Source of the DNA: Ruminococcus sp.
GTDB lineage: Bacteria; Bacillota; Clostridia; Oscillospirales; Ruminococcaceae
DNA length: 64,000 bases
NCBI RefSeq assembly: GCF_016287535.1
Contig: NZ_JAEFAJ010000001.1
Location: forward strand, 62,001-126,000
Direction of reading: 5' to 3'
The translations under genes were made by a program, and so were the position numbers. This document shows, piece after piece, positions 1 to 64,000 of this stretch (its first letter is position 1; every line of letters starts with the position of its first letter). The notes below the pieces were generated by a model. It was not told where the DNA came from. It saw nothing but the letters and a program-made list of their open reading frames with translations, and did not search any database.

Positions 1-1309
1 CGTCTTTTTTACGGTCAACAAGGTAAATGAATCCGTCCTCATCTTCCTGCGCCATATCACCTGTATAGAGCCAGCCGTCCTTCAGAGTCTCGGAAGTTGC
101 TTTTTCATCTCTATAATAGCATTTCATAACACCCGGACCTTTTACAAGAAGCTCTCCGACCTGTCCGCGCTCAACTGCGTTTCCGTTTTCGTCAACTATC
201 TTGATCTCCCAGCCGTAGCCTGCCTTACCGATAGCGCCGACTTTATGAATATTCTCAACTCCGAGATGAACACAGCCTGGACCAATAGACTCACTGAGAC
301 CATAGTTTGTATCATACTGATGATTCGGAAAAACCTTTTTCCAGCGAGCGATAAGTGACGGCGGAACAGGCTGGGCGCCGATGTGCATAAGCCGCCACTG
401 ACTGAGCTCATATTTTGATAGGTCTATTTCACCTCTGTCGATTGCGTCAAGTATATCCTGAGCCCACGGAACAAGCAGCCATACGATGGTGCAGCCTTCA
501 GCGGAAACGGTTTCTATTATCGACTTTGGCTTAACTCCTTTTAGGAGAACAGCCTTGCTGCCTGAATAAAGACTTCCGAACCAGTGCATTTTTGCTCCTG
601 TATGGTAAAGAGGAGGTATGCAGAGAAAAATATCATCTCTTGTCTGTCCGTGATGATTCTGTTCAACCTTTGCCGAATGCATCAGACTTGTGTGATCGTG
701 AAGGATAGCCTTAGGGAAACCTGTTGTACCTGATGAAAAATATATTGCCGCATTGTCGGTGTCGCTGACTTTTACGTCAGGAGCGGCACTTGCGCAGTTA
801 GCTACGAGGCTGTCATAATGCTCGGCAAAAGAGGGACATCCTTCACCAACATAGAATAAGAGTCTGTTTTTGCTGATCTCATCAGCGATCTCTTCGATCC
901 TTCCTATAAATTCAGGACCGAAAACAAGTATATCAACTTCAGCAAGATCAAGACAATACTTGATCTCATCTGATGCATACCTATAATTGAGCGGCACCGC
1001 AAGAGCTCCGGTCTTGAGTATGCCAAAATATATAGGCAGCCATTCAAGGCAGTTCATAAGGAGTATACCGACTTTATCCCCTTTATGTACTCCTCTTTCA
1101 AGGAGCATATTAGCAAAGCGGTTTGCCTTTTCATCAAATACCTTCCATGTTATCTCACGTCTGTAGGTACATTCCGGATTAGGCTCGATAAGCTCATATT
1201 CTTTCCAAGTGATACGGCGGACTTCAGTTATTTCGGGATTGATCTCCACAAGTGCTACATCATTGCCGTAAAGTTTTGCATTTCTTTCAAGTAATTCTGT
1301 AATAGGCAT
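1..1309 (-). CDS. AMP-binding acyl-CoA synthetase (partial, 3' end outside window)
   Basis: I translated this minus-strand gene by hand: 436 codons run off the left edge. It belongs to the ANL adenylate-forming family, which activates a carboxylic acid with ATP to an acyl-adenylate and then a CoA thioester in the cytoplasm. The P-loop motif SSGTTGFPK lies at residues 192-200, a YGLSES adenine-binding motif follows, and the hinge-region motif YTGDMAQEDEDG and DRKKD sit at the truncation point, so only the small C-terminal lid domain is missing. The ATG at 1309 has an AGAAAGGA ribosome-binding site. The substrate cannot be told from sequence; a fatty or other small carboxylic acid is likely. 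Confidence 0.9.
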   Translation of the reverse strand, partial: MPITELLERNAKLYGNDVALVEINPEITEVRRITWKEYELIEPNPECTYRREITWKVFDEKANRFANMLLERGVHKGDKVGILLMNCLEWLPIYFGILKTGALAVPLNYRYASDEIKYCLDLAEVDILVFGPEFIGRIEEIADEISKNRLLFYVGEGCPSFAEHYDSLVANCASAAPDVKVSDTDNAAIYFSSGTTGFPKAILHDHTSLMHSAKVEQNHHGQTRDDIFLCIPPLYHTGAKMHWFGSLYSGSKAVLLKGVKPKSIIETVSAEGCTIVWLLVPWAQDILDAIDRGEIDLSKYELSQWRLMHIGAQPVPPSLIARWKKVFPNHQYDTNYGLSESIGPGCVHLGVENIHKVGAIGKAGYGWEIKIVDENGNAVERGQVGELLVKGPGVMKCYYRDEKATSETLKDGWLYTGDMAQEDEDGFIYLVDRKKD

Positions 1310-1387
1310 TATGTAAATCCTTTCTGCAAAAGCAGCATTGCTTTTATGTATAAAAGTCAAAAAGCTGCAAAGCGATAAACTATTTTT

Positions 1388-1416
1388 ATTTTATCACAAA
1401 AAAGCTGAAAAGTAAA
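1388..1416 (-). promoter_or_regulatory. Promoter of acyl-CoA synthetase gene
   Basis: On the minus strand the -35 TTTACT (1411-1416) and the -10 TAAAAT (1388-1393) are separated by 17 bp. The roughly 70-nt leader carries a small hairpin (1327-1344, AAAAGCA/TGCTTTT) just before the ribosome-binding site. Confidence 0.6.
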
Positions 1417-1478
1417 TACCCAGTTAATGTTTTATTGTCCAAATTACAGCCACGTTTTTTTAACAGTTTGCATAAATA

Positions 1479-1504
1479 AAGGCGCACCAAAAAAGATGCG
1501 CCTT
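1479..1504 (-). terminator. Terminator of zinc-ribbon gene
   Basis: Inverted repeat AAGGCGCA (1479-1486) / TGCGCCTT (1497-1504), followed on the minus strand by a T-rich run, lies just beyond the stop codon at 1509. Confidence 0.7.
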
Positions 1505-1508
1505 AAAT

Positions 1509-1967
1509 TTATTCGTTTTCGGAATCTTCTGAACTTGCTGTAACTTCTTCTCCGGAAGTCTCAACAACATCTGTGACCTCGGCTGTTACTTCCGATGCGA
1601 TTTTCTGACCGCATTTGTCGCAGAATACCTGATCCTTGCTGACCTGTGCGCCGCAGTTTGGACATGAAGACTTGTCCTCAAGTGACATAAGCGTGTTTTT
1701 CAACTCTTCAAGTTTCTGATTCTTTTCTTTGATACCGGAAATAGTCTCTGCGAATTCGCTGTCGGTGTCATTGCATATCTTTTCAAACATCGCCTTTCCG
1801 AGAACAATGTAATCATTGTTGATACTTGATTCGATTGAAGAGAGCTCGCGCTTGATCTTGTTTTTTTCAGCGAATTTCTTTGAGTTGTCGGATACAGTTT
1901 TTGCACCTCGTTCAACAGACTCTCCGAATTTACCTGCTATGTCTTTAACTGAATCAAAAAATCCCAT
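1509..1967 (-). CDS. Small zinc-ribbon protein
   Basis: This encodes 152 residues. The N-terminal two thirds is charged and predicted helical or coiled-coil (FFDSVKDIAGKFGESVERG and following). A CPNCG...CDKCG zinc ribbon lies near residues 100-122, and the tail is acidic and rich in Thr, Val and Glu. Such zinc-ribbon proteins are widespread in Firmicutes and no function is established. There is no signal peptide, so it is probably cytoplasmic. The ATG at 1967 follows an AAGGAGGTAA ribosome-binding site. It has its own promoter overlapping the end of the next gene and its own terminator, so it looks monocistronic. Confidence 0.85.
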   Translation of the reverse strand: MGFFDSVKDIAGKFGESVERGAKTVSDNSKKFAEKNKIKRELSSIESSINNDYIVLGKAMFEKICNDTDSEFAETISGIKEKNQKLEELKNTLMSLEDKSSCPNCGAQVSKDQVFCDKCGQKIASEVTAEVTDVVETSGEEVTASSEDSENE

Positions 1968-2001
1968 ATTGAGTTACCTCCTTAAAGTATATGTTAATAT
2001 T

Positions 2002-2030
2002 ATTTTATCACACAAGAACTGATTAGTCAA
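2002..2030 (-). promoter_or_regulatory. Promoter of zinc-ribbon gene
   Basis: Minus strand -35 TTGACT (2025-2030), 17-bp spacer, -10 TAAAAT (2002-2007). The -35 box overlaps the stop codon of the upstream phosphorylase gene. Confidence 0.7.
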
Positions 2031-3301
2031 GTGTAACTTGGCTTTTCAGTGATCTCGAATTTAACAGCATTCAGAGCTCTAACGGCTGCGTCCGAGAAAT
2101 CACTGCATACAGTTGAATAAAGTGTCATAATAATATCGTCAGCATTAAGATGATCTCCGATTTCGCAGTTCATAATTATTCCTGCGCTCATGTCAAGCTT
2201 ATCATTTTTATTGAGCCTGCCTGCACCAAGAAGGAGCGACGTCATTCCGAGCTCTTCGCAATTGAATCCGAGTATCTTCATTTCCTTTGTCGCACGTATC
2301 TCGTATTTCAGCTGCGGCTGCGGCAGAATTGAGGTATCGTCACATATCCTCTCGTTTCCTCCGTGAAGCCTGATAGTGGAACGAAGTACATCGAGAGCCT
2401 TTCCTGAGGATACAGCTTCCTTTGCAAGCTGAATACATTCCTGCAAGCTGCCTTTTCCGGCAAGTCTGAGCATTTCTGCAGAAAGTTCTATGCATATATC
2501 ATAGAGTTTTCCTTTTGTCTTTCCCTGAAGCAGCTCAATGGCTTCCCTGACTTCAAGTGCGTTGCCGATATTCTTACCTAAGGGCGAATTCATATCAGTA
2601 ACCACAGCTTTGCATTTCTTCCCTGCCGCTGCACCTATCTTCTCCATCAGGTCTGCCAGCCTTTCAGCTTCTTTCCTGTTTTTCATAAACGCTCCGGAAC
2701 CGTATTTAACATCAAGAACAAGGATATCTGCATTCATTGCGAGCTTTTTGCTCATTATACTTGCGCATATAAGCGGAATGCTGTCAACAGTACCTGTAGC
2801 GTTTCTTAATGAGTATATTTTCTTGTCGGCAGGACAAAGCTCACCAGTCTGTGAAATAATGGAAAAACCGGTTTGGCTGAGTATCTTTTCAAATTCAGGG
2901 ATGGACAGATCTGTTCTGTAACCTTCGATACTTTCAAGCTTATCAATAGTTCCGCCTGTATGTCCAAGACCGCGTCCTGACATTTTAGCAACACAGACTC
3001 CACAGGCAGCTACAACAGGCCCGACAATAAGAGATGTCTTATCACCTACTCCGCCTGTACTGTGCTTGTCCGCAGTCAGAGGAATATTAAGTTTAAGTAT
3101 GTCCCCGCTGTCACGCATTGCAGCGGTAAGCGCAAATGTTTCTGCTTCTGTCAGGCCGTTAAGACATACAGCCATAAGCCATGCGGACATCTGATAATCT
3201 GGGATATCCCCATTAGTATAGCCGTTTACGAGCCATAATATCTCGTCCTCAGACAGTTCCTGTGACTTCTTTGTTTTGTTTATTATATCAATAATGTTCA
3301 T
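2027..3301 (-). CDS. deoA: Pyrimidine-nucleoside (thymidine) phosphorylase
   Basis: The 424-residue product splits thymidine, deoxyuridine or uridine with phosphate into base and (deoxy)ribose-1-phosphate for nucleoside salvage. Family motifs include the phosphate-binding KHSTGGVGDKTSL and the signature MSGRGLGHTGGTIDKLESI. Length matches family II nucleoside phosphorylases, which act as dimers. I moved the start from the longer reading frame to the ATG at 3301, because GGGAGGTGG lies at the right distance and because the extra ten residues would overlap the promoter. Sequence alone does not separate thymidine-specific (deoA) from broad-specificity (pdp) enzymes; Firmicutes usually carry the latter. 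Confidence 0.93.
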   Translation of the reverse strand: MNIIDIINKTKKSQELSEDEILWLVNGYTNGDIPDYQMSAWLMAVCLNGLTEAETFALTAAMRDSGDILKLNIPLTADKHSTGGVGDKTSLIVGPVVAACGVCVAKMSGRGLGHTGGTIDKLESIEGYRTDLSIPEFEKILSQTGFSIISQTGELCPADKKIYSLRNATGTVDSIPLICASIMSKKLAMNADILVLDVKYGSGAFMKNRKEAERLADLMEKIGAAAGKKCKAVVTDMNSPLGKNIGNALEVREAIELLQGKTKGKLYDICIELSAEMLRLAGKGSLQECIQLAKEAVSSGKALDVLRSTIRLHGGNERICDDTSILPQPQLKYEIRATKEMKILGFNCEELGMTSLLLGAGRLNKNDKLDMSAGIIMNCEIGDHLNADDIIMTLYSTVCSDFSDAAVRALNAVKFEITEKPSYT

Positions 3302-3321
3302 GATCCACCTCCCGTGTGTAT

Positions 3322-3350
3322 ATTTTAACATAAATCATGCTGTATATCAA
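3322..3350 (-). promoter_or_regulatory. Promoter of nucleoside phosphorylase gene
   Basis: Minus strand -35 TTGATA (3345-3350), 17-bp spacer, -10 TAAAAT (3322-3327). It gives the phosphorylase a transcript separate from the bofA operon upstream. Confidence 0.65.
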
Positions 3351-3377
3351 TAGTTTTTGTGAAAACGAGCACAGTGT

Positions 3378-3632
3378 TTACAAAAAGTTCATTATTACAA
3401 GAAATAGTACGAAAGGTACTCCAAGAATTAAGCTCCCTGAAATATTAAAAAGATTAAGAGGTATCACTATTCCAAGTATCTCACCATATTTATTTAAAAG
3501 AAAAAGTGCTGCACTGCCCGTAACTGCGCCAGTGAAAAATGACAGGAGCTTTTTTTCACGTCTGAAATAATATATCCCCATTATTAAAATCACCGATACG
3601 CAAAGCACTCTGAAAATCCATTCTGAATCCAT
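3378..3632 (-). CDS. bofA: BofA-like pro-sigma-K processing inhibitor
   Basis: The 84-residue product is strongly hydrophobic with two or three membrane segments. Its C-terminal half, including IPLNLFNISGSLILGVP, matches the BofA family signature (compare INLVTTAISGILGIPG in Bacillus). BofA sits in the outer forespore membrane and holds back the SpoIVFB protease that activates sigma-K. The ATG at 3632 has an AGAGGT ribosome-binding site; the alternative GTG at 3647 would overlap the upstream stop and lacks one. It is the last gene of an operon of four small genes. Family assignment is by eye on a short protein, so moderately certain. Confidence 0.75.
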   Translation of the reverse strand: MDSEWIFRVLCVSVILIMGIYYFRREKKLLSFFTGAVTGSAALFLLNKYGEILGIVIPLNLFNISGSLILGVPFVLFLVIMNFL

Positions 3633-3643
3633 ATTTCGACCTC

Positions 3644-3931
3644 TCACAGCAATATGTATCCAAGCGCCAATATCAGTTTGATATCGGCGCCTTCTTTTAT
3701 AAGTAAATATATTATTAGAGCAACAAAAAGCTTGTCACTGTCAATGTTGCCTCCGAAGAATTCTTCAGCAATATCATCAAATAATCGCTTTTTGGTTTCG
3801 TGAGCAGCTTCATCTGTCTCATACGAAACCGGATCAGGAGGAATATCTGCGGCAGCTTTCTTGTGAAAGCCCTGACATATATCCACGCTATCATTAAAGC
3901 GGCGTGGATGTCCATAGCTGTATACTGCCAT
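3644..3931 (-). CDS. Small hypothetical protein with C-terminal membrane-like segment
   Basis: The product is 95 residues. The N-terminal half is polar; the last 30 residues (LFVALIIYLLIKEGADIKL...) form a hydrophobic stretch interrupted by an acidic patch. I do not recognise a named family, although small Clostridia proteins with this leucine-rich tail are common. The ATG at 3931 has a strong AAGGAGA site. It lies between another unknown gene and bofA in an operon, so a sporulation-linked role is an inference from position only. Confidence 0.75.
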   Translation of the reverse strand: MAVYSYGHPRRFNDSVDICQGFHKKAAADIPPDPVSYETDEAAHETKKRLFDDIAEEFFGGNIDSDKLFVALIIYLLIKEGADIKLILALGYILL

Positions 3932-3948
3932 CAGACTTTTTCTCCTTT

Positions 3949-4290
3949 CTAAATTATATCATTGAGAAGACCGCTGTCCTTTGCGATGTTCCAGACAGCA
4001 AGTATTTTCAGGAGCTTTAATGCCTTATCAACGCGCTTTTGTTTTTCTTCACCCAGATGAGGCTTCAAAGCAAGCAGAAGCTCCGCGTTCTTGTCCTGTT
4101 TTGAGGCTTCACCTATCAGACCGGTAAGTTTAACTACAGTTTCGATGTCAGGACCTGATATTTCAGCTGTTTCATTACTTTTTCCGCTGCTTTCATTTTC
4201 TGTTACAAGCATCTGAGCAAGCTCGGAAAGCTGCTTAACGCTCTCATCATCTGACAGCAGATCGCCTATCTTATAGATTATATCATCCAT
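3949..4290 (-). CDS. Small hypothetical protein
   Basis: The product is 113 residues, acidic, mostly helical and soluble. The C-terminal half (LLLALKPHLGEEKQKRVDKA followed by LKLLKIL) resembles a segment seen in many uncharacterised Clostridia proteins. No catalytic motif, signal peptide or membrane segment is visible. It starts 9 bp after the previous gene, without a clear ribosome-binding site, so it is probably translationally coupled. Function unknown; cotranscription with bofA suggests a link to sporulation. Confidence 0.75.
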   Translation of the reverse strand: MDDIIYKIGDLLSDDESVKQLSELAQMLVTENESSGKSNETAEISGPDIETVVKLTGLIGEASKQDKNAELLLALKPHLGEEKQKRVDKALKLLKILAVWNIAKDSGLLNDII

Positions 4291-4299
4291 TTTTAAACA

Positions 4300-4557
4300 T
4301 TATTGCATCTTTTTTCCGCCTGAAAGCTTTTCGTACAGCGCTTTTGCCTGCGGACTGCTCATCATTTTTTCAACGATTTTAGGATTGTTGACAGCTTGTT
4401 GAAATCTTGCAGCATCATTTTTATTCATAGCATTCAATGCGCTGTCAAATTTGCCTTCTTCAAGTTCGGTTTTCAGCTTTTCCGGCGGAACACCGATTTT
4501 TTTGCTTATAACACTCAGCAAACCGTTTATTTTTGATTTATCAATTTCTTGTTTCAT
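4300..4557 (-). CDS. Small hypothetical protein, first gene of bofA operon
   Basis: The product is 85 residues, helical and lysine-rich, with NGLLSVISKKIGVPPEKLKT near the start and MSSPQAKALYEKLSGGKK at the end. It has no signal or membrane segment and no recognised domain. I chose the ATG at 4557, preceded by TAAGGAGA; the longer frame begins inside the promoter region. It opens the operon 4557-3378 and is divergent from the phosphoesterase gene at 4656. Confidence 0.78.
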   Translation of the reverse strand: MKQEIDKSKINGLLSVISKKIGVPPEKLKTELEEGKFDSALNAMNKNDAARFQQAVNNPKIVEKMMSSPQAKALYEKLSGGKKMQ

Positions 4558-4597
4558 AATTATCTCCTTAAAAATGATGTATGCAATAATATTATAT

Positions 4598-4625
4598 TGC
4601 ATTTTTCAGAAAAATATGATATAAT
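4598..4625 (+). promoter_or_regulatory. Promoter of metallophosphoesterase gene
   Basis: Plus strand -35 TTGCAT (4598-4603), 16-bp spacer, extended -10 TGATATAAT (hexamer 4620-4625). A TATAAT on the opposite strand (4591-4596) probably serves the divergent bofA operon, so the two promoters abut. Confidence 0.65.
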
Positions 4626-4655
4626 AAATTATCATTTAATTTGGAGGGATCGAAC

Positions 4656-5138
4656 TTGCGCATTGTTGCATTATCTGATACACATGGTAATTCTTATGCT
4701 CTCGAAAGTGTCATTTTAAGAAACACAGACGCTGATTGGATCTTTCATCTTGGTGACGGCGAGCGCGAGCTTGATAATTTTATACTCTCTCATCAGAAAC
4801 TTGCCCCTAAAATAATTCATGTAGCCGGAAACTGTGACTTCGACAGCCTGAGTCATGAATATTTTGTTCTCCCGGTATTGGATCATAAAATACTTGCTAC
4901 TCACGGTCATTTGTACGGTGTCAGCAGTTCTCTTGACAAACTCAGAGAACTTGCACTTGCAAATGAATGTGATATTGTACTTTTTGGTCATACCCATATG
5001 AAATACGAAAGCTATGAAAACGGGATATACTTTCTTAACCCGGGCAGCGCCTCGATCCCGCGCGATGGCAGCAAACCTTCATTCGGGCATATCGACATTT
5101 CTCCGGCTGGAGTGGTTCTTAATATTGCAGATGTATAA
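4656..5138 (+). CDS. YfcE/MJ0936-type metallophosphoesterase
   Basis: The 160-residue calcineurin-like phosphoesterase has the metal-binding motifs SDTHGN, HLGDGE, GNCD, THGH and FGHTH in the normal order and spacing for the YfcE/MJ0936 family. These cytoplasmic enzymes bind two divalent metals (usually Mn) and hydrolyse phosphodiesters; the natural substrate is generally unknown. The start is TTG at 4656, 7 bp after GGAGGG (4643-4648); a start at the upstream TTG (4641) would overlap that site. The gene stands alone between a divergent operon and a terminator. Confidence 0.92.
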   Translation: MRIVALSDTHGNSYALESVILRNTDADWIFHLGDGERELDNFILSHQKLAPKIIHVAGNCDFDSLSHEYFVLPVLDHKILATHGHLYGVSSSLDKLRELALANECDIVLFGHTHMKYESYENGIYFLNPGSASIPRDGSKPSFGHIDISPAGVVLNIADV

Positions 5139-5190
5139 TCTCTCCATTGATATATTCTATGCATAAGCATTATATATGTTACATAAACGA

Positions 5191-5227
5191 CAGGTCCTCA
5201 TGAGCTTTTGAAGTTCATGAGGACCTG
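5191..5227 (+). terminator. Terminator hairpin after phosphoesterase gene
   Basis: Perfect 13-bp inverted repeat CAGGTCCTCATGA (5191-5203) / TCATGAGGACCTG (5215-5227) with an 11-nt loop. The T-tract is weak (ATTTATAT), so strength is uncertain. Confidence 0.6.
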
Positions 5228-5286
5228 ATTTATATATCTATAATTGCACCGAAATGAAATTATCAGCGGCATTATCACGCAAAAAA

Positions 5287-5303
5287 CGGCGCATAATGCG
5301 CCG
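5287..5303 (-). terminator. Terminator of proC-spoIIM-yesL operon
   Basis: Palindrome CGGCGCATAATGCGCCG followed on the minus strand by TTTTTT (5286-5281), directly after the stop codon at 5308. Confidence 0.8.
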
Positions 5304-5307
5304 CCTT

Positions 5308-6231
5308 TTAAGATATTCTTTTACCCCTGCTTTTTTCACGTTTTTCAATGGGCTTTTCTTTTCCGCCCATATCCTCGAAAATACGTTCAGTTTCATCGTC
5401 GGTGTCGTCTACAAGTTCAGGATTGATTTGACCTATACTTGTATAATAAGGATTAATGACATATTTCTGTATTACAGGATAGCTGTTGAAGCATGAAACC
5501 AGACAAAGGAATGCTGCCGGAAAGAACGGGAGAAGAAGCAGATATACTGACATCAGGAAAATTCTTAATACAACCATAACTGCTATGGTTATCAATATGA
5601 TAATAAAAGTAATAAAATTCTGTTTCAGCGCAACAAATGCCAAAGCAAAAGAGTTTTTGAAAAGATTCTTCGGTTTTAAAGTCGTTGCCACCATCATCGG
5701 GAATATATAAAAATTCATTATCATTAATACAAGAAACAGACTGAAAGTTATTACCATAGGAATATAAACAGCCTTCGACTGCATCTGTTCGGCAAGCTGC
5801 GGGTAAAACCATAGTGCCGATAAAGCCGATAATATAATAAGACAATCAACAAAACCAACAATTGCTGCGGTCTTAAAGTTTGATTTGAAGCCCTTCCAGA
5901 AATCGCTCCAGATAAAGGTGTGCTTTCCGAGAACATAGCAGCGTATTACCTTTGTCATTCCGGCAGTAGCCGGTCCGATAAAGATCATAAATACGACCAT
6001 CAGCAGAATGTTAACTGCCAAAGAAAGCTTATAGAAGTCGCCAAGCAGATAGATAGCCGGGATCATCAGTATCAGCGGCAGAAAAAATACCATGTAAAGC
6101 AGATTGATTTCCATCAGGTTCCATATTTTTCTGCCGAATATATCAAAGAAAAGAGATAAGCCTTTCTTTTTCGGGGCGTCTTTGGCTATGCCGACACCTG
6201 CGGTTTCATAGTTTTTGGAAAATAAGCCCAA
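5308..6231 (-). CDS. YesL-family (DUF624) membrane protein
   Basis: The 307-residue integral membrane protein has about five hydrophobic segments and a GPATAGMTKVIRCYVLGKH motif typical of YesL/DUF624 proteins. The C-terminal cytoplasmic tail is charged (DDTDDETERIFEDMGGKEKP). Members often sit near sugar ABC transporters, but their activity is unknown. I start it at the TTG at 6231, 9 bp after CGGAGG; the longer frame would overlap spoIIM by 50 bp. It follows spoIIM by 16 bp in an operon with proC. Confidence 0.82.
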   Translation of the reverse strand: MGLFSKNYETAGVGIAKDAPKKKGLSLFFDIFGRKIWNLMEINLLYMVFFLPLILMIPAIYLLGDFYKLSLAVNILLMVVFMIFIGPATAGMTKVIRCYVLGKHTFIWSDFWKGFKSNFKTAAIVGFVDCLIILSALSALWFYPQLAEQMQSKAVYIPMVITFSLFLVLMIMNFYIFPMMVATTLKPKNLFKNSFALAFVALKQNFITFIIILITIAVMVVLRIFLMSVYLLLLPFFPAAFLCLVSCFNSYPVIQKYVINPYYTSIGQINPELVDDTDDETERIFEDMGGKEKPIEKREKSRGKRIS

Positions 6232-6247
6232 TTTTTGATTCCTCCGT

Positions 6248-6844
6248 TTACTTTCTGTTCGCCATGAGCCGTAAATAATAGAGTACGCCTGACACAACAG
6301 ACAAAATTAATGATAATATAATAATCACAAGAAACCTTACTAAGTAAAGTTTCAGGGAAATTCTTTTGTTTTCACGTATATCTCCGTGAAGGTAAAAGCT
6401 GAAAAGGTAAGAAGAACTTCTGAGAGCTTCTTTTGCAGCAAGGATAACAACAGATGTCAAGGCGAATGCTCTTGGTAAAACAGTTGTCAATACCGGCAAT
6501 ATCGCCTCTTTACCATATAACTGATATGCTGAAGCAGTGATAAGTCCGATATAAATACCTGAATACAAAAGCAGACCGTAAGCTAAAGGTTGTCCTATGA
6601 CGGATGAACCTATAACAAAAGCTGCTGCTGCAAAAATGAAAAGACATACAAAAGTATCCTTTATCTCGGAGATCCATGTACAATTCTGAGAAAAACCGCT
6701 TAATACGGCTGATGTGATCTTATTAAAGCAAGATTCATTCCGAAATACCGAGCCAATAACTATTCCTGAAATTATTACAGCAACATACAGCAACAGGCTT
6801 GTACTTTTCTCATTTTGCTCGTTATATATACTTATGTTTTTCAT
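6248..6844 (-). CDS. spoIIM: SpoIIM-like stage II sporulation membrane protein
   Basis: The 198-residue membrane protein has about five hydrophobic segments, including the glycine- and leucine-rich core QPLAYGLLLYSGIYIGLITA, fitting the SpoIIM family in length and layout. SpoIIM is part of the SpoIIDMP engulfment machinery in Bacillus, although SpoIIM-type membrane proteins also occur outside sporulation. The start is the third in-frame ATG (6844), which has AAGGA at proper spacing. It lies 52 bp after proC and upstream of the YesL-like gene. Confidence 0.72.
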   Translation of the reverse strand: MKNISIYNEQNEKSTSLLLYVAVIISGIVIGSVFRNESCFNKITSAVLSGFSQNCTWISEIKDTFVCLFIFAAAAFVIGSSVIGQPLAYGLLLYSGIYIGLITASAYQLYGKEAILPVLTTVLPRAFALTSVVILAAKEALRSSSYLFSFYLHGDIRENKRISLKLYLVRFLVIIILSLILSVVSGVLYYLRLMANRK

Positions 6845-6896
6845 GTACATCATTCCTTTCTTAATCAAGAATATGCGCATGAAAAATTATTTAGAA

Positions 6897-7697
6897 TTAT
6901 TTTGAAAGCTCGTAAGCTCTCTTTGTACAGCTTTCGCAGCAGTTTTTTACAACATCAGTCAGATTGCCTTCGTAGAGCCTGTCAAGACCTGCCAGAGTAG
7001 TTCCGCCCGGTGAGGATACCATCTTGATAAGTTCATCGATAGTATTGCCTGAATCTGTTATCATTTTCGCAGAACCAATCAGACTTTGCGTAAACAGCTC
7101 TTCCGCTGCCTTTCTGTCTATACCTGCAGATACAGCATAATCAATAAAGCCTTTTGCAAAAAGGTAAATAAACGCCGGACTGCTTCCGTTAATTGCGATT
7201 ATTTCCTTCATTTTATCCTTCGGGATAACTGCGGCTTTTCCGCAGATCCTGAATATGTTGAGGACTATATCGAACTCTTCGTCCGTAACATTTTCATTTC
7301 TTGAGAGAGCTGAAGCTCCTTCTCCGAGAAGCAGAGGCGTATTTGGCATTACGAGAATAACTTTTGCGTCAGGAATGGTTTTTCTTGCAATAAAATCATC
7401 TCCGATACCTGCTGCAATAGATATAATAACTGTATCCTTTGTTGTATGAGCGGAAACAGCATCGAGTACATCTTCAATTATCTGGGGCTTAACAGCAAGA
7501 AATACGTATTTACATTTATCCATTATCTCTTGTTCAGATGAACAAGCTGAAATATTGTACTCATTAAGAGCCTGAACCTTTTCAATGCAGGGGTCAAATG
7601 CATAAAGACTTACTTCTGAGCTGAGACTGCTCGAAGCGATTCCCTTCATTATAGCAGTACCCATATTGCCTGCACCAATAAAACCTATATTGACCAT
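6897..7697 (-). CDS. proC: Pyrroline-5-carboxylate reductase
   Basis: The 266-residue enzyme reduces 1-pyrroline-5-carboxylate to L-proline with NAD(P)H, the last step of proline synthesis. The Rossmann motif IGAGNMG is at residues 7-13, and the family signature region near SPGGTTLAGL lies close to the C-terminus. The ATG at 7697 follows AAAGGAG; the longer frame starting at 7751 runs through the promoter and is rejected. It heads the proC-spoIIM-yesL operon. Confidence 0.95.
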   Translation of the reverse strand: MVNIGFIGAGNMGTAIMKGIASSSLSSEVSLYAFDPCIEKVQALNEYNISACSSEQEIMDKCKYVFLAVKPQIIEDVLDAVSAHTTKDTVIISIAAGIGDDFIARKTIPDAKVILVMPNTPLLLGEGASALSRNENVTDEEFDIVLNIFRICGKAAVIPKDKMKEIIAINGSSPAFIYLFAKGFIDYAVSAGIDRKAAEELFTQSLIGSAKMITDSGNTIDELIKMVSSPGGTTLAGLDRLYEGNLTDVVKNCCESCTKRAYELSK

Positions 7698-7730
7698 AGT
7701 TTTATCTCCTTTATTTATAATGCAATATCC

Positions 7731-7759
7731 ATTATACATCATAATGCACAAAAAATCAA
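7731..7759 (-). promoter_or_regulatory. Promoter of proC operon
   Basis: Minus strand -35 TTGATT (7754-7759), 17-bp spacer, -10 TATAAT (7731-7736), about 35 bp before the start codon. Confidence 0.72.
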
Positions 7760-7818
7760 GAACATTTTTTGCATAATTAAACCTCGGATATTTTTTAATT
7801 GTTTTAGAAAATAATTTG

Positions 7819-8775
7819 TCATATTATATAGAACCATGCTTCGTCAGGATCAAGATCCGAACTGTGTACAAGATTTGATGAATCAAAATTGAAGCGCAGT
7901 TCCTGATTCTTTATGCTGACTTTGGCTCCGGCAGGCACTGAACGTGTTATAAAAGCGTTACCGCCAATAACAGCGTTTTTACCTACAACTGTTTCACCGC
8001 CAAGTATAGAGGCTCCTGAATAGATAGTAACATTGTCTTCGATAGTAGGATGACGCTTTTTATTGCGCAGTGACTGTCCGCCTCTTGTTGAAAGTGCACC
8101 GAGGGTCACGCCCTGGTAAACCTTGACATAGTCCCCTATCTCGGTAGTTTCGCCAATAACTATACCTGTACCGTGGTCTATAAAGAAATATTTTCCGATT
8201 GTCGCTCCGGGATGGATATCTATACCTGTCTTACTGTGGGCGTGTTCGGTCATAACACGTGGGATAAGTGGTACACCGAGCAAAAACAGCTCGTGTGCAA
8301 GTCTGTTTACAAGTATGGCATAAAGTCCCGGATATGAATAAATGATCTCGTCCTTGTTATATGCCGCGGGATCTCCGTCATATGCTGCCTGAACATCTGT
8401 TTCAATAAGGGCTCTTATCTTTGGGATTCGTCCGAGGAACTCGAATGTGATCTGTTCTGCAGTTCTGTTTACCTCATCTTCAGCGAGATGCTCATTTTTT
8501 TCGTCATAACGCAGAACGATCGAGATCTGCCGGATAAGCTTGAATATAACGTCTTCGAGTATCATGGATATATTATTTCTTACAGTGTAGACCCTATAGT
8601 TCCTGTTGCGGAAGTAACCGGGAAAAACGACCCTTCTGAGGGCTTCTATTATATCAACGATATCATCATTATCGGGATGATCGAACGCTTTAACTTCATC
8701 AATAGTCCTGCTGTTCTCATAATCAGCAAGTATGTTCTTTGTGAGAGAATTGATATTGTCTTCAAGTTTATGCAT
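7819..8775 (-). CDS. cysE: Serine O-acetyltransferase
   Basis: The 318-residue enzyme transfers acetyl from acetyl-CoA to L-serine, giving O-acetylserine for cysteine synthesis. The N-terminal half is helical; residues about 185-300 are left-handed beta-helix hexapeptide repeats (IDIHPGATIGKYFFIDHGTG, IVIGETTEIGDYV, NVTIYSGASILGG). The long N-terminal region and HGTGIVIGET are typical of the EpsC/Clostridia branch, longer than E. coli CysE. The start at 8775 has GAGGTGA upstream. The gene is monocistronic and divergent from the ttcA-like gene. No T-box or other riboswitch is seen in its short leader. Confidence 0.93.
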   Translation of the reverse strand: MHKLEDNINSLTKNILADYENSRTIDEVKAFDHPDNDDIVDIIEALRRVVFPGYFRNRNYRVYTVRNNISMILEDVIFKLIRQISIVLRYDEKNEHLAEDEVNRTAEQITFEFLGRIPKIRALIETDVQAAYDGDPAAYNKDEIIYSYPGLYAILVNRLAHELFLLGVPLIPRVMTEHAHSKTGIDIHPGATIGKYFFIDHGTGIVIGETTEIGDYVKVYQGVTLGALSTRGGQSLRNKKRHPTIEDNVTIYSGASILGGETVVGKNAVIGGNAFITRSVPAGAKVSIKNQELRFNFDSSNLVHSSDLDPDEAWFYII

Positions 8776-8823
8776 TTATATTCACCTCATATTAAACTAA
8801 GTTTACTCCAATTTAACATTTTT

Positions 8824-8852
8824 ATTATACTGCATTTTTCATACATAGTCAA
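8824..8852 (-). promoter_or_regulatory. Promoter of cysE
   Basis: Minus strand -35 TTGACT (8847-8852), 17-bp spacer, -10 TATAAT (8824-8829). Confidence 0.75.
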
Positions 8853-8890
8853 TATGCTTTGTAAGTCTCCGTGACATATTCTGATATTTC

Positions 8891-8919
8891 TTGACAATCT
8901 TATGTTTTAGCGGTATATT
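8891..8919 (+). promoter_or_regulatory. Promoter of ttcA-like gene
   Basis: Plus strand -35 TTGACA (8891-8896), 17-bp spacer, -10 TATATT (8914-8919). A second TATAAT at 8925-8930 lacks a well-spaced -35. Confidence 0.7.
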
Positions 8920-8950
8920 TATTATATAATACATATTGGTGAGGAATAAT

Positions 8951-9811
8951 ATGAACAATAATATCGACAGATCAATAACTGAAGAGTTCAGCAGGTCTAT
9001 CTGGTCTAAATTCCGCAAGGGCATCGAAGATTATAAGCTGATCGAAAGCGGAGATAAGATTGCGGTCTGTATTTCAGGCGGAAAAGATTCAATGCTCATG
9101 GCAAAATGCATACAGCGGCTGCAAAAATATTCGGATTTGTGCTTTGAAGCAAGGTATATTATCATGGATCCGGGATACATTGCCAAAAACAGGTCTAAAA
9201 TAATCAAAAACGCTGAACTGCTCGGACTTCCAGCGAATATATACGATACGCATATTCTTGAATCAGCTGCAAAGGAAAAAAAGAATAAGTGCTTCCTTTG
9301 CGCAAGGTTAAGGCGCGGATGGCTTTACAAGACAGCTCAGGAGCTTGGCTGTAATAAAATAGCTTTGGGTCATCATTTTGACGATGTTATAGAGACAATA
9401 CTCATGGGAATGCTTTACGGTTCGCAGGTACAGACAATGATGCCAAAACTCCACAGCGAAAACTATCCGGTACAGGTCATTCGTCCTATGTACCTTGTAC
9501 GTGAGGCGGATATAATAAAATGGGCAGAGTATAATGAGCTTTCTTTTATTCAATGCGCCTGTCAGACTACCCAAAATCACGGAAGTTCAAAACGTGCTGA
9601 AATAAAGCAGCTGCTGTGTCAGCTGAGAAAGATAAATCCGGCTGTTGATATGAATATTTTCAGAAGTGTAGAAAACGTCAATCTTCAGACGCTAATCTCC
9701 TATCACCGCGGTGACAGTTTCCATCATTTCCTTGATGATTTTGAAAAGGGACTGAGTATAAAGGGAACGAACAAATTTGATGATACTGATAAAAAGGCGG
9801 ATATATTCTGA
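8951..9811 (+). CDS. TtcA-like tRNA 2-thiocytidine synthetase (PP-loop ATPase)
   Basis: The 286-residue protein has the PP-loop SGGKDS at residues 42-47, a CFLC motif (Cys114, Cys117), the GHHFDD motif near 140-145 and a second Cys pair (CAC, 202-204). This layout matches the TtcA group, which uses ATP and an iron-sulfur cluster to thiolate cytidine 32 in tRNA. Clostridia carry several TtcA-like paralogues, so the target nucleoside is not certain. The ATG at 8951 has GAGGA in front; the upstream TTG at 8936 lies too early. The stop codon overlaps the next start (TGATG). Confidence 0.85.
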   Translation: MNNNIDRSITEEFSRSIWSKFRKGIEDYKLIESGDKIAVCISGGKDSMLMAKCIQRLQKYSDLCFEARYIIMDPGYIAKNRSKIIKNAELLGLPANIYDTHILESAAKEKKNKCFLCARLRRGWLYKTAQELGCNKIALGHHFDDVIETILMGMLYGSQVQTMMPKLHSENYPVQVIRPMYLVREADIIKWAEYNELSFIQCACQTTQNHGSSKRAEIKQLLCQLRKINPAVDMNIFRSVENVNLQTLISYHRGDSFHHFLDDFEKGLSIKGTNKFDDTDKKADIF

Positions 9812-10721
9812 TGTTCAAAAGATTTCGCGGAAGTATAATGCTGCTTTTAGCTGCTGTAATATGGGGAACCGCTTTTGTTGCCCAAAGTAAGGGAATGGAT
9901 TATGTTGAACCTTTTACATATAATTCCGTCAGAACGCTCATTGGTGGTATAGCTCTTATTCCGGTTAATGCGGTATTGAGCAAAAGTTCTTCACAAAACT
10001 CCGGTCCTAATGGTAAAGTGTCAGTTATCGGCGGGATATGCTGCGGTATCATACTATTTGCGGCAAGTTCATTTCAGCAGCTCGGTATCAGTCTTACAAC
10101 TGCCGGAAAAGCAGGATTCATTACAGCGTTGTATGTCATTATAGTACCGATAACAGGATTGTTTTTGGGAAAAAGACCGCATATTAAGATATGGGTATGC
10201 GCTGCTGTTGCTGTAGCCGGATTCTATCTCCTTTGCGTAAAAAGCAGCTTCATTGTTTCAAACGGAGATGTTTATGTTCTGATAAGCGCATTCTTCTATG
10301 CATTTCATATTATTGCCATAGACTATTTCAACGCAAGGAAAGCTGATTGTATACTGATGTCATGTATACAGTTTTCACTGCGGGAATCATAATGGCGGTA
10401 TGTATGTTCATATTTGAAGCTCCTGCGCTGAAAAATGTGTTTGAAGCACGGTATACGATACTCTATACCGGAATAATGTCATGTGCTGTTGCGTATACGC
10501 TGCAGATAGCCGGACAGAAATATACAGAGCCATCTGTCGCAACGCTTATCATGAGCCTTGAATCTGTATTTGCGGCTCTGTCCGGCTGGCTCATACTGCA
10601 CGAAAAAATGAACATAAGGGAAATTATAGGGTGTATCCTTGTTTTTACAGTGGTTATAACCGCTCAGGCTGAATGTACCCCCAGAAAACAAAGAAAAGGA
10701 TCTTTTTCAGATTTAATGTGA
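9811..10721 (+). pseudogene. EamA/DMT-family transporter, frameshifted
   Basis: Two overlapping frames together make one ten-helix drug/metabolite transporter. The first half (9811-10392) carries helices 1 to about 6 and runs ...SCIQF, then goes out of frame. The second half continues in another frame with TAGIIMAVCMFIFE to a stop at 10721. The break maps to a run of four T (10372-10375); five T would restore a continuous frame reading CIQFFTAGIIM. This could be a real inactivating deletion, phase variation at a short homopolymer, or a sequencing error. The start overlaps the ttcA-like stop (TGATG), so it is translationally coupled to it. Confidence 0.8.
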
Positions 10722-10734
10722 AAAAGATCCTTTT
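10694..10734. terminator. Bidirectional terminator between DMT gene and glnN
   Basis: A 16-bp inverted repeat, AAAAGGATCTTTTTCA (10694-10709) / TGAAAAAGATCCTTTT (10719-10734), embeds the DMT stop codon and serves the convergent glnN ending at 10742. Confidence 0.85.
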
Positions 10735-10741
10735 GATTTTA

Positions 10742-12838
10742 TCAAACGTTGTATATGATCTCTGAATATGCAGGGATAGGCCATTTTGCTGCCGGCATAT
10801 TAAGTTCTATCTCGTCAGCTATGTTTCTCATTATATCCATTTCAGCAAGAACAACATCATGGAAGAATTCTGCCTGTTTCTGGATGCCGTTGACTTTGTT
10901 TGCTTCAGCAACGCGATCTTCAAGCCTCTCAATTGATTCGTAGAAACTGTCCGCGAGTTCATTGAGCTTCTTTGCGATCTTTTCATCTGTTTTACAGGTA
11001 AAACCGATCTGATTCTTGGTAGCAATAGCCTCGCAGAGCGACTGAACATAATCCATTGTTGCCGGAAGAAGCTGCTTCCTTGCCATTTCTATCATAGTAC
11101 GTGCTTCAATGCGAACTGTCTTGGAATACTTTTCAAGGTGTATCTCGGTTCTTGCCGCAACTTCGTTCTGGTTGTATATTTCAAATTTACGGAAAATACG
11201 AAGATTCTTTTCATCAGTATAATGCGGCATACAGTCAACAGTGGAAGCATAGTTCGGGAGACCTCTTCTGGCTGCTTCTTTTACCCATTCAGCCGAATAT
11301 CCGTCACCGTTGAAGATGATCCTTCTGTGCTCCTTTATGACACTTTTGAGGAGCTTTCTGACTTCAGCGTCAAAAGTATCCTTTCCCTTGAACGGTTCGA
11401 GGATCTCTGTAAACTGGCTGAGTTCTTCGCACATGATAGTATTGAGAAGTACGTTAGGACAAGCGATATTATCAGAAGAGCCTACCATTCTGAATTCAAA
11501 ACGGTTTCCGGTAAAAGCAAAGGGAGATGTTCTGTTTCTGTCAGTTGAATCCTTTGGGAAAGAAGGAAGAGCGTCAACACCGATCTTGAAAGCGCGGGTC
11601 TTGGTCTTGTACTCTGTATCGTCCTCGATTGCCTGAAGTACGGCTTCAAGCTCTTCTCCAAGGAACATTGATACGATAGCAGGCGGAGCTTCATCCGCAC
11701 CAAGTCTGTGGTCGTTTCCGGCTGAAGCAGCTGACAGTCTCATAAGGTCAGCGTACTCGTCCACGCCCTTGATAAGAGCGCAGAGTATAGTTAGAAACTG
11801 AAGATTGTCCATCGGAGTATCGCCGGGATCAAGAAGATTCTGACCGTCATTTGTTGACATGGACCAGTTATTATGCTTTCCTGAGCCGTTAACACCTTCA
11901 AAGGGCTTTTCATGGAGAAGGCAAACAAGACCGTGCCTGAGAGCGACCTTTTCCATGACCTCCATCGCAAGCTCGTTCTGATCTGTGCCAAGATTTGAAG
12001 TAGTGAATATAGGAGCCATTTCGTGCTGCGCAGGTGCAACCTCGTTATGCTTTGTTTTTGAATATATGCCAAGTTTCCACAGCTCTTCATCAAGATCAGC
12101 CATATATGCTGCAACACGCGGACGAAGGTTTGCAAAATACTGGTCGTCAAGATCCTGTCCCTTGGGAGGTTTTGCGCCAAAAAGCGTCCTTCCTGTAAGA
12201 ATAAGGTCTTCACGCTGGTCGTACATTTTTTTGTCAATAAGGAAATATTCCTGTTCTGCTCCTACAGTGGAAGTAACTCTCGTTACTCTGTCATTTCCGA
12301 AAAGTTTAAGGAAACGTACTGCTGTCTTGCTGAGTGCCTGCATAGAACGAAGAAGAGGAGTTTTCTTGTCAAGCACCTCACCTGTGTATGAAACGAAAAC
12401 AGTGGGGATATAAAGGCTGCCCTCTTTAACAAAGCAGTAGGATGTAGGATCCCAGGCAGTATATCCTCTTGCTGAGCTTGTTCTTCTGAGTCCGCCTGAC
12501 GGGAAGGAGGAAGCATCAGGCTCACCTTTTACAAGTGCTTTGCCCGAAAATTCCATTATTGCAAGACCATTTGGAGCGGGATTGATAAAGCAGTCGTGCT
12601 TTTCAGCTGTTGAACCGGTCATAGGCTGGAACCAGTGTGTGTAATGTGTAGCGCCTCTCTCAATTGCCCATTCCTTTATAGTATTGGCAACAACATCGGC
12701 AGTTTCCATATCTGCGAGCGGTTCATTGTTCTGCATTGTTCTTTTAAGCGCCTTGTAGACGTTCTTTGGCAGTCTTGTCTTCATGACGTCTTCGTTGAAA
12801 ACATTGCAGGCAAAAATTTCGGGAATATTCACTGACAT
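10742..12838 (-). CDS. glnN: Glutamine synthetase type III
   Basis: The 698-residue enzyme condenses ammonia and glutamate to glutamine with ATP. Its length, far above the 450-470 residues of GSI, and its N-terminal extension identify type III, common in Bacteroidetes and ruminal Clostridia. Active-site motifs are GAEQEYF (193-199), HNEVAPAQHE (264-273) and NGSGKHNNWS (317-326), and a GNRFEFRMVGSSDN motif follows near residue 440-455. The ATG at 12838 has GAGGAGGAAAC upstream. It is monocistronic, with a consensus promoter and a palindrome in the leader. Nitrogen control is likely but no known regulator site was recognised. Confidence 0.97.
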   Translation of the reverse strand: MSVNIPEIFACNVFNEDVMKTRLPKNVYKALKRTMQNNEPLADMETADVVANTIKEWAIERGATHYTHWFQPMTGSTAEKHDCFINPAPNGLAIMEFSGKALVKGEPDASSFPSGGLRRTSSARGYTAWDPTSYCFVKEGSLYIPTVFVSYTGEVLDKKTPLLRSMQALSKTAVRFLKLFGNDRVTRVTSTVGAEQEYFLIDKKMYDQREDLILTGRTLFGAKPPKGQDLDDQYFANLRPRVAAYMADLDEELWKLGIYSKTKHNEVAPAQHEMAPIFTTSNLGTDQNELAMEVMEKVALRHGLVCLLHEKPFEGVNGSGKHNNWSMSTNDGQNLLDPGDTPMDNLQFLTILCALIKGVDEYADLMRLSAASAGNDHRLGADEAPPAIVSMFLGEELEAVLQAIEDDTEYKTKTRAFKIGVDALPSFPKDSTDRNRTSPFAFTGNRFEFRMVGSSDNIACPNVLLNTIMCEELSQFTEILEPFKGKDTFDAEVRKLLKSVIKEHRRIIFNGDGYSAEWVKEAARRGLPNYASTVDCMPHYTDEKNLRIFRKFEIYNQNEVAARTEIHLEKYSKTVRIEARTMIEMARKQLLPATMDYVQSLCEAIATKNQIGFTCKTDEKIAKKLNELADSFYESIERLEDRVAEANKVNGIQKQAEFFHDVVLAEMDIMRNIADEIELNMPAAKWPIPAYSEIIYNV

Positions 12839-12853
12839 ATAGTTTCCTCCTCA

Positions 12854-12867
12854 GAGCTTATAAGCTC
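12854..12867. promoter_or_regulatory. Palindrome in glnN leader
   Basis: Perfect 14-bp palindrome GAGCTTATAAGCTC lies about 25-40 nt downstream of the predicted transcription start and just upstream of the ribosome-binding site. It could be an operator for a nitrogen regulator; its lack of a loop makes an RNA hairpin less likely. Confidence 0.4.
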
Positions 12868-12896
12868 ATATATACAATACTCCATTATAATTCAAA

Positions 12897-12925
12897 ATTA
12901 TACCACTGCTGCGACGTTTTGTCAA
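12897..12925 (-). promoter_or_regulatory. Promoter of glnN
   Basis: Perfect consensus on the minus strand: -35 TTGACA (12920-12925), 17-bp spacer, -10 TATAAT (12897-12902). Confidence 0.85.
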
Positions 12926-13048
12926 TATCACGCTATAAGAATGAACACAGTTTTTCATCTTGATACAAAATAGAAGTCTGATAGTCAGTAAAAAAGTGTA
13001 TTCTGACAATATAAAATTCAGACAGCAGTCTGTAAATGTATATATAAT

Positions 13049-13074
13049 TACTGCCGTTCAGATGAACGGCAGTA
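13049..13074 (-). terminator. Terminator after CapD-like gene
   Basis: Perfect inverted repeat TACTGCCGTTCA (13049-13060) / TGAACGGCAGTA (13063-13074), followed on the minus strand by AATTATATATA. It is 18 bp beyond the stop codon at 13093. Confidence 0.65.
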
Positions 13075-13092
13075 TATGACATAAAATGATTA

Positions 13093-15030
13093 TTATGCTG
13101 ACTCGACCATTTTTTCGAGCTTGGAGTTCTTGAGCTCCTTGCTGTTGAATTTTTCGGGAGTTGTGAATGTCGGTACCATGTCGTGAAGTGCCGAAACAGC
13201 AAGCTTCTCATTATTCTTTTGAGCGGCATTTCGCAGCTCGTCAAGTTTTGAGGCAAACGTAGCTTCATCAATCTGAATTTGTTTCCCGATAAATATAAGT
13301 TTATTGGAAGTTTTCTGGAGTCCCTCCTCGTTCATCAGAAGCTCTTCCTTGATCTTTTCGCCCGGACGAAGCCCTGTGAACTTGATCTCAACATCTTTAT
13401 AAGGCTCCTTACCGTACATTCTGATAAGATTTTCGGCAAGAGTTACTATCTTGACTGGTTTGCCCATATCAAGAACAAATATCTCACCGCCGTTTGCAAT
13501 GGCAGCAGCTTCCATAACAAGATTGACTGCTTCAGGAATGGTCATAAAATATCGTATAATGTCAGGATGTGTAACGGTAACAGGTTTTCCCTGCTCGATC
13601 TGCCGCTTGAACAGCGGGATAACAGAACCGTTTGAACCGAGAACATTACCAAAACGTGTGGTAACGAACTCAGTTCTGCCCTCATGCTGCTGTGCAAGAT
13701 ACTGTACTATCATCTCGCAGCAGCGCTTTGAAGCTCCCATGACATTTGTAGGATTAACTGCTTTATCTGTAGATATCATAACAAATTTTTCAACATCATG
13801 GAATTGCGCCAGTGTTGCAACATTGAAAGTACCAATGATATTGTTCTTTATTGCTTCCATAGGAGAAACCTCCATAAGCGGAACGTGCTTATGAGCGGCA
13901 GCATGAAAGACAACATCAGGTTTATATGTATTGAATATCTGGTTCATGCGGAAATAATCCCTGACGGAAGCTATAAGAGTAACAAGAGAAAGCTCGTCTC
14001 CGTATTCCATTTTGAGCTCCTGTTCTATATCGTAGGCATTATTTTCGTAAATATCAACAATTATTACGCGGCTCGGCTGATACTTGGCTATCTGCCTGAC
14101 AAGCTCGGAACCAATGCTTCCGCCTCCTCCGGTTACCATGCATACCTTTCCGCTGATGAAGCTCCTGATATCCTTATTGTCAAACTTTATAGGATCTCGT
14201 CCGAGAAGGTCTTCAACTCTGATATCGCGTATCTGATTAACTATAGTTTTATTCTTTTCATCAAAAACGAGATTGCCTATGAACGGCACCATCTTGACCG
14301 GAACTTTTGTATCTGTACAGATATCAAGTATTCTCTTGCGTTCATCCTCAAGGCATGAAGGAATCGCAAACAATATCTGTTCTATCCTTTTTTCATTGAC
14401 GAATCTGTATATTTCCGCAGTGGTTCCGACTATCTCAACACCTTCGATCTCGGTTCCGACCTTTGATCTGTCATCATCGATGATACATACAGGATCTATC
14501 GCAGTTACCTGCTTGTCTTCAGTATAAGGAGATTTTTTTGCATTATATATTTCTTTGAGAATGGTTTTACAGGCTTGTCCACCGCCGATCACCATTGTTC
14601 GCTTGCCATTGAACTTCTTCTGAGCGGCTATAGTAATAAAAGTCGTTTTAAACAGATATCTGAAAAGGCAAACTGCGCATATCAGAACAGCAGTGTGCAT
14701 AATTGAAAAAGCGGGATAAAACGAATTATCGATCATATACACAATTGCTGTCGATGCTGCGATTCCGACTATAACTCCATATACGCAGCTGAGATAGTCC
14801 CTGCGGTTAAAATATCTCCACAGCTTGCTGTATGCACCTGTAATAAGCAGGCCACCTATACAGCATATCGAACCGACAGCTACGGATATGATAAGATCTG
14901 ATTCTTCTATTTCCATATTGCGGAAAGAAAGAATGAAATTGGCAATAAGCGCCGATACCCCAACAAAAAACATATCTGCTGCTGCAAGAATGGTTTTTCT
15001 CACTTTGAAAATCTTGAATAAATCCTTCAT
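13093..15030 (-). CDS. CapD/FlaA1-type membrane nucleotide-sugar dehydratase
   Basis: The 645-residue protein has about four N-terminal membrane helices (residues 12-125), a first Rossmann domain (GGGQA, 149-153) and a catalytic SDR domain (GGGGSIG, 301-307; STDKAVNPTNVMGASKR, 420-436). This is the layout of PglF/WbpM/CapD enzymes, which act at the inner face of the membrane and convert UDP-GlcNAc to a 4-keto-6-deoxy sugar for glycans or capsule. The tail beyond about residue 590 is charged and variable. The ATG at 15030 has GGAGGG at 8 bp spacing, which decides against the longer frame. No other glycan genes adjoin it. Confidence 0.92.
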   Translation of the reverse strand: MKDLFKIFKVRKTILAAADMFFVGVSALIANFILSFRNMEIEESDLIISVAVGSICCIGGLLITGAYSKLWRYFNRRDYLSCVYGVIVGIAASTAIVYMIDNSFYPAFSIMHTAVLICAVCLFRYLFKTTFITIAAQKKFNGKRTMVIGGGQACKTILKEIYNAKKSPYTEDKQVTAIDPVCIIDDDRSKVGTEIEGVEIVGTTAEIYRFVNEKRIEQILFAIPSCLEDERKRILDICTDTKVPVKMVPFIGNLVFDEKNKTIVNQIRDIRVEDLLGRDPIKFDNKDIRSFISGKVCMVTGGGGSIGSELVRQIAKYQPSRVIIVDIYENNAYDIEQELKMEYGDELSLVTLIASVRDYFRMNQIFNTYKPDVVFHAAAHKHVPLMEVSPMEAIKNNIIGTFNVATLAQFHDVEKFVMISTDKAVNPTNVMGASKRCCEMIVQYLAQQHEGRTEFVTTRFGNVLGSNGSVIPLFKRQIEQGKPVTVTHPDIIRYFMTIPEAVNLVMEAAAIANGGEIFVLDMGKPVKIVTLAENLIRMYGKEPYKDVEIKFTGLRPGEKIKEELLMNEEGLQKTSNKLIFIGKQIQIDEATFASKLDELRNAAQKNNEKLAVSALHDMVPTFTTPEKFNSKELKNSKLEKMVESA

Positions 15031-15185
15031 TATGTAATCCCTCCAATGTAAATCACAAAAAGCAGTGATAAGCAATACTTCGTAAACTGGAACGATTAAA
15101 GCAACAAATAAAACAATTGATAAAAGAATTATACGAAATATTTATAAATATATATTGCCCTTCTATAATATATTTATGTGTTTTT

Positions 15186-15214
15186 ATTATACTTGCTGTT
15201 ACTTAAAAAATCAA
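15186..15214 (-). promoter_or_regulatory. Promoter of CapD-like gene
   Basis: Minus strand -35 TTGATT (15209-15214), 17-bp spacer, -10 TATAAT (15186-15191), implying a leader of about 150 nt. Confidence 0.65.
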
Positions 15215-15503
15215 TACTAAATATAAAATCAATAAAAAAATAAACATAATTTCAGCGAAACTAACAAATACGAATAATCTTTTAAGCTGTTTATGCAAAA
15301 AACTGTTCTATCACATCATTATCACAAGTAGAACACATTATAAAAATTACATATTGTTATTATTAAAATCAAAATAGCAATATATTTTTTTAATAGAAGT
15401 GCAATATAGCGATCTATAATGTCATGAAATTATTATAACATCTTGTATCTAGACTTTCAAGATATATCTGATAATTTCCATAAATTACATAGGCATTGGA
15501 TAA
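15215..15503. other. AT-rich intergenic stretch without recognised features
   Basis: About 290 bp of very AT-rich DNA between the CapD-like promoter and the tandem operators. I see no open frame with a ribosome-binding site, no hairpin with a T-tract and no repeats. Confidence 0.5.
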
Positions 15504-15540
15504 AGTGACAAATGTCACTAAAGCAGTGACATTTCTCACT
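15504..15540 (+). promoter_or_regulatory. Tandem operator palindromes upstream of 45-aa peptide gene
   Basis: Two near-identical 16-bp palindromes, AGTGACAAATGTCACT (15504-15519) and AGTGACATTTCTCACT (15525-15540), are separated by AAAGC. Start-to-start distance is 21 bp, two helical turns, so two dimers would bind the same face. The first has perfect 7-bp arms; the second has one mismatch. They sit just upstream of a weak promoter (probable -10 TATAAA at 15575-15580), as expected for activator sites. The adjacent NarL-type regulator is a candidate binder. Confidence 0.6.
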
Positions 15541-15608
15541 TTACATATTTTACGTTGAAATGATATCATATTAGTATAAAAAAACTCTCTGAAGAAAGGA
15601 TGATATAT

Positions 15609-15746
15609 ATGTTAACGATCAGTCTGCTCACAGCTTTACTTATTGCTATTCCTTTTATTGTTCCGTTTATTGCTATCATTGTTGTAAAATATTTTGATCA
15701 GAAAGACAAACCGCCTTCCGTCCGCACCGGCGGACAGAGATCATAA
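15609..15746 (+). CDS. 45-residue single-span membrane peptide
   Basis: This gene was found by hand and is too short for usual ORF calling. It has a good AAGGA site 9 bp before its ATG. The N-terminal two thirds is one long hydrophobic helix (ISLLTALLIAIPFIVPFIAI), followed by a short basic, polar tail (VKYFDQKDKPPSVRTGGQRS). It has its own operator-bearing upstream region and its own terminator, so the transcript is about 300 nt. I do not recognise a family. It could be a small membrane regulator of the adjacent kinase, a stress-induced membrane peptide, or a toxin-like peptide. Confidence 0.65.
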   Translation: MLTISLLTALLIAIPFIVPFIAIIVVKYFDQKDKPPSVRTGGQRS

Positions 15747-15856
15747 CACTATAGACAATGAATAAACCTTTACAGCAGCTTTACTGCATATTACTTATTA
15801 TAACACCATTTTGAGCAATATATCATCTTTGAACTTTTACATACCTGAGGGAAAGG

Positions 15857-15886
15857 TGCTCTGCAAATGCAGAGCATTTATTTTTT
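15857..15886 (+). terminator. Terminator of 45-aa peptide transcript
   Basis: Stem TGCTCTGC (15857-15864) / GCAGAGCA (15869-15876) followed by TTTATTTTTT. Confidence 0.8.
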
Positions 15887-15915
15887 AATATTACGTTAAT
15901 TTTATTGTGCTAATA

Positions 15916-15944
15916 TTGATTTTTTTTCATTCGCATGATATAAT
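15916..15944 (+). promoter_or_regulatory. Promoter of histidine kinase/response regulator operon
   Basis: Plus strand -35 TTGATT (15916-15921), 17-bp spacer, extended -10 TGATATAAT (hexamer 15939-15944). No copy of the AGTGACA operator is seen here, so the system does not obviously control itself. Confidence 0.7.
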
Positions 15945-15976
15945 AAATTTGAATATTTAAAAATCAGAGGTGCTTT

Positions 15977-17590
15977 ATGACAGCGAATATCATTTCAGCT
16001 GTACTTAATTTTCTCGGTTTGTTCGGTATGCTTGGTTCTGTCACATGGATTTTAAGACGAGGCAATAGCAACAGACTTACATATTTATTCATCAGCTGTC
16101 AGCTTTCTATCGTATTATGGCTTGTTTCTGAGCTTCTTATATTATGTTCCGTGAACACAAAGCAGCTCTGGGGCAGTTATGTTATATCCAATATAGGCAT
16201 CAGTTTTTTTGGACCATTGTGGCTCATGCTTTCAGCCGAATACGCCAGTGCAGGAAAAAGGGTAAGGAAGCTTATGAACTTCATGCCCTGTATTTCACTG
16301 CTCGCTCTGACGCTGACGCTTTTAAATCCATGGCACTATATGTATTATTCAACATTTGTTATCGGAAATGTTGTGCACGGTCCTCTGTTTTACGTTTTTC
16401 AGGCGATATACTATGTATGCATAATCACAGGTATAACCATGATATGCCTGAAGCACACGCGCAGACAGGATAAGATCAGTATGCAGTCGTTCCTTCTGAT
16501 CCTTTCAGCTGCTATTCCGCTGGGGATAAATACCCTTTCGATTACCGGAATACTTCAGTCCAGGATCAATATTACTCCCCTGTTTTTTGTTTTTTCAAGT
16601 CTGCTCATACTTATAGCGCTTGGCAAATACGGTTTGCTCAATATCAACAGCATCGCTATACGTGACACAATACAGAATATCAGCAGCGGTGTTATTATTT
16701 TTGATATCAACGGAGCTGTTTCATATAAGAATTCATTTGCGGCTGCTCTCCCTTTTATTAAAAAAATAAGTTCCATGAACGACTTTATGTGGGAAATTGA
16801 AAAAATCACAAATGAAAAGTTTGACGAGAATTTTGAGTCAATAGAATTTGTATACAACAACTGCTTTTATAACCTCAATCAGTCTTATTGCGCAAATAAG
16901 ACAGGAAATAAGGTCGCAAGAGTCGTGACAATAAGTGATGTTACGGAATATCACGAACTTGCCGCTGCTGAAAAAAAACTCAGTCTTGAGCAGGAACGCA
17001 ACAGGATCGCCCAGGAAATGCATGATTCAGCCGGTCATACATTTACTATGATAAGTTCGCTTGCAAAGCTGGTTAAATATGAGGCTGGCAAGGAAAATCC
17101 ATCCTTTGATGATATGCTGAAAAATATATCGGAAATAGACGGACTTTCAAGAAGCGGCGTAACACAGCTGCGCTGTACTATAAACAATCTGCGCGACGAT
17201 GAATTCATGACTTCGGTAACCAAAGCTGTACAGACGATCATAACAGCTGTAAGAGGCGTTGATGTTGATCTCTGTGTTCAGGGTGAAGAAGATAAACGCT
17301 ATCGTTTCTGTATAAAAGAAATTTATGACAACTGCCGCGAAACTGTTACAAATGCTCTTCGTTATTCAGAAGCAACAAGAATTGATATAATCCTTAAATT
17401 TCTTGCTGACAGAATAGAGATGTATATTCTCGATAACGGTAAAGGCTGTGACAGTATTTCCGAAAACAACGGACTCAGAGGGATACGTGAGCGTACAGAA
17501 GCTCTTGGCGGAACAGTAAAATTTACTTCGCTGAAAGGCGAAGGGTTTAATACAGTAGTCAAAATTCCAATAAAAGAGGTGCAGTCATGA
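15977..17590 (+). CDS. Sensor histidine kinase, 7TM N-terminus, HisKA_3 type
   Basis: The 537-residue kinase has seven or so hydrophobic segments in residues 1-225, like the HisKA_7TM sensing region. A PAS-like stretch lies at about 230-330. The dimerisation motif ERNRIAQEMHDSAGH contains the phospho-acceptor His349, and a HATPase_c domain (NCRETVTNALRYSEAT; DNGKGC; GLRGIRERTEALGG) runs to the end. HisKA_3 kinases pair with NarL/LuxR regulators, as found directly downstream with a 4-bp ATGA overlap. The signal is unknown; 7TM sensing regions often respond to membrane-associated ligands. Confidence 0.9.
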   Translation: MTANIISAVLNFLGLFGMLGSVTWILRRGNSNRLTYLFISCQLSIVLWLVSELLILCSVNTKQLWGSYVISNIGISFFGPLWLMLSAEYASAGKRVRKLMNFMPCISLLALTLTLLNPWHYMYYSTFVIGNVVHGPLFYVFQAIYYVCIITGITMICLKHTRRQDKISMQSFLLILSAAIPLGINTLSITGILQSRINITPLFFVFSSLLILIALGKYGLLNINSIAIRDTIQNISSGVIIFDINGAVSYKNSFAAALPFIKKISSMNDFMWEIEKITNEKFDENFESIEFVYNNCFYNLNQSYCANKTGNKVARVVTISDVTEYHELAAAEKKLSLEQERNRIAQEMHDSAGHTFTMISSLAKLVKYEAGKENPSFDDMLKNISEIDGLSRSGVTQLRCTINNLRDDEFMTSVTKAVQTIITAVRGVDVDLCVQGEEDKRYRFCIKEIYDNCRETVTNALRYSEATRIDIILKFLADRIEMYILDNGKGCDSISENNGLRGIRERTEALGGTVKFTSLKGEGFNTVVKIPIKEVQS

Positions 17591-18213
17591 TTAATGTGAT
17601 TATAGCAGACGATATTAAAATTCTTCGTGCAGGATTAAGTGCTGTTCTGGAAAGTGACAGTGAGATAAAAGTAGTTGGTGAAGCTTCAGACGGCAAGGAA
17701 GCTTACGAAATGAGCGTTAGGCTGAAGCCTGACGTTGTTCTTATGGATATGAGAATGCCTGATTATGACGGCGGTTACGGTACACGCAAGATCAAGGATA
17801 CTCTTCCGAACGTCAAGGTGCTTGTCCTTACTACGTTTGACGATAAAGAAACAGTTGACAAGGCTATTTCCAGCGGTGCTGACGGTTATATACTCAAGGA
17901 AATGGACAACGATAAGATCATAAACTCGATTAAGGCTGTTGCAGGCGGAATAAATGTGTTCTGTGACAATATCTTCAGATCCATAAAAAAAGATGTTCTT
18001 GTGCAGCAGGATGCCAAAAACTTTGATCTTACTGATCGTGAGATCGATTTTCTCCGTCTTATCTGTGAAGGCGCCGATAATAAAGAGATAGCGTCAAGGC
18101 TGTATCTTGCAGAAGGCACTGTCAGGAACGGTATTTCGAGACTTCTTGAAAAATTAGGACTCAAGGACCGCACACAGCTTGCTGTATTTGCAATAAAGAA
18201 TAATATTCTGTGA
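17587..18213 (+). CDS. NarL/LuxR-family response regulator
   Basis: The 208-residue regulator has a receiver domain with acidic pair Asp8/Asp9 and phospho-acceptor Asp54 (VVLMDMRMP). A C-terminal LuxR helix-turn-helix lies at about 143-205 (LTDREIDFLRLICEGADNKE; LAEGTVRNGISRLLEKLGL). It is the partner of the overlapping kinase and should bind DNA when phosphorylated. The tandem AGTGACA palindromes at 15504-15540 are the nearest plausible targets, which is an inference from position and dyad symmetry. Confidence 0.93.
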   Translation: MINVIIADDIKILRAGLSAVLESDSEIKVVGEASDGKEAYEMSVRLKPDVVLMDMRMPDYDGGYGTRKIKDTLPNVKVLVLTTFDDKETVDKAISSGADGYILKEMDNDKIINSIKAVAGGINVFCDNIFRSIKKDVLVQQDAKNFDLTDREIDFLRLICEGADNKEIASRLYLAEGTVRNGISRLLEKLGLKDRTQLAVFAIKNNIL

Positions 18214-18214
18214 T

Positions 18215-18244
18215 AAAAACAGGGAGCATCTGCTCCCTGTTTTT
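18215..18244 (+). terminator. Terminator of kinase/regulator operon
   Basis: Stem AAAAACAGGGAGCA (18215-18228) / TGCTCCCTGTTTTT (18231-18244), immediately after the stop codon at 18213. Confidence 0.88.
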
Positions 18245-18311
18245 ATTTTCAATAACCCAAAACATGACAGATTATATTCCAAATAATACTTATATAAATT
18301 ATTAATGCGGA

Positions 18312-20749
18312 TTATAGATTTTCATTTTTTAAAGCGTCTATCGGATTTTCTTTTTTTATCATTCTCATTGAATACATCATAGTTAAAAATACAACGATAA
18401 ATACGCTTAAAACAGCTGTTCCGGCTGCTTTCCACGGCATAACGAAGGCCGTTTCAATTCCCCTGTTGACCGTATCGTAAATAAGATATGTGATGACTGC
18501 CGAAACGGGGATACCATAAATGAGAGCCTTTGTTCCATACATAATGCATTCGAACCGGTAAGATCATCCATAAAACTGAATGGATATATTACCGAGATGT
18601 ATTCGGACTCTGTAAAATATGGATTTCCGGTAACAACCTTTCCGATATTGAGTTCAATGTCATGAATGCTTTCTTCGTATGGTACTTCAATTGTGTCATC
18701 TGACCTGCCGCCAGGTTTATAATATATCACCGTGTCCTGTCTTTGCTGTATAAATGGATATCCATCTATTTTGTTATAGGCAACAGATTTCATACGTGAA
18801 TTGTCGCTGCTGAACAGCTTTAAACCAATATATCGCTCTGCGTCAAAATCAAATTCCAGTCCTTCGTCAACTGCGATGCCAAGCGGAGCTTCCCTGTTGT
18901 AGAATTCAGCTTCAGAAAGTCCTTCCTGACGGATATACTCAAGATATGCTGCATCATCAACATAAATTATTGGCAGGACGATCATTTTATAACCGTCACG
19001 CTGCGGAAGAGTGATATTGAAATTATCAAATAATGAAGGATGATCTTTAAGTATATTAGCTTCAATATCATTTTCCGGAATATAAACTACATTATAATCA
19101 TACAAACAGTAAGCAGCATCTGTTATATATTCAGTATTCTTGATTATACTGAGAATTTCGTCAATATCATTGATTCCGTAATCGCCGTTATCCCATATTA
19201 ATTTATAATCATATCCATAAGTGCTGAATGCGTCATTAGCTCCGCCGGTAATATAATACGTGAATGCTGATGCTGAAATGAAAAGAACTACACTCATAAA
19301 CAGGCTGATTATAGTGGCACGGTACTTTTTCTTGCTGCGTTTGAAGTTTTTATGTGCCATTATTCCCGGCAGACCGAAAAATTTATATATCACTTTAGGC
19401 GTTTTTATGTATTTTGTTTCCTTTATATCGTTATTCTGCCGAATCGCTTCAACTGCTGATATTTTTGTCGCTCTTTTGGAAGGCAGCCATGCAGATATCC
19501 TTATAGTTATAAAAGCAATGACAGCTGCGGCTATGATCTCCGCCGGAGATATGCATATACGCAGTGGTTCTTTGAAATCGTCATTTGACAAGAACAAAAG
19601 AAATTTGCTGCCTATTGCGAGGAAAGTTATCCACATACCAGCAATGCCGAGAATAATTCCGAGCGGTATACCGATAACACTTAGCACAGCAGCTTCAAAG
19701 CGCACCATTCTGCGTATCTGTTTTTTGGTGCCTCCGATCGAGGAGAGCAGCCCGAATTGCTTTGTTCTTTCTGATATCGATATAGCAAATGCATTGTATA
19801 TAAGCATTATCGAACCAAACATAATAAGTCCGACAACAACAGAAAAAAGACCGAATATTACCGCATAATACCTGTTATATCTTGAAACTCCTTTGCATAA
19901 AAGAAGAAATGTATTGATATTACCTGACAGATTGTTTTCTTTTCTGAATTTATATATATCCTTTGTGTTTTTTAGGGTGTAATATACATCATACTGTATA
20001 TTCTCAGAATAATCATCCGGAACAGTCAAGGCCGTATAGCCCGGAGAAGACGCTTCTTCAAAATATGGACGGGCATATATTCCGACAACTGTATAGTCGC
20101 GTTTCTCTCTTATATCAAGATATTCAGCGGAAATACTGTTTCCTTCCTCATCGTTTACCACTGTGAAGGAATTATACTGGATAAGGTTGATATCATTGTA
20201 ATCAATCTCCTGATCTGTAATTTCTTCTTTCGCAGCTATACCGGTCCCGATTATTTTTTCAGGATCTATTTTTCTGTCTCCTATCTCCAGTGTTAGTTTA
20301 TCACCTGCATGAAGTACAACATTGCCATTTTCTGTAAGATGTTCCGGAATGATGATCTCGTTTCTGTTCTGCGGCATTCTTCCCGAAGTAATATGTATCG
20401 GTATAATCCCGTTTTCGTCCTCCTGAACACCGGATATATAAAGATAAGGTTTATATGTGTTAGAAATTTTTATATCAGCGTAGCCTATATAGCTCAGTAC
20501 ACCTGTACTCTTGACTTTATCGGAATATTTTATCAATTTATATGTGCCAAGGTCTGTATTTATTTCCGATGCATCAAATTTGCCGTAAGAAAACTCCATA
20601 AAATCTATGGCAAACTTTCTTACTGAAGCGAACGAGGTCGTAACGGCGCATATCAGCGCCGTAGAAAGCATAATACCAATAATAGTTACAAGTGTGCGCG
20701 TTTTATTCTTTTTCAGCGACTGGATTGTAAGCCTGTGGAATATGTTCAT
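18312..20749 (-). pseudogene. FtsX/MacB-type ABC permease with internal deletion and frameshift
   Basis: An N-terminal helix, an extracellular domain, a first FtsX core (YAVIFGLFSVVVGLIMFGSI and following) and most of a second extracellular domain read normally from the ATG at 20749. Shortly after PFSFMDDLTG (near 18560) the frame is lost. The expected C-terminal end, MYGTKALIYGIPVS...ENPIDALKNENL, resumes in another frame and stops at 18312. Comparison with family layout suggests about 100 residues, including two membrane helices of the second FtsX core, are missing. The gene overlaps its ATPase by 4 bp. Deletion or assembly error are both possible. Confidence 0.75.
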
Positions 20750-21429
20750 CTGCGCATCACCTCGTCACGGGTTATTTTACCGTCTTCGATCGCGAGAATA
20801 CGGTCAGCCTGAAGTGCGATATTCTCATCATGTGTGATTATTACAAGAGTCTGATTGTATTTCTGATTGGAATATTTCAGCAGTTCAACAATTTCCTGAC
20901 TGTTTTTACTGTCAAGATTTCCGGTAGGTTCGTCTGCAAGAACAACAGCAGGTGCATTTATAAGTGCTCTTCCTATCGAAACTCGCTGCTGCTGTCCGCC
21001 TGAAAGCTGGTTAGGAAGGTGTTTTTCACGTCCGTTAAGCTTTAGAGTATCAATAAGCTCGTTCAAGCGGTCATTATTTATCTGCTGTCCGTCCATAAGC
21101 ACGGGAAGGGTTATGTTTTCGGTTACGTTAAATACAGGTATCAGATTATAGAACTGATATATCAGCCCTACCTGTCTGCGCCTGAATATTGCAAGCTGCT
21201 CATCATTTTGCGCATATACATCACTGCCGTCCATATAAACCTTTCCGGATGTAGGTTTATCCACGCCTCCAAGAATGTGAAGAAGCGTTGACTTTCCTGA
21301 ACCTGACGGACCGATTATTGCAACAAATTCACCTTTTTTTATTGAAAAGCTGACATTGCTGAGAGCATGGACCTCATTTTCACCATTCCCGTAAATTTTA
21401 CACAGATTTTCAACTTTCAAGATATCCAT
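20746..21429 (-). CDS. MacB/BceA-type ABC transporter ATPase
   Basis: The 227-residue ATPase has Walker A GPSGSGKS (40-47), Q-loop, signature LSGGQQQRV (142-150), Walker [10 protein letters not shown] and the H-loop in ITHD. The [10 protein letters not shown] sequence and short length place it in the MacB/LolD/BceA group, which powers mechanotransmission or antimicrobial-peptide resistance rather than import. The ATG at 21429 has AAAGGAGAG in front. It has its own promoter region after the terminator of the kinase gene. Its permease partner, overlapping by 4 bp, is broken, so the exporter may be non-functional. Confidence 0.93.
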
Positions 21430-21471
21430 TCCGTACTCTCCTTTTCTGAAGTTTATATAAATATTCTATCA

Positions 21472-21520
21472 TGTCAATATGACTTTCAGGTGACTTAAAA
21501 ATAACAATTATGTCACATAA
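21472..21520 (-). promoter_or_regulatory. Candidate regulator-binding/promoter region of ABC ATPase gene
   Basis: On the minus strand, GTCACCTGAAA and GTCATATTGAC form a direct repeat with 11-bp period, a spacing typical of OmpR-family sites. They abut a TTGACA -35 (21472-21477). A second element, TTATGTCACATAA (21508-21520), has 6-bp inverted arms. The -10 is not clear. Control by the adjacent OmpR-type regulator is an inference. Confidence 0.45.
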
Positions 21521-21523
21521 GAA

Positions 21524-21545
21524 AAAGCGGGATGACTCCCGCTTT
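21524..21545 (-). terminator. Terminator after histidine kinase gene
   Basis: Stem AAAGCGGGA (21524-21532) / TCCCGCTTT (21537-21545), loop TGAC, then TTTTTCTTAT on the minus strand. It separates the regulator/kinase transcript from the ABC genes. Confidence 0.8.
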
Positions 21546-22552
21546 CAGATCGTGCTTTCATAAAATCTTACTGTAAACACTGCTCCTACTTCTGAGGAGT
21601 TCTCGGCTTTTAGTGTTCCGTTCTGTTCGGTGATTATCATTCTCGCAAGTGCAAGGCCTATTCCAAAACCGCCTTTATCATCCGTATCCTTGCCCTTATA
21701 GAATCTCTCGAATATATGCGGCAGATCTTCATCTGAAATATCGTTTCCGCTATCTGTTATCCTTATTTCCGAAAAAAGCGGATTTTGTGTTCCGGTTATT
21801 GTAATACTTCCGCCGTCCGGTGTATGTTCCATACAATTCTTTATGATATTGCCGATGGCTTCACAGGTCCATGCAACATCACAGGAAAGTTCTCCGTCTG
21901 CCTCGATTTCAAGCATCTGATTATGCAACTCTATCGGAACTCGTACAGGCATACATGATCTCTCCAGCAAATCCTTTACAGATACGGATTCCTTATTGAA
22001 TCTGACAGTACCGGCATCAAGTTTTGAAAGTTTCAGAAGTGCTGTGATAAGCCAGTCGATTCTGGAAAGCAGACCATACAGTTTATGTACTGTCTGTTCT
22101 CTTTTTTCAAAAGTCAGATCAGGTTCAGCAAGCATGGAAACGAGCAGATTTATTGACGTAAGAGGTGTTCGTATCTGGTGAGAGATATCTGCCAAAAGAT
22201 CTGCAAGATATACCTTGTCATCAAGAAGCTTTGACTTTTGTTCCCGCAGACACACTGTCATTTTATAGACCTCGCTGCTCAGTAAAGCAATTTCTCCCTC
22301 AGAGCAGCTTTCAAAGGAAACATTCTCATCTCCGTGAAGTATCTTGTCGATCTTCATTGAAAGATCAGAGATTTTTCTGTATCTGACATATTCAAGAATA
22401 ATGTGAGCTGTGCAAAATACCGCACAAAGACACAGAACAGGAATAAACATTCTTTTGTCATATAATAATGCGCTAAGCAATGCTATAGAAGAGATCAGTA
22501 TGAATGCGTATGCTGACCTGATCACTTCACTGTTACGGAATAATTTCATCAT
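21545..22552 (-). CDS. Sensor histidine kinase (HisKA type)
   Basis: The 335-residue kinase has two N-terminal membrane helices with almost no extracellular loop (residues 13-55), a short HAMP-like linker, the phospho-acceptor motif DISHQIRTPLTS (His125) and a HATPase_c domain with N-box NIIKNCMEHTPDGG, DSGND and GFGIGLALA. The near absence of an extracellular domain is typical of intramembrane-sensing kinases that take their signal from an ABC transporter, as in BceS. It overlaps its regulator by 4 bp (ATGA). Confidence 0.92.
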   Translation of the reverse strand: MMKLFRNSEVIRSAYAFILISSIALLSALLYDKRMFIPVLCLCAVFCTAHIILEYVRYRKISDLSMKIDKILHGDENVSFESCSEGEIALLSSEVYKMTVCLREQKSKLLDDKVYLADLLADISHQIRTPLTSINLLVSMLAEPDLTFEKREQTVHKLYGLLSRIDWLITALLKLSKLDAGTVRFNKESVSVKDLLERSCMPVRVPIELHNQMLEIEADGELSCDVAWTCEAIGNIIKNCMEHTPDGGSITITGTQNPLFSEIRITDSGNDISDEDLPHIFERFYKGKDTDDKGGFGIGLALARMIITEQNGTLKAENSSEVGAVFTVRFYESTI

Positions 22553-23220
22553 ACATCTACCTTGTAGCCGAGTCCGCGGATTGTTTTGATAATACAGGGA
22601 TTCTGAGGATCGTCCTCGATCTTTTCACGAAGTCTCTTTATATAAACAGTAAGAGTATTGTCATTTACGAATTCTCCGGCAATATCCCATATTGATTCAA
22701 GAAGCTTTGTTCTTGTCATTACTGCTCCCCTGTTGTTTATGAACACAAGAAGAAGTCTGTATTCAAGTGCCGAAAGAAAAAAATCTTTTCCGTTTTTGCT
22801 TGCTGTTCCTTTTACAGTGTCAACCATAACATCACCGAGCTGAGTTATATTTCCGGAGGAGCCGGTAAGTCTAAGTACGTTTTTTATACGTGAAACAAGC
22901 TCGCGCGGCCGAAACGGCTTTGCGATATAATCATCTGCGCCAAGGTCAAAACCTGTGACTGTACTGTATTCGTCGCCTGAGGCTGTAAGGAAAATAACAG
23001 GCAGACAGGTGCTTGATTTTATTGCTGAACAAACTGCAAATCCGTTTCCGTCTGCAAGAGATACGTCCAGCAGGACAAGATCAAAAGTTTCATTTTCTAC
23101 CAGCTCAATGGCAGCGGCCTGTCCCTTTGCATTTTTTATGCTGAATCCCTCTTTTGTGAGAAATTCCGTAAGATTAACGATTATTTCCTTATCATCTTCA
23201 ACAAGAAGTATTCTGTTCAA
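22549..23220 (-). CDS. OmpR-family response regulator
   Basis: The 223-residue protein has a receiver domain with Glu8/Asp9/Asp10 and phospho-acceptor Asp52 (LVLLDVSLADG), a TAS switch segment and Lys in AKPFRPREL. A winged-helix DNA-binding domain covers about 125-222 (NDNTLTVYIKRLREKIEDDP; IKTIRGLGYKVD). The start is a TTG at 23220 behind CGGAG at 10-bp spacing. It leads the four-gene regulator-kinase-ATPase-permease block and probably controls the ABC genes. Confidence 0.93.
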   Translation of the reverse strand: MNRILLVEDDKEIIVNLTEFLTKEGFSIKNAKGQAAAIELVENETFDLVLLDVSLADGNGFAVCSAIKSSTCLPVIFLTASGDEYSTVTGFDLGADDYIAKPFRPRELVSRIKNVLRLTGSSGNITQLGDVMVDTVKGTASKNGKDFFLSALEYRLLLVFINNRGAVMTRTKLLESIWDIAGEFVNDNTLTVYIKRLREKIEDDPQNPCIIKTIRGLGYKVDV

Positions 23221-23316
23221 TGTATCTCAGCTCCGTTCAAATATTATTTTCGTATGATCCGGCTTTACTCTTCTATAATATCACAATAAACCTAAAAAAG
23301 CAACGAAAAAATAAAA

Positions 23317-23332
23317 CAGCTCGCAAGAGCTG
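23317..23332 (-). terminator. Terminator of the cobalamin-riboswitch operon
   Basis: Stem CAGCTC (23317-23322) / GAGCTG (23327-23332), loop GCAA, extended by A/T pairs, then TTTTATTTTTT on the minus strand. It closes the operon that starts at the riboswitch. Confidence 0.75.
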
Positions 23333-23351
23333 CTTTTAAAGCTGATATTGC

Positions 23352-24293
23352 TTACATATCCTGATCAGAGTTATGCTTAAACGGAATATTTACAATGACA
23401 ATACCGGCTGCAACAAGTAAAAGTGCAGCTGTAATTCCTGTAAATCCTGCGGAACTTTTTTCGGACAGAATGACAGATGACAGTATTACCCCGAATACAG
23501 GATTCATAAAACCGAATACCGACACTGTAGAAACATTATTATACTTTATCAGAGTTCCCCACAGTGAAAAAGCTGCAGCTGAAACAAATGCAAGATATAA
23601 AAGCATCAGTATTCCCTCTTTGTTTATAACCGTGATCCTGCCGCCTAAAAATATACCTGCTGCAGTCATGAATGAACCGCCGATAATAAACTGCCACCCG
23701 CTGAGTAAAACAGGATCCTCGGTCAGAGAGTACTTTTTCATCAGCGCCGCTGAAAAAGCATACGAAAGCGCTGAGAGAAAAACAAATCCCTCTCCAGTAA
23801 GTCTGAAACCTCCGCTTATACCGCTGAGATTTATCATAATAACACCGGAAAAACCAACAATGCAGCCGATTATTTTTCTGAATGTCAGCTTTTCAGCCTT
23901 AAAAATCAGCGCTGCAACAATTATTGATAAAAAAACATTGGAAGCTGTTATGACTGAACTCTTCATACCGGTACTTCTTGACAGTCCGATATAGAAAAAA
24001 GTATACTGAAGTATTGTCTGGAAACATGAAAGTTTAATTGCCTTATGAAGCGAATTTTTACTGATAATCAATGGTCTGCGGACAACAGCACTGCCGATGA
24101 TCAATGCAAATATACCGGCAAGAATAAAACGCAGACCGGCATATAGTATCTGTGAAAAAGTATCTCCTGCTGATATACCCGAAAATTGGCATCCAAGTTT
24201 GATGCAAGGAAATGCACTCCCCCATAAAAGACAGCATATCATAGCAATCAAAAACACAACAGCTTTATTTGTGAGAAGCTTTTTGCCAGTCAA
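23352..24293 (-). CDS. EamA/DMT-family transporter, last gene of B12-riboswitch operon
   Basis: The 313-residue, ten-helix membrane protein has two EamA repeats (FLIAMICCLLWGSAFPCIKL in the first; SALSYAFSAALMKKYSLTED in the second). Family members move amino acids, nucleosides and other metabolites, most often outward. The start is a TTG at 24293 whose last bases overlap the stop of the ATPase gene (TTGA), with AAGGTG 8 bp upstream, so it is translationally coupled and belongs to the riboswitch operon. Its substrate may be a corrinoid precursor or breakdown product, but nothing in the sequence shows this. Confidence 0.88.
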   Translation of the reverse strand: MTGKKLLTNKAVVFLIAMICCLLWGSAFPCIKLGCQFSGISAGDTFSQILYAGLRFILAGIFALIIGSAVVRRPLIISKNSLHKAIKLSCFQTILQYTFFYIGLSRSTGMKSSVITASNVFLSIIVAALIFKAEKLTFRKIIGCIVGFSGVIMINLSGISGGFRLTGEGFVFLSALSYAFSAALMKKYSLTEDPVLLSGWQFIIGGSFMTAAGIFLGGRITVINKEGILMLLYLAFVSAAAFSLWGTLIKYNNVSTVSVFGFMNPVFGVILSSVILSEKSSAGFTGITAALLLVAAGIVIVNIPFKHNSDQDM

Positions 24294-25399
24294 GAAACAG
24301 CACCTTCTTTTATTAGTCCTGACTTTTCTGCTTCTTTCGCAAGCGTAAGACAGAATTCATTCATTGTACCGAATTCTTTTACAGCACATATCACTCGTTT
24401 GCAGCGTCTCATTACCTGAAGAGCTTTTTCAAAACTTTCCTTAGATACAGATTCAAAAGCTTTTTCTGTTATCAGTTCTGAAGCAAGTGCGGACGCTACC
24501 GGGAATTCAATATCATTTTCATGTATTATACCTGCCGCAAACGGTATGCCCATACGCTGAAGACTGCGGTAAACAGAAATTCCGCTTCCGCCTCCGCCTA
24601 TTACAAATACTTCAGACATCCCCTCGCATTTTCCAAGTTCAGGTGAACCATAGCTTTCACAGAAACTGCCGTTTGTTATCCCGTAAAGCTCCTCGATATA
24701 TCCGTTTGAGAAAACCTCGTCCGGAGTGCCGATACGATCCGGACGCTCACCTTTGATACATAGGATATTATCAGAAACACGCTGTGCAAGCTCAAGTTCG
24801 TGAAGTGACATAATAATAGCGGTATTCTTCTCGCGTGCAATTTTTTTCAGAATACTCATTAGCTCAAGTTTGTATTTTATATCAAGAAATGTGGTGGGTT
24901 CGTCAAGTATAAGCACATCAGGTTCACGGCATATTGCTCCCGCAAGCAATACGCGCTGACGCTGACCGTCGCTAATTCTTTCAAAGTCACAGTACGCAAT
25001 ATCTTCGATATCTACATTTTTTATTGCTTCCGTTACCATTGCATGGTCATGTGCTGAAAGTATTCCAAGTCTGCCGGTATATGGATAACGGCCTGTTTCA
25101 ACAACATCAATGCACCTCATATACTCGGTTTTTGTCCTGTCGGTAAGCAAAAGTGAAACTGATCTTGCAAGTTCATTTCCGCTCAGGTTACGCAGATCGG
25201 TATTTCCGATAAAAACTGTACCGCCAAGAGGTTTTATCTGCCTGCAAAGAGTTTTAAGAACTGTGGACTTCCCTGCCCCGTTCGGACCGATAAGTGTAAG
25301 TATCTTTCCTTTTTCAGCTGATATCTCAACTCCGTTTATAACAGCTTTTTTCCCGTAACCTGCTGAAAGAGCGTGTGTACTTAACCAGGCTTCACACAT
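24290..25399 (-). CDS. BtuD/FecE-type ABC ATPase with extra C-terminal domain
   Basis: The 369-residue protein is longer than usual importer ATPases (about 255). Residues 1-255 are a complete siderophore/B12-type ATPase: Walker A GPNGAGKS (38-45), signature ISDGQRQRV (142-150), Walker B LILDEP (163-168), H-loop His200. Residues 264-369 form a separate domain beginning VFVIGGGGSGISVYRSLQRM, a nucleotide-binding-like glycine loop. From memory, similar tails occur on archaeal BtuD-type ATPases. The ATG at 25399 has GGGGAAAG and overlaps the permease gene by 8 bp. The riboswitch argues for corrinoid import over iron. Confidence 0.9.
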   Translation of the reverse strand: MCEAWLSTHALSAGYGKKAVINGVEISAEKGKILTLIGPNGAGKSTVLKTLCRQIKPLGGTVFIGNTDLRNLSGNELARSVSLLLTDRTKTEYMRCIDVVETGRYPYTGRLGILSAHDHAMVTEAIKNVDIEDIAYCDFERISDGQRQRVLLAGAICREPDVLILDEPTTFLDIKYKLELMSILKKIAREKNTAIIMSLHELELAQRVSDNILCIKGERPDRIGTPDEVFSNGYIEELYGITNGSFCESYGSPELGKCEGMSEVFVIGGGGSGISVYRSLQRMGIPFAAGIIHENDIEFPVASALASELITEKAFESVSKESFEKALQVMRRCKRVICAVKEFGTMNEFCLTLAKEAEKSGLIKEGAVS

Positions 25400-26414
25400 T
25401 TTTCTTTCCCCTTTCTCTGCAAAGAAGCATATATATAACCACAGGTGCTCCAAAAAATGATGTTACAGTGCTGATACTGAGTTCAGTCGGAGCAAAAAGT
25501 GTCCTTGTGACAAGATCACAGAACAGGCAAAATACCGCTCCGCCAAGGAAACAGGCGGGGATAATACAGATAGGCTTTGCAGTTTTAAAAAGAGATTTTA
25601 CAAGGTGCGGCACTGCAACACCAACAAAAGAAACTGGGCCGGCAAAAGCAGTAACACAGGCTGAAAGCAAACTTGACAGAAGTATCAGCGCTGTTCTGAA
25701 CATTTTTATATTAACGCCGGAATTACGAGCGTATTCTTCTCCGAGCTGATAAGCGTTCATTGGTTTGGCAAGCATAAAAGCACAGATACAAGCCGGGAAA
25801 ACAATAAATGCAGCAGTAAGTGTGTCCGTACCATCAATACCTGAAAAGCTGCCCATCGACCAGTTATGCAGATTTACTATATTGGAATCATCTGAGAAAT
25901 TGACAACAAGATCGGTTATAGCCGAACATATGTAACCAATCATGACTCCGCAAACTATAAGCACGGACATACGCCTTACCTTTCCTGAAATAAGAAGGAT
26001 AAGCCCCATAGATACCATTGAACCTATGAATGCTGCAGCGACCATTTCAGCTGAATTTCCTGTAAATCCATGTGAAAGCGATATTACCATAAACACGGCA
26101 ACAGCCAGTTTTGCGCCTGAAGAGATACCAAGTATATATGGCCCAGCTATAGGGTTGGCAAAAAAGTTCTGCAATAGGAAACCCGATACAGCCAAAGCGC
26201 CTCCGAGTATAGCTGCCGCAGCTGTTCTAGGGATACGCAGTCCGGTTATGATATTATAAGCCGCTTTGTCAGTATCCGGATTAAGCAGAGCATTCCACAG
26301 TCTTGAAAGTGATATGGATGCGCTTCCGATGCAGATATTCATTATCACGAGCAATGTAAAGAGTAACGTCAGGAATATATAACCGGCAACTATGCGTGAT
26401 CTGCGTGATTCCAT
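25392..26414 (-). CDS. BtuC/FecCD-type ABC permease
   Basis: The 340-residue permease has about ten hydrophobic helices and family motifs such as RIPRTAAAAILGGALAVSG near residue 60 and the coupling-helix region around GVAVPHLVKSL. It forms the homodimeric membrane channel of a type II importer for B12, haem or siderophores. It starts 3 bp after the binding-protein gene and overlaps the ATPase gene, so the three form one transporter. The upstream cobalamin riboswitch makes corrinoid the likeliest cargo. Confidence 0.92.
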   Translation of the reverse strand: MESRRSRIVAGYIFLTLLFTLLVIMNICIGSASISLSRLWNALLNPDTDKAAYNIITGLRIPRTAAAAILGGALAVSGFLLQNFFANPIAGPYILGISSGAKLAVAVFMVISLSHGFTGNSAEMVAAAFIGSMVSMGLILLISGKVRRMSVLIVCGVMIGYICSAITDLVVNFSDDSNIVNLHNWSMGSFSGIDGTDTLTAAFIVFPACICAFMLAKPMNAYQLGEEYARNSGVNIKMFRTALILLSSLLSACVTAFAGPVSFVGVAVPHLVKSLFKTAKPICIIPACFLGGAVFCLFCDLVTRTLFAPTELSISTVTSFFGAPVVIYMLLCRERGKKNV

Positions 26415-26417
26415 TAC

Positions 26418-27530
26418 TTATTCCCCCAAGCGGTACATAAAATTCATTTTGCTTTCGCAATTCTCAGTAAATATACTGTGAAGTTCGGTTATCATATCAG
26501 CTGCACCTGTGGTTTGCTGAAACATATTCTTTTCAGTACACCAGACATCCCCTTTTTTGACTGCAGAAAAATCTTTCAGCATCGGATATCTTTCTGTCAG
26601 GTCTTCCAGTGTATTTATCTCGCCTGTGATTGTACTGTTATAAATCAGAATATCTGTATCCCAGGCTTTTTCATAAAATACTTCAGGCTGTATGACCATG
26701 GTTGAAAGTGAATTTTCGTCAGTTTTAAGGTCATCTGCTGAGAAAACATATTCACCGCCTGCCATACGGATCATTTCCGGAACATAGTCATAAGGCTTCC
26801 GCACAACGACTCCACCGGATGAGTTGATATAGAAAAAAGCGACTGTTTTACCAGTTTTTTCATCGGAAAGTACACTGTCGATCTGAGAACACTTTTCCTC
26901 AAAAAAATTTTCTGCCGCATCACTGCAGTCAAAAAGAATACCGTAGAGCTTGATCCACTCCATTCTTCCGAGCGGATACTTTTCATAGCTCGAACGTTCA
27001 ACAAGAACCGGAATACCAAGTGATTCTATTTTTTCTTTAACATCCGGACTATGATATATCATAGTGGATTCAATAGCAAGTGAACAGTCGGATTCTATAA
27101 GTGCTTCATAATCAGGAGCACTGTATTTTCCGACGTAAAACATCTCATCGCTGTCAAAAGCCGATCTTACAGCCGGAAGATACCAGTCTTCGTATTTTGT
27201 TGATGTCATTGAAACTTTACCGAGAGAACCTGTACTGTCAATAAGATCCATAGCCGATGAAGCGGCATTGTATACATTTCCGAGAGGCTGTCTGATAATA
27301 ACAGCACCGTCTGTATTATCCGTAAAATCAGCATTTTCGGGAACTATGATATAATTATCTGTCCCAATTTTTACACAGGTACATCCGTTATCAAGAAATT
27401 CGGCTGTAAATTCCTTGGCATATTTCAGATAAAGCTTTTTTGTGCCGGCTTCTGTTTGATTTTCAGCCTGCAGTTTTGAACAGCTGCACAGCAAGAACAT
27501 TGAACATATGAAAAATAACCGTTTTATCAT
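26418..27530 (-). CDS. BtuF/FepB-like substrate-binding lipoprotein
   Basis: The 370-residue protein has a signal peptide ending in a lipobox (FLLCSC, lipid anchor probably Cys17). Its two-lobed binding-protein fold is shown by segments such as YEALIESDCSLAIESTMIYH and ERSSYEKYPLGRMEWIKLYG with a connecting helix after them. This is the type III (helical backbone) solute-binding family for B12, haem and siderophores. It would sit on the outer face of the membrane and feed the BtuC-like permease 3 bp downstream. It begins 1 bp after the NEAT-like gene. Confidence 0.9.
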   Translation of the reverse strand: MIKRLFFICSMFLLCSCSKLQAENQTEAGTKKLYLKYAKEFTAEFLDNGCTCVKIGTDNYIIVPENADFTDNTDGAVIIRQPLGNVYNAASSAMDLIDSTGSLGKVSMTSTKYEDWYLPAVRSAFDSDEMFYVGKYSAPDYEALIESDCSLAIESTMIYHSPDVKEKIESLGIPVLVERSSYEKYPLGRMEWIKLYGILFDCSDAAENFFEEKCSQIDSVLSDEKTGKTVAFFYINSSGGVVVRKPYDYVPEMIRMAGGEYVFSADDLKTDENSLSTMVIQPEVFYEKAWDTDILIYNSTITGEINTLEDLTERYPMLKDFSAVKKGDVWCTEKNMFQQTTGAADMITELHSIFTENCESKMNFMYRLGE

Positions 27531-27531
27531 T

Positions 27532-28443
27532 TTACTTTTTTATTGAATCTGAATCAAAGGTAAGAGTATATTCTATCTCATGAGGTGTACTCATTGCAGT
27601 TGTATCTGCAGAAACCGGCATTCTGTAGTCAAAAGCACTTACTGGTATTTCAAACACTGAAAATTCGTCAGTGCTGACGGGCAGTATCTTTTCTCCGTCA
27701 ACTACCATATAATCATATTTGTTGCTGCTCCATATGATCTCTGCATATGCTTTACCGTCCTTTACAGTCATCTTTGCCGGTGACTGTACGGTCGCCTTGC
27801 CTGAACCGCCGTCAAGCCTGACATTTACTTCATACACACCGTCTTCAAGCGAGAGCGATTCAAGAGACGTTATCGCACCGCTGCCAAGAGCTTCCTTAGG
27901 AAGCGAATCTGCCCGGAACACAAGCTTTCTGCCATACCACTGCTCTTTACGTTTGCTGAAAGCTGCACAGTCGATCTCTTTGTCGAGCGCTTCAACAGGC
28001 ACGGTAAATGATACAGTCTCACCTGACGGTACCGCATTTATATAATCACTTTCTGTAGCTTTTTCTGCATCATCTTCCGTTCCCATATACAGGAATTCAT
28101 AGCCGTTTCCGCTCATCGTCATTTCAGCAGTCATTTTACCACCTGAAACTCTTAGTTTGCAGGCAGTTATCTTGAACATTGAAGAACTTGAATCGACATC
28201 AATGTCATATTCGCCTTCATTTACAGAATCAGCATATATTGCCTTCATTCCTGAAAATCCGACTTTAAGCTGAGGTGCAGTTGCTTTTTCAGTAGTTGTG
28301 ACTGTTGTTGTGGCAAGAGTTTCCGGTTCACTTGAAGTTACAGCAGTTGTAACAGAAATGGAAGTGTTTTCCGCATTATCGGAGCATGAACACATCAGTG
28401 CTGCAATTAATAAACACGAGGCTAAAGCTGTTATTCTTTTCAT
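27532..28443 (-). CDS. NEAT-like two-domain lipoprotein in B12-regulated operon
   Basis: The 303-residue product has a signal peptide with a lipobox around residues 15-20 (ALMCSC), then a Thr/Ser-rich linker (30-56). Two similar beta-sandwich-like domains follow (about 57-185 and 195-300). The second has the NEAT-style pattern DGVYEVNVRL, SPAKMTVKDGKAYAEI and SSNKYDYMVVDG, with tyrosines where NEAT domains hold haem iron. I cannot confirm NEAT membership by eye. The ATG at 28443 has AAAGGTGAT. Between CbiK-like and BtuF-like lipoproteins, it may capture a tetrapyrrole at the surface. Confidence 0.75.
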   Translation of the reverse strand: MKRITALASCLLIAALMCSCSDNAENTSISVTTAVTSSEPETLATTTVTTTEKATAPQLKVGFSGMKAIYADSVNEGEYDIDVDSSSSMFKITACKLRVSGGKMTAEMTMSGNGYEFLYMGTEDDAEKATESDYINAVPSGETVSFTVPVEALDKEIDCAAFSKRKEQWYGRKLVFRADSLPKEALGSGAITSLESLSLEDGVYEVNVRLDGGSGKATVQSPAKMTVKDGKAYAEIIWSSNKYDYMVVDGEKILPVSTDEFSVFEIPVSAFDYRMPVSADTTAMSTPHEIEYTLTFDSDSIKK

Positions 28444-28463
28444 ATTATCACCTTTTATCAAAT

Positions 28464-28484
28464 AAGCCGACAAAATGTCGGCTT
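28464..28484. repeat. Hairpin between cbiK-like and NEAT-like genes
   Basis: Perfect 9-bp inverted repeat AAGCCGACA / TGTCGGCTT with a 3-nt loop lies in the 46-bp gap. On the minus strand only a weak T-run follows (ATTTGAT), so it may partly attenuate or protect mRNA ends rather than fully terminate. Confidence 0.6.
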
Positions 28485-28489
28485 TATTT

Positions 28490-29527
28490 TTAGTTTAATG
28501 AATCAATTGCCTTCTGTGCGTGATCTATATAGATCTTACGGATATCTTCGTTTTCACCAAGACCTCTGAGGAGGCATTCTACTTCAATACCCTCAGCCTC
28601 GAACAGCGATTTCCATGAGTCCTCATCATCGCCTGCCATGTCGTTGTTTGCATGATCGCCGGCAACAACCATAAGGGGTTCAAGAATTACCTTCTTGTAG
28701 CCGCCTTTTTTAACTTTTGAAATAACATCTTCAACCGTAGGTTCAGCTTCAACAGTTCCAACATAGTAATTTTTGAAATCATCGGCTGTGAGGAGATCCT
28801 GCATTTTCTGATAAACTGAATTAGAGGCAGCTTCCGTACCGTGTCCCATGAAGCAGATAGCTGTCTGACCGTCATCATATTCCTTTGTCCAGTCGATTAT
28901 AGCTTTTTCGACTCTTTTAAAGTCATCATCGCTTGTAAGAAGAGGCTCACCGATTGATACTTTATCGAATGCATCTGAATAGCTTGCGATTTTTTCGGTA
29001 AGTTCCTCATACTCAAGACCGTTCATAAGATGTGTCGGCTGTACAACGAGGTTCTTTACGCCGTTCTCAGATGCCCTTTCGAGCGCTGCATCGATATCAT
29101 CAATAAGGATTCCGTCACGCTTCTGAATATGATCGATAACGATATTGGCAGTAAAACCACGGCGAACAGAATAATCAGGGAAAGCTTTTTCAAGTGAATC
29201 CTCGATAGCTCCGATGGTAAGTCTGCGGCTGTCATTGAAGCTTGTTCCGAAGCTGATAACGAGAAGTTCATTTTCTCCGATATTATCCTGATTTCTGATA
29301 TTATCAAGAGAAGCGTCGCCTGTATTATAGTTTTCTTCGTCCTCTTCTTCAGAAGCTTCTGTAGTTGTTTCGGCTTCTGTTGTGTTTTCTGCTGTTGTGG
29401 TTACAATTGTAGTTGTTACTTCGGTGCTTTTTTCAGATGTGCTGACATTTGATTCAGCTCCGCATGATACTTCACAGGCTGTGAGCGAGATAGCAGCAAC
29501 TGCTGCAAGAAACTTTTTGATATTCAT
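28490..29527 (-). CDS. cbiK: Exported CbiK-like sirohydrochlorin cobaltochelatase lipoprotein
   Basis: The 345-residue protein has a signal peptide with lipobox LTAC (Cys18), a Thr/Glu-rich linker (30-66) and a CbiK chelatase domain (about 85-345). CbiK inserts Co2+ into sirohydrochlorin in anaerobic B12 synthesis. Metal-site residues are intact: His229 (FMGHGT), Glu260 (GTVEAEP), His292 (AGDHANNDMA). The usual enzyme is cytoplasmic, so the lipoprotein signal is unusual; it implies action outside the membrane on an imported or host tetrapyrrole. The ATG at 29527 has TAGGAGGA. It is the first gene after the cobalamin riboswitch. Confidence 0.9.
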   Translation of the reverse strand: MNIKKFLAAVAAISLTACEVSCGAESNVSTSEKSTEVTTTIVTTTAENTTEAETTTEASEEEDEENYNTGDASLDNIRNQDNIGENELLVISFGTSFNDSRRLTIGAIEDSLEKAFPDYSVRRGFTANIVIDHIQKRDGILIDDIDAALERASENGVKNLVVQPTHLMNGLEYEELTEKIASYSDAFDKVSIGEPLLTSDDDFKRVEKAIIDWTKEYDDGQTAICFMGHGTEAASNSVYQKMQDLLTADDFKNYYVGTVEAEPTVEDVISKVKKGGYKKVILEPLMVVAGDHANNDMAGDDEDSWKSLFEAEGIEVECLLRGLGENEDIRKIYIDHAQKAIDSLN

Positions 29528-29570
29528 TTTCTTTTCCTCCTATTTTTTAGGAGACATTATTTCGTGCGCA

Positions 29571-29600
29571 AAAAATACCTTCCGCACCCGGCAGAAGGCA
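29571..29600 (-). terminator. Riboswitch expression-platform terminator
   Basis: On the minus strand CCTTCTGCC pairs with GGAAGG across a short loop and runs into TATTTTTTG. It lies between the B12 aptamer and the ribosome-binding site of the cbiK-like gene, so cobalamin binding would favour premature termination. Confidence 0.75.
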
Positions 29601-29856
29601 TGACAAAAAAGCTCTGGTAAAGAGCGATGGTACGATCAATGCCTCGTGATCCGAGCTTTAGCCCTGTACCGATAAACGGCAGGTTTCCTGACTTGCAGAC
29701 AATGACACATTGCTCCGCCTTCCCGTTTTGATTCAGTGGCTGCATGAATGCGTGGAGAATGCTGTCTGTATACAGTGACGAGATCGTGCGGGATTTGCAC
29801 CCGCTTCCCTTTTACCTTTCATTGCTAAATAATGAAAGCACCGCTTACCATTTTTA
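29600..29856 (-). ncRNA. Cobalamin (AdoCbl-type) riboswitch
   Basis: The minus-strand leader holds the conserved B12 box (29678-29696, reading GCAAGTCAGGAAACCTGCC). Upstream of it are the other conserved blocks: GGGAAGCGGGTGCAAATCCC near 29790-29810, and GTCACTGTATACAGACAGC next to it. Together with a terminator just downstream, this is a classic transcription-attenuating B12 riboswitch. It should switch off the six downstream genes when adenosyl- or another cobalamin is plentiful. Exact aptamer ends are estimated by eye. Confidence 0.93.
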
Positions 29857-29877
29857 ATATTCATGAATACGTGAATT

Positions 29878-29906
29878 ATTATATCACAGTTCAGCTGTAA
29901 TTCCAA
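29878..29906 (-). promoter_or_regulatory. Promoter of cobalamin-riboswitch operon
   Basis: Minus strand -35 TTGGAA (29901-29906), 17-bp spacer, extended -10 TGATATAAT (hexamer 29878-29883), starting transcription just before the aptamer. Confidence 0.75.
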
Positions 29907-30038
29907 TAGAAAGCCGAAAAATCGGAATTATCTACAAATAAACATTAAAAATTGAGGATAAAAATGTATATACGCATTATCCGCAGTTTTTGGATACGAT
30001 ATGTAACAGTAAGAATACTTTTCTGCACTGCCTAACGA

Positions 30039-30067
30039 TTGACATTTTGCACAAAAAAGAATATAAT
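30039..30067 (+). promoter_or_regulatory. Promoter of GH43 gene
   Basis: Perfect plus-strand consensus: -35 TTGACA (30039-30044), 17-bp spacer, -10 TATAAT (30062-30067). Confidence 0.82.
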
Positions 30068-30099
30068 ATTATCAACAAAAATCTATAGGAGGAAATCCC

Positions 30100-32856
30100 A
30101 TGAAAATAAAAAAGCTTATTTCAGCTGTCCTCTCGTGCTGTCTTATGCTTTCATTATTAGGCAAAACTGATGTATATGCATCAGGCAACAGGGTATCAGT
30201 GCATGATCCTTCAATAATAAAGGCAAACGATACATACTATGTTTTCGGCTCCCATACAGAAGCAGCCAGATCATCTGACCTTATAAACTGGAAACGCTTT
30301 TCCAACGGTTATGCCACAACAAACAATACAGAATTCGGTAATTTGTCTCAGAATCTGAAGAAAGCATTTGCATGGGCAGGAGAAGACCTTGAAGACTGTG
30401 AAGGAGGTTTTGCGGTATGGGCTCCGGATGTGGTGTGGGATGATGAATTTATAAACAGTGACGGAAGCAAAGGCGCGTATCTTATGTATTTCTGTACTTC
30501 ATCAACATATATGCGTTCTGTTATATCTTATGCGTCATCAAAATACATAGAAGGACCTTATGTGTTTGCCGATACTCTTATTTATTCTGGTTTTACAAAT
30601 AATGACAGCTACGCAAGGAGCAGCACCAAAAACGTAAACCGTAAATACACGTCAACAAATATTGACGAGCTTATCGCTGAAGGTAGGGTCACATTCAACA
30701 GCAATTGGTTCAGAAATGATAATTATAACAATCAGCTTTATCCTAATGCTATTGATCCGACGATATATACGGATAGTAACGGAAAAATGTATATGTGCTA
30801 CGGTTCATGGTCAGGAGGCATTTTTGCTCTTGAAATTGATAAAAAAACAGGTCAGTGCATACATCCGGAAACAGGACAGACATCCGACGGAAGAATGACA
30901 GACAGTTATTTTGGAACAAAGCTATCGGGAGGATATGGCAAATCTGGCGAAGGTCCGTTTATCGAGTACAATTCTGAAACAGGATATTATTATTTATGGG
31001 TAACATACGGCGGCCTTACATCGGCAGGCGGCTATAATATGCGTGTTTTTCGTTCACTCTCCCCTCTTGGTCCGTTTGTCGATCCGGCAGGCAGACAAGC
31101 TGTCCTATCTTCAAATTCTGATCTTGACTCTATCGGCCTCAAAGTAATGGGCAACTATAAATTCAGTTCCCTCAGCAAAGCGTATATGGCTTGCGGTCAT
31201 AATTCGGTTCTTCACGATGATGACGGAAAATGGTATCTTATATATCATACCCGTTTCGATGACGGCGCTGAGTTTCATGAAGTACGTGTACATTCCATAT
31301 ACTTCAATGAGCGTGGATGGCCGGTCGTGGCGCCTTATGAATACTCAGGAGATGAAATATCAGCATCCGGTTACAATACAGAGGATATCTGCGGAGAATA
31401 TGAATTTATAGATCACGGAACAGCTACCGATGGTAAAATAATAAACTATTCTTCTGTGAGACTTAATTCTGACGGAACTATAAGCGGTAGCGTATCCGGC
31501 AAATGGCAGCAGTCAAAGGACAACTCAGATGTTGAAATAACAATAAACAATCAGGTGTATTACGGCTGCTTCCTCGCTGCAATAGACGAAAACGGTAAAA
31601 AAGTTATGTCATTTACAGCTGTGGGCAGTAACAATCGTTCTGTATGGGGTGTGCAGACAAAAGATTTCACCGGCATACAGCGTTCAGTTTCCGCCGATTA
31701 TACTGATACAGACTCCCAGCTTATAGGCAATCCGGATAATGTTTCGGGAACAGGTACTTTTTCAAGACTAAGCAGTACAGAATTACTCAGCGGAGTTTCT
31801 TATTACATAATCAATCAAAACAGCGGATTTGCGATTGATATTCCTAATGGCAAACTCGATCAAGGTACAAATATTCAGCAATGGGAACGCAATGGGAGCT
31901 GGGCACAGCAATGGCGGATTATCTCCGTTGATGAAAACTACTGCCGGATCGTTTCGTCAGGTGACGAAGCAATGTGTATTGCTGTTGCTGAAAATTCCGG
32001 CGACGATGGTATCAACATCGAACTGCAGAAATACAAAGGCAGTGACGAGCAGCTTTTCATGTTGAGAAAATGCGGTACAGATTACGGAATCATATCGAAA
32101 TGTTCTGATAATACTGCCGGACTTGACGTTTATGAATGGTCAAAGGAAAACGGCGGCAATATAAACCAGTGGAATTACTGGGAAGGCGGCTGCCAGCTAT
32201 GGAGTATCACGCCTGTTTACCCAACCGTATCCGACGGCAGTTATATGGTGCGAAATGTTGACAGCGGACTTTATTTATTTGACAAGAACGGAAGCTGTGT
32301 ACAGTCGGATATTTACCGTATTTCATTTGAATATGATCCGTCAGGCGCTCCTCCTCCGTACAATGTGAACGATCAGATATGGACATTTAACAAAAATAGT
32401 GACGGTAGTTACTTTATAAAGAATCAGAAAGGAAAAGCTATTTCATCCGACAGTGCATTACATCTTAGTGTTATGGAATTTACCGGTTCTGATAATCAGC
32501 GTTTCAATGTAATATGCAATAAAGACGGCTCATATTCTATTATACAGTCGCAAAAGTACATCGGCACAGAAAACAACAGTAAAAATTTTGAATCATCTCT
32601 TTGCCTTAACACAATTACAGGAGCTGACAGTTGTAAATTTGTTCTGGAGCCGATTGTCCCGGAAGAAATAGTATCGCCTGTCATCGGAGATGTAAATGAT
32701 GATGGTATTATAAGCATGGCTGATCTTGTAATGCTGCAAAAATATCTGCTCAAAGCCGGTAATCTGATAAAATCTTTTACAGCAGACGTTAACAAAGATG
32801 GCTATGTGGACGTTTTCGACAGTGTTGCACTGAGAAAACTCCTGATAACCCAGTAA
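30100..32856 (+). CDS. Secreted GH43 arabinanase with ricin-type modules and dockerin
   Basis: The 918-residue modular enzyme has: signal peptide 1-28; GH43 five-bladed propeller about 30-415 with the expected acidic triad Asp36 (VHDPSI), Asp219 (AIDPTI) and Glu284 (GEGPF), and His367 (GHNSV); a GH43 C-terminal beta-domain about 425-530; ricin B-like (CBM13) modules about 565-705 and 710-850; and a type I dockerin at 862-918 (GDVNDDGIISMADLVMLQKY and DVNKDGYVDVFDSVALRKLL). It probably cleaves alpha-1,5-arabinan in pectin, anchored to a scaffoldin by the dockerin. The start has AGGAGGAA. Monocistronic. Confidence 0.93.
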   Translation: MKIKKLISAVLSCCLMLSLLGKTDVYASGNRVSVHDPSIIKANDTYYVFGSHTEAARSSDLINWKRFSNGYATTNNTEFGNLSQNLKKAFAWAGEDLEDCEGGFAVWAPDVVWDDEFINSDGSKGAYLMYFCTSSTYMRSVISYASSKYIEGPYVFADTLIYSGFTNNDSYARSSTKNVNRKYTSTNIDELIAEGRVTFNSNWFRNDNYNNQLYPNAIDPTIYTDSNGKMYMCYGSWSGGIFALEIDKKTGQCIHPETGQTSDGRMTDSYFGTKLSGGYGKSGEGPFIEYNSETGYYYLWVTYGGLTSAGGYNMRVFRSLSPLGPFVDPAGRQAVLSSNSDLDSIGLKVMGNYKFSSLSKAYMACGHNSVLHDDDGKWYLIYHTRFDDGAEFHEVRVHSIYFNERGWPVVAPYEYSGDEISASGYNTEDICGEYEFIDHGTATDGKIINYSSVRLNSDGTISGSVSGKWQQSKDNSDVEITINNQVYYGCFLAAIDENGKKVMSFTAVGSNNRSVWGVQTKDFTGIQRSVSADYTDTDSQLIGNPDNVSGTGTFSRLSSTELLSGVSYYIINQNSGFAIDIPNGKLDQGTNIQQWERNGSWAQQWRIISVDENYCRIVSSGDEAMCIAVAENSGDDGINIELQKYKGSDEQLFMLRKCGTDYGIISKCSDNTAGLDVYEWSKENGGNINQWNYWEGGCQLWSITPVYPTVSDGSYMVRNVDSGLYLFDKNGSCVQSDIYRISFEYDPSGAPPPYNVNDQIWTFNKNSDGSYFIKNQKGKAISSDSALHLSVMEFTGSDNQRFNVICNKDGSYSIIQSQKYIGTENNSKNFESSLCLNTITGADSCKFVLEPIVPEEIVSPVIGDVNDDGIISMADLVMLQKYLLKAGNLIKSFTADVNKDGYVDVFDSVALRKLLITQ

Positions 32857-32861
32857 TATGC

Positions 32862-32892
32862 GAGTGCAGCCGAATGGCTGCACTCATTTTTT
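32862..32892 (+). terminator. Terminator of GH43 gene
   Basis: Stem GAGTGCAGCC (32862-32871) / GGCTGCACTC (32876-32885), loop GAAT, then six T. Confidence 0.9.
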
Positions 32893-32923
32893 GACAAATA
32901 ACCAATTTGTAACCGCTTTTAAC

Positions 32924-32952
32924 TTGACATTCTCTGTGAAAGCGTGTAAAAT
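32924..32952 (+). promoter_or_regulatory. Promoter of clostripain-like gene
   Basis: Plus strand -35 TTGACA (32924-32929), 17-bp spacer, -10 TAAAAT (32947-32952). Confidence 0.78.
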
Positions 32953-33006
32953 GTATTTGTATGCAGAAATATAAATCTGCTAAATAGTTGTTTTATGGAG
33001 GTTAAT

Positions 33007-35355
33007 ATGGATCCTAATCAGAACAGGCCACAGGGCAGACGTAAAAACGTCACATCCGGTGGCAGCGGAGCACATAGAAGAGGCGAAGGCCTCGGCACAG
33101 GACCTGTCGGATCAGGCAGCTATTCCGGCGGATCGACTGGTGGCGGCGGAAGCAATGCGAAAAGAGCTGCAGCCGGAGGCGGCGGTCTTATTACTCTCCT
33201 CATCATCGGATTTTTCATTTTCAAGATGATGAGCGGCGGAGGCGGCGGTCTTGGAGATCTTCTTGGTTCACTTACTGGCGGAAGCGGCGGCGGTTCTGCT
33301 CCTGCCGGATTCGATTTCAGTACTGATGATACCGCAGTCGGAAGTGATACAAGTGACAGTGCGGTTGATACATCAGTTGCCACCGGCTCACGTGAAAAAC
33401 GTACAGTTATCAAAGGAAACGGCGAAGATGTCGTTACTCTTATGGTTTATATGTGCGGTACTGATCTTGAGTCAAAGTATGGTATGGCTTCTTCCGATAT
33501 GGAAGAAATGAGATCTGCAACATTCGGCGATAATGTAAATGTAATTATATTTACCGGCGGATGCTCCAAATGGAAGGTAAGCGTTATAAGCAACAGCGTA
33601 AATCAGATCTACCAGATAAAGAACGGTCAGATAGGAAGGATCGTTGAAGATGCCGGAAATAAGGCTATGACTGATCCTAACAATCTTGCTTCATTTATAC
33701 AGTTCTGTTCAAAGAATTTCCCTGCAAACAGAAATGAGCTTATTCTCTGGGATCACGGCGGCGGATCAGTTACCGGCTACGGCTATGATGAGAAGAACCA
33801 GAGAAGCGGTTCCATGTCACTTGCAGGCGTAAATCAGGCTCTCAAGAGCGGCGGTGTAAAGTTTGACTTTGTAGGCTTTGATGCTTGCCTTATGGCAACG
33901 GCTGAAACTGCTCTAATGCTCAATGAGCACGCAGATTACCTTATTGCTTCAGAAGAAACTGAGCCTGGCATCGGCTGGTACTATACAAACTGGCTTACAA
34001 AACTCGGCAGCAATACTTCAACTCCTACACTTGAAATCGGAAAAGTCATCGTTGATGACTTTGTAACAGAATGTGCAAAGAAATGCAGAGGTCAGAAGAC
34101 AACTCTTTCGGTTATTGACCTTGCTGAATTTTCAAACACAGTTCCTAAGGATCTTACCGCATTTGCAAAATCTGTAAGCGACAAAATCGCCAAGGACGAA
34201 TATAAGGATATCTCCAACGCGAGATATTCAACACGTGAATTTGCTGAAAGTACAAGAATAGATCAGGTCGACCTGGTAAATCTTGCTGAGAATATCGGAA
34301 CACCCGAAGCAAAGGCTCTTGCTGAATCGCTGAAGAATTCAGTAAAATACAATCGTACTTCTTCAAATATGACCAATGCTTATGGTGTATCGATCTATTT
34401 CCCTTATCAGCGTGCTTCTTATGTAGACAAGGCGTGCAGCACTTATTCAGATATAGGAATGGATTCGGAATACTCAAAGTGCATAAAGCAGTTTGCTAAA
34501 GTTGAGACAGGCGGACAGATCGCTGCAGGCGGTACAGGCTCTGTACTTGGTTCACTCTTCGGAGGTACTGCATCATCAGGTTCATCAGGCAGCTCTGATA
34601 TGATCGGTTCACTTCTTTCATCTTTCCTGGGCGGCGGAAGAAGTATCGCCGGACTTGACGAGACAAATACCGAGTTTATGAAAGATACAGATGTAAGCGA
34701 CACGGCAGATTATCTTTCAACTCATTACTTTGATTCTTCAAAGCTCACTTGGGAAGAGAAAAATGGTACTTACACGATGAAGCTTGCCGAATCCCAGTGG
34801 GAAATGGTACATATGCTTGACCTCAATATGTTCTACGATGACGGTGAAGGTTATATTGATCTCGGTCTTGATAATATCTATTCGTTTGACAACGGTAACC
34901 TTGTAGCTGATACTGAAAAGAACTGGCTGTCTATCAACGGTAATGTTGTTGCATATTATCATACTGATACAACAAAGAGCGGCAATGATACTATTATATC
35001 CGGTTATGTTCCTGCTTTCCTTAATGGTGAAAGGGTAAATCTTATAATCCAGTTTGTAAATGATGATAACGGTTCTATCGTCGGAGCTTCAACTGATTAT
35101 GTAGGCGGCGAAACAGAAGCTGTTGCAAAGAATCTTACTGAAATAAACGTAGGAGACACTCTTGAATTCATCTGTGACTATTACTCATACGATATGGAAT
35201 ATCAGGATAGCTATTTAATAGGCGATGTAGTAACTGTTACTGATAATATGACTATCAGCAACACTGATGTCGGAAGCGGCGCTTGCCATATTCTCTATCG
35301 CTTCACTGATATATACAACCAGAGCTACTGGTCAGAGCCTATAGTTATAAAATAA
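33007..35355 (+). CDS. Membrane-anchored clostripain-family (C11) cysteine peptidase
   Basis: The 782-residue protein starts with a cytoplasmic Gly/Arg/Asn-rich stretch (1-60), one membrane helix (61-75, LITLLIIGFFIFKMM), a Gly-rich linker and then a C11 caspase-like domain from about 140. The catalytic dyad is His250 (LWDHGGG) and Cys294 (GFDACLM). Residues after about 540 include another Gly/Ser linker and a beta-rich C-terminal domain. Clostripain enzymes cut after Arg and self-process. The ATG at 33007 follows GGAGG; the earlier ATG at 32995 overlaps that site. The substrate is unknown; the anchored position suggests surface-protein processing. Confidence 0.9.
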   Translation: MDPNQNRPQGRRKNVTSGGSGAHRRGEGLGTGPVGSGSYSGGSTGGGGSNAKRAAAGGGGLITLLIIGFFIFKMMSGGGGGLGDLLGSLTGGSGGGSAPAGFDFSTDDTAVGSDTSDSAVDTSVATGSREKRTVIKGNGEDVVTLMVYMCGTDLESKYGMASSDMEEMRSATFGDNVNVIIFTGGCSKWKVSVISNSVNQIYQIKNGQIGRIVEDAGNKAMTDPNNLASFIQFCSKNFPANRNELILWDHGGGSVTGYGYDEKNQRSGSMSLAGVNQALKSGGVKFDFVGFDACLMATAETALMLNEHADYLIASEETEPGIGWYYTNWLTKLGSNTSTPTLEIGKVIVDDFVTECAKKCRGQKTTLSVIDLAEFSNTVPKDLTAFAKSVSDKIAKDEYKDISNARYSTREFAESTRIDQVDLVNLAENIGTPEAKALAESLKNSVKYNRTSSNMTNAYGVSIYFPYQRASYVDKACSTYSDIGMDSEYSKCIKQFAKVETGGQIAAGGTGSVLGSLFGGTASSGSSGSSDMIGSLLSSFLGGGRSIAGLDETNTEFMKDTDVSDTADYLSTHYFDSSKLTWEEKNGTYTMKLAESQWEMVHMLDLNMFYDDGEGYIDLGLDNIYSFDNGNLVADTEKNWLSINGNVVAYYHTDTTKSGNDTIISGYVPAFLNGERVNLIIQFVNDDNGSIVGASTDYVGGETEAVAKNLTEINVGDTLEFICDYYSYDMEYQDSYLIGDVVTVTDNMTISNTDVGSGACHILYRFTDIYNQSYWSEPIVIK

Positions 35356-35384
35356 TTTATCAGGAATAAAAATACAAATAAAAG

Positions 35385-35424
35385 AGTCCCTTAAACATTT
35401 ATAAAGTTTAAGGGACTTGCTTTT
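35385..35424 (+). terminator. Terminator of clostripain-like gene
   Basis: Stem AGTCCCTTAAAC (35385-35396) / GTTTAAGGGACT (35406-35417), then TGCTTTT. Confidence 0.8.
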
Positions 35425-35440
35425 ATCTGACTTGATTATA

Positions 35441-35470
35441 AAAAAACCGGTACTCATTGAGTACCGGTTT
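35441..35470 (-). terminator. Terminator of tRNA-Pro
   Basis: Perfect 13-bp inverted repeat AAACCGGTACTCA (35444-35456) / TGAGTACCGGTTT (35458-35470). On the minus strand it runs into seven T, about 22 bp after the tRNA end. Confidence 0.85.
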
Positions 35471-35492
35471 ACGGGGTTATGCTGATCGCATC

Positions 35493-35568
35493 TGGTCTGA
35501 GTGACGGGACTTGAACCCACGGCCTCTACCACCCCAAGGTAGCGCGCTACCAACTGCGCCACACCCAG
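35493..35568 (-). tRNA. tRNA-Pro (anticodon GGG), CCA encoded
   Basis: The 76-nt cloverleaf folds by hand. The acceptor is CTGGGTG/CACTCAG, the D-stem GCGC, and the anticodon stem CTACC/GGTAG encloses loop TTGGGGT (anticodon GGG). The T-loop is TTCAAGT and the 3' end is A-CCA. The T-stem GTGGG/CCCGT has two adjacent G-U wobbles. It has its own promoter and terminator. Confidence 0.93.
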
Positions 35569-35597
35569 ACGAGTAATCATCGCAATCAACGATATAT

Positions 35598-35626
35598 ATT
35601 ATATCACCATATCCTTGATTTGTCAA
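35598..35626 (-). promoter_or_regulatory. Promoter of tRNA-Pro
   Basis: Perfect consensus on the minus strand: -35 TTGACA (35621-35626), 17-bp spacer, extended -10 TGATATAAT (hexamer 35598-35603). Confidence 0.85.
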
Positions 35627-35740
35627 GTATTTTCTGAAAAAATTTTTGGTATATTTTGAATCAAATATTATTTTGTACGATTTTACGCAGTTTTTACGAA
35701 AAATTAATATTTTGAGCGAACATATTAAACCGCTTTTCTA

Positions 35741-35769
35741 TGGACAAAACAAAAAGAATATGATATAAT
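35741..35769 (+). promoter_or_regulatory. Promoter of three-gene block 35790-37320
   Basis: Plus strand -35 TGGACA (35741-35746), 17-bp spacer, extended -10 TGATATAAT (hexamer 35764-35769). Confidence 0.72.
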
Positions 35770-35789
35770 AATATAATGGAGTTGGTAAT

Positions 35790-36035
35790 ATGCAAAAGCT
35801 TTATAAAAAAATTATATCGGTTTTTTTATCAAGTATGTTAATATGTTTATCTGTTCCCTTCTCGCAAGCAATCGCATTTGCAGCAGATGGCACATCATCT
35901 GAAAAAGTTTCCAAGGGAATGATTATATTTATCATGGTTACGGTATTTATCGTTACCGCAGTGATAACCGCTTATATTTCTTTTAAAATAACAGCGAAAA
36001 AAAATAATAATCAAAACAGAAACGATGATAAATAA
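35790..36035 (+). CDS. Small secreted/membrane protein of unknown function
   Basis: The 81-residue product has a signal peptide (about 1-32, ending near AIAFAADG), a short polar spacer, one membrane helix (about 43-68, MIIFIMVTVFIVTAVITAYI) and a basic, Asn-rich cytoplasmic tail. GGAG lies 8 bp before the ATG. I do not recognise a family. It opens a three-gene operon with a dockerin protein, so it may help anchor or regulate surface assembly, but that is inference from position. Confidence 0.78.
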   Translation: MQKLYKKIISVFLSSMLICLSVPFSQAIAFAADGTSSEKVSKGMIIFIMVTVFIVTAVITAYISFKITAKKNNNQNRNDDK

Positions 36036-36052
36036 TCTTAACGAATCTTATT

Positions 36053-36331
36053 ATGGATATTGATCTTTATATCGATTTCGTATATCATGGCTTTTACAGG
36101 CTTGATGATATCGAAGAACGCTTTAATGAATATTCATTGATGGCTCAGGAAGCTGCGGCTGATCTTGCTGAGGATGAGATCATTCTGTTTGCTATATATG
36201 CCTTTGATGAAGAGACGCAACGCTTTTTATATGCTAATTTTATGATGAGAAAGCTAAAGCTCGACCATTATGCCCGTGTTTGTGAAAGGCTTTCAAAATT
36301 CTGCAGATTATTCTGCGTTGGAAACAGTTAG
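36053..36331 (+). CDS. Small acidic hypothetical protein
   Basis: The 92-residue product is soluble, acidic at first (DIEERFNEYSLMAQEAAADL) and has aromatic clusters (DFVYHGFYRL, RFLYANFMMRKL). No motif, signal or membrane segment is visible. The ribosome-binding site is weak; it starts 17 bp after the previous stop, so coupling is likely. Family unknown. Confidence 0.65.
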   Translation: MDIDLYIDFVYHGFYRLDDIEERFNEYSLMAQEAAADLAEDEIILFAIYAFDEETQRFLYANFMMRKLKLDHYARVCERLSKFCRLFCVGNS

Positions 36332-36342
36332 GTGGAATATAT

Positions 36343-37320
36343 ATGTTAATGAAAAATATACTTGCAGCTGTAAGTTCGGCTGTTCTTCTGTCGCTGGTTT
36401 ACATTGCAGCAAATACTGCTTCACATGACAGTTATGAAGTCTATGGAGCATCCGAAGCAGCAGCTTCAACGACTACAAGTACATCATCGGCTGATTCTAC
36501 TGCAACTGCGACCTCATCTGCATCAGGAACCACAACTACCACTGAGCCGACAACTGTAAAAAAATATAATATAACATTTCTTGATTTTGAAGGTAAAACT
36601 CTGAAAACTATCGAAGTTGAAGAAGGTTCAGCTATTGATTACAGCCTTGTTGATACAAGTTCACTTGATAAACATCTGGATTCCAATACTGAATTGGCTT
36701 TTTCTTCATGGGATATAACTCCTAAAGTGGCAGATAAAGACTATACTTTACATCCCCTTTCAAAAACAGCTAAAATATACTATACAAAGAAGCCTGACAA
36801 GTACAGATATTTTTCTACTAACGGAAAAGTGCTCCTTGACGGAATGCAGGTATATATAGATCTTTCTGTACAGACTCCCCAAAAGGATAAAGACGGAAAA
36901 TTTATATCCGAAGAAAAAACAATAGATATTTCGTCAAGCTGTGTCGCTAAACCTGTCGCGCTGTCTGCTGCTTTCGCAAAAAGTGACAAAGCCACTATAT
37001 CTGTATATCCCATCGGTGATAATAAGCCGATTTTCTCTTTTGACATAATATGTTTCAGAGATCTTGGCGATGTAAATGAAGATGGAATGATAGATTCGGT
37101 TGACGCTTCCATGGTCCTTAACATCTATGCCAATATTGCCGCATCAAGGACATATAAGCCTACAGAAAAGCTAAAAAAGCTTTCCGATGTTAATATGGAC
37201 AATAAAGTTGACGTGCTTGACGCTTCGATTATTCTTGAGTATTATGCTGTCGCATCTACCGCAAAGGATTTTATGGACTGGGAAAATATCCTTGATTTTG
37301 ATAAGATCCTTAAACAATAG
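36343..37320 (+). CDS. Membrane- or cell-surface dockerin-domain protein
   Basis: The 325-residue protein has an N-terminal hydrophobic signal or anchor (5-25), a Thr/Ser-rich linker (38-72), a beta-domain opening YNITFLDFEGKTLKTIEV that resembles InlB-B/MucBP repeats (75-145), a second beta-domain and a dockerin at about 241-305 (GDVNEDGMIDSVDASMVLNI and SDVNMDNKVDVLDASIILEY). No catalytic domain is visible, so it is likely a structural or adaptor component. The ribosome-binding site is AGGTGG. It ends the three-gene block. Confidence 0.82.
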   Translation: MLMKNILAAVSSAVLLSLVYIAANTASHDSYEVYGASEAAASTTTSTSSADSTATATSSASGTTTTTEPTTVKKYNITFLDFEGKTLKTIEVEEGSAIDYSLVDTSSLDKHLDSNTELAFSSWDITPKVADKDYTLHPLSKTAKIYYTKKPDKYRYFSTNGKVLLDGMQVYIDLSVQTPQKDKDGKFISEEKTIDISSSCVAKPVALSAAFAKSDKATISVYPIGDNKPIFSFDIICFRDLGDVNEDGMIDSVDASMVLNIYANIAASRTYKPTEKLKKLSDVNMDNKVDVLDASIILEYYAVASTAKDFMDWENILDFDKILKQ

Positions 37321-37327
37321 TAAATAT

Positions 37328-37351
37328 AAAAAGCTCAGTAAAAACTGAGCT
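37328..37351. terminator. Bidirectional terminator between convergent dockerin genes
   Basis: Stem AGCTCAGT (37332-37339) / ACTGAGCT (37344-37351) with loop AAAA, flanked by A-runs and T-runs on both sides. It serves the plus-strand gene ending at 37320 and the minus-strand gene ending at 37374. Confidence 0.82.
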
Positions 37352-37373
37352 TTTTTCTTGGTTATTTATGGAT

Positions 37374-38285
37374 TCAATTCTTTTTGATAAATGAATTGAG
37401 CGTCATATCCTCGCTGCCGCTTGAAACATATGCATAGAATCCGAGAACACGGCTTGCATCAACAGCATCAACAAATTTATTTCCGTCAACATCTGAAGCT
37501 GCCCTCTGACTTTCTGTCATTGATGATTCTCCGGAAGCTGATGTAACTGCATACTCATAAAGTATCTTTGATGCATCTACCGCATCTACAAAACCATCAT
37601 CGTTAACATCTCCAAGCTTTCTGTCGGAAACATTTATGATGAGATCTTCACATTTTCCGGCCATATCAACACTTTTAATGATAGTTTTATCTTCATATCT
37701 TGGAGTTACAGATGAATAATAATCAGGCTTGCTTATAACTTCGACAGTATATCTTCCGAATTCAGCATCTTTTTCAAGAGCAGCGTTAAAACAAGCGATA
37801 GGATAATCGGCTGCGGAATCACCTGTAAGAGCCATAGGATCACCGGACATAGTTGAATATGCTACAGCATGAATATTTAAGCCGTTTTCATTATAGTCCT
37901 TAAGCAGAATTTCGTCCGGATTTTCATTGAAGTAAGAAAATGGTGCTTTTCCGTATTTTTTGTTATCTATCGGATTTGACAGATCCTTTAGCACGATTCC
38001 CTTCTTTTCACACTGCCACTTTGCAAGAACCTTTCCGGCAAGCTTCTGCTCATCATTAAGGTAAATAGCGCATGGAACAGATATACTGTCAGATGATGCT
38101 GCCTTTGTATTGATAAAAACAACACCGCCTCTTAAAACTTCGTAGTCACTTCCTTCGTCAACCTGAAAATTGAAGTACGGATTGTATTCCGGTACATCTG
38201 CTGTATCTGCAGCATTTGCCGCAAATGAAGCAGTTATACCTGCGACCAGAACAGTTGATGTGATAATTGAGATAGTTTTTTTCAT
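37374..38285 (-). CDS. Secreted dockerin-domain protein of unknown function
   Basis: The 303-residue protein has a Sec signal peptide (1-25, ending ANA), a beta-rich region of about 195 residues without a recognised catalytic motif, and a C-terminal dockerin at 224-287. Both calcium-binding repeats are strong: GDVNDDGFVDAVDASKILYE and SDVDGNKFVDAVDASRVLGF. The duplicated DAVDAS core suggests a distinctive cohesin specificity. AAAGGAGTAA lies before the ATG. It starts 15 bp after mtnN on the same strand, so the two share a transcript. Confidence 0.85.
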   Translation of the reverse strand: MKKTISIITSTVLVAGITASFAANAADTADVPEYNPYFNFQVDEGSDYEVLRGGVVFINTKAASSDSISVPCAIYLNDEQKLAGKVLAKWQCEKKGIVLKDLSNPIDNKKYGKAPFSYFNENPDEILLKDYNENGLNIHAVAYSTMSGDPMALTGDSAADYPIACFNAALEKDAEFGRYTVEVISKPDYYSSVTPRYEDKTIIKSVDMAGKCEDLIINVSDRKLGDVNDDGFVDAVDASKILYEYAVTSASGESSMTESQRAASDVDGNKFVDAVDASRVLGFYAYVSSGSEDMTLNSFIKKN

Positions 38286-38300
38286 AATATGTTACTCCTT

Positions 38301-38978
38301 TCAAAGCAGCTCAGCCATGCGAAGAACGATCTCAGCAACACGCTTAGCTGCAATTTTTTCAAATTCGTCAAATGACATTGCACCTTCATCATCGGCATTG
38401 TCGGAAATGCAGCGAACACTGACGTAGGGAAGCTTATTGAGATAACAGCAATGTCCGACTGCAGCGCTTTCCATATCAACAGCATATGGATCAAATTTTT
38501 CAAGTATAGCATTTTTTACTTCGTTGCTTGAAATAAATGTCTCACCGGAAACAATACGACCTCTGAATGACTTTACGCCTGATTCCCTGCAAACCTTCTC
38601 AGCGGTACTCATCAGTGTTTCATCAGCCTTGAAAATACCGCAATAAGGAGGATAATCCTTGAGAAAATGAAGATCAAGATCATGAGGCAGAACTTCCGTA
38701 GAGATTACGATATCACATACCTTGACTGCACTGTTCATTCCGCCTGCTATACCTGTATTAATCACACAATCAGGGTGAAAGTTATCGATGATCACCTGTG
38801 TACAGAGTGCTGCGTTAACCTTGGCAATGCCGCAGCAAGCATTTATAATTGTTTTGCCGCTTTTTTCATTGATATAAAAATCGAAACCGGAGATGTGCTT
38901 TATCTCCCCTATGCCGAGCATTTCACGTATATCCGTAAGTTCTGACGGCATTGCTCCGATAATCGCAATTGTGTTCAT
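38301..38978 (-). CDS. mtnN: 5'-methylthioadenosine/S-adenosylhomocysteine nucleosidase
   Basis: The 225-residue enzyme splits adenine from methylthioadenosine and S-adenosylhomocysteine in the activated-methyl cycle. The family opening IAIIGAMPSEL, the GIAGG motif (NTGIAGGMN) and the purine-binding AVDMESAAVGH are present, as is SDNADDE containing the catalytic Asp. The ATG at 38978 has GGAGTG; the GTG at 38987 lies inside that site. It has its own promoter and is followed by the secreted dockerin gene. Confidence 0.95.
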   Translation of the reverse strand: MNTIAIIGAMPSELTDIREMLGIGEIKHISGFDFYINEKSGKTIINACCGIAKVNAALCTQVIIDNFHPDCVINTGIAGGMNSAVKVCDIVISTEVLPHDLDLHFLKDYPPYCGIFKADETLMSTAEKVCRESGVKSFRGRIVSGETFISSNEVKNAILEKFDPYAVDMESAAVGHCCYLNKLPYVSVRCISDNADDEGAMSFDEFEKIAAKRVAEIVLRMAELL

Positions 38979-39010
38979 TTTTATCACTCCAAATCAAATT
39001 TACTGTTTTT

Positions 39011-39039
39011 ATTATAGCATATATTTATAAACAAATCAA
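39011..39039 (-). promoter_or_regulatory. Promoter of mtnN-dockerin operon
   Basis: Minus strand -35 TTGATT (39034-39039), 17-bp spacer, -10 TATAAT (39011-39016). Confidence 0.75.
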
Positions 39040-39051
39040 GTATAATAAAAC

Positions 39052-39085
39052 GATCGTACCATTTAAAGCAATAAACGGTACGATC
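39052..39085 (-). terminator. Terminator of alaS operon
   Basis: Inverted repeat GATCGTACC (39052-39060) / GGTACGATC (39077-39085), then GTTTTATTAT on the minus strand, overlapping the stop codon of the last gene and lying directly before the mtnN promoter. Confidence 0.7.
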
Positions 39086-39624
39086 TATCTTTTTTTGCGG
39101 AACTTTGGCATAAGTCTTTTACGGTATATCTTATACGTCAGATCAAGATCAAAGTCGTAAAACAAAAAAACAAGGTTTGATATCCCGAGCATGATATATG
39201 CGCCATATTTTCCGAAATCATCAAATTCTTCAAGCATTTCCTGCATACCAAGTATGTAAACAGTTGTATAAAAGTAAGCAATTATACAGCTGTTGAATAT
39301 AATCAGTTTTACAAAAAGTCTTATAAAATCAGGCTTTATTCTTTGTATATAAAATCTCAGAATAGGATAATGTCCGAAAAAAAGAATGAATATCAAAGCC
39401 GCCTCTTTGTCAAAGGTTATAAACAGTGCGAGCAGACTTACCGCAAGATAAGTAAGGAAAGCCCATCCTGTACTGACTTCAACAGCTATTATCATCAGAA
39501 GGATACCGGCTATTCCTGGGAGAAGCAGGTACAGCGCAGGCAGTATTCCTGCCATGAACATTGTCACAAGGCAAAGTGCGGATACTATACCGCCCAGCGC
39601 GACCCTGTAGCTTATATCTCTCAT
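39085..39624 (-). CDS. Hypothetical integral membrane protein (ECF S-component-like)
   Basis: The 179-residue protein has five or six hydrophobic helices, including YLLLPGIAGILLMIIAVEVS and LIFILFFGHYPILRFYIQRI, then a basic tail (KIYRKRLMPKFRKKR). The helix pattern resembles ECF-transporter substrate-binding components of Clostridia, but no specific family is certain. Its start overlaps the SDR stop (ATGA), so it is coupled to it, as the last gene of the long operon. Confidence 0.75.
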   Translation of the reverse strand: MRDISYRVALGGIVSALCLVTMFMAGILPALYLLLPGIAGILLMIIAVEVSTGWAFLTYLAVSLLALFITFDKEAALIFILFFGHYPILRFYIQRIKPDFIRLFVKLIIFNSCIIAYFYTTVYILGMQEMLEEFDDFGKYGAYIMLGISNLVFLFYDFDLDLTYKIYRKRLMPKFRKKR

Positions 39625-40403
39625 TGTTTAAGAGCCTTTTCCTTTCCGTCAGAAGTCTTTTTGGCTTTTTGAATGTTATATACAATAGCAGCAAGAAGTT
39701 TATCAGGCAGGAAACGCGAAGCAAATGTTCCAAGCTGTACTGTAAGTCCCGGTATAGCGAAAAGCTTCCCGTTAAATGCCTTTTTAAGAGCATAACCTGC
39801 TGCATAATCAGCTGTGATCGGTTTTACAGAAAAGCTTACCCCAGCACGGTTGTTAAAATTGGTGTCAACAGGTCCGGGACAAAGAACAGTTATACTTACA
39901 TTTGAATGATCTCTTCTCAGTTCCTCATATATTGCGACAGAAAGTTTCAGGACATAGTTCTTTGAAGCGTAATACGCTGCCATAAGAGGGCCTGACATAA
40001 AACCAGCTGCTGAGGCAACATTAAGAATGGTACCATGATCTTTCTTCTTGAAATCACGTAAGAAAAGCTTTGTGAGAATGTGAAGAGCTGTCACATTAAC
40101 ATTTATCATATTGACTTCATCTTCAAGATCCGTTTCGTCAAATTTTCCGAACAGTCCGTATCCTGCATTATTTACAAGCATATCGATATCCTTGTTACGA
40201 CAAAATTCATAAACTTTAAAAACGTCTTCACGTGTGGAAAGATCAGCGGCAATTATCTCGATACAGCCGCCGAGAGATTTCTGGAGCTCTTTCAGCTTTT
40301 CCTCATTTCTTCCCGTAAGAACGAGAGACCAGCCTTTTTTTGAAAGTTTTGCTGCAAAGCTTTGTCCAATACCTGATGTTGCGCCGGTTATCAATGCTTT
40401 CAT
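39621..40403 (-). CDS. Short-chain dehydrogenase/reductase (SDR)
   Basis: The 260-residue classical SDR has the cofactor motif TGATSGIGQSFA, the structural NNAGYG motif and the active-site YxxxK (YYASKNYVLK). It reduces or oxidises a carbonyl/alcohol with NAD(P)H. The C-terminal 40 residues are hydrophobic then basic (FLPDKLLAAIVYNIQKAKK), hinting at membrane association, as in the YqjQ/DltE-like SDRs. The substrate is unknown. AAAGGAA precedes the ATG. It lies 4 bp after the DHHW-like gene. Confidence 0.88.
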   Translation of the reverse strand: MKALITGATSGIGQSFAAKLSKKGWSLVLTGRNEEKLKELQKSLGGCIEIIAADLSTREDVFKVYEFCRNKDIDMLVNNAGYGLFGKFDETDLEDEVNMINVNVTALHILTKLFLRDFKKKDHGTILNVASAAGFMSGPLMAAYYASKNYVLKLSVAIYEELRRDHSNVSITVLCPGPVDTNFNNRAGVSFSVKPITADYAAGYALKKAFNGKLFAIPGLTVQLGTFASRFLPDKLLAAIVYNIQKAKKTSDGKEKALKQ

Positions 40404-40407
40404 AAAA

Positions 40408-41553
40408 TCAGTTCCTTTCTGTTATTTTTTCAAGCTCTTTACTGTTTACGAGATTTTCAATACCAAACATAAAAAGCGTCTGACTGTAATCATTGATATT
40501 TACATAATCCGAAAGTGTTCCGTTCATATCTTCAGGAGATAAAACAGCAATTTCACTGTAATGCTGTGTAAGAAACGGTATAAAACAGTTCGCGTAGCTG
40601 TCCTTGACAACAAGTATTTTCTTTCCGTTTTTTACAGAGGTGTTTATTACAATAAACGGAGCCGGATCACCGAGAAATACCGAATACATATCACTTGAAT
40701 CGAGTTTGCTTCTGTCATAAAGATCTGATACGTCTGTACAACCACTGTCGGTTGTTTTCTTGAAAGAAACTACAGAAGCACCATCGCGGCATTTGAAAAT
40801 ATCTATTGTATCAGCTTTTGTCTTTTCAGAAAGCGTTCTTGTATAGAGATTGCCTCTGAATTTATCAGTAATATGTTCTATATTGTATTTATCATATGAG
40901 ATCGGCTTGAATCCCAGTTTCTGAATAACAGTTTTATATACACAGTATGCTCCGTATGATGTCCATTTAGTATCATTTCTGTAAAAAATATAGTTTTCAT
41001 TCAGCATTTTAAGGATATTGTATGCGTCGATCTTTTTTATATCACCGGACAGTAATTCATAAAATGAGGATATCTGCTGTTTTTCTGAACGTGCATTTGC
41101 ATTTTTAGGCAGAACATCGGCATAAATTCCGGAAGAACTTGGTATCGTTGTGAAATAAACTGTTCCGTTATAATACTCGGAATAGCTGTTCAATACAACA
41201 GCATTGAATGGTGCAGGAGTACGGAGAGACGTATCTGCATCAAGCAGTCTTGCGCCGCTCACATATACTCCGTTTACAATTTGCTCAGACAGTTCCGTCT
41301 GCATAACGGTTTTTGCCGATATCCATTTGCTTCTTTCCGCCAAATGATCCGTAATATAGTTCCCAAGCTGTTCAATGTCAGAACCATCTAAAAGACCTTT
41401 TGCGGACAAAACCGGAAAATCTGTCAGTACACGGTTTTCTGTAACTGAAAATTTTTCCTTTTCACGAAAAATAGTTGCAAAAGAAATAACCGCTATAAAT
41501 GAAAGTGTAAGAACCGCAGTTATCCTGCTTGTTACTTTTGCGATCTTTGTCAT
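40408..41553 (-). CDS. AlgX/DHHW-like surface protein with degenerate catalytic motif
   Basis: The 381-residue protein has an N-terminal membrane anchor (about 8-28) and an extracellular SGNH/AlgX-like domain of the DHHW family, partner of MBOAT acyltransferases. The start (ENRVLTDFPVLSAKGLLDG) and the serine motif VVKDSYANCFIPFL (Ser319) are typical. The name-giving DHHWT motif reads DTKWT here (Asp194-Thr-Lys-Trp), so both histidines are lost, including the expected catalytic one. It may bind glycan without transferring acyl groups. It starts 11 bp after the MBOAT gene. Confidence 0.85.
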   Translation of the reverse strand: MTKIAKVTSRITAVLTLSFIAVISFATIFREKEKFSVTENRVLTDFPVLSAKGLLDGSDIEQLGNYITDHLAERSKWISAKTVMQTELSEQIVNGVYVSGARLLDADTSLRTPAPFNAVVLNSYSEYYNGTVYFTTIPSSSGIYADVLPKNANARSEKQQISSFYELLSGDIKKIDAYNILKMLNENYIFYRNDTKWTSYGAYCVYKTVIQKLGFKPISYDKYNIEHITDKFRGNLYTRTLSEKTKADTIDIFKCRDGASVVSFKKTTDSGCTDVSDLYDRSKLDSSDMYSVFLGDPAPFIVINTSVKNGKKILVVKDSYANCFIPFLTQHYSEIAVLSPEDMNGTLSDYVNINDYSQTLFMFGIENLVNSKELEKITERN

Positions 41554-41564
41554 AAGATTTCCCC

Positions 41565-42944
41565 TTATAGTTTCATAAGAAGTATTCCTGAGCTTCCGCT
41601 GTATGAAATAAGTGCGGTACAGATAATTAGAAGCGCAACAACAATTAACGGAGATACAATGGTTACAGCTGCTTTGATTTTTCTTTTGCCTGATTTCAAC
41701 ATCAGATTCCTGAAAAGATCAGTAGAAGCATACATTGCAAGTAAGATCAGTACAATATAGGACTTGAGCAGATAGAATGTCTGAGAATCGGCAAGATTGC
41801 CATATGCGCCGATCATTGTGAGAAGGTATCGTCCCGAATACGCAGGACTGTCTCCTGACAAAAAAACAGCACACAGAACAACAACGAGAAATGTATAGAA
41901 AATACCGGTCAGTTCCATGATTTTCTTTTCTCTCAGCCTTGCTTCGATTATCAGGAATAATCCGAGTATACTGCCGCATATCATACCATTGAGTTCAAAT
42001 GTGTACCAAAATCCGAATAGCGCCCATCCGAAAACAAAAATTATTTCTCTTACTATTTTTCTGCGGCAGATACTGTACAGCGGCTTGGTTATATACCTCC
42101 TGAACCATTGTACTACCTGTGACTGCCACCGTGCCGCGAAATACTTTATTCTTGGACTGAGCAATGGATAATTGAAGCTCTGCGGCATTCTAATACCAAA
42201 ACAGTATGCACAACCAGTACCCATATCGGCTAATCCCGAAAGTGTAAAATAGAGGCAGAAAACGTAGGCTATAATGCCGAGCCATGCTGTTGCAGCGGAT
42301 AAATCTTCTGCATTTTCGGCTTGAACTGACTGGAAAAGCATATAAAGATTATCTGCGGCGATAACCTTTTTGGCAAATCCTTTTACAAAAATTGTCATCC
42401 CAATGCCGATGCCTGACAAACTTAATCTTCGCTTGTCTATGATTTTTGAAAAGGTACTGTATCTAAGAAGAGGTCCCATTATGATTTTGGGAAAGAAAAT
42501 AATAAAAAGTGCAAATCTTATAAAAGATATCTCTGCCTTGACCTTGCCTTTATATGCGTCTATAAGAGTACCTATAGCCGAAAGTGTAAAGAAAGATATC
42601 CCTATCGGATAAAAACTATAGGGTGCCTTGATAATTCTGTGCAGCCACGAAAAATATGCTGTACGGAAGGCAAACAGCGCAAGCAGGTCAAAGATTATTC
42701 CTATAGTCATAGGAATTGCAGCAAGATTCTCATTTTTACGCAATCTGTTTATCAATCTGACGCATCCGTAATTTACACAAATAAATACAGCTAAAAAAAT
42801 GAGGAAATACAGGCTTATCATGCTGCAGAAAAGCATACTCAAAAGCAGCAGTACCGGCTCACGCAGCTTTTTGGGTGTAATGTAATACAGCAGTAAGGCT
42901 GCAGGCAGAAATCCGTATATATACAGCAAACTGCTATATACCAT
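41565..42944 (-). CDS. AlgI-like MBOAT membrane protein lacking the conserved histidines
   Basis: The 459-residue, multi-helix membrane protein follows the AlgI/DltB pattern: PIGISFFTLSAIGTLIDAYK, IIMGPLLRYSTF, LSGLADMGTGCAYCFGIRMP and SFNYPLLSPRIKYFAARW. In active MBOATs the next residues are RWHxSL and later GLWHG; here they read RWQSQV (Gln274) and GFWYTF (Tyr314), so both conserved catalytic-site histidines are replaced. It overlaps the RNase M5 gene by 11 bp and precedes an equally degenerate DHHW partner. It may act as a non-enzymatic carrier or be specialised. Confidence 0.88.
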   Translation of the reverse strand: MVYSSLLYIYGFLPAALLLYYITPKKLREPVLLLLSMLFCSMISLYFLIFLAVFICVNYGCVRLINRLRKNENLAAIPMTIGIIFDLLALFAFRTAYFSWLHRIIKAPYSFYPIGISFFTLSAIGTLIDAYKGKVKAEISFIRFALFIIFFPKIIMGPLLRYSTFSKIIDKRRLSLSGIGIGMTIFVKGFAKKVIAADNLYMLFQSVQAENAEDLSAATAWLGIIAYVFCLYFTLSGLADMGTGCAYCFGIRMPQSFNYPLLSPRIKYFAARWQSQVVQWFRRYITKPLYSICRRKIVREIIFVFGWALFGFWYTFELNGMICGSILGLFLIIEARLREKKIMELTGIFYTFLVVVLCAVFLSGDSPAYSGRYLLTMIGAYGNLADSQTFYLLKSYIVLILLAMYASTDLFRNLMLKSGKRKIKAAVTIVSPLIVVALLIICTALISYSGSSGILLMKL

Positions 42945-43533
42945 TGTTTTCCTCCTTTATTATATTAGTCAAGCGCTTTAGCTCTTCACTGTCCATCATA
43001 GTACAAAGTACCTCTATCAGAGCTCCGGCTGACAACTGATGCGGAAGTTCGAGGCTCTCCTGAAGTCTTGCGCGAAGCTCACGACTGTTCGGACTTCCGC
43101 TTAATCCGAGCTCATATAAGGTAAACTTTGTTATATCAGAGGTTTTAACCTCCTCGGAGGCAGTTATTCCGGATTTGCTGAACGCCTCAAGCAATATTTT
43201 TGTTTCAATTCCTTCGACGCCGAGTTTCCCTTCGGCAGAAGGTTTGTCTTTGCGCTTTTCTTTTCCGAGAATGTCCGGAATATATACATTTGTTATCTTG
43301 CCTTCACTTACAGCGCTCTTGATATAGCCTCTTATCTTCCTCCCTGCCGCATCCGAATCAGTAAGGATTATAATTCCGGTCTTTCTGGCATAATAGCGAA
43401 TCAGTTCAAGTTTTTCAGTATCTTTGAAAATCCCGAAGCCATTAGTGATAATTATGACTGCATCAACTATTGAGGAAAGTTTTATCTTATCATACTTTCC
43501 CTCGACTATAATAGCTTCACTGATCTTTATCAT
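42934..43533 (-). CDS. rnmV: Ribonuclease M5
   Basis: The 199-residue enzyme matures 5S rRNA by cutting its precursor. The Toprim domain shows the catalytic Glu in AIIVEGKYDK and the DSD motif in ILTDSDAAGRKIRGYI, as well as the typical GVEG (KLGVEGIETK). CGGAGGAA precedes the ATG. In many Firmicutes it neighbours ksgA; here it lies between holA and an MBOAT gene. Confidence 0.95.
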   Translation of the reverse strand: MIKISEAIIVEGKYDKIKLSSIVDAVIIITNGFGIFKDTEKLELIRYYARKTGIIILTDSDAAGRKIRGYIKSAVSEGKITNVYIPDILGKEKRKDKPSAEGKLGVEGIETKILLEAFSKSGITASEEVKTSDITKFTLYELGLSGSPNSRELRARLQESLELPHQLSAGALIEVLCTMMDSEELKRLTNIIKEENNGI

Positions 43534-43544
43534 TGCTTCCTCCG

Positions 43545-44627
43545 CTAATTTTTAGTCATAAGTATTTTTGTGATTGCTTGTTCAAGTATGACTTTTTCGT
43601 CGACAACACCGGAATTAAGGATGATATTTGTATCGCGCAGTATTTTTATACATTCTCTTAACCTTTTTATGCTCATACGCGAACTGTCACGGAAAGCATT
43701 CTTTACCTTGAATTCCCAGACATATCCGAAGTCTTCCCTGACATCATTTACTTGCTTGCCGCTTTTTCTTGCGCAGGCAGCACGGTACATATCTGTAAAT
43801 GATGCAGTTATATTTGCAAGAACGGCTCCCCTGTTGTCTTTATCCTGCATCATTTCATCAAGCGCCTCAAAAGCGGAGCTCTTGTTGAATGCCGCTACTG
43901 CGTCGGCAAGCTTGAAAAATGTTGCATCGCTTTGCCTGTGGACAAGATTATCAAGCACATCTGCTGTAATTTCCTTATTACCTGAATAAGCACACAGCTT
44001 GTCTATTTCATTGCGTATCGTCAATGCATCGTACTGACACATATCTGCAAGTTTGTGTGCCGTATCAAGTGATATGAGACTTCCCCTTGCCGAAACGCCT
44101 GACGCAATATCCTTTGCAAGTTCATTTCCACTCTTGACAGGACATTCTACAAGGATTCCCGCCTTTGCGGCATAGTCAGCAAGCTTTTTGTTTTTGTCCT
44201 TTATGATACTTCTGCCGGTTTTGTAGTCAGATCTGACAGGTATCTCAAATCCAGTAACATTAAATATAACAACTGTTTGTGAAGGAAGTTCCTTTATTGT
44301 ATCAAGAAGCTTTTTATTTAGATCTTCAGCTTTCAGACCTACCATGACCTCTCTCGGCTTTTCACAGTTATAGTCATTGATAAGAATACAATTATATTCC
44401 GACATCATCGGCATCATCTGTATCATATCATACAGTTCGGAGAAATCAAGATTTTTGCCGTTTATCTTATTAAGAGCGAAATCCTCGTTATCTCCTACTG
44501 CCGCACGGATTATCTGCTTGGTCAGCTTTTCCACTTCAGGAATATTACAGCCAAAAATATAATAAAGATTGCTTAGTTCGCCCTTTGAAAGCTGGGCTTT
44601 TAAAGTCTTTGGATCTATCTGCGGCAT
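43545..44627 (-). CDS. holA: DNA polymerase III delta subunit
   Basis: The 360-residue clamp-loader subunit opens the sliding clamp. It has the expected AAA+-like fold lacking an ATP site, with N-terminal YYIFGCNIPEVEKLTKQII, the central LEDIR-like region and C-terminal helix bundle (FKLADAVAAFNKSSAFEALD; MYRAACARKSG). AAGGAG precedes the ATG at 44627, whose first base is also the last base of the comEC stop codon. comEC-holA is a common Firmicute pairing. Confidence 0.93.
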   Translation of the reverse strand: MPQIDPKTLKAQLSKGELSNLYYIFGCNIPEVEKLTKQIIRAAVGDNEDFALNKINGKNLDFSELYDMIQMMPMMSEYNCILINDYNCEKPREVMVGLKAEDLNKKLLDTIKELPSQTVVIFNVTGFEIPVRSDYKTGRSIIKDKNKKLADYAAKAGILVECPVKSGNELAKDIASGVSARGSLISLDTAHKLADMCQYDALTIRNEIDKLCAYSGNKEITADVLDNLVHRQSDATFFKLADAVAAFNKSSAFEALDEMMQDKDNRGAVLANITASFTDMYRAACARKSGKQVNDVREDFGYVWEFKVKNAFRDSSRMSIKRLRECIKILRDTNIILNSGVVDEKVILEQAITKILMTKN

Positions 44628-46678
44628 TACAGTCTCCTTATATCACAGCTGCCAGAATCTGACAGTATTATCTCAAAATTATTCTGTTCGTTCAACAAAA
44701 TCGTGTTTTTGCCTGCGCTTTCTTTGCCACTGGCAGCTTTTCCGTATTTGACGGTCAGAGAATTCGCTTCAACCGTATGACTGTTGTCTGATACGAAAGA
44801 AATATTTACAGTATCTGTTTTTACAGAAACAATGCTTTCAGACAAAGAAATATTACAGTTATTCATTAAAAGAACGGCATCTTTATCGCCTAAGCAGCTT
44901 ATATCGGCATTTGCGGCCGCAATACTGGTTTCTCCCGATACAAGCCACTTTCCTACACTTATAAAATCAAGTTCCTTAGCATAGCTTGCATATGAAGATT
45001 GTATCCTGTTTGTAAAAACTGCGGTATCAACGCTGTTTATACCGTTTTTCATAAGGTATTTCCTTACATATGATGCCGAACGATAGTGACCGCTCAGATC
45101 AATTATATTCGCGGTTCCGCCGCTGCTTATCACCAAAACTGCATTATTTCCTTTTCCGAGTACACCTATAATAGTGCTCCTGTTTCTGATTGAGCGTACA
45201 AATCCCGATGAAATAAATAAAAATATAAGTGATAACGCAACTGTACAGCAAACCAAATATCTTCTGCGGAAAACAGCAACAACCAATGCAGTTATAACTA
45301 CGCATATCAATAAACCGCCGATTAAAGCAGTACTCTCACTTGAAAAATGCGAAAAACGCAGTCTTGCAGCCTTATCAGAAAAAAGAAGAATGAAATCGTT
45401 TATGAACTTTGAAATGAAAAGCAGATCTATCAAACCGCCTGTTAATGCATAAATTAGCCCAGCTACCATAGAAACTGAGCAGAGTGGTACGATCAGACAA
45501 TTGGTAATTGGTGAAATCAGAGATGTTTCGTCAAAGAATAACAGTGAAAACGGAAACACGCTGAGTGTTGTACATAGCATAACAGCTGCATTTGACATTA
45601 ATTTATGCAATCGAGTGTCAGTCGGCATATTTTTTGTCATATATGGTGCAAAAACGCCTATTCCGAAAGTACCTGCTACAGATAGGATAAATCCGGTATC
45701 ATACACAATATACGGTTGTGCCAGGCATATCAACAATACAGCGCAGGCAAGCGAATTGAAGGTATCATTCTGCCTCAGGAAAAGATGCGCTGCATAGAGA
45801 AAATTCATCATTATAGCCGCTCTTATCGCTGATGCCGGATAATGCGCCATAGTAACAAGAAACATGAGAAGCAATTCCATCAACACAAAAGATACGAACT
45901 TATTGATATGGAATAATCTCAGAATACTCATAATTACAAAAACGGCAATTGAAACATGAAGTCCCGATACAGCAAGTACATGACCTATACCGCACCGATA
46001 AACCGCTGTTTTTATATTTGAATCCATACCGCGCTTTTCACCGAACACCATACCTGCAAGAAAATCGCCGCTGTCTTTCCCAAGATAAGTATTAAAGTCA
46101 GAAATGATCCTTTCCCTGAAGATTTCAATATTTCTACTGAACCTTCTTTCAGAAGTATGCAGGACATTTACACCTTTTGCAGAGTCAATGGAAAGAAAAA
46201 TACCGCGCGGTTTATAATATCTTTCACTGTCAAAAAGATAATCTTTGGAATGCTTGGAGAATATGCAGTTTTCTACAGTTATTCTGTCGCCTATTTCAGC
46301 TTCAACATCATTAACAAAAAGAGTTACTTTTGCATTTATATCCCCGTTAATCTTTCCTTTAAGAATATATTGGGCGTTGTTACTGCTGTAATGCTGTACT
46401 TCTTCCACATCACCGCTGAAACTTCCTTCACAGCCGTCCATTCTGACAACAGGCACATATTTTATATGAGTATAGATACTGAAAACAGAAACGGCTGCGG
46501 CAAAGCATACTGTCATCATAATATAATCCGCCGTCCTGAAGCCGTATTTCCTTCCGGCTAAAAGTGCAGCAGCTATAATCGCTGCGGTTGTTAACAGTAA
46601 AGCGGGATCTGTAAAAAATGAAGCGAAAAACAATCCCGCCATATAAGCTGCCGCAGCTCCAATCATTTTTCGCTTCAT
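44627..46678 (-). CDS. comEC: ComEC/Rec2-family DNA uptake channel protein
   Basis: The 683-residue membrane protein has N-terminal helices, a DUF4131-like beta-domain (about 75-180), the Competence domain (ERIISDFNTYLGKDSGDFLA; GHVLAVSGLHVSIAV) with about eight helices, and a C-terminal metallo-beta-lactamase-like domain (from about 520). In that last domain the HxHxDH metal motif, normally after LTH, is replaced by FTNRIQSSY, so nuclease activity is unlikely. It forms the pore for single-stranded DNA in transformation. No comEA is adjacent. Confidence 0.9.
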   Translation of the reverse strand: MKRKMIGAAAAYMAGLFFASFFTDPALLLTTAAIIAAALLAGRKYGFRTADYIMMTVCFAAAVSVFSIYTHIKYVPVVRMDGCEGSFSGDVEEVQHYSSNNAQYILKGKINGDINAKVTLFVNDVEAEIGDRITVENCIFSKHSKDYLFDSERYYKPRGIFLSIDSAKGVNVLHTSERRFSRNIEIFRERIISDFNTYLGKDSGDFLAGMVFGEKRGMDSNIKTAVYRCGIGHVLAVSGLHVSIAVFVIMSILRLFHINKFVSFVLMELLLMFLVTMAHYPASAIRAAIMMNFLYAAHLFLRQNDTFNSLACAVLLICLAQPYIVYDTGFILSVAGTFGIGVFAPYMTKNMPTDTRLHKLMSNAAVMLCTTLSVFPFSLLFFDETSLISPITNCLIVPLCSVSMVAGLIYALTGGLIDLLFISKFINDFILLFSDKAARLRFSHFSSESTALIGGLLICVVITALVVAVFRRRYLVCCTVALSLIFLFISSGFVRSIRNRSTIIGVLGKGNNAVLVISSGGTANIIDLSGHYRSASYVRKYLMKNGINSVDTAVFTNRIQSSYASYAKELDFISVGKWLVSGETSIAAANADISCLGDKDAVLLMNNCNISLSESIVSVKTDTVNISFVSDNSHTVEANSLTVKYGKAASGKESAGKNTILLNEQNNFEIILSDSGSCDIRRL

Positions 46679-46690
46679 ATTTCTTAACCC

Positions 46691-47230
46691 TTATTTAAAG
46701 AAAAGCGGTAACTTCTCAAGGAAGCAGATGTCTTTTCTGTCAGCTGCATCGCCTTCCGCAAGAACAGCAGATCTTCCCGAAACTATTCCTCCGGCTTCAG
46801 CAACAAGCTTTTCAAGTGCAAGAAGCGATTCGCCGGTACTGATAACATCATCAACTATCAGGACTTTCTTGCCCTTGAGCATATCAGCTTTTTCCTTCGA
46901 AAGATAAAGCGTCTGTTCTGCAGCAGTTGTAATAGACTTTACTTTAACAGAAATAGGATCCGTCATATAAAGCTTTACTGATTTTCTCGCAACGACATAA
47001 GGCTTTCCGCTTTCTCTTGCCATTTCAAAAGCAAGTGGAATACCCTTTGATTCAGCTGTAAGTATAACATCGAAATACGGGGATTTACTCAGAAGCTTTT
47101 CTGCAACTGCCACTGTAAGCTCAACATCCGAAAACATTACAAACGCAGCAATATCGATTTTATCATTCAGCGGACATAAAGGAAGTTCTCTTTCAAGTCC
47201 AGCAATAGTCATTTTATATGTTTCAGCCAT
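46691..47230 (-). CDS. Adenine phosphoribosyltransferase-like PRTase
   Basis: The 179-residue type I phosphoribosyltransferase has the PRPP-binding motif VLIVDDVISTGESL at about residues 123-136 and a PRT fold with ILTAESKGIPLAFEMA upstream. It transfers phosphoribose from PRPP to a purine base. Length and the ESKG segment are close to Apt, although the Clostridia set near alaS may be a regulator-like paralogue. AAGGAGGAA precedes the ATG. It lies between a HIT protein and comEC. Confidence 0.85.
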   Translation of the reverse strand: MAETYKMTIAGLERELPLCPLNDKIDIAAFVMFSDVELTVAVAEKLLSKSPYFDVILTAESKGIPLAFEMARESGKPYVVARKSVKLYMTDPISVKVKSITTAAEQTLYLSKEKADMLKGKKVLIVDDVISTGESLLALEKLVAEAGGIVSGRSAVLAEGDAADRKDICFLEKLPLFFK

Positions 47231-47242
47231 ATTGTTTCCTCC

Positions 47243-47596
47243 TTATTCCGTCTTTCCGAGCGACTCAGGTCCCCAGCCCATTTTAACGCCTGCAAGCATA
47301 TGGAAATGCAGATGCTTCACGGTCTGACCAGCATCATCTCCGCAGTTATTAATTATACGATAGCTGTCGATCCCTTCTGATTCTGCTATTTTAGCAGCTG
47401 CTTCAAAAACCTTTGCAACTGCAGAAGAATTGGTTTCAGTAATATCATTTGCACAAGAGATATGTACCTTTGGTATGATGAGATAGTGAACCGGTGCAAT
47501 AGGAGCAATATCCTTGAAAGCAAATACAAATTCATCTTCATAGACCTTTGTGCTTGGGATCTCACCGTCGATTATCTTACAGAATAAACAGTCCAT
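47243..47596 (-). CDS. HIT-family (HinT-type) nucleotide hydrolase
   Basis: The 117-residue histidine-triad protein has HLHFHML with the triad near residues 99-103 and the N-terminal CLFCKIIDGEIPSTKVYED segment of the HinT branch, which may bind zinc. HinT proteins hydrolyse adenosine phosphoramidates such as AMP-lysine. AAAGGAG precedes the ATG. It is 57 bp after alaS; no clear terminator separates them. Confidence 0.93.
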   Translation of the reverse strand: MDCLFCKIIDGEIPSTKVYEDEFVFAFKDIAPIAPVHYLIIPKVHISCANDITETNSSAVAKVFEAAAKIAESEGIDSYRIINNCGDDAGQTVKHLHFHMLAGVKMGWGPESLGKTE

Positions 47597-47653
47597 AGTA
47601 ATTCTCCTTTATTATTGATTTTATTACGGCAACCGGAAATACCGTCCGTTATG

Positions 47654-50284
47654 TTATTTTATTATACCAGAAACTACATCTGCAAATTTTGACATAGCTT
47701 CATCTATCCTGGAGATATCTCCTGCACCTGCCATAGCGCCGTCCGGCTTTCCTCCGCCCTTTCCGCCTGTTACAGCAGCAATTTCACGGACTATGCTGCC
47801 TGCATTTGCGCCTTTTGCAACTGCTTCGCCGGTACAAACGCAGTAGAAAGTGCCTTTTTCGCCGACAGTGCCTGCGAAGAGAGCAACAATGGCTTCATTC
47901 TTGTCCTTAACACTGTCACCAAGCTTCCTGAGAGCGTCAGGAGCTGAACCGTCAAGACGCGCGGAAACGATCTTTATACCTCCGATCTCCTTTGCATTAT
48001 CAAAGAGAGCGGCCGTCTTTGAATTAGCTATCTGTTGTGTAAGACTTTCAAGTTTCTTGTCTTTTTCCTTAGCCTCAGCAGCAAGAGCAGCACATTTTTC
48101 GGGCAGTTCATTTAAATTAGCAAGCTTCAGCGCCTTTGCGGAGCGAAGTATAGTATCCTTAAAGCCATTCATCAGTTCGAGTACACCTGTACCGGTAACT
48201 GCTTCGATACGTCTTACACCCGCTGCAACAGAGCTTTCAGATACTATTTTGAACAGACCTATCTGAGAAGAATTTGATATATGTGTACCGCCGCAGAACT
48301 CTACTGACTTATTTGCTGTAACAACACGTACCGTATCGCCGTACTTTTCACCAAACAGAGCCATAGCTCCAAGCTTTCTCGCTTCATCTATAGGCATCTC
48401 CTGCATTGTAACAGGGAAAGCCTCCATAATCTCAGAGTTCACTATATCCTCAACTCTTGAAATTTCTTCATCAGTCATTGCACTGAAATGGTTGAAGTCA
48501 AAACGGCAAGCTTTTTCGTTAACAAGCTGACCAGCCTGATGTACATGATCTCCAAGAACCTGTCTGAGAGCGTGCTGAAGCAGATGTGCTGTTGTATGAT
48601 TGCGCATTATAGCCATTCTGCGATTTTTTTCGATCTGCGCAAGCACCTTGGCGCCCTTTGAGATACTTCCCTGCTCTACGGTTGCAATGTGTAGGAAATG
48701 TCCCTCAGATTTTATTGTATCATCAACAGAAGCGATATTTGCACCATTTATGAGCATTCCGGTATCGCCTACCTGTCCGCCGCTTTCTGCGTAAAATGGT
48801 GTTACGTCGAGAACTATAACAACATCATCGCCCTCAACAGCTGTTTCGACCTCGGCGCCGTTCTTATAAATAGCAAGTATCTCTGCGTCAGCGGCTTCAA
48901 AGTCTGTATAGCCTGTGAATACTGTCGCAGGAGCGTCAACCTTTATGCTGTTGTCTGCCCAGGAAGAGCCAGCCTTGGCTGCATGATCCGCCTTGGCTCT
49001 TGCCCTCTGTTCTTTTGCGAGCTCTGTGAAGCGGTCACGGTCAACAGTGAATCCTTTTTCCTCACATATCTCTTCTGTAAGATCTATCGGGAAGCCATAT
49101 GTATCAGACAGCTTGAAAGCGTCATCACCTGAGAGAATCTTTCCGCCCTCAGAATCAAGCTTATCCGTAAACTGATTGAGAAGCTCTGTACCCTTGTCTA
49201 TAGTCTTTGCAAATGCTTCCTCCTCAACACCGATTATCTTCTTGATATAATCACGCTTTTCCGCAAGTTCGGGATAAGCGTTTTTATTCTCATTTATTAC
49301 TGTATCGCATACGTCGCAGAGGAAAGGCTTAGTAATGCCGAGAAGTCTGCCATGACGTGCAGCTCGTCTAAGCAGACGTCTAAGAACATAGCCGCGACCT
49401 TCGTTTGAAGGAAGGATACCGTCGCCGACCATGAAAGTTGTACTTCTTATATGATCTGTTATTACACGAAGTGAAACATCTTTCTTCGCATCTTTCTTAT
49501 ATTCAATTCCGGCAATGGAGGAAATGTGTTTCATTATATTCTGAACTGTATCGACTTCAAAAATGTTGTCAACGCCCTGCATTACACAGGCAAGTCTTTC
49601 AAGTCCCATACCTGTATCGATGTTCTTGTTCTTCATCTCGGCATAGTGACCGTTTCCGTCGCTGTCGAACTGACTGAAAACAAGGTTCCATATCTCGATA
49701 ACTCTGTCACAGTCGCTTGCCTGCTCGAAGCTTTCAAAAGGACCGTAAGCCTCACCACGGTCAAAATGTATCTCAGAGCATGGACCACAGGGACCTGATC
49801 CGTGTTCCCAGAAATTATCCTTCTTGCCAAGGCGGATTATCCTGTCATGGGGGATACCGATATGCTTTTCCCATATCTGCTCAGCTTCATCGTCGCTCTC
49901 AAAAATAGTGATCCAAAGCTTCGCAGGTGGAATGGCAAGAGTTTTTGTAAGAAACTCCCAAGCCCATTCGATAGCCTCTGTCTTGAAATAATCACCGAAT
50001 GAGAAGTTTCCGAGCATTTCAAAATATGTACCGTGACGAGCGGTTTTTCCGACACTTTCGATGTCAGGAGTTCTGATACATTTCTGGCAGGTCGTCACTC
50101 TTTTATTCGGAGGAGTAGCCTGTCCGAGAAAAAATTTCTTGAGAGGAGCCATACCGGAATTTATAAGAAGGAGGCTCTTGTCACCCTGAGGTACAAGTGA
50201 AGCACTTGCCATTCTTGTATGATTCTTACTCTCGAAGAAAGATAAATACTTTTCACGTAGATCATTAAGACCTGTCCATTGCAT
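47654..50284 (-). CDS. alaS: Alanine--tRNA ligase
   Basis: The 876-residue enzyme charges tRNA-Ala. It has the class II catalytic core (RTPDIESVGKTARHGTYFEM; GSGPCGPCSEIHFDRG), the editing domain with HTTAHLLQHAL and CGGTHISNS zinc-binding residues, and the glycine-rich C-Ala domain (GGKGGGKPDGAMAGAG). Length is normal. TAAAGGAGAT lies before the ATG. A T-box leader controls it and probably the rest of the operon behind it, down to 39085. Confidence 0.97.
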   Translation of the reverse strand: MQWTGLNDLREKYLSFFESKNHTRMASASLVPQGDKSLLLINSGMAPLKKFFLGQATPPNKRVTTCQKCIRTPDIESVGKTARHGTYFEMLGNFSFGDYFKTEAIEWAWEFLTKTLAIPPAKLWITIFESDDEAEQIWEKHIGIPHDRIIRLGKKDNFWEHGSGPCGPCSEIHFDRGEAYGPFESFEQASDCDRVIEIWNLVFSQFDSDGNGHYAEMKNKNIDTGMGLERLACVMQGVDNIFEVDTVQNIMKHISSIAGIEYKKDAKKDVSLRVITDHIRSTTFMVGDGILPSNEGRGYVLRRLLRRAARHGRLLGITKPFLCDVCDTVINENKNAYPELAEKRDYIKKIIGVEEEAFAKTIDKGTELLNQFTDKLDSEGGKILSGDDAFKLSDTYGFPIDLTEEICEEKGFTVDRDRFTELAKEQRARAKADHAAKAGSSWADNSIKVDAPATVFTGYTDFEAADAEILAIYKNGAEVETAVEGDDVVIVLDVTPFYAESGGQVGDTGMLINGANIASVDDTIKSEGHFLHIATVEQGSISKGAKVLAQIEKNRRMAIMRNHTTAHLLQHALRQVLGDHVHQAGQLVNEKACRFDFNHFSAMTDEEISRVEDIVNSEIMEAFPVTMQEMPIDEARKLGAMALFGEKYGDTVRVVTANKSVEFCGGTHISNSSQIGLFKIVSESSVAAGVRRIEAVTGTGVLELMNGFKDTILRSAKALKLANLNELPEKCAALAAEAKEKDKKLESLTQQIANSKTAALFDNAKEIGGIKIVSARLDGSAPDALRKLGDSVKDKNEAIVALFAGTVGEKGTFYCVCTGEAVAKGANAGSIVREIAAVTGGKGGGKPDGAMAGAGDISRIDEAMSKFADVVSGIIK

Positions 50285-50325
50285 AAATATATCTCCTTTA
50301 ATAAAAATATAAAACTTAGCAATAC

Positions 50326-50520
50326 AAAAAAAGCCCCGCCGCCAAATGGGACGAAGGCTCTCGTGGTACCACCCAAATTTGAGGAAATTACTATATTTCC
50401 TCCTCTTGCTTCCTTAACGCAGAAATACGCTCCGGTTTCCCGAAGAGGCTCAGGGGTAGCACCTGTATATCATGCAAAAGCTCACACCATCCGCTTTTTC
50501 TCTGTATCATGACATTTACA
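50326..50520 (-). ncRNA. T-box leader of alaS (specifier GCT, Ala)
   Basis: The minus-strand leader contains the T-box GGGTGGTACCACG (50362-50374), which pairs with the uncharged tRNA acceptor end. It runs directly into a G+C-rich hairpin and seven T (50326-50361). Upstream, GCTACCCCTGAG places the alanine specifier codon GCT at 50458-50460, preceded by the AG-rich stem-I sequence. It reads through when tRNA-Ala is uncharged. Outer limits are estimated. Confidence 0.93.
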
Positions 50521-50548
50521 GTCATTCCCGTCAATGCTATACATTAGT

Positions 50549-50577
50549 ATTATACCTCTGTTTTATGCAATTGTCAA
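50549..50577 (-). promoter_or_regulatory. Promoter of alaS T-box operon
   Basis: Perfect consensus on the minus strand: -35 TTGACA (50572-50577), 17-bp spacer, -10 TATAAT (50549-50554). Confidence 0.85.
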
Positions 50578-50625
50578 TGCTTTATACAGATTTTTCATAT
50601 TATTTTGATTTTTATATTTGAAAAT

Positions 50626-52230
50626 TCAATCTATTTTCTCAAGACTGGTTATCCTTTCAGCAATATCCCTGAATATAGGTGCAGCTGCATCGTTGCCATA
50701 ACCTCCGTTCTCAATAAGAACTGTCAATGCATATTTCGGCTCAGAAGCCGGAAAAAAACCAGTTATCCACGCATGGCATAATTCCTCACCCTCGTTATTG
50801 AACTTTCCGGTCTGAGCTGTTGATGTTTTTGCTCCTATACTTACTTTACTGCTTCTTGCTTTTGAACTCTTATTCTCCTTTACTGCAAGTTTCATCATAT
50901 TCTGAAGTTTATAAGCCGTTTCACTGCTTATTACCTTTGAATGCAGTATCTGATTCTTTTTACCTGTATTTTCGCCATCTGCGGTCAGTCCTTTTATAAG
51001 TCGCATTAATGGCATTTCACCGCCATTTGCAATAGCACAGGTCAACTGAGTGATCTGCAAAGGCGTAGCCGTCAGCTTTCCCTGACCGAATGAAAAATTT
51101 GCATGCTCCGCAGGTACAGCAAGTTCCTTTTCATCAGGCAGAACTCCGCTTGTACCGACAATACCTGCACACAGGCAGCATTCCTTCCCAAAACCTATAT
51201 ACGTTGCAAGACGCCTGTATTCTCGTGTATCAAGGCAACGAGCGAGATTTATAAAATAAGTGTTGCATGAATTCGTCATTGCTGTTGCCATATCCTGCAC
51301 GCCGTGACCATCAAGTTTATGGCATTTGAACATTTTCCCTTCAACATCCGTTGTACCGTTACATTCATATAAATAGTTTTCAAGCCCTTGCTCAAGTGCG
51401 GCTGCAGCTGTTACAAGCTTAAAAACAGAGCCTACACTATATGAATATAATGCACGGTTTATAAGCGGACTTCTGGTATCATTCAAAGCTGCTTCAATTT
51501 TTTCCGGATCATAATCCGGGAAACTTGACATTGCAAGGATATCTCCGCTGCTTACGTCTGCAAGAACGATTGCGCCTGTATTTATATTTTTTCCGCATTC
51601 TTCACATATTTCCTGCATTTTCTTGTCGATCGTCAGCACAACACCGCTTTTGTACGATTTGGTCCTGTAAACTGTCTTGCCGTCGCCTATAAGTATATTT
51701 CCGAATCCGTCTGTAATATATGAGACACTGTTTACCGGAAAACTGTTTCGCAGAACAGTATCATATGCAAATTCTATACCGTCAGCACCTTTATCATCGG
51801 AGAGATAACCTATAATATGACGTGCTGATTGATTTTCCGAATATCTTACAGGCACTTCAAATACAGTAAGTCCGTCTGATTCGAGAACAGTATCGTTACA
51901 TTCAAATACAAAAGGCTTTCCTTTATCATATTCTCTGTAGAAGCTCTCCCTGTCTGCTGCGTATTCAGCTGTCTGTTCCCTGTCAAGGAATGCCGGAATC
52001 GCAGCAGCTTTCGTAACAATTTCGGAGTTTACCAACGGTCTCATATTTCTGTCATAGATAGTCCCCTGACATTTTCCCAGCTCGATCGTGAATGTATGCT
52101 CTGTTTTGGCTGCCGGGACATACTCCTGTTTCCATGCAACTGCATAATATCTGAATATTATGAAAATAAATGAAGTAAAAAGCAAGCCTGCAAGTATTAT
52201 TACTCTGTTTTCTCCGCGTTTCCTTATCAT
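50626..52230 (-). CDS. Penicillin-binding protein 2-type transpeptidase
   Basis: The 534-residue protein has one N-terminal membrane helix (9-28), a short dimerisation domain and a transpeptidase domain with the SxxK motif SVFK (Ser268, Lys271), SCN (321-323) and KTS (468-470) in place of the usual KTG. The fold fits class B PBPs (FtsI/SpoVD-like), but it is shorter than most and has no PASTA domain. It cross-links peptidoglycan during division or sporulation. GAGGTGAT precedes the ATG. No promoter with a good -35 was found, and the dtd terminator lies upstream. Confidence 0.9.
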   Translation of the reverse strand: MIRKRGENRVIILAGLLFTSFIFIIFRYYAVAWKQEYVPAAKTEHTFTIELGKCQGTIYDRNMRPLVNSEIVTKAAAIPAFLDREQTAEYAADRESFYREYDKGKPFVFECNDTVLESDGLTVFEVPVRYSENQSARHIIGYLSDDKGADGIEFAYDTVLRNSFPVNSVSYITDGFGNILIGDGKTVYRTKSYKSGVVLTIDKKMQEICEECGKNINTGAIVLADVSSGDILAMSSFPDYDPEKIEAALNDTRSPLINRALYSYSVGSVFKLVTAAAALEQGLENYLYECNGTTDVEGKMFKCHKLDGHGVQDMATAMTNSCNTYFINLARCLDTREYRRLATYIGFGKECCLCAGIVGTSGVLPDEKELAVPAEHANFSFGQGKLTATPLQITQLTCAIANGGEMPLMRLIKGLTADGENTGKKNQILHSKVISSETAYKLQNMMKLAVKENKSSKARSSKVSIGAKTSTAQTGKFNNEGEELCHAWITGFFPASEPKYALTVLIENGGYGNDAAAPIFRDIAERITSLEKID

Positions 52231-52288
52231 ATCATCACCTCATGTGTATTTTGGACTATGACAGCTCTTTTATACGAGGTGAATGAAA

Positions 52289-52316
52289 AAGCCTGAGAAT
52301 TGTTTTTCTCAGGCTT
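52289..52316 (-). terminator. Terminator of xseA-to-dtd operon
   Basis: Stem AAGCCTGAGAA (52289-52299) / TTCTCAGGCTT (52306-52316), then TTTTTC on the minus strand, 10 bp after the dtd stop. Confidence 0.88.
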
Positions 52317-52325
52317 AATACAGCT

Positions 52326-52760
52326 TTATTCAAGTATCACAGTAAACGGTCCGTCATTTAAAAGCTCGACCTTCATATCAGCTCCAAATGAGCCTGTCTG
52401 AACATTTTGTCCATTGCTCCGCAGATACTCTATAAAATATTCATAAAGCTCATTTGCTTTTTCCGGCTTTGCAGCCTGTATAAAATTCGGCCGGTTTCCC
52501 TTACGGCAATCCGCGTACAATGTGAACTGCGGAACTACAAGAAGAGAGCCGCCCACATTTGCAAGATCAAGATTGATCTTGTCATTCTCATCAGAGAAAA
52601 TGCGCAGGCCGATAATTTTATCCGCCAGTCTGCGGCAATCATCTTCCGTGTCATCGTGTCCAACTCCAAACAGCAAAAGAAAGCCTGTTCCGATTTTTCC
52701 TATGATTTCTCCGTCAACTTTAACGCTTGCTGAAGTTACCCGTTGCAAAACTATCCTCAT
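52326..52760 (-). CDS. dtd: D-aminoacyl-tRNA deacylase
   Basis: The 144-residue enzyme removes D-amino acids from mischarged tRNA. It has the family motifs LLLFGVGHDDTEDD, SLLVVPQFTLYADCRKGNRP (SQ-type active site with S/T and Q) and the C-terminal GPFTVILE (GP motif). The ATG is 6 bp after the GH42 stop, and its ribosome-binding site overlaps that stop codon, so it is coupled. It ends the operon. Confidence 0.95.
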   Translation of the reverse strand: MRIVLQRVTSASVKVDGEIIGKIGTGFLLLFGVGHDDTEDDCRRLADKIIGLRIFSDENDKINLDLANVGGSLLVVPQFTLYADCRKGNRPNFIQAAKPEKANELYEYFIEYLRSNGQNVQTGSFGADMKVELLNDGPFTVILE

Positions 52761-52766
52761 TCAATC

Positions 52767-54731
52767 CTACTTTCTGACAATTTCCATGTCAAAGGGATCA
52801 AGATGAAGCTTTTCCATGTCATTGCCTTTTATTATACTGAACATTGCTTTCGGAAGCTCGATATCAGCTTCTTTATCCGAGTTGTTGAAAAAGAAAATAT
52901 AATCATCAAGTCCGTTTGTACGTGTTGTGACTTCAACTCCACGCGGCAGATCTTTAAGACGAGGTATTCCTGTCTGTTTAATTATATTGCCGGCAAAGCT
53001 TTCATAGAATTCAGCATCACATACTGTTCCGACATAATATGCAACTCCGCTGCAATAGCGATTCATGCTGACAGCAGGGCTTCCGCTGTAGAAGAAATCT
53101 GTATATTCAGCGTAAGCGCGTGCTGTTGTAAGTTCAAGAATATCGCACCACTGTCTGCATTTGAATTTATTGCCCGCAAAATCTTTTATTCCCTGTTCAT
53201 GACCGCCTATAGGATCATATTCTGTTACCTCAGCACCTATAACCTCCCTGAAAACTGTAGGAAGCGGTTCCATTATACAGTTATTGTACTGATCTTTAAC
53301 ACCGCTTCGTGCAGTCATTACAAGAGTTCCTCCCTTTATAACGTAACGGTATATGTTCTCAGCTGCATTCTTTTCGTAAATATACATTGCAGGAGCGATG
53401 ACTGCCTTGTATTTTGTAAGATCAGCCGTAGGAGATATTACATCAATATTTACACCATATCTTGCAAATGCTGAATGGAAATATCTCAGTTGGTCGAGAT
53501 AGTCGAACCCCTCGACCTGTGGCTGTATGCCGAATGCCCAGTGAGCATCGTGAGAATACAGTATCGCAATATCGGATACAAGTTCCGTAGTTTCTATCAC
53601 GCTTAGTTTATGAGCGGTCTGGCAGAGATCTGCAAACTCCTTGAACCTGCGTGACGGAACATTGCTGTGGTCAATAAGGCCGTGCCAGAACATCTCTGCT
53701 CCCTTGTTTGCAGTACGCCACCGGAAAAACATGACAGTATCAGCTCCGTGAGCCATTGCCTGCATAGCATAGCCTTTTATCTGACCAGGACGAGGCGTCG
53801 GAGACATCGGAGTCCAACCGCCGGTCGCACCGCTCAACTGTTCCATGATCCAGAAATTCTTTTGCTTGACGCCGCGGATAAGATCAAGTACAAATGCGTG
53901 AGAAGCCTTTTTATCTCCCGACATAATAATAGGCGGATAATTGTCATAAGCCGTAAAATCAAGAGAATCAAACAGTTTATACAGATCCGGCTGATTTTTC
54001 GTAAAGCATATATTTGCAGTTACCTTTGCACGCGGATTTTCAAGCTTGATAATCTGAGACATATCATTAATGTATTTCACAGCCGAGTCTGACGAAAATC
54101 TGCTGAATTCAAGACATAATGCAGGATTCTGCCATGCTTTGGGATAATCAGTAGGCGGATTTATCTGTGAAATATCACTGTATTCACCGCTCCAGACGCT
54201 GTTGCCGAAGGCAGCGTTTATATTTTCAAGCGTATCATGTTTATCCAAGAGCCAGTCCCTGAACTGATTCCTGCACACATCACAGGTGCAGGGATAGGCT
54301 TCTATCTCGTTATCGATCTGCCATGCGGCAATTGCGGGATTATTGGCGTAACGTCTTGCAAGTAACTCTGTTATACGTTTGGCATAATACAGAAACATAG
54401 GTGCATTTATACATCTGTGAGCTCTTATACCGATCGGAATACGCTTTCCGTCAGCTCCGACCTGTACTATATCAGGATAAGTTTCATACATCCATAGCGG
54501 TGGGCAGCTTGTAGGTGTGCAAAGCACAATACCTATTGCATGACGTGAAAATGTGCTTATCGCTTCATCAAGCCACTGAAGGTCAAACTGTCCGTCACTC
54601 GGTTCAAGACGTGACCATGAGAATTCTCCGAGCCTAACAAGCTTTACACCAGTTTTTGCCATCAGATCCGCATCTGCCTGCCACAATGACCTGTCCCATT
54701 GTTCAGGATAATAGTCTACGCCTATTTTCAT
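52767..54731 (-). CDS. Intracellular GH42 beta-galactosidase
   Basis: The 654-residue glycosidase has no signal peptide, so it acts in the cytoplasm on imported beta-galactosides such as galacto-oligosaccharides. Glu142 (WQIDNEIEAY) is the expected acid/base and Glu297 (WIMEQLSG) the nucleophile. Cys107, 148, 150 and 153 (YPCTCDVC) match the structural zinc site of GH42. A trimerisation/Rossmann-like domain and a small beta-domain follow (about 390-654). GGAGGGG precedes the ATG. It lies inside a housekeeping operon, without transporter neighbours. Confidence 0.95.
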   Translation of the reverse strand: MKIGVDYYPEQWDRSLWQADADLMAKTGVKLVRLGEFSWSRLEPSDGQFDLQWLDEAISTFSRHAIGIVLCTPTSCPPLWMYETYPDIVQVGADGKRIPIGIRAHRCINAPMFLYYAKRITELLARRYANNPAIAAWQIDNEIEAYPCTCDVCRNQFRDWLLDKHDTLENINAAFGNSVWSGEYSDISQINPPTDYPKAWQNPALCLEFSRFSSDSAVKYINDMSQIIKLENPRAKVTANICFTKNQPDLYKLFDSLDFTAYDNYPPIIMSGDKKASHAFVLDLIRGVKQKNFWIMEQLSGATGGWTPMSPTPRPGQIKGYAMQAMAHGADTVMFFRWRTANKGAEMFWHGLIDHSNVPSRRFKEFADLCQTAHKLSVIETTELVSDIAILYSHDAHWAFGIQPQVEGFDYLDQLRYFHSAFARYGVNIDVISPTADLTKYKAVIAPAMYIYEKNAAENIYRYVIKGGTLVMTARSGVKDQYNNCIMEPLPTVFREVIGAEVTEYDPIGGHEQGIKDFAGNKFKCRQWCDILELTTARAYAEYTDFFYSGSPAVSMNRYCSGVAYYVGTVCDAEFYESFAGNIIKQTGIPRLKDLPRGVEVTTRTNGLDDYIFFFNNSDKEADIELPKAMFSIIKGNDMEKLHLDPFDMEIVRK

Positions 54732-54745
54732 GATATCCCCTCCTG

Positions 54746-55285
54746 TCAGTCTGTATTATACTCAATTAATCCGCAGTTTTCCATGAACCAGTTTGAAAAA
54801 ACGGCTGTGGTCATATCGTTGAAATATGTTTCTATAACTCGGCATATTCCTCCGTGGCTTACTATCAGTACCGTTTTATCATTATACATCTTTATAATAT
54901 CATCAAGAGCGGAGTAAACCCTGTGAGAAAGCTGAAGAAGAGATTCGCCGTTTTTACCCATTTTTACACCGAAATTCACCTTATTATCGGCAAATCCTTC
55001 CGTAAAGCGCGACTTTCCTTCATATTCTCCGTAATCCCACTCTCTGAATCTTTCCTCAATAATAATATCAAGTCCGCACTTATCCGCCACAGTTCTTGCA
55101 GTCTGCATCGCTCTTGTCATAGGTGATGATATAATAAGGTCGATACAGCCCAAATCAGCGATCTTATCTGCAAGGACTTCTGCCTGTTCTCTGCCTGTGG
55201 AGTCAAGCGTTATATCTGTAGTTCCAAGAATGATCTCCTTTTTGTTATATGATGTCTGACCATGTCTTGTGGAATAGATCTTCAA
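54746..55285 (-). CDS. Histidine phosphatase family (phosphoglycerate mutase-like)
   Basis: The 179-residue protein starts with the RHG motif (IYSTRHGQTSYNKK); the second histidine is in VSHGG near residue 147, and Arg in SPMTRAMQTA completes the site. It is an acid phosphatase or phosphosugar phosphatase of the GpmB/CobC type. The start is a TTG at 55285 with GGAGG 7 bp upstream. The gene lies between recN and the GH42 gene. A CobC-like role in corrinoid synthesis cannot be excluded, but nothing here favours it. Confidence 0.88.
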   Translation of the reverse strand: MKIYSTRHGQTSYNKKEIILGTTDITLDSTGREQAEVLADKIADLGCIDLIISSPMTRAMQTARTVADKCGLDIIIEERFREWDYGEYEGKSRFTEGFADNKVNFGVKMGKNGESLLQLSHRVYSALDDIIKMYNDKTVLIVSHGGICRVIETYFNDMTTAVFSNWFMENCGLIEYNTD

Positions 55286-55298
55286 ATTTCAGCCTCCA

Positions 55299-56960
55299 TT
55301 AAAGCTTTTCAGCCTTTTTCAGTTCTGCACGGGCATTATCAAGCATAAGTCTGCTTGGGTTATCACCGCCCATTATACGCGCTATTTCGTCAACTCTGCC
55401 ATCAGTATCAAGCTGAATAACATTTGTTTCGGTACGTTCGCCGGCTATTTGTTTTTCAATCAGGAGATGATTATCAGCCATAACTGCGATCTGTGAAAGA
55501 TGAGTTACGCAGATAACCTGTCTGGCTCTGCTGATCTCCCTGAGCTTTATACCTATTTTCTGAGCCGCCTTGCCGCTTACACCTGTGTCGATCTCATCAA
55601 AAATCATTGTAGGTATGGAATCCTTGTCAGCAATGACACTTTTCAGGGCAAGCATTATTCTTGACAGTTCTCCTCCGGAAGCGATCTTAGAGATAGGTTT
55701 TGGCTCTTCTCCTTTGTTTGCAGAGATAAGGAACTCAACCGAATCCATTCCGTTTACGGTAAGCTTTCCTTTTTCATGTCTAACCCGGATTATAACGCCT
55801 GCCATATTCAGGAATTCAAGTTCTTCCGTAACTCGCTCCGTAAAACGCTTTGCAATATTCTCTCTGTGATTGAAAAGTGCTTTGGCTTGTTCTGTTACTT
55901 TATGCAGAAGCTCCTCGCGTTTTTCTGATAAATCCTTAATTTCGCCGTCCGAGCCCTCAAGCTGCATTACTTCACGGCAAGCATCGTCATAAAGCCTTAT
56001 CAGACCGTTATTATCAAGTGCATATTTACGTTTCAGTTTATTGATATTACCAAGGCGTGTGCCGAGGTACTCAAGTCTGTTACCGTCAAGTTCGATCTTA
56101 TCAGCTACAGCCTCAAGCTCCGACGCTATATCAGCAAGCTCGATCTCAGCTGCGGAGAGTCTCTCATAAAGAGAATTGAGCTTTTCGCTGCCGTCTGTAT
56201 AGCCTGCCAATTCGGTCTCAGCTGAAACAAGCATATCATTTGCCGCTTCTTCACCTGTAATGGCGCTGACTGCATTTCTTATGGCGATAATAGTTTTTTC
56301 CGAATTCTGAGCAGCTGAATATTCCTTTTCCAGCTCATCATCCTCATCTTCACAAAGTTCAAGCTCGCCTATATCGTCGATTATGGCGTTAAGATAAACG
56401 CTTCTTTCAGCCCTTGACTGTTCAAGCTTTTTCAGCTCTCCGAGTCTTCGCGCTGTCTGCTGAAGCTCCCGGAAAGTTGCCCGATAATCATTCAGCAATG
56501 TATAATCACCACCGAAATCGTCAAGTATCTGTAAGTGTTTATCACTGTCAAGCAGTATCTGATTGTCATGCTGGCCGTGTATATTTATTAACATGGAGCC
56601 TATCTCTTTCAGAAGAGAAACCGGTGCTGTACGACGATTAATACGGGAAACACTTCCGCCGTCTGCGCTGATCTCTCTTGTAACAGTGATCTCATCACTG
56701 TCATGAGAAATACCGAGTTCGTCAAGCTTTTTGCATACATCTTCGGAAATATCAGTGAACAGAGCAGTTATTTCAGCTTTATCGCAGCCGGTACGGACTA
56801 TATCTTTGGTGCAGCGCTGCCCGAGGACCGCGTTTATTCCGTTTATCAGTATTGACTTGCCTGCGCCTGTTTCACCTGTGAAGATATTAAGCTTATCACC
56901 AAGAGGTATGACCGCTTCCTTTATTACAGCAAGGTTCCTGATGTATATCTCCTTTAACAT
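55299..56960 (-). CDS. recN: DNA repair protein RecN
   Basis: The 553-residue SMC-like ATPase repairs double-strand breaks. It has N-terminal Walker A (FTGETGAGKSIL), coiled-coil arms in the middle (about 150-370) and C-terminal signature ASGGELSRIMLAL and Walker B PTMIFDEIDTGVSG. GAGGAGGT in the argR 3' end precedes the ATG. The argR-recN pair is conserved in Firmicutes. Confidence 0.97.
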   Translation of the reverse strand: MLKEIYIRNLAVIKEAVIPLGDKLNIFTGETGAGKSILINGINAVLGQRCTKDIVRTGCDKAEITALFTDISEDVCKKLDELGISHDSDEITVTREISADGGSVSRINRRTAPVSLLKEIGSMLINIHGQHDNQILLDSDKHLQILDDFGGDYTLLNDYRATFRELQQTARRLGELKKLEQSRAERSVYLNAIIDDIGELELCEDEDDELEKEYSAAQNSEKTIIAIRNAVSAITGEEAANDMLVSAETELAGYTDGSEKLNSLYERLSAAEIELADIASELEAVADKIELDGNRLEYLGTRLGNINKLKRKYALDNNGLIRLYDDACREVMQLEGSDGEIKDLSEKREELLHKVTEQAKALFNHRENIAKRFTERVTEELEFLNMAGVIIRVRHEKGKLTVNGMDSVEFLISANKGEEPKPISKIASGGELSRIMLALKSVIADKDSIPTMIFDEIDTGVSGKAAQKIGIKLREISRARQVICVTHLSQIAVMADNHLLIEKQIAGERTETNVIQLDTDGRVDEIARIMGGDNPSRLMLDNARAELKKAEKL

Positions 56961-56968
56961 CTAAACGC

Positions 56969-57412
56969 TTACCTCCTCGGAAAAAGCTCGCTGCGAAACT
57001 TCTTCGAGAGCTTTTTGGCATCTGCTTCACTTCTTACAAGTATAAATATCGTATCATCACCTGCAATAGTTCCGACTATCCCCTGATGTTCAACCGAATC
57101 TATCGCCGCACAGGTTCCCTGTGCCATGCCGGCACGGCACTTGAGGACTATAGTATTCATTGCATAGTCCACTGAAACAACAGCTTCTTCAAACAGTGAC
57201 TTTTCGACCGCTGCCGCCGCAGGCAGTGAATAACGGTATATACCATGCTCATCTCTTTGCTTGATGAGCGAAAGCTGCTGTATATCACGTGAAAGAGTTG
57301 CCTGCGTTGTTTTTATGCCTCTTTCTGCAAGCAATGATATAAGAAGCTCCTGAGTTGCCACAGGCTGTTCTGTTATTATTTCAAGTATTGCTTCGTGTCT
57401 GCGATTTTTCAT
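56969..57412 (-). CDS. argR: Arginine repressor ArgR
   Basis: The 147-residue transcriptional regulator has an N-terminal winged helix (about 1-70, QELLISLLAERGIKTTQATL) and a C-terminal oligomerisation and arginine-binding domain (TIVLKCRAGMAQGTCAAID; GTIAGDDTIFILVR). The GTIAGDDT motif holds the arginine ligands. AAGGAG precedes the ATG. It is placed between nadK and recN in the conserved operon. Confidence 0.96.
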   Translation of the reverse strand: MKNRRHEAILEIITEQPVATQELLISLLAERGIKTTQATLSRDIQQLSLIKQRDEHGIYRYSLPAAAAVEKSLFEEAVVSVDYAMNTIVLKCRAGMAQGTCAAIDSVEHQGIVGTIAGDDTIFILVRSEADAKKLSKKFRSELFPRR

Positions 57413-57425
57413 AATAACGCGCTCC

Positions 57426-58280
57426 TTACTTTATGGGCTTGCACATCTTCTTGCAAAGTGATTCATGGAATGAATTTCCGATAATATCAATGAAATTAAT
57501 ATTGTTCTTTCCGCGGCATATCTCTATGCTTTCACCTTTTTTCAGGTTTATGAAGTGCTCTCCGTCAACATTTATGACCATACTGTCATCACGAACAGTT
57601 GTATCTTCCATACGAAGCTTTCTTCCGGGAGAAAAAAGCGTAGCCCTTGAAAAAAGTGAATGAGGACATATAAGAGTCATCTCTACACATTCAAGCTCCG
57701 GCTCAATGACCGGTCCGCCTGCCGAAAGAGCATACGCAGTTGAACCTGACGGCGTACTGAAAAGAACTCCGTCCGCACGATATCTGCCTACAAGATAATC
57801 ATCGGCATATACCTCGAAATCACAGATACGGAAGCTGCCTGAACGGGCTGACACCTCATTCAGAACAGTAGCAGTAATATCGCCGTCTGAGCTGTGATGT
57901 ACCACATCAAGCGTCATACGCTGTGAAATATCAAATTCCCCTGTGGTAAGCAAACTGAGCTTATCAAGCTGGTTCGCTTCAAGTCCTGCCATAAAACCAA
58001 GGGTTCCGGTGTTTATGCCGAGCAGCTTTGTATCACTGCCAATGAGCAGCTTTGCACATCGAAGTATCGTTCCGTCACCGCCTATGGCAAGCACAACATC
58101 GGCTGTTTTAGCTGACTCTTTTATATCTTCAAATTTAATATGCGGTTTATCAGAAAAATCATTTCTGAATATTTCACTTACAGTGACCTCTATACCACAG
58201 TCAGCAAGCACATCACAAGCTTCACGGGCGCAGCTGAGCGCATTGGGCTTTTGAAAATTAGGATACAACGCTGCCTTCAT
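57426..58280 (-). CDS. nadK: NAD kinase
   Basis: The 284-residue enzyme phosphorylates NAD to NADP. It has the GGDGT motif (VLAIGGDGTILRCAKLL) and NE/TPTGSTAY-type motifs (SARSGSFRI; DGVLFSTPSGSTAYALSAGG). AAGGAG precedes the ATG. Part of the xseA-dtd operon. Confidence 0.97.
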   Translation of the reverse strand: MKAALYPNFQKPNALSCAREACDVLADCGIEVTVSEIFRNDFSDKPHIKFEDIKESAKTADVVLAIGGDGTILRCAKLLIGSDTKLLGINTGTLGFMAGLEANQLDKLSLLTTGEFDISQRMTLDVVHHSSDGDITATVLNEVSARSGSFRICDFEVYADDYLVGRYRADGVLFSTPSGSTAYALSAGGPVIEPELECVEMTLICPHSLFSRATLFSPGRKLRMEDTTVRDDSMVINVDGEHFINLKKGESIEICRGKNNINFIDIIGNSFHESLCKKMCKPIK

Positions 58281-58291
58281 AAACGCACTCC

Positions 58292-59077
58292 TTATAGTTT
58301 ACTGAAAGAACTGTCTATCAGTTCTTTAAAATTATGTATCACAGGTTCTCCCTGTGCTTTGCGAAGTTTGACAAGATATTCTATATTTCCGCTTCCGCCT
58401 CTTACTGGGGAATATGTATATTTTTCCGTTATAAACCCTATTGATACAGCAAAACTGTCAATTTCAGAAAGAATACGTAAATGCACCTTTCTGTCCTTGA
58501 CGATACCGCGTTTTCCTATATCGCTCCTGCCGGCTTCAAACTGTGGTTTGATAAGAACAGCGGCTGAAGCTCCGTCTGCAAGAAGCTCATATACCTTAGG
58601 CAGTATCTTGTTAAGTGAGATAAAAGAAACATCAACAGATACAAAATCCGCCTGTCCTCCTATATCATTGGCGGTCACACTGCGAATATCAGTGCCCTCC
58701 ATGTTTATAACACGAGGATCGTTATCAAGCGTCTCTGCAAGCTGCCCATGACCAACATCAACAGCATATACCTTTTCAGCGCCATGCTGCAGCATATAAT
58801 CCGTAAATCCGCCTGTGGAAGCTCCAATGTCAAGACAGACCATGCCGCTGAAATCAATCTCGAACTCAACTGCGGCCTTTTCAAGTTTCAGCGCTCCTCT
58901 GCCGACATAAATATCACTTTCCGATGAGACGATATCGTCAGTTTCAGATACTTCATCCGACGGCTTTTTCGCATTTTTTCCGTTGACGGATATACTACCG
59001 GAGCTTATCATCTCTTTTGCACGTTCACGGCTGCGCGCAAGTCCGCGTGCTACAAGTTCACTGTCCAGCCTCGGCAT
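58292..59077 (-). CDS. tlyA: TlyA-family rRNA 2'-O-methyltransferase
   Basis: The 261-residue protein has an S4 RNA-binding domain (1-60, RLDSELVARGLARSRERAK) and an FtsJ-type methyltransferase domain (CLDIGASTGGFTDYMLQHGA; VDVGHGQLA; DVSFISLNKILP). It is annotated in many genomes as hemolysin A, but in mycobacteria it methylates 16S and 23S rRNA. It overlaps the end of dxs by 20 bp with AAGGTG as ribosome-binding site. Confidence 0.95.
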   Translation of the reverse strand: MPRLDSELVARGLARSRERAKEMISSGSISVNGKNAKKPSDEVSETDDIVSSESDIYVGRGALKLEKAAVEFEIDFSGMVCLDIGASTGGFTDYMLQHGAEKVYAVDVGHGQLAETLDNDPRVINMEGTDIRSVTANDIGGQADFVSVDVSFISLNKILPKVYELLADGASAAVLIKPQFEAGRSDIGKRGIVKDRKVHLRILSEIDSFAVSIGFITEKYTYSPVRGGSGNIEYLVKLRKAQGEPVIHNFKELIDSSFSKL

Positions 59078-60944
59078 CGTCTTTGCACCTTTCTTTTATA
59101 TATGCGATCATTTTTTCACTTGTAAGTCCAAGCTTTTCCAGACATGATCTGACGGAAGCCTGTTTGACAAAACCATCAGCAGTTACTCTGCTGTAATCGC
59201 CGCAATAACCGAGTTCAGAAAGGATATCACCGATTTTTTCGGAAATACTGCCTTCACCTATAGATTCCTCAAAGAAAATAACCCTTTTATACATTATTAT
59301 CTTGCTTCCGAGTTCACTGTCAAGCGGATGTATCTTCGTTAGTTTAAGTATATCGCAGTTGATATCATCTTTTCTCAGTTTTTTCTGAGCCTTGAAGGCT
59401 TCGTTATATAGCCTTCCGTAAGTTATAATGAGAGTTTCGCTCTTGCAGATCTGCTTGAACAGCCAGTCTGTAGTGATATCTGACTGATCGAATTCTACTT
59501 TTTCCGCACCGCGCGGGTAGCGCACTGCTGCAAGACATTTGTCCTTATTTATCGCCTTTCTCATGCACATTTTCATTTCCATATAGCATGAAGGAGAATA
59601 TATAACTGTATTCGGAATAGATGTAAGCATCGGGACGTCCAATAAACCCTGATGAGTCTCTCCGTCTTCTCCGACTATTCCAGCACGATCGATTCCTAGA
59701 ACTACATGAAGCTTGCCGATAGCAACATCATGTATAAGCTGATCGTATGAACGCTGAAGAAAAGTTGAATATACCGCAAAAACCGGTACCATACCCATTG
59801 AAGCAAGTCCGCCTGCAAATGTTACGGCGTGCTGCTCTGCAATACCTACATCAAAAAATCTGTCGGGATATTTAAAATGGAAGAACTGTAAACCTGTTCC
59901 GTATTTCATAGCAGCTGTAATAGCGCAGATCCTGTCATCCTTATCAGCAAGCTTAACAAGCTCTCTCCCGAAAACAGTGGAATAGCTGTCAGCAGTCGCT
60001 ACCTCAGGATTTCCGGTGGCAATATCAAATTTTGATATGCCGTGGTATTCACCAGGATTTTCCTCAGCGGGACGGTATCCCTTACCTTTAACGGTCTTAA
60101 CATGAATGAAAACAGGCTGATGATATGATTTTGCCATATGTATGACTTCTTCCAGCTCAGACAGGCTGTGGCCGTTTACAGGACCAAGGTAAATGAAACC
60201 CATATCCTCAAACATTGTGCTCTGCTCAAGAATGTTTGATTTTACGGAATCCTTTACGTTTTTTATGCCCTTGGCAACGCTTGTTCCGACAAGCGGTATC
60301 TTTCCGAGACCGCGTTCCACCGCACGCTTGGTATTAAGGTATTTTTCGGTGTTTCTGAGAGAAGTTAGATATTTTGAGAGCGAGCCTACGCTTTTGGAAA
60401 TAGACATATTGTTATCATTCAGGATAACAATAAGATTGCTCCTTTTATCTCTTCCACAGTTATTGATGGCTTCATAAAACATACCACCGGTCATAGCGCC
60501 ATCGCCGATGACAGCAACTGCATAATTATCCCTGCCCTGAAGCTTCATAGCCTCGGCTATGCCGCACGCTACCGAAACAGATGTACTGCTGTGTCCGCTT
60601 ATAAAAGTATCATGGGGCGATTCTTCCGGCTTCGGGAAACCTGATATGCCATTCTCCTGACGAAGTGTTGAAAATCTGTCCAGTCTGCCGGTAAGGATTT
60701 TATGTGTATAGGACTGATGTCCCACATCCCAGACTATCTTGTCTTCAGGAGAATTGAAATTTCGGTGCAATGCCATGGTCAGCTCAACAACACCAAGGTT
60801 TGACGCAAGATGTCCGCCTGTTTTGGAAACTGTAGATATAAGGATATTGCGTATCTCCTTGCAAAGTGCAGAACACTGGGATATCGTCAGCTTTTTCAGA
60901 TCCTGCGGAAGCTGGAGTTCCTCAAGAGTAACCTTTTCATTCAT
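59058..60944 (-). CDS. dxs: 1-deoxy-D-xylulose-5-phosphate synthase
   Basis: The 628-residue thiamine-diphosphate enzyme makes the first intermediate of the MEP isoprenoid pathway from pyruvate and glyceraldehyde-3-phosphate. It shows the ThDP motif GDGAMTGGMFYEAINN with NDNNMSIS, an HxxS segment (ISGHSSTSVS) and the transketolase-like region (GIAEQHAVTFAGGLA; GEDGETHQG). I take the ATG at 60944, with AAGGAT about 10 bp upstream, over 60962, which has no ribosome-binding site. It works with ispA upstream. Confidence 0.95.
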   Translation of the reverse strand: MNEKVTLEELQLPQDLKKLTISQCSALCKEIRNILISTVSKTGGHLASNLGVVELTMALHRNFNSPEDKIVWDVGHQSYTHKILTGRLDRFSTLRQENGISGFPKPEESPHDTFISGHSSTSVSVACGIAEAMKLQGRDNYAVAVIGDGAMTGGMFYEAINNCGRDKRSNLIVILNDNNMSISKSVGSLSKYLTSLRNTEKYLNTKRAVERGLGKIPLVGTSVAKGIKNVKDSVKSNILEQSTMFEDMGFIYLGPVNGHSLSELEEVIHMAKSYHQPVFIHVKTVKGKGYRPAEENPGEYHGISKFDIATGNPEVATADSYSTVFGRELVKLADKDDRICAITAAMKYGTGLQFFHFKYPDRFFDVGIAEQHAVTFAGGLASMGMVPVFAVYSTFLQRSYDQLIHDVAIGKLHVVLGIDRAGIVGEDGETHQGLLDVPMLTSIPNTVIYSPSCYMEMKMCMRKAINKDKCLAAVRYPRGAEKVEFDQSDITTDWLFKQICKSETLIITYGRLYNEAFKAQKKLRKDDINCDILKLTKIHPLDSELGSKIIMYKRVIFFEESIGEGSISEKIGDILSELGYCGDYSRVTADGFVKQASVRSCLEKLGLTSEKMIAYIKERCKDDAEAGQ

Positions 60945-61001
60945 ACTTGTATTATCCTTCATTTTAAACGAATGCGGAAAACACTCCGCAGCTCCTTTAT
61001 C

Positions 61002-61892
61002 TTAATTCTTTCTTTTCAGAAGCATTTCTGTAAGTTCAACAAGAAAGCTGTCATTTCCGAATTTTTCAAGATGTGCAAGAGCTTCATCTGTTACTGCATT
61101 AGCTTTTTCCTGCGCTTTTTCAACTCCGTAAAGTGTTACGAAAGTTGTTTTGTTTTCTTCTTCATCACTGCCTACGGGCTTTCCGAGTTCCTCCGTAGTG
61201 CTTGTAACATCAAGGATATCATCTACTATCTGAAAAGCAAGTCCGAGTCTGAAACCATATTCAGCTGCAGCCTGTATCTTCGCTTCATCAGCTCCTGCAC
61301 ATATACAGCCCATCATACAGGAAACAGCAATGAGCTGACCAGTTTTATGACGGTACATATTTCTGAGATTAGCTTCATCAACATCATTTCTTGTTTCGTT
61401 TTCCATATCAATGACCTGTCCACCGATCATTCCTTCTCTGCCAACAGCCTTTGCAAGATATGAAATTATCTTTATTTTCTGGGCGTCACTGAGATCATTA
61501 TCGTTTGATATTATTTCAAAAGGCAGAACTGACAGAGCATCTCCGGCAAGAATAGCCATTGCTTCGCCGAAAGCTTTATGGCACGATGGCTTTCCGCGCC
61601 TGAAATCATCATTGTCCATTGCGGGAAGATCATCATGGATAAGAGAAAATGTATGTATCATCTCTATAGCAGCAGCAGGAGCAGCCGCTATTCGGTAATC
61701 TCCGGAAAGAGCACTGCAGAACGCATAAACAAGAACAGGACGTATTCTTTTACCACCTGCTTCAAGTGAATAATTCATTGCGTCAATCAGGTTTTTCTGT
61801 GCCTCCATTGAAGGTAAAGTCGAGTTGTATCTTTTTAGGTTTTCCTCTGTAAATGAAATATACTCGCTGAATTTATCTTTAAAACTGTTCAT
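61002..61892 (-). CDS. ispA: Polyprenyl (farnesyl/geranyl) diphosphate synthase
   Basis: The 296-residue prenyltransferase has the first Asp-rich motif LIHDDLPAMDNDD and the second FQIVDDILDVTSTTEELGKP, which is the C-type (bacterial FPP/GGPP) arrangement. It chains IPP onto DMAPP. The start is 3 bp after the xseB stop. The xseA-xseB-ispA-dxs order is typical. Confidence 0.95.
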   Translation of the reverse strand: MNSFKDKFSEYISFTEENLKRYNSTLPSMEAQKNLIDAMNYSLEAGGKRIRPVLVYAFCSALSGDYRIAAAPAAAIEMIHTFSLIHDDLPAMDNDDFRRGKPSCHKAFGEAMAILAGDALSVLPFEIISNDNDLSDAQKIKIISYLAKAVGREGMIGGQVIDMENETRNDVDEANLRNMYRHKTGQLIAVSCMMGCICAGADEAKIQAAAEYGFRLGLAFQIVDDILDVTSTTEELGKPVGSDEEENKTTFVTLYGVEKAQEKANAVTDEALAHLEKFGNDSFLVELTEMLLKRKN

Positions 61893-61895
61893 TGC

Positions 61896-62099
61896 TTATT
61901 TTTCTGACGAAATATCTCCGCCGTCCTCCGTTATTTTTATTTGTGCCTTATCAAGCTGTTTCCTGCAGGATGCTGCAAGTTTTACCCCTTCGGCGTAAAG
62001 CTGCACAGCTTTTTCAAGGGGGATGTCTCCTTTTTCAAGCTCAGAAACTATTCTGCCGAGCTCATTCATATTATCCTCAAAGGTTGATTTTTCTTTCAT
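61896..62099 (-). CDS. xseB: Exodeoxyribonuclease VII small subunit
   Basis: The 67-residue helical subunit has the family pattern NMNELGRIVSELEKGDIPLE and SCRKQLDKAQIKI. It assembles with XseA, encoded immediately upstream, to degrade single-stranded DNA from either end. GGTGAT precedes the ATG. Confidence 0.94.
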   Translation of the reverse strand: MKEKSTFEDNMNELGRIVSELEKGDIPLEKAVQLYAEGVKLAASCRKQLDKAQIKITEDGGDISSEK

Positions 62100-62103
62100 T
62101 TTA

Positions 62104-63294
62104 TCACCATTTATCAGTTATTTCTGCAGAAGCGCCGCCGCTGCCAAATCTTATACTTACCTTTTCACCTTTTTCAAGGCTCTCTGAACTGCTGAGAAGC
62201 TTATCGCCCTTATATACCAATGAATATCCGCGCGAAAGTACTTTCAGCGGACTCAGGCTGTCAAGTTTCGCTGCATTTTCTGCGAGACTTCTCTCAAGCT
62301 TGTCCATATATCTTAAATACGCTGTTTCATGCCGCTTATTCAATGATATGATCCGCTCGCCTGCAAGCTGGAGTTTCTTTTCCGGAGATTGAGCCAGAAG
62401 TCTTGCGTTCATTGCAACAAAAACGTCTGTTGCCTTGTCCAGCTGAGTTATTGCGGCTTTTTCAATACGTCTTTCGTAAAGAGAAAACTTTTCATATAGT
62501 GATTTTATATCAGGAGACGCAAGTTCCGCAGCAGCTGACGGAGTAGGTGCTCTGAGATCAGCTGCGAGATCAGCTATTGTAAAGTCAGTTTCATGACCTA
62601 CAGCAGAAATTACCGGGACTTTGCAATTATATACAGCATATGCAATTTTTTCAGTATTAAATACACTAAGATCTTCACTTGATCCGCCGCCTCGTCCTAC
62701 GATAATAACCTCGCAGCCAGCAGCTTCGGCTTTAAGTATTCCTCTGCATACAGAATCTGCGGCTCCTTCGCCCTGAACAAGAGCATTGACAGCATAAACT
62801 TCACACAAAGGGTAACGCCGTGAAAGTACATTGATGATATCACGTACAGCGGCTCCATTCAGTGATGTCACAGCCCCTATTTTTTTAGGCATTACCGGTA
62901 TCGGGCGTTTATGAGCTGTATCAAAAAGTCCTTCCTTCTGAAGCTTCTTTTTCAGCTGTTCGAGAGCAGCTCCAGCTGCTCCGTTTCCCTCTGGAATGAT
63001 ATCATTTACATAAAGCTGATAGGCTCCTTCTCGTTCATAAACCGATATACTTCCTGATACTATTACAGCCATTCCATCCTCCGGTTCAAATTTAAGACGT
63101 GATGCAGATGAGGCAAACATAACAGCTTTTACAGAACTTTCCGGATCCTTCAAAGTGAAATAAATATGTCCGCTGCGGAAATGCCGGACATAATCCGATA
63201 TTTCACCTTTCACCATAACGCCCTGAATATTTCTGTCATTTTTCAGTATTGAAGCTATATACCTGTTTATCTGAGTAACTGTAATTACGGGCAT
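62104..63294 (-). CDS. xseA: Exodeoxyribonuclease VII large subunit
   Basis: The 396-residue catalytic subunit has an N-terminal OB fold (VKGEISDYVRHFRSGHIYFT) and the nuclease core (GAVTSLNGAAVRDIINVLSR; VGRGGGSSEDLSVFN; VISAVGHETDFTIADLAADL), then coiled coils. GGGAG precedes the ATG, which follows directly on the TAG of the upstream gene. Confidence 0.97.
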   Translation of the reverse strand: MPVITVTQINRYIASILKNDRNIQGVMVKGEISDYVRHFRSGHIYFTLKDPESSVKAVMFASSASRLKFEPEDGMAVIVSGSISVYEREGAYQLYVNDIIPEGNGAAGAALEQLKKKLQKEGLFDTAHKRPIPVMPKKIGAVTSLNGAAVRDIINVLSRRYPLCEVYAVNALVQGEGAADSVCRGILKAEAAGCEVIIVGRGGGSSEDLSVFNTEKIAYAVYNCKVPVISAVGHETDFTIADLAADLRAPTPSAAAELASPDIKSLYEKFSLYERRIEKAAITQLDKATDVFVAMNARLLAQSPEKKLQLAGERIISLNKRHETAYLRYMDKLERSLAENAAKLDSLSPLKVLSRGYSLVYKGDKLLSSSESLEKGEKVSIRFGSGGASAEITDKW

Positions 63295-64000
63295 CTATCT
63301 TACTCCCATATCTTTTAAATATCCATATATCGCAACACCTGCAGCATTGTCGCATGAAAACTGCGGTTCCGCGAAGCTGGCTGATCTAAAATGCGAAATA
63401 ATACTGTTTCGGATTATCGCGTCTGACATAACTCCGCCTGCGAAAACAAGCGGCAATTCACCGTACTTTTCTATTGCATAATCAGTCATGGCAATAATTG
63501 TTCCGGCAATAAAATCAAGGCAATATCTTGCTATATTCTCAGGCTTTTCACCATTTTTCAGCATATTACAGCATTTGTTCTCAACACCTGAAAGACAGCA
63601 GCTTCCATTCTTCAGTACAGGCTTGATATCAAACAATTTATCTGCACCATATGCAAGCTTCTCAAGCTCTGCGCCGCACGGGAAATGAAGTCCAAGCATA
63701 AGACCTGTACGGTCCACAGCCTGTCCGGCTTTCAGATCGAGAGATGAACCTATCTCAGTAACTTTTATAATATTTTCCTTGTCAGGCTCACAGAACAGGC
63801 AATCTGTCGTTCCGCCGCTGACATGAAAAGCGATAAAATGATCTTTAGCAAGTTCAAGCCTGTCAGCAGAATAAAGAGCAGCAAGAATGTGACCGATCTG
63901 ATGCGATGTCGTGTACAGCTTAGCACCGGTAACGGCAGAATAAGAACGTGCAAATCCTTCTCCGCAGAGGAAACACGGCATATATGATCCGTATGCGTTG
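63295..64000 (-). CDS. TsaD/Kae1-like protein (partial, 5' end outside window)
   Basis: This is the C-terminal part of an ASKHA-fold protein of the TsaD/YgjD family. The frame continues upstream of the first internal Met (GSYMPCFL), so the N-terminus lies beyond the right edge. The HxxxH metal motif is present (TSHQIGHILAAL), with HVSGGTTDCL and FAGGVMSD. True TsaD has SGGHT; this version reads SGGTT and clusters with xseA, which suggests the divergent Clostridia paralogue, not the essential threonylcarbamoyl-transferase. Its function is then unknown. Confidence 0.8.
   Translation of the reverse strand, partial: NAYGSYMPCFLCGEGFARSYSAVTGAKLYTTSHQIGHILAALYSADRLELAKDHFIAFHVSGGTTDCLFCEPDKENIIKVTEIGSSLDLKAGQAVDRTGLMLGLHFPCGAELEKLAYGADKLFDIKPVLKNGSCCLSGVENKCCNMLKNGEKPENIARYCLDFIAGTIIAMTDYAIEKYGELPLVFAGGVMSDAIIRNSIISHFRSASFAEPQFSCDNAAGVAIYGYLKDMGVR

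Follow-up and report, generated by a model that had tools for sequence, protein, structure and literature searches.

The window analysed, a stretch of 64,000 nucleotides from Ruminococcus sp., carries an operon in which a cobalamin riboswitch precedes the genes for a CbiK-family chelatase with a lipoprotein signal, a tandem NEAT-fold lipoprotein and a BtuFCD-type importer. We put at about even the chance that this operon serves to salvage the macrocyclic B12 precursor, in the following way. At low adenosylcobalamin the riboswitch would permit transcription of the operon, and sirohydrochlorin from other organisms would be captured outside the cell. The surface CbiK lipoprotein would then put cobalt into the captured sirohydrochlorin, the BtuF-like protein would receive the cobalt-loaded form from the tandem NEAT lipoprotein, and import through BtuCD would deliver this form straight to CbiL, with which the cell's own corrin pathway begins. 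The ligand, the direction of metal insertion and the order of the relay are what we infer.

A paper of 2000 on Porphyromonas gingivalis is said to call, in its title, a corrin pathway that lacks the steps leading to precorrin-2 an enigma. Genome surveys count such bacteria, and the portions of these surveys available to us name no importer. The B12-controlled operon is a testable importer candidate for corrin-pathway bacteria lacking precorrin-2 synthesis. If the proposal is true, a B12 macrocycle precursor would join the goods exchanged in anaerobic communities, one metal insertion step would lie outside the cell, and the iht locus of Porphyromonas, to which haem uptake has been ascribed, might serve B12 synthesis.

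Organization and recurrence of the operon

The first-pass annotation had placed a promoter, a cobalamin riboswitch and a terminator ahead of a row of six genes. These three elements were confirmed by the consensus scan, the RF00174 match and the hairpins (Table 1), and profile scores ruled out that riboswitch and CbiK are chance matches or mis-annotations. Judged from the riboswitch family, the operon would be switched in a B12-dependent manner. The gene order held for CbiK, NEAT, BtuF, BtuC and BtuD. The EamA/DMT gene appears incidental: no counterpart was found at the other loci of this operon kind that were compared, and it was dropped as a working part of the system because it is not conserved elsewhere.

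Table 1. Features of the operon in window coordinates
Feature	Position	Strand	Basis or remark
Sigma-70-like promoter (TTGGAA-17-TATAAT)	29878..29906	-	Consensus scan
Cobalamin riboswitch aptamer RF00174	29661..29860	-	Sole such aptamer found in the Ruminococcus sp. genome
Terminator-like hairpin following aptamer, ahead of first gene	29575..29601	-	Hairpin scan; also seen in computed fold
CbiK-family chelatase, lipoprotein signal (C18), T/E-rich linker	28490..29527	-	PF06180 profile match
Tandem NEAT-fold lipoprotein	27532..28443	-	Start set at ATG 28443
BtuF-like solute-binding lipoprotein	26418..27530	-	PF01497
BtuC-like FecCD permease	25392..26414	-	PF01032
BtuD-like ATPase with C-terminal domain of about 110 residues	24290..25399	-	Profile matches
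EamA/DMT transporter, sixth gene	23352..24293	-	Profile match
Terminator-like hairpin at operon end	23313..23336	-	Hairpin scan

The occurrence of PF01497, PF01032 and PF00005 in one operon identifies a BtuFCD/FecCD importer. BtuC-like and BtuD-like proteins gave good scores with corrinoid transporter models, yet below the curated cut-offs; the C-terminal domain of the BtuD-like protein is also covered by NF007082, a model for corrinoid ABC transporter ATPases. Against PDB sequences, the BtuF-like protein gave a single weak match, Lmo2184 (E 0.0015).

The gene-order search in other Clostridia that had been suggested found the operon, EamA excepted, recurring across this class; relatives were detected in Treponema and Bacteroidota. 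A cobalamin riboswitch stands in front of operons of relatives too (sites located with an nhmmer profile made from alignment A1), and cbi genes are often in the neighbourhood, with CbiP-CbiC immediately upstream at several loci.

The chelatase and the NEAT lipoprotein

CbiK has the class II chelatase fold; it scored 285.9 bits with PF06180 (curated cut-off, 26.2) and 240.3 bits with NF047852, the NCBIfam equivalog for sirohydrochlorin cobaltochelatase, under its 400-bit threshold. The lipoprotein signal with C18 agrees with the earlier assignment, and the lipobox suggests export to the outer face of the membrane. H229 and H292 align with H145 and H207 of 1qgo. His229, Glu260 and His292, the metal-site residues already listed as kept, are retained in all 72 of the 72 lipoprotein forms. 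This protein is the sole CbiK/CbiX found in the Ruminococcus sp. genome. Of the surface chelatase and importer proposed earlier, the exported CbiK, its link to an importer and the B12 control stood; which tetrapyrrole is handled, and why, had been missed.

The NEAT lipoprotein scored 29.2 bits with PF05031 and its mature part 32.0, both under the 32.8 cut-off, and at E 0.01 the profile matched 26 of 35 relatives. By sequence, the protein alone matched no NEAT structure in the PDB. A VIA-align structure comparison of the predicted model shows the NEAT beta-sandwich fold, and the known structures with this fold in that comparison are haem and metalloporphyrin complexes. In NEAT domains the haem-iron ligand is YxxxY, which this lipoprotein lacks: in domain 1 of 34 of the 35 relatives Lys stands where IsdX2-NEAT5 has the first Tyr of its YHHFY, and the matching place in domain 2, set by eye, is occupied by His (27/35), Tyr (7/35) or Val (1/35). 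Fusions of CbiK with NEAT (five loci) and of NEAT with BtuF exist. Because of the tandem NEAT fold and these fusions, a tetrapyrrole is the likely cargo, as first supposed.

Uptake of haem or haem iron by means of a dechelatase on the cell surface, the role described for IhtB of P. gingivalis, is the least probable explanation that we weighed, for the Lys substitution in domain 1, the B12 riboswitch ahead of the operon and the frequent cbi genes nearby all argue against it. Hardly more credible is a plain cobamide or cobinamide importer with CbiK as a passenger from the adjoining cbi operon. The btu genes are usually under riboswitch control, which, together with the scores of BtuC and BtuD and the upstream CbiP-CbiC, accords with such an importer; this reading is opposed by the lipoprotein signal of CbiK, its NEAT fusions and conserved metal site, and by a genome left without any cytoplasmic CbiK/CbiX found.

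B12 pathway genes and the exported chelatase

The anaerobic corrin pathway is present in the Ruminococcus sp. genome from CbiL onward, and HemC, SUMT and CbiM were not found there; corrin genes without HemC and SUMT are the gene content of a precorrin-2/sirohydrochlorin salvager. Since this genome is 90.5% complete and 6.4% contaminated, the absence of HemC and SUMT rests on sister genomes too. Completeness is listed as at least 95% for 20 of the 26 other HemC-SUMT- genomes with lipoprotein CbiK, and assembly gaps were rejected on this ground. Corrin genes without the sirohydrochlorin-making steps, together with a single CbiK/CbiX, point to cobalt loading of a B12 precursor, not haem.

The survey of the family Ruminococcaceae was based on 89 CbiC-positive genomes. 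CbiK was of lipoprotein type in 27 and cytoplasmic in 9 HemC-SUMT- genomes, versus 5 and 25 among HemC+SUMT+ genomes, and a FecCD importer adjoins CbiK in 31/36 of the former and 5/33 of the latter; these counts hold under resampling by genus. The CbiK tree offers 6 independent contrasts on supported branches, averaging 2.5 in the expected and 0.3 in the opposite direction for FecCD and 0.4 versus 0.0 for lipoprotein status, too few for either to reach significance.

CbiK matches were obtained in 106 genomes, of which 90 were classed and 16, weak or fragmentary, left out. Three missed by the regex were called lipoprotein by eye (G000, G241, G289; for G289 this is assumed, the visible stretch ending before any cysteine), two regex false positives (G202, G257) were scored cytoplasmic, and three membrane-anchored forms (G006, G145, G214) were entered as not lipoprotein. 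The two-by-two tables omit truncated CbiK (G286, G159), genomes without CbiK, G080 (lipoprotein CbiK, no CbiC match), and the HemC-SUMT+ and HemC+SUMT- groups, hence G012 and G235, each with one lipoprotein and one cytoplasmic CbiK, G235 also with CbiM.

Several genomes go against the salvage reading. Five with lipoprotein CbiK keep HemC and SUMT, two of them with a NIR_SIR siroheme-type reductase near the CbiK cluster. Nine HemC-SUMT- genomes have cytoplasmic CbiK alone, and as 8 of these 9 also lack CbiM, CbiM loss does not single out genomes with exported CbiK. Six HemC-SUMT- CbiC-positive genomes are without CbiK above threshold; G147 holds CbiK fragments, and G149, G218 and G273 may lack the corrin pathway, since each shows no more than one TIGR01469 match.

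CbiM was scored as present at 170 bits or more, which gave 36 genomes, the strongest match below that reaching 39 bits; with the cut-off set by Pfam the number would be 58. It is absent from 30 of 32 lipoprotein-CbiK genomes and present in 3/36 genomes with FecCD beside CbiK versus 21/33 without. This near exclusion would fit a FecCD importer of free or chelated cobalt that replaces CbiMNQO, with the external CbiK as a cobalt-binding partner, and a riboswitch-controlled precedent with a BtuF-like protein, Sinorhizobium CbtJKL, imports Co(II) according to the part of PMC7689651 available to us. We regard cobalt import as quite improbable: it leaves the HemC/SUMT loss unexplained, and among genomes with cytoplasmic CbiK and no CbiM, FecCD is found in 5/8 HemC-SUMT- versus 0/7 HemC+SUMT+ (p 0.026). 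A fold known from haem and metalloporphyrin complexes and fused to both CbiK and BtuF is a further argument against it.

Within the same salvage line, the cargo could be siroheme or another metal form whose metal CbiK strips or exchanges outside, or metal-free sirohydrochlorin could be imported with CbiK merely binding. According to PMC7689651, class II chelatases for the most part lack metal specificity, and FecCD also adjoins CbiK in 6/9 cytoplasmic-CbiK salvagers; these variants are nevertheless unlikely, as neither a second CbiK/CbiX for later cobalt insertion nor CbiM was found in the Ruminococcus sp. genome.

Possible, though rather improbable as one claim, is that sirohydrochlorin is a cobaltophore common to anaerobic communities, released by producers. 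Exported CbiK would load it with cobalt at the surface, NEAT/BtuFCD would import cobalt and macrocycle jointly, operon carriers without HemC and SUMT would depend on the sirohydrochlorin of others, and Porphyromonas iht would be the Gram-negative form. If true, this would explain a corrin pathway kept without precorrin-2 synthesis.

Beyond the family, SUMT was checked in 50 hand-chosen genomes from 80 named loci, 39 with exported CbiK (L130, L174 and L187 judged lipoprotein by inspection; a Sec-type signal lacking the cysteine in L175 and L177; L158 with a cytoplasmic CbiK in addition) and 11 controls; L129 and L160 appear to duplicate the family-survey loci G157 and G067 (identical N-termini). 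Since three of the 11 controls (L132, L146, L170) have both a Sec-type CbiK signal and SUMT, export alone is not linked to SUMT loss.

Comparison with known systems

The tetrapyrrole precursor salvagers of Shelton et al. (2018) likewise have a corrin pathway without early tetrapyrrole steps; the sections of that paper available to us report verified ALA use in three species and name no importer (PMC6461909). NEAT haemophores (IsdX1, IsdC, Hbp2) share the NEAT fold, but the operon protein differs in the Lys (domain 1) and mostly His (domain 2) at the first Tyr of YxxxY and in the B12 riboswitch ahead. Cytoplasmic CbiK with CbiMNQO shares the chelatase family and metal-site histidines; it has no signal, adjoins a cobalt importer at the loci checked and occurs mostly in HemC+SUMT+ genomes. 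Periplasmic CbiK of Desulfovibrio (2xvx, 2xvz) with btuCDF is unlike in that the N-termini of the Deltaproteobacteria compared are Sec-type by eye, not lipobox, with no NEAT nearby and SUMT present in both genomes tested.

Porphyromonas ihtABCDE (IhtB/FetB, PDB 9b86) differs in its Gram-negative host, an outer-membrane receptor gene, the lack of a NEAT match and its description as haem uptake. Against the salvage reading, this homologue is haem-binding in the excerpts of the literature at hand, and entry 9b86 is named likewise. No SUMT above cut-off was found in the P. gulae and P. loveana genomes, and P. gingivalis is listed as without precorrin-2 synthesis in the accessible part of Shelton et al. 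2018 (PMC6461909). The likeness, seen in P. gulae and P. loveana, lies in a CbiK-like lipoprotein gene ahead of genes for a PBP-like protein, a FecCD permease and an ATPase, and in a cobalamin riboswitch upstream of the operon; for P. gingivalis such a riboswitch is stated in the available text of PMC3764172.

Corrin genes of the window genome

The CbiK of the operon was the sole PF06180 match of its genome in the profile search and also its sole CbiX-family match, and the operon riboswitch was the single RF00174 match. A separate contig carries the gene run CbiL, CbiD, CbiF, CbiG, CbiH, CbiET, CbiA, CobT, CobU, CobS, CobC, CbiB, CobD, CbiP and CbiC, for which the names were read from the sequence by us, CbiC being identified by Pfam and CbiJ lying outside this reading. 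Neither HemC nor CbiM was found in this genome (completeness 90.5%), and none of its five TP-methylase matches (CbiF, CbiL, CbiH, CbiET and one taken for RsmI) reached the SUMT cut-off. A single weak match to PF13241 (precorrin-2 dehydrogenase-type) was detected, at 25.6 bits in a 470-residue frame. The same pattern of presence and absence was observed for two sister genomes, G135 and G206 (98-99% complete); in a third sister, G019, both HemC and SUMT were present. With the corrin genes from CbiL onward found, and HemC, SUMT and CbiM not found, the cell appears, as judged from gene content, able to build a corrin ring when given cobalt-sirohydrochlorin yet unable to produce sirohydrochlorin; the one CbiK it has would lie outside.

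CbiK form, importer and riboswitch across genomes

The family set of 297 genomes was profile-searched for CbiK (matches in 106 genomes, above cut-off in 102), CbiC (89), HemC (62), SUMT (71 above cut-off) and the riboswitch (200, above cut-off in 187). Among the 89 CbiC-positive genomes, 43 had neither HemC nor SUMT, and CbiK was a lipoprotein in 27 of these, cytoplasmic in 9, absent in 6 and truncated in 1. Both genes were present in 37, with CbiK as lipoprotein in 5, cytoplasmic in 25, membrane-anchored in 3, absent in 3 and truncated in 1. Seven genomes had SUMT without HemC (CbiK cytoplasmic in 6, absent in 1), and two had HemC without SUMT, G012 and G235, in which the HemC and a SUMT-like piece, respectively, lie at contig starts. 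Each of these two carries both lipoprotein and cytoplasmic CbiK, making natural pairs for comparison of the two forms.

A FecCD permease gene on the same strand within 6 kb adjoined CbiK in 24 of 26 lipoprotein loci of genomes lacking HemC and SUMT (25 of 27 with the window added), in 6 of 9 cytoplasmic loci of the same class, in all five lipoprotein loci of genomes with both genes and in 1 of 6 loci with SUMT only; within these limits it was found beside none of the 25 cytoplasmic and 3 membrane-anchored CbiK genes of genomes with both. The riboswitch was located upstream in 24 of the 26 lipoprotein loci lacking both genes, at most 700 bases away in 20, and in 15 of 26 cytoplasmic loci with both (including truncated G159), mostly about 3 kb off. 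In L085 (Pfam-checked) and L103 (by eye), the two complete-pathway loci examined, the order was riboswitch, CbiM, CbiQ, CbiO, CbiK.

Fisher tests ignoring kinship gave p = 2e-6 for the lipoprotein form and 1e-8 for FecCD, and sampling a single genome from each of the 41 genera, in 1000 draws, gave median p of 9e-5 and 7e-7. On the CbiK tree of 170 sequences, the lipoprotein label requires 10 changes, and independent contrasts numbered 6 on supported branches and 13 on all branches. Over the 6 supported contrasts, FecCD went the expected way in 2.5 and the opposite in 0.3 on average, and lipoprotein status in 0.4 and 0.0, significance being out of reach for both. Between genera, then, the association is clear, but the independent events behind it are few.

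A FetB-queried scan of named genomes yielded 80 loci. Among 39 rule-flagged lipoprotein loci, FecCD was found within 6 kb in 33 and an upstream riboswitch in 30 by row-by-row count, several of the misses being at contig starts. In P. gulae and P. loveana the riboswitch stands in front of the iht operon, and one is also present ahead of CbiK in the Prolixibacteraceae locus L121; for L122, of the same family, a search of 12 kb detected none. SUMT was above cut-off in 10 of 39 genomes with lipoprotein or otherwise exported CbiK versus 11 of 11 controls, genome completeness not being stated and these 39 overlapping only partly with the 39 flagged loci. A CbiF-like match of at least 100 bits without SUMT was observed for 26 of the 39, including P. 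gulae, P. loveana, L122, Treponema L127, L171 and L179. Three controls (L132, L146, L170) combine a Sec-type CbiK with SUMT, indicating that export alone is not tied to SUMT loss. Eight sulfate-reducer or Deltaproteobacteria-type loci (L140, L141, L146, L155, L165, L180, L190, L193) have Sec-type CbiK, an upstream riboswitch and BtuC close behind; SUMT is present in the L146 genome, the one of the eight covered by the SUMT test.

Exceptions and proposed mechanism

Lipoprotein CbiK occurs together with HemC and SUMT in five genomes (G005, G019, G118, G157, G278). The G019 cluster HemA-SirC-HemC-CobA/HemD-HemB-HemL (SirC and CobA/HemD by Pfam, the rest read by us) lies on a different contig from the cbi genes, close to a NIR_SIR reductase and to what we take for a sulfate importer of the ABC type, and probably serves siroheme synthesis. 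A NIR_SIR-like gene (97 bits) is also near the HemC/SUMT genes of G278; none was seen in the stretches examined for the other three. CbiM was not found in eight of the nine genomes with cytoplasmic CbiK lacking HemC and SUMT, and a PF01497 protein accompanied the FecCD importer in both loci checked of the six bearing FecCD. These genomes fit with import of a precursor, but not with insertion outside.

We give about an even chance to the following course: sirohydrochlorin would be captured from outside, the exported CbiK would insert cobalt into it outside the cell, the cobalt-loaded product would be handed on via NEAT and then BtuF, BtuCD would carry out the import, and CbiL would take up the product as substrate. 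CbiM was found in 2 of 32 lipoprotein genomes versus 22 of 37 others, and the near mutual exclusion of FecCD and CbiM would be accounted for if the FecCD importer carried cobalt instead, for which CbtJKL is a precedent in the source as partly available. We consider this improbable, since it explains neither the loss of HemC and SUMT nor the NEAT fold and fusions, and since, for cytoplasmic CbiK without CbiM, FecCD was present in 5 of 8 genomes lacking HemC and SUMT versus 0 of 7 with both (p 0.026). Uptake of haem, or simply of corrinoids, has less in its favour as an alternative to the import of cobalt-sirohydrochlorin but keeps some probability. ATPases tend to score lower in loci where CbiK comes after the ATPase.

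Features of the window and of two further CbiK loci
Location	Strand	Feature	Remark
Window 24290-25399		ATPase with C-terminal domain	domain spanned too by corrinoid ATPase model NF007082
Window 28464-28484		hairpin between CbiK and NEAT genes	could tune expression inside operon
Window 30100-32856	divergent from operon	large secreted carbohydrate-active-looking protein	dockerin-like repeat at end; by eye
Window 50344-50543	minus	T-box leader RF00230	104.1 bits
L124:7828-10173		single 781-residue open frame	lipoprotein signal, two CbiK domains and NEAT domain
L091:8563-8901		CGGC-domain protein (PF08821)	between ATPase and cytoplasmic CbiK of a salvager; metal handling possible

Relation to known systems

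In one open-licence library, as partly available and with most subscription journals outside it, no text was found that joins exported CbiK, importer and precursor salvage. Periplasmic CbiK is known from structure 2xvx, Porphyromonas IhtB has been described (PMC10913741), and precursor salvage is represented by precorrin-2 salvagers, recognised as a genome class (PMC6461909; PMC8123684). The riboswitch before ihtA is already in print, with the operon there still read as hemin transport (PMC3764172), and cbiK-cbiL and btuCDF of Desulfovibrio are under B12 control (PMC545781).
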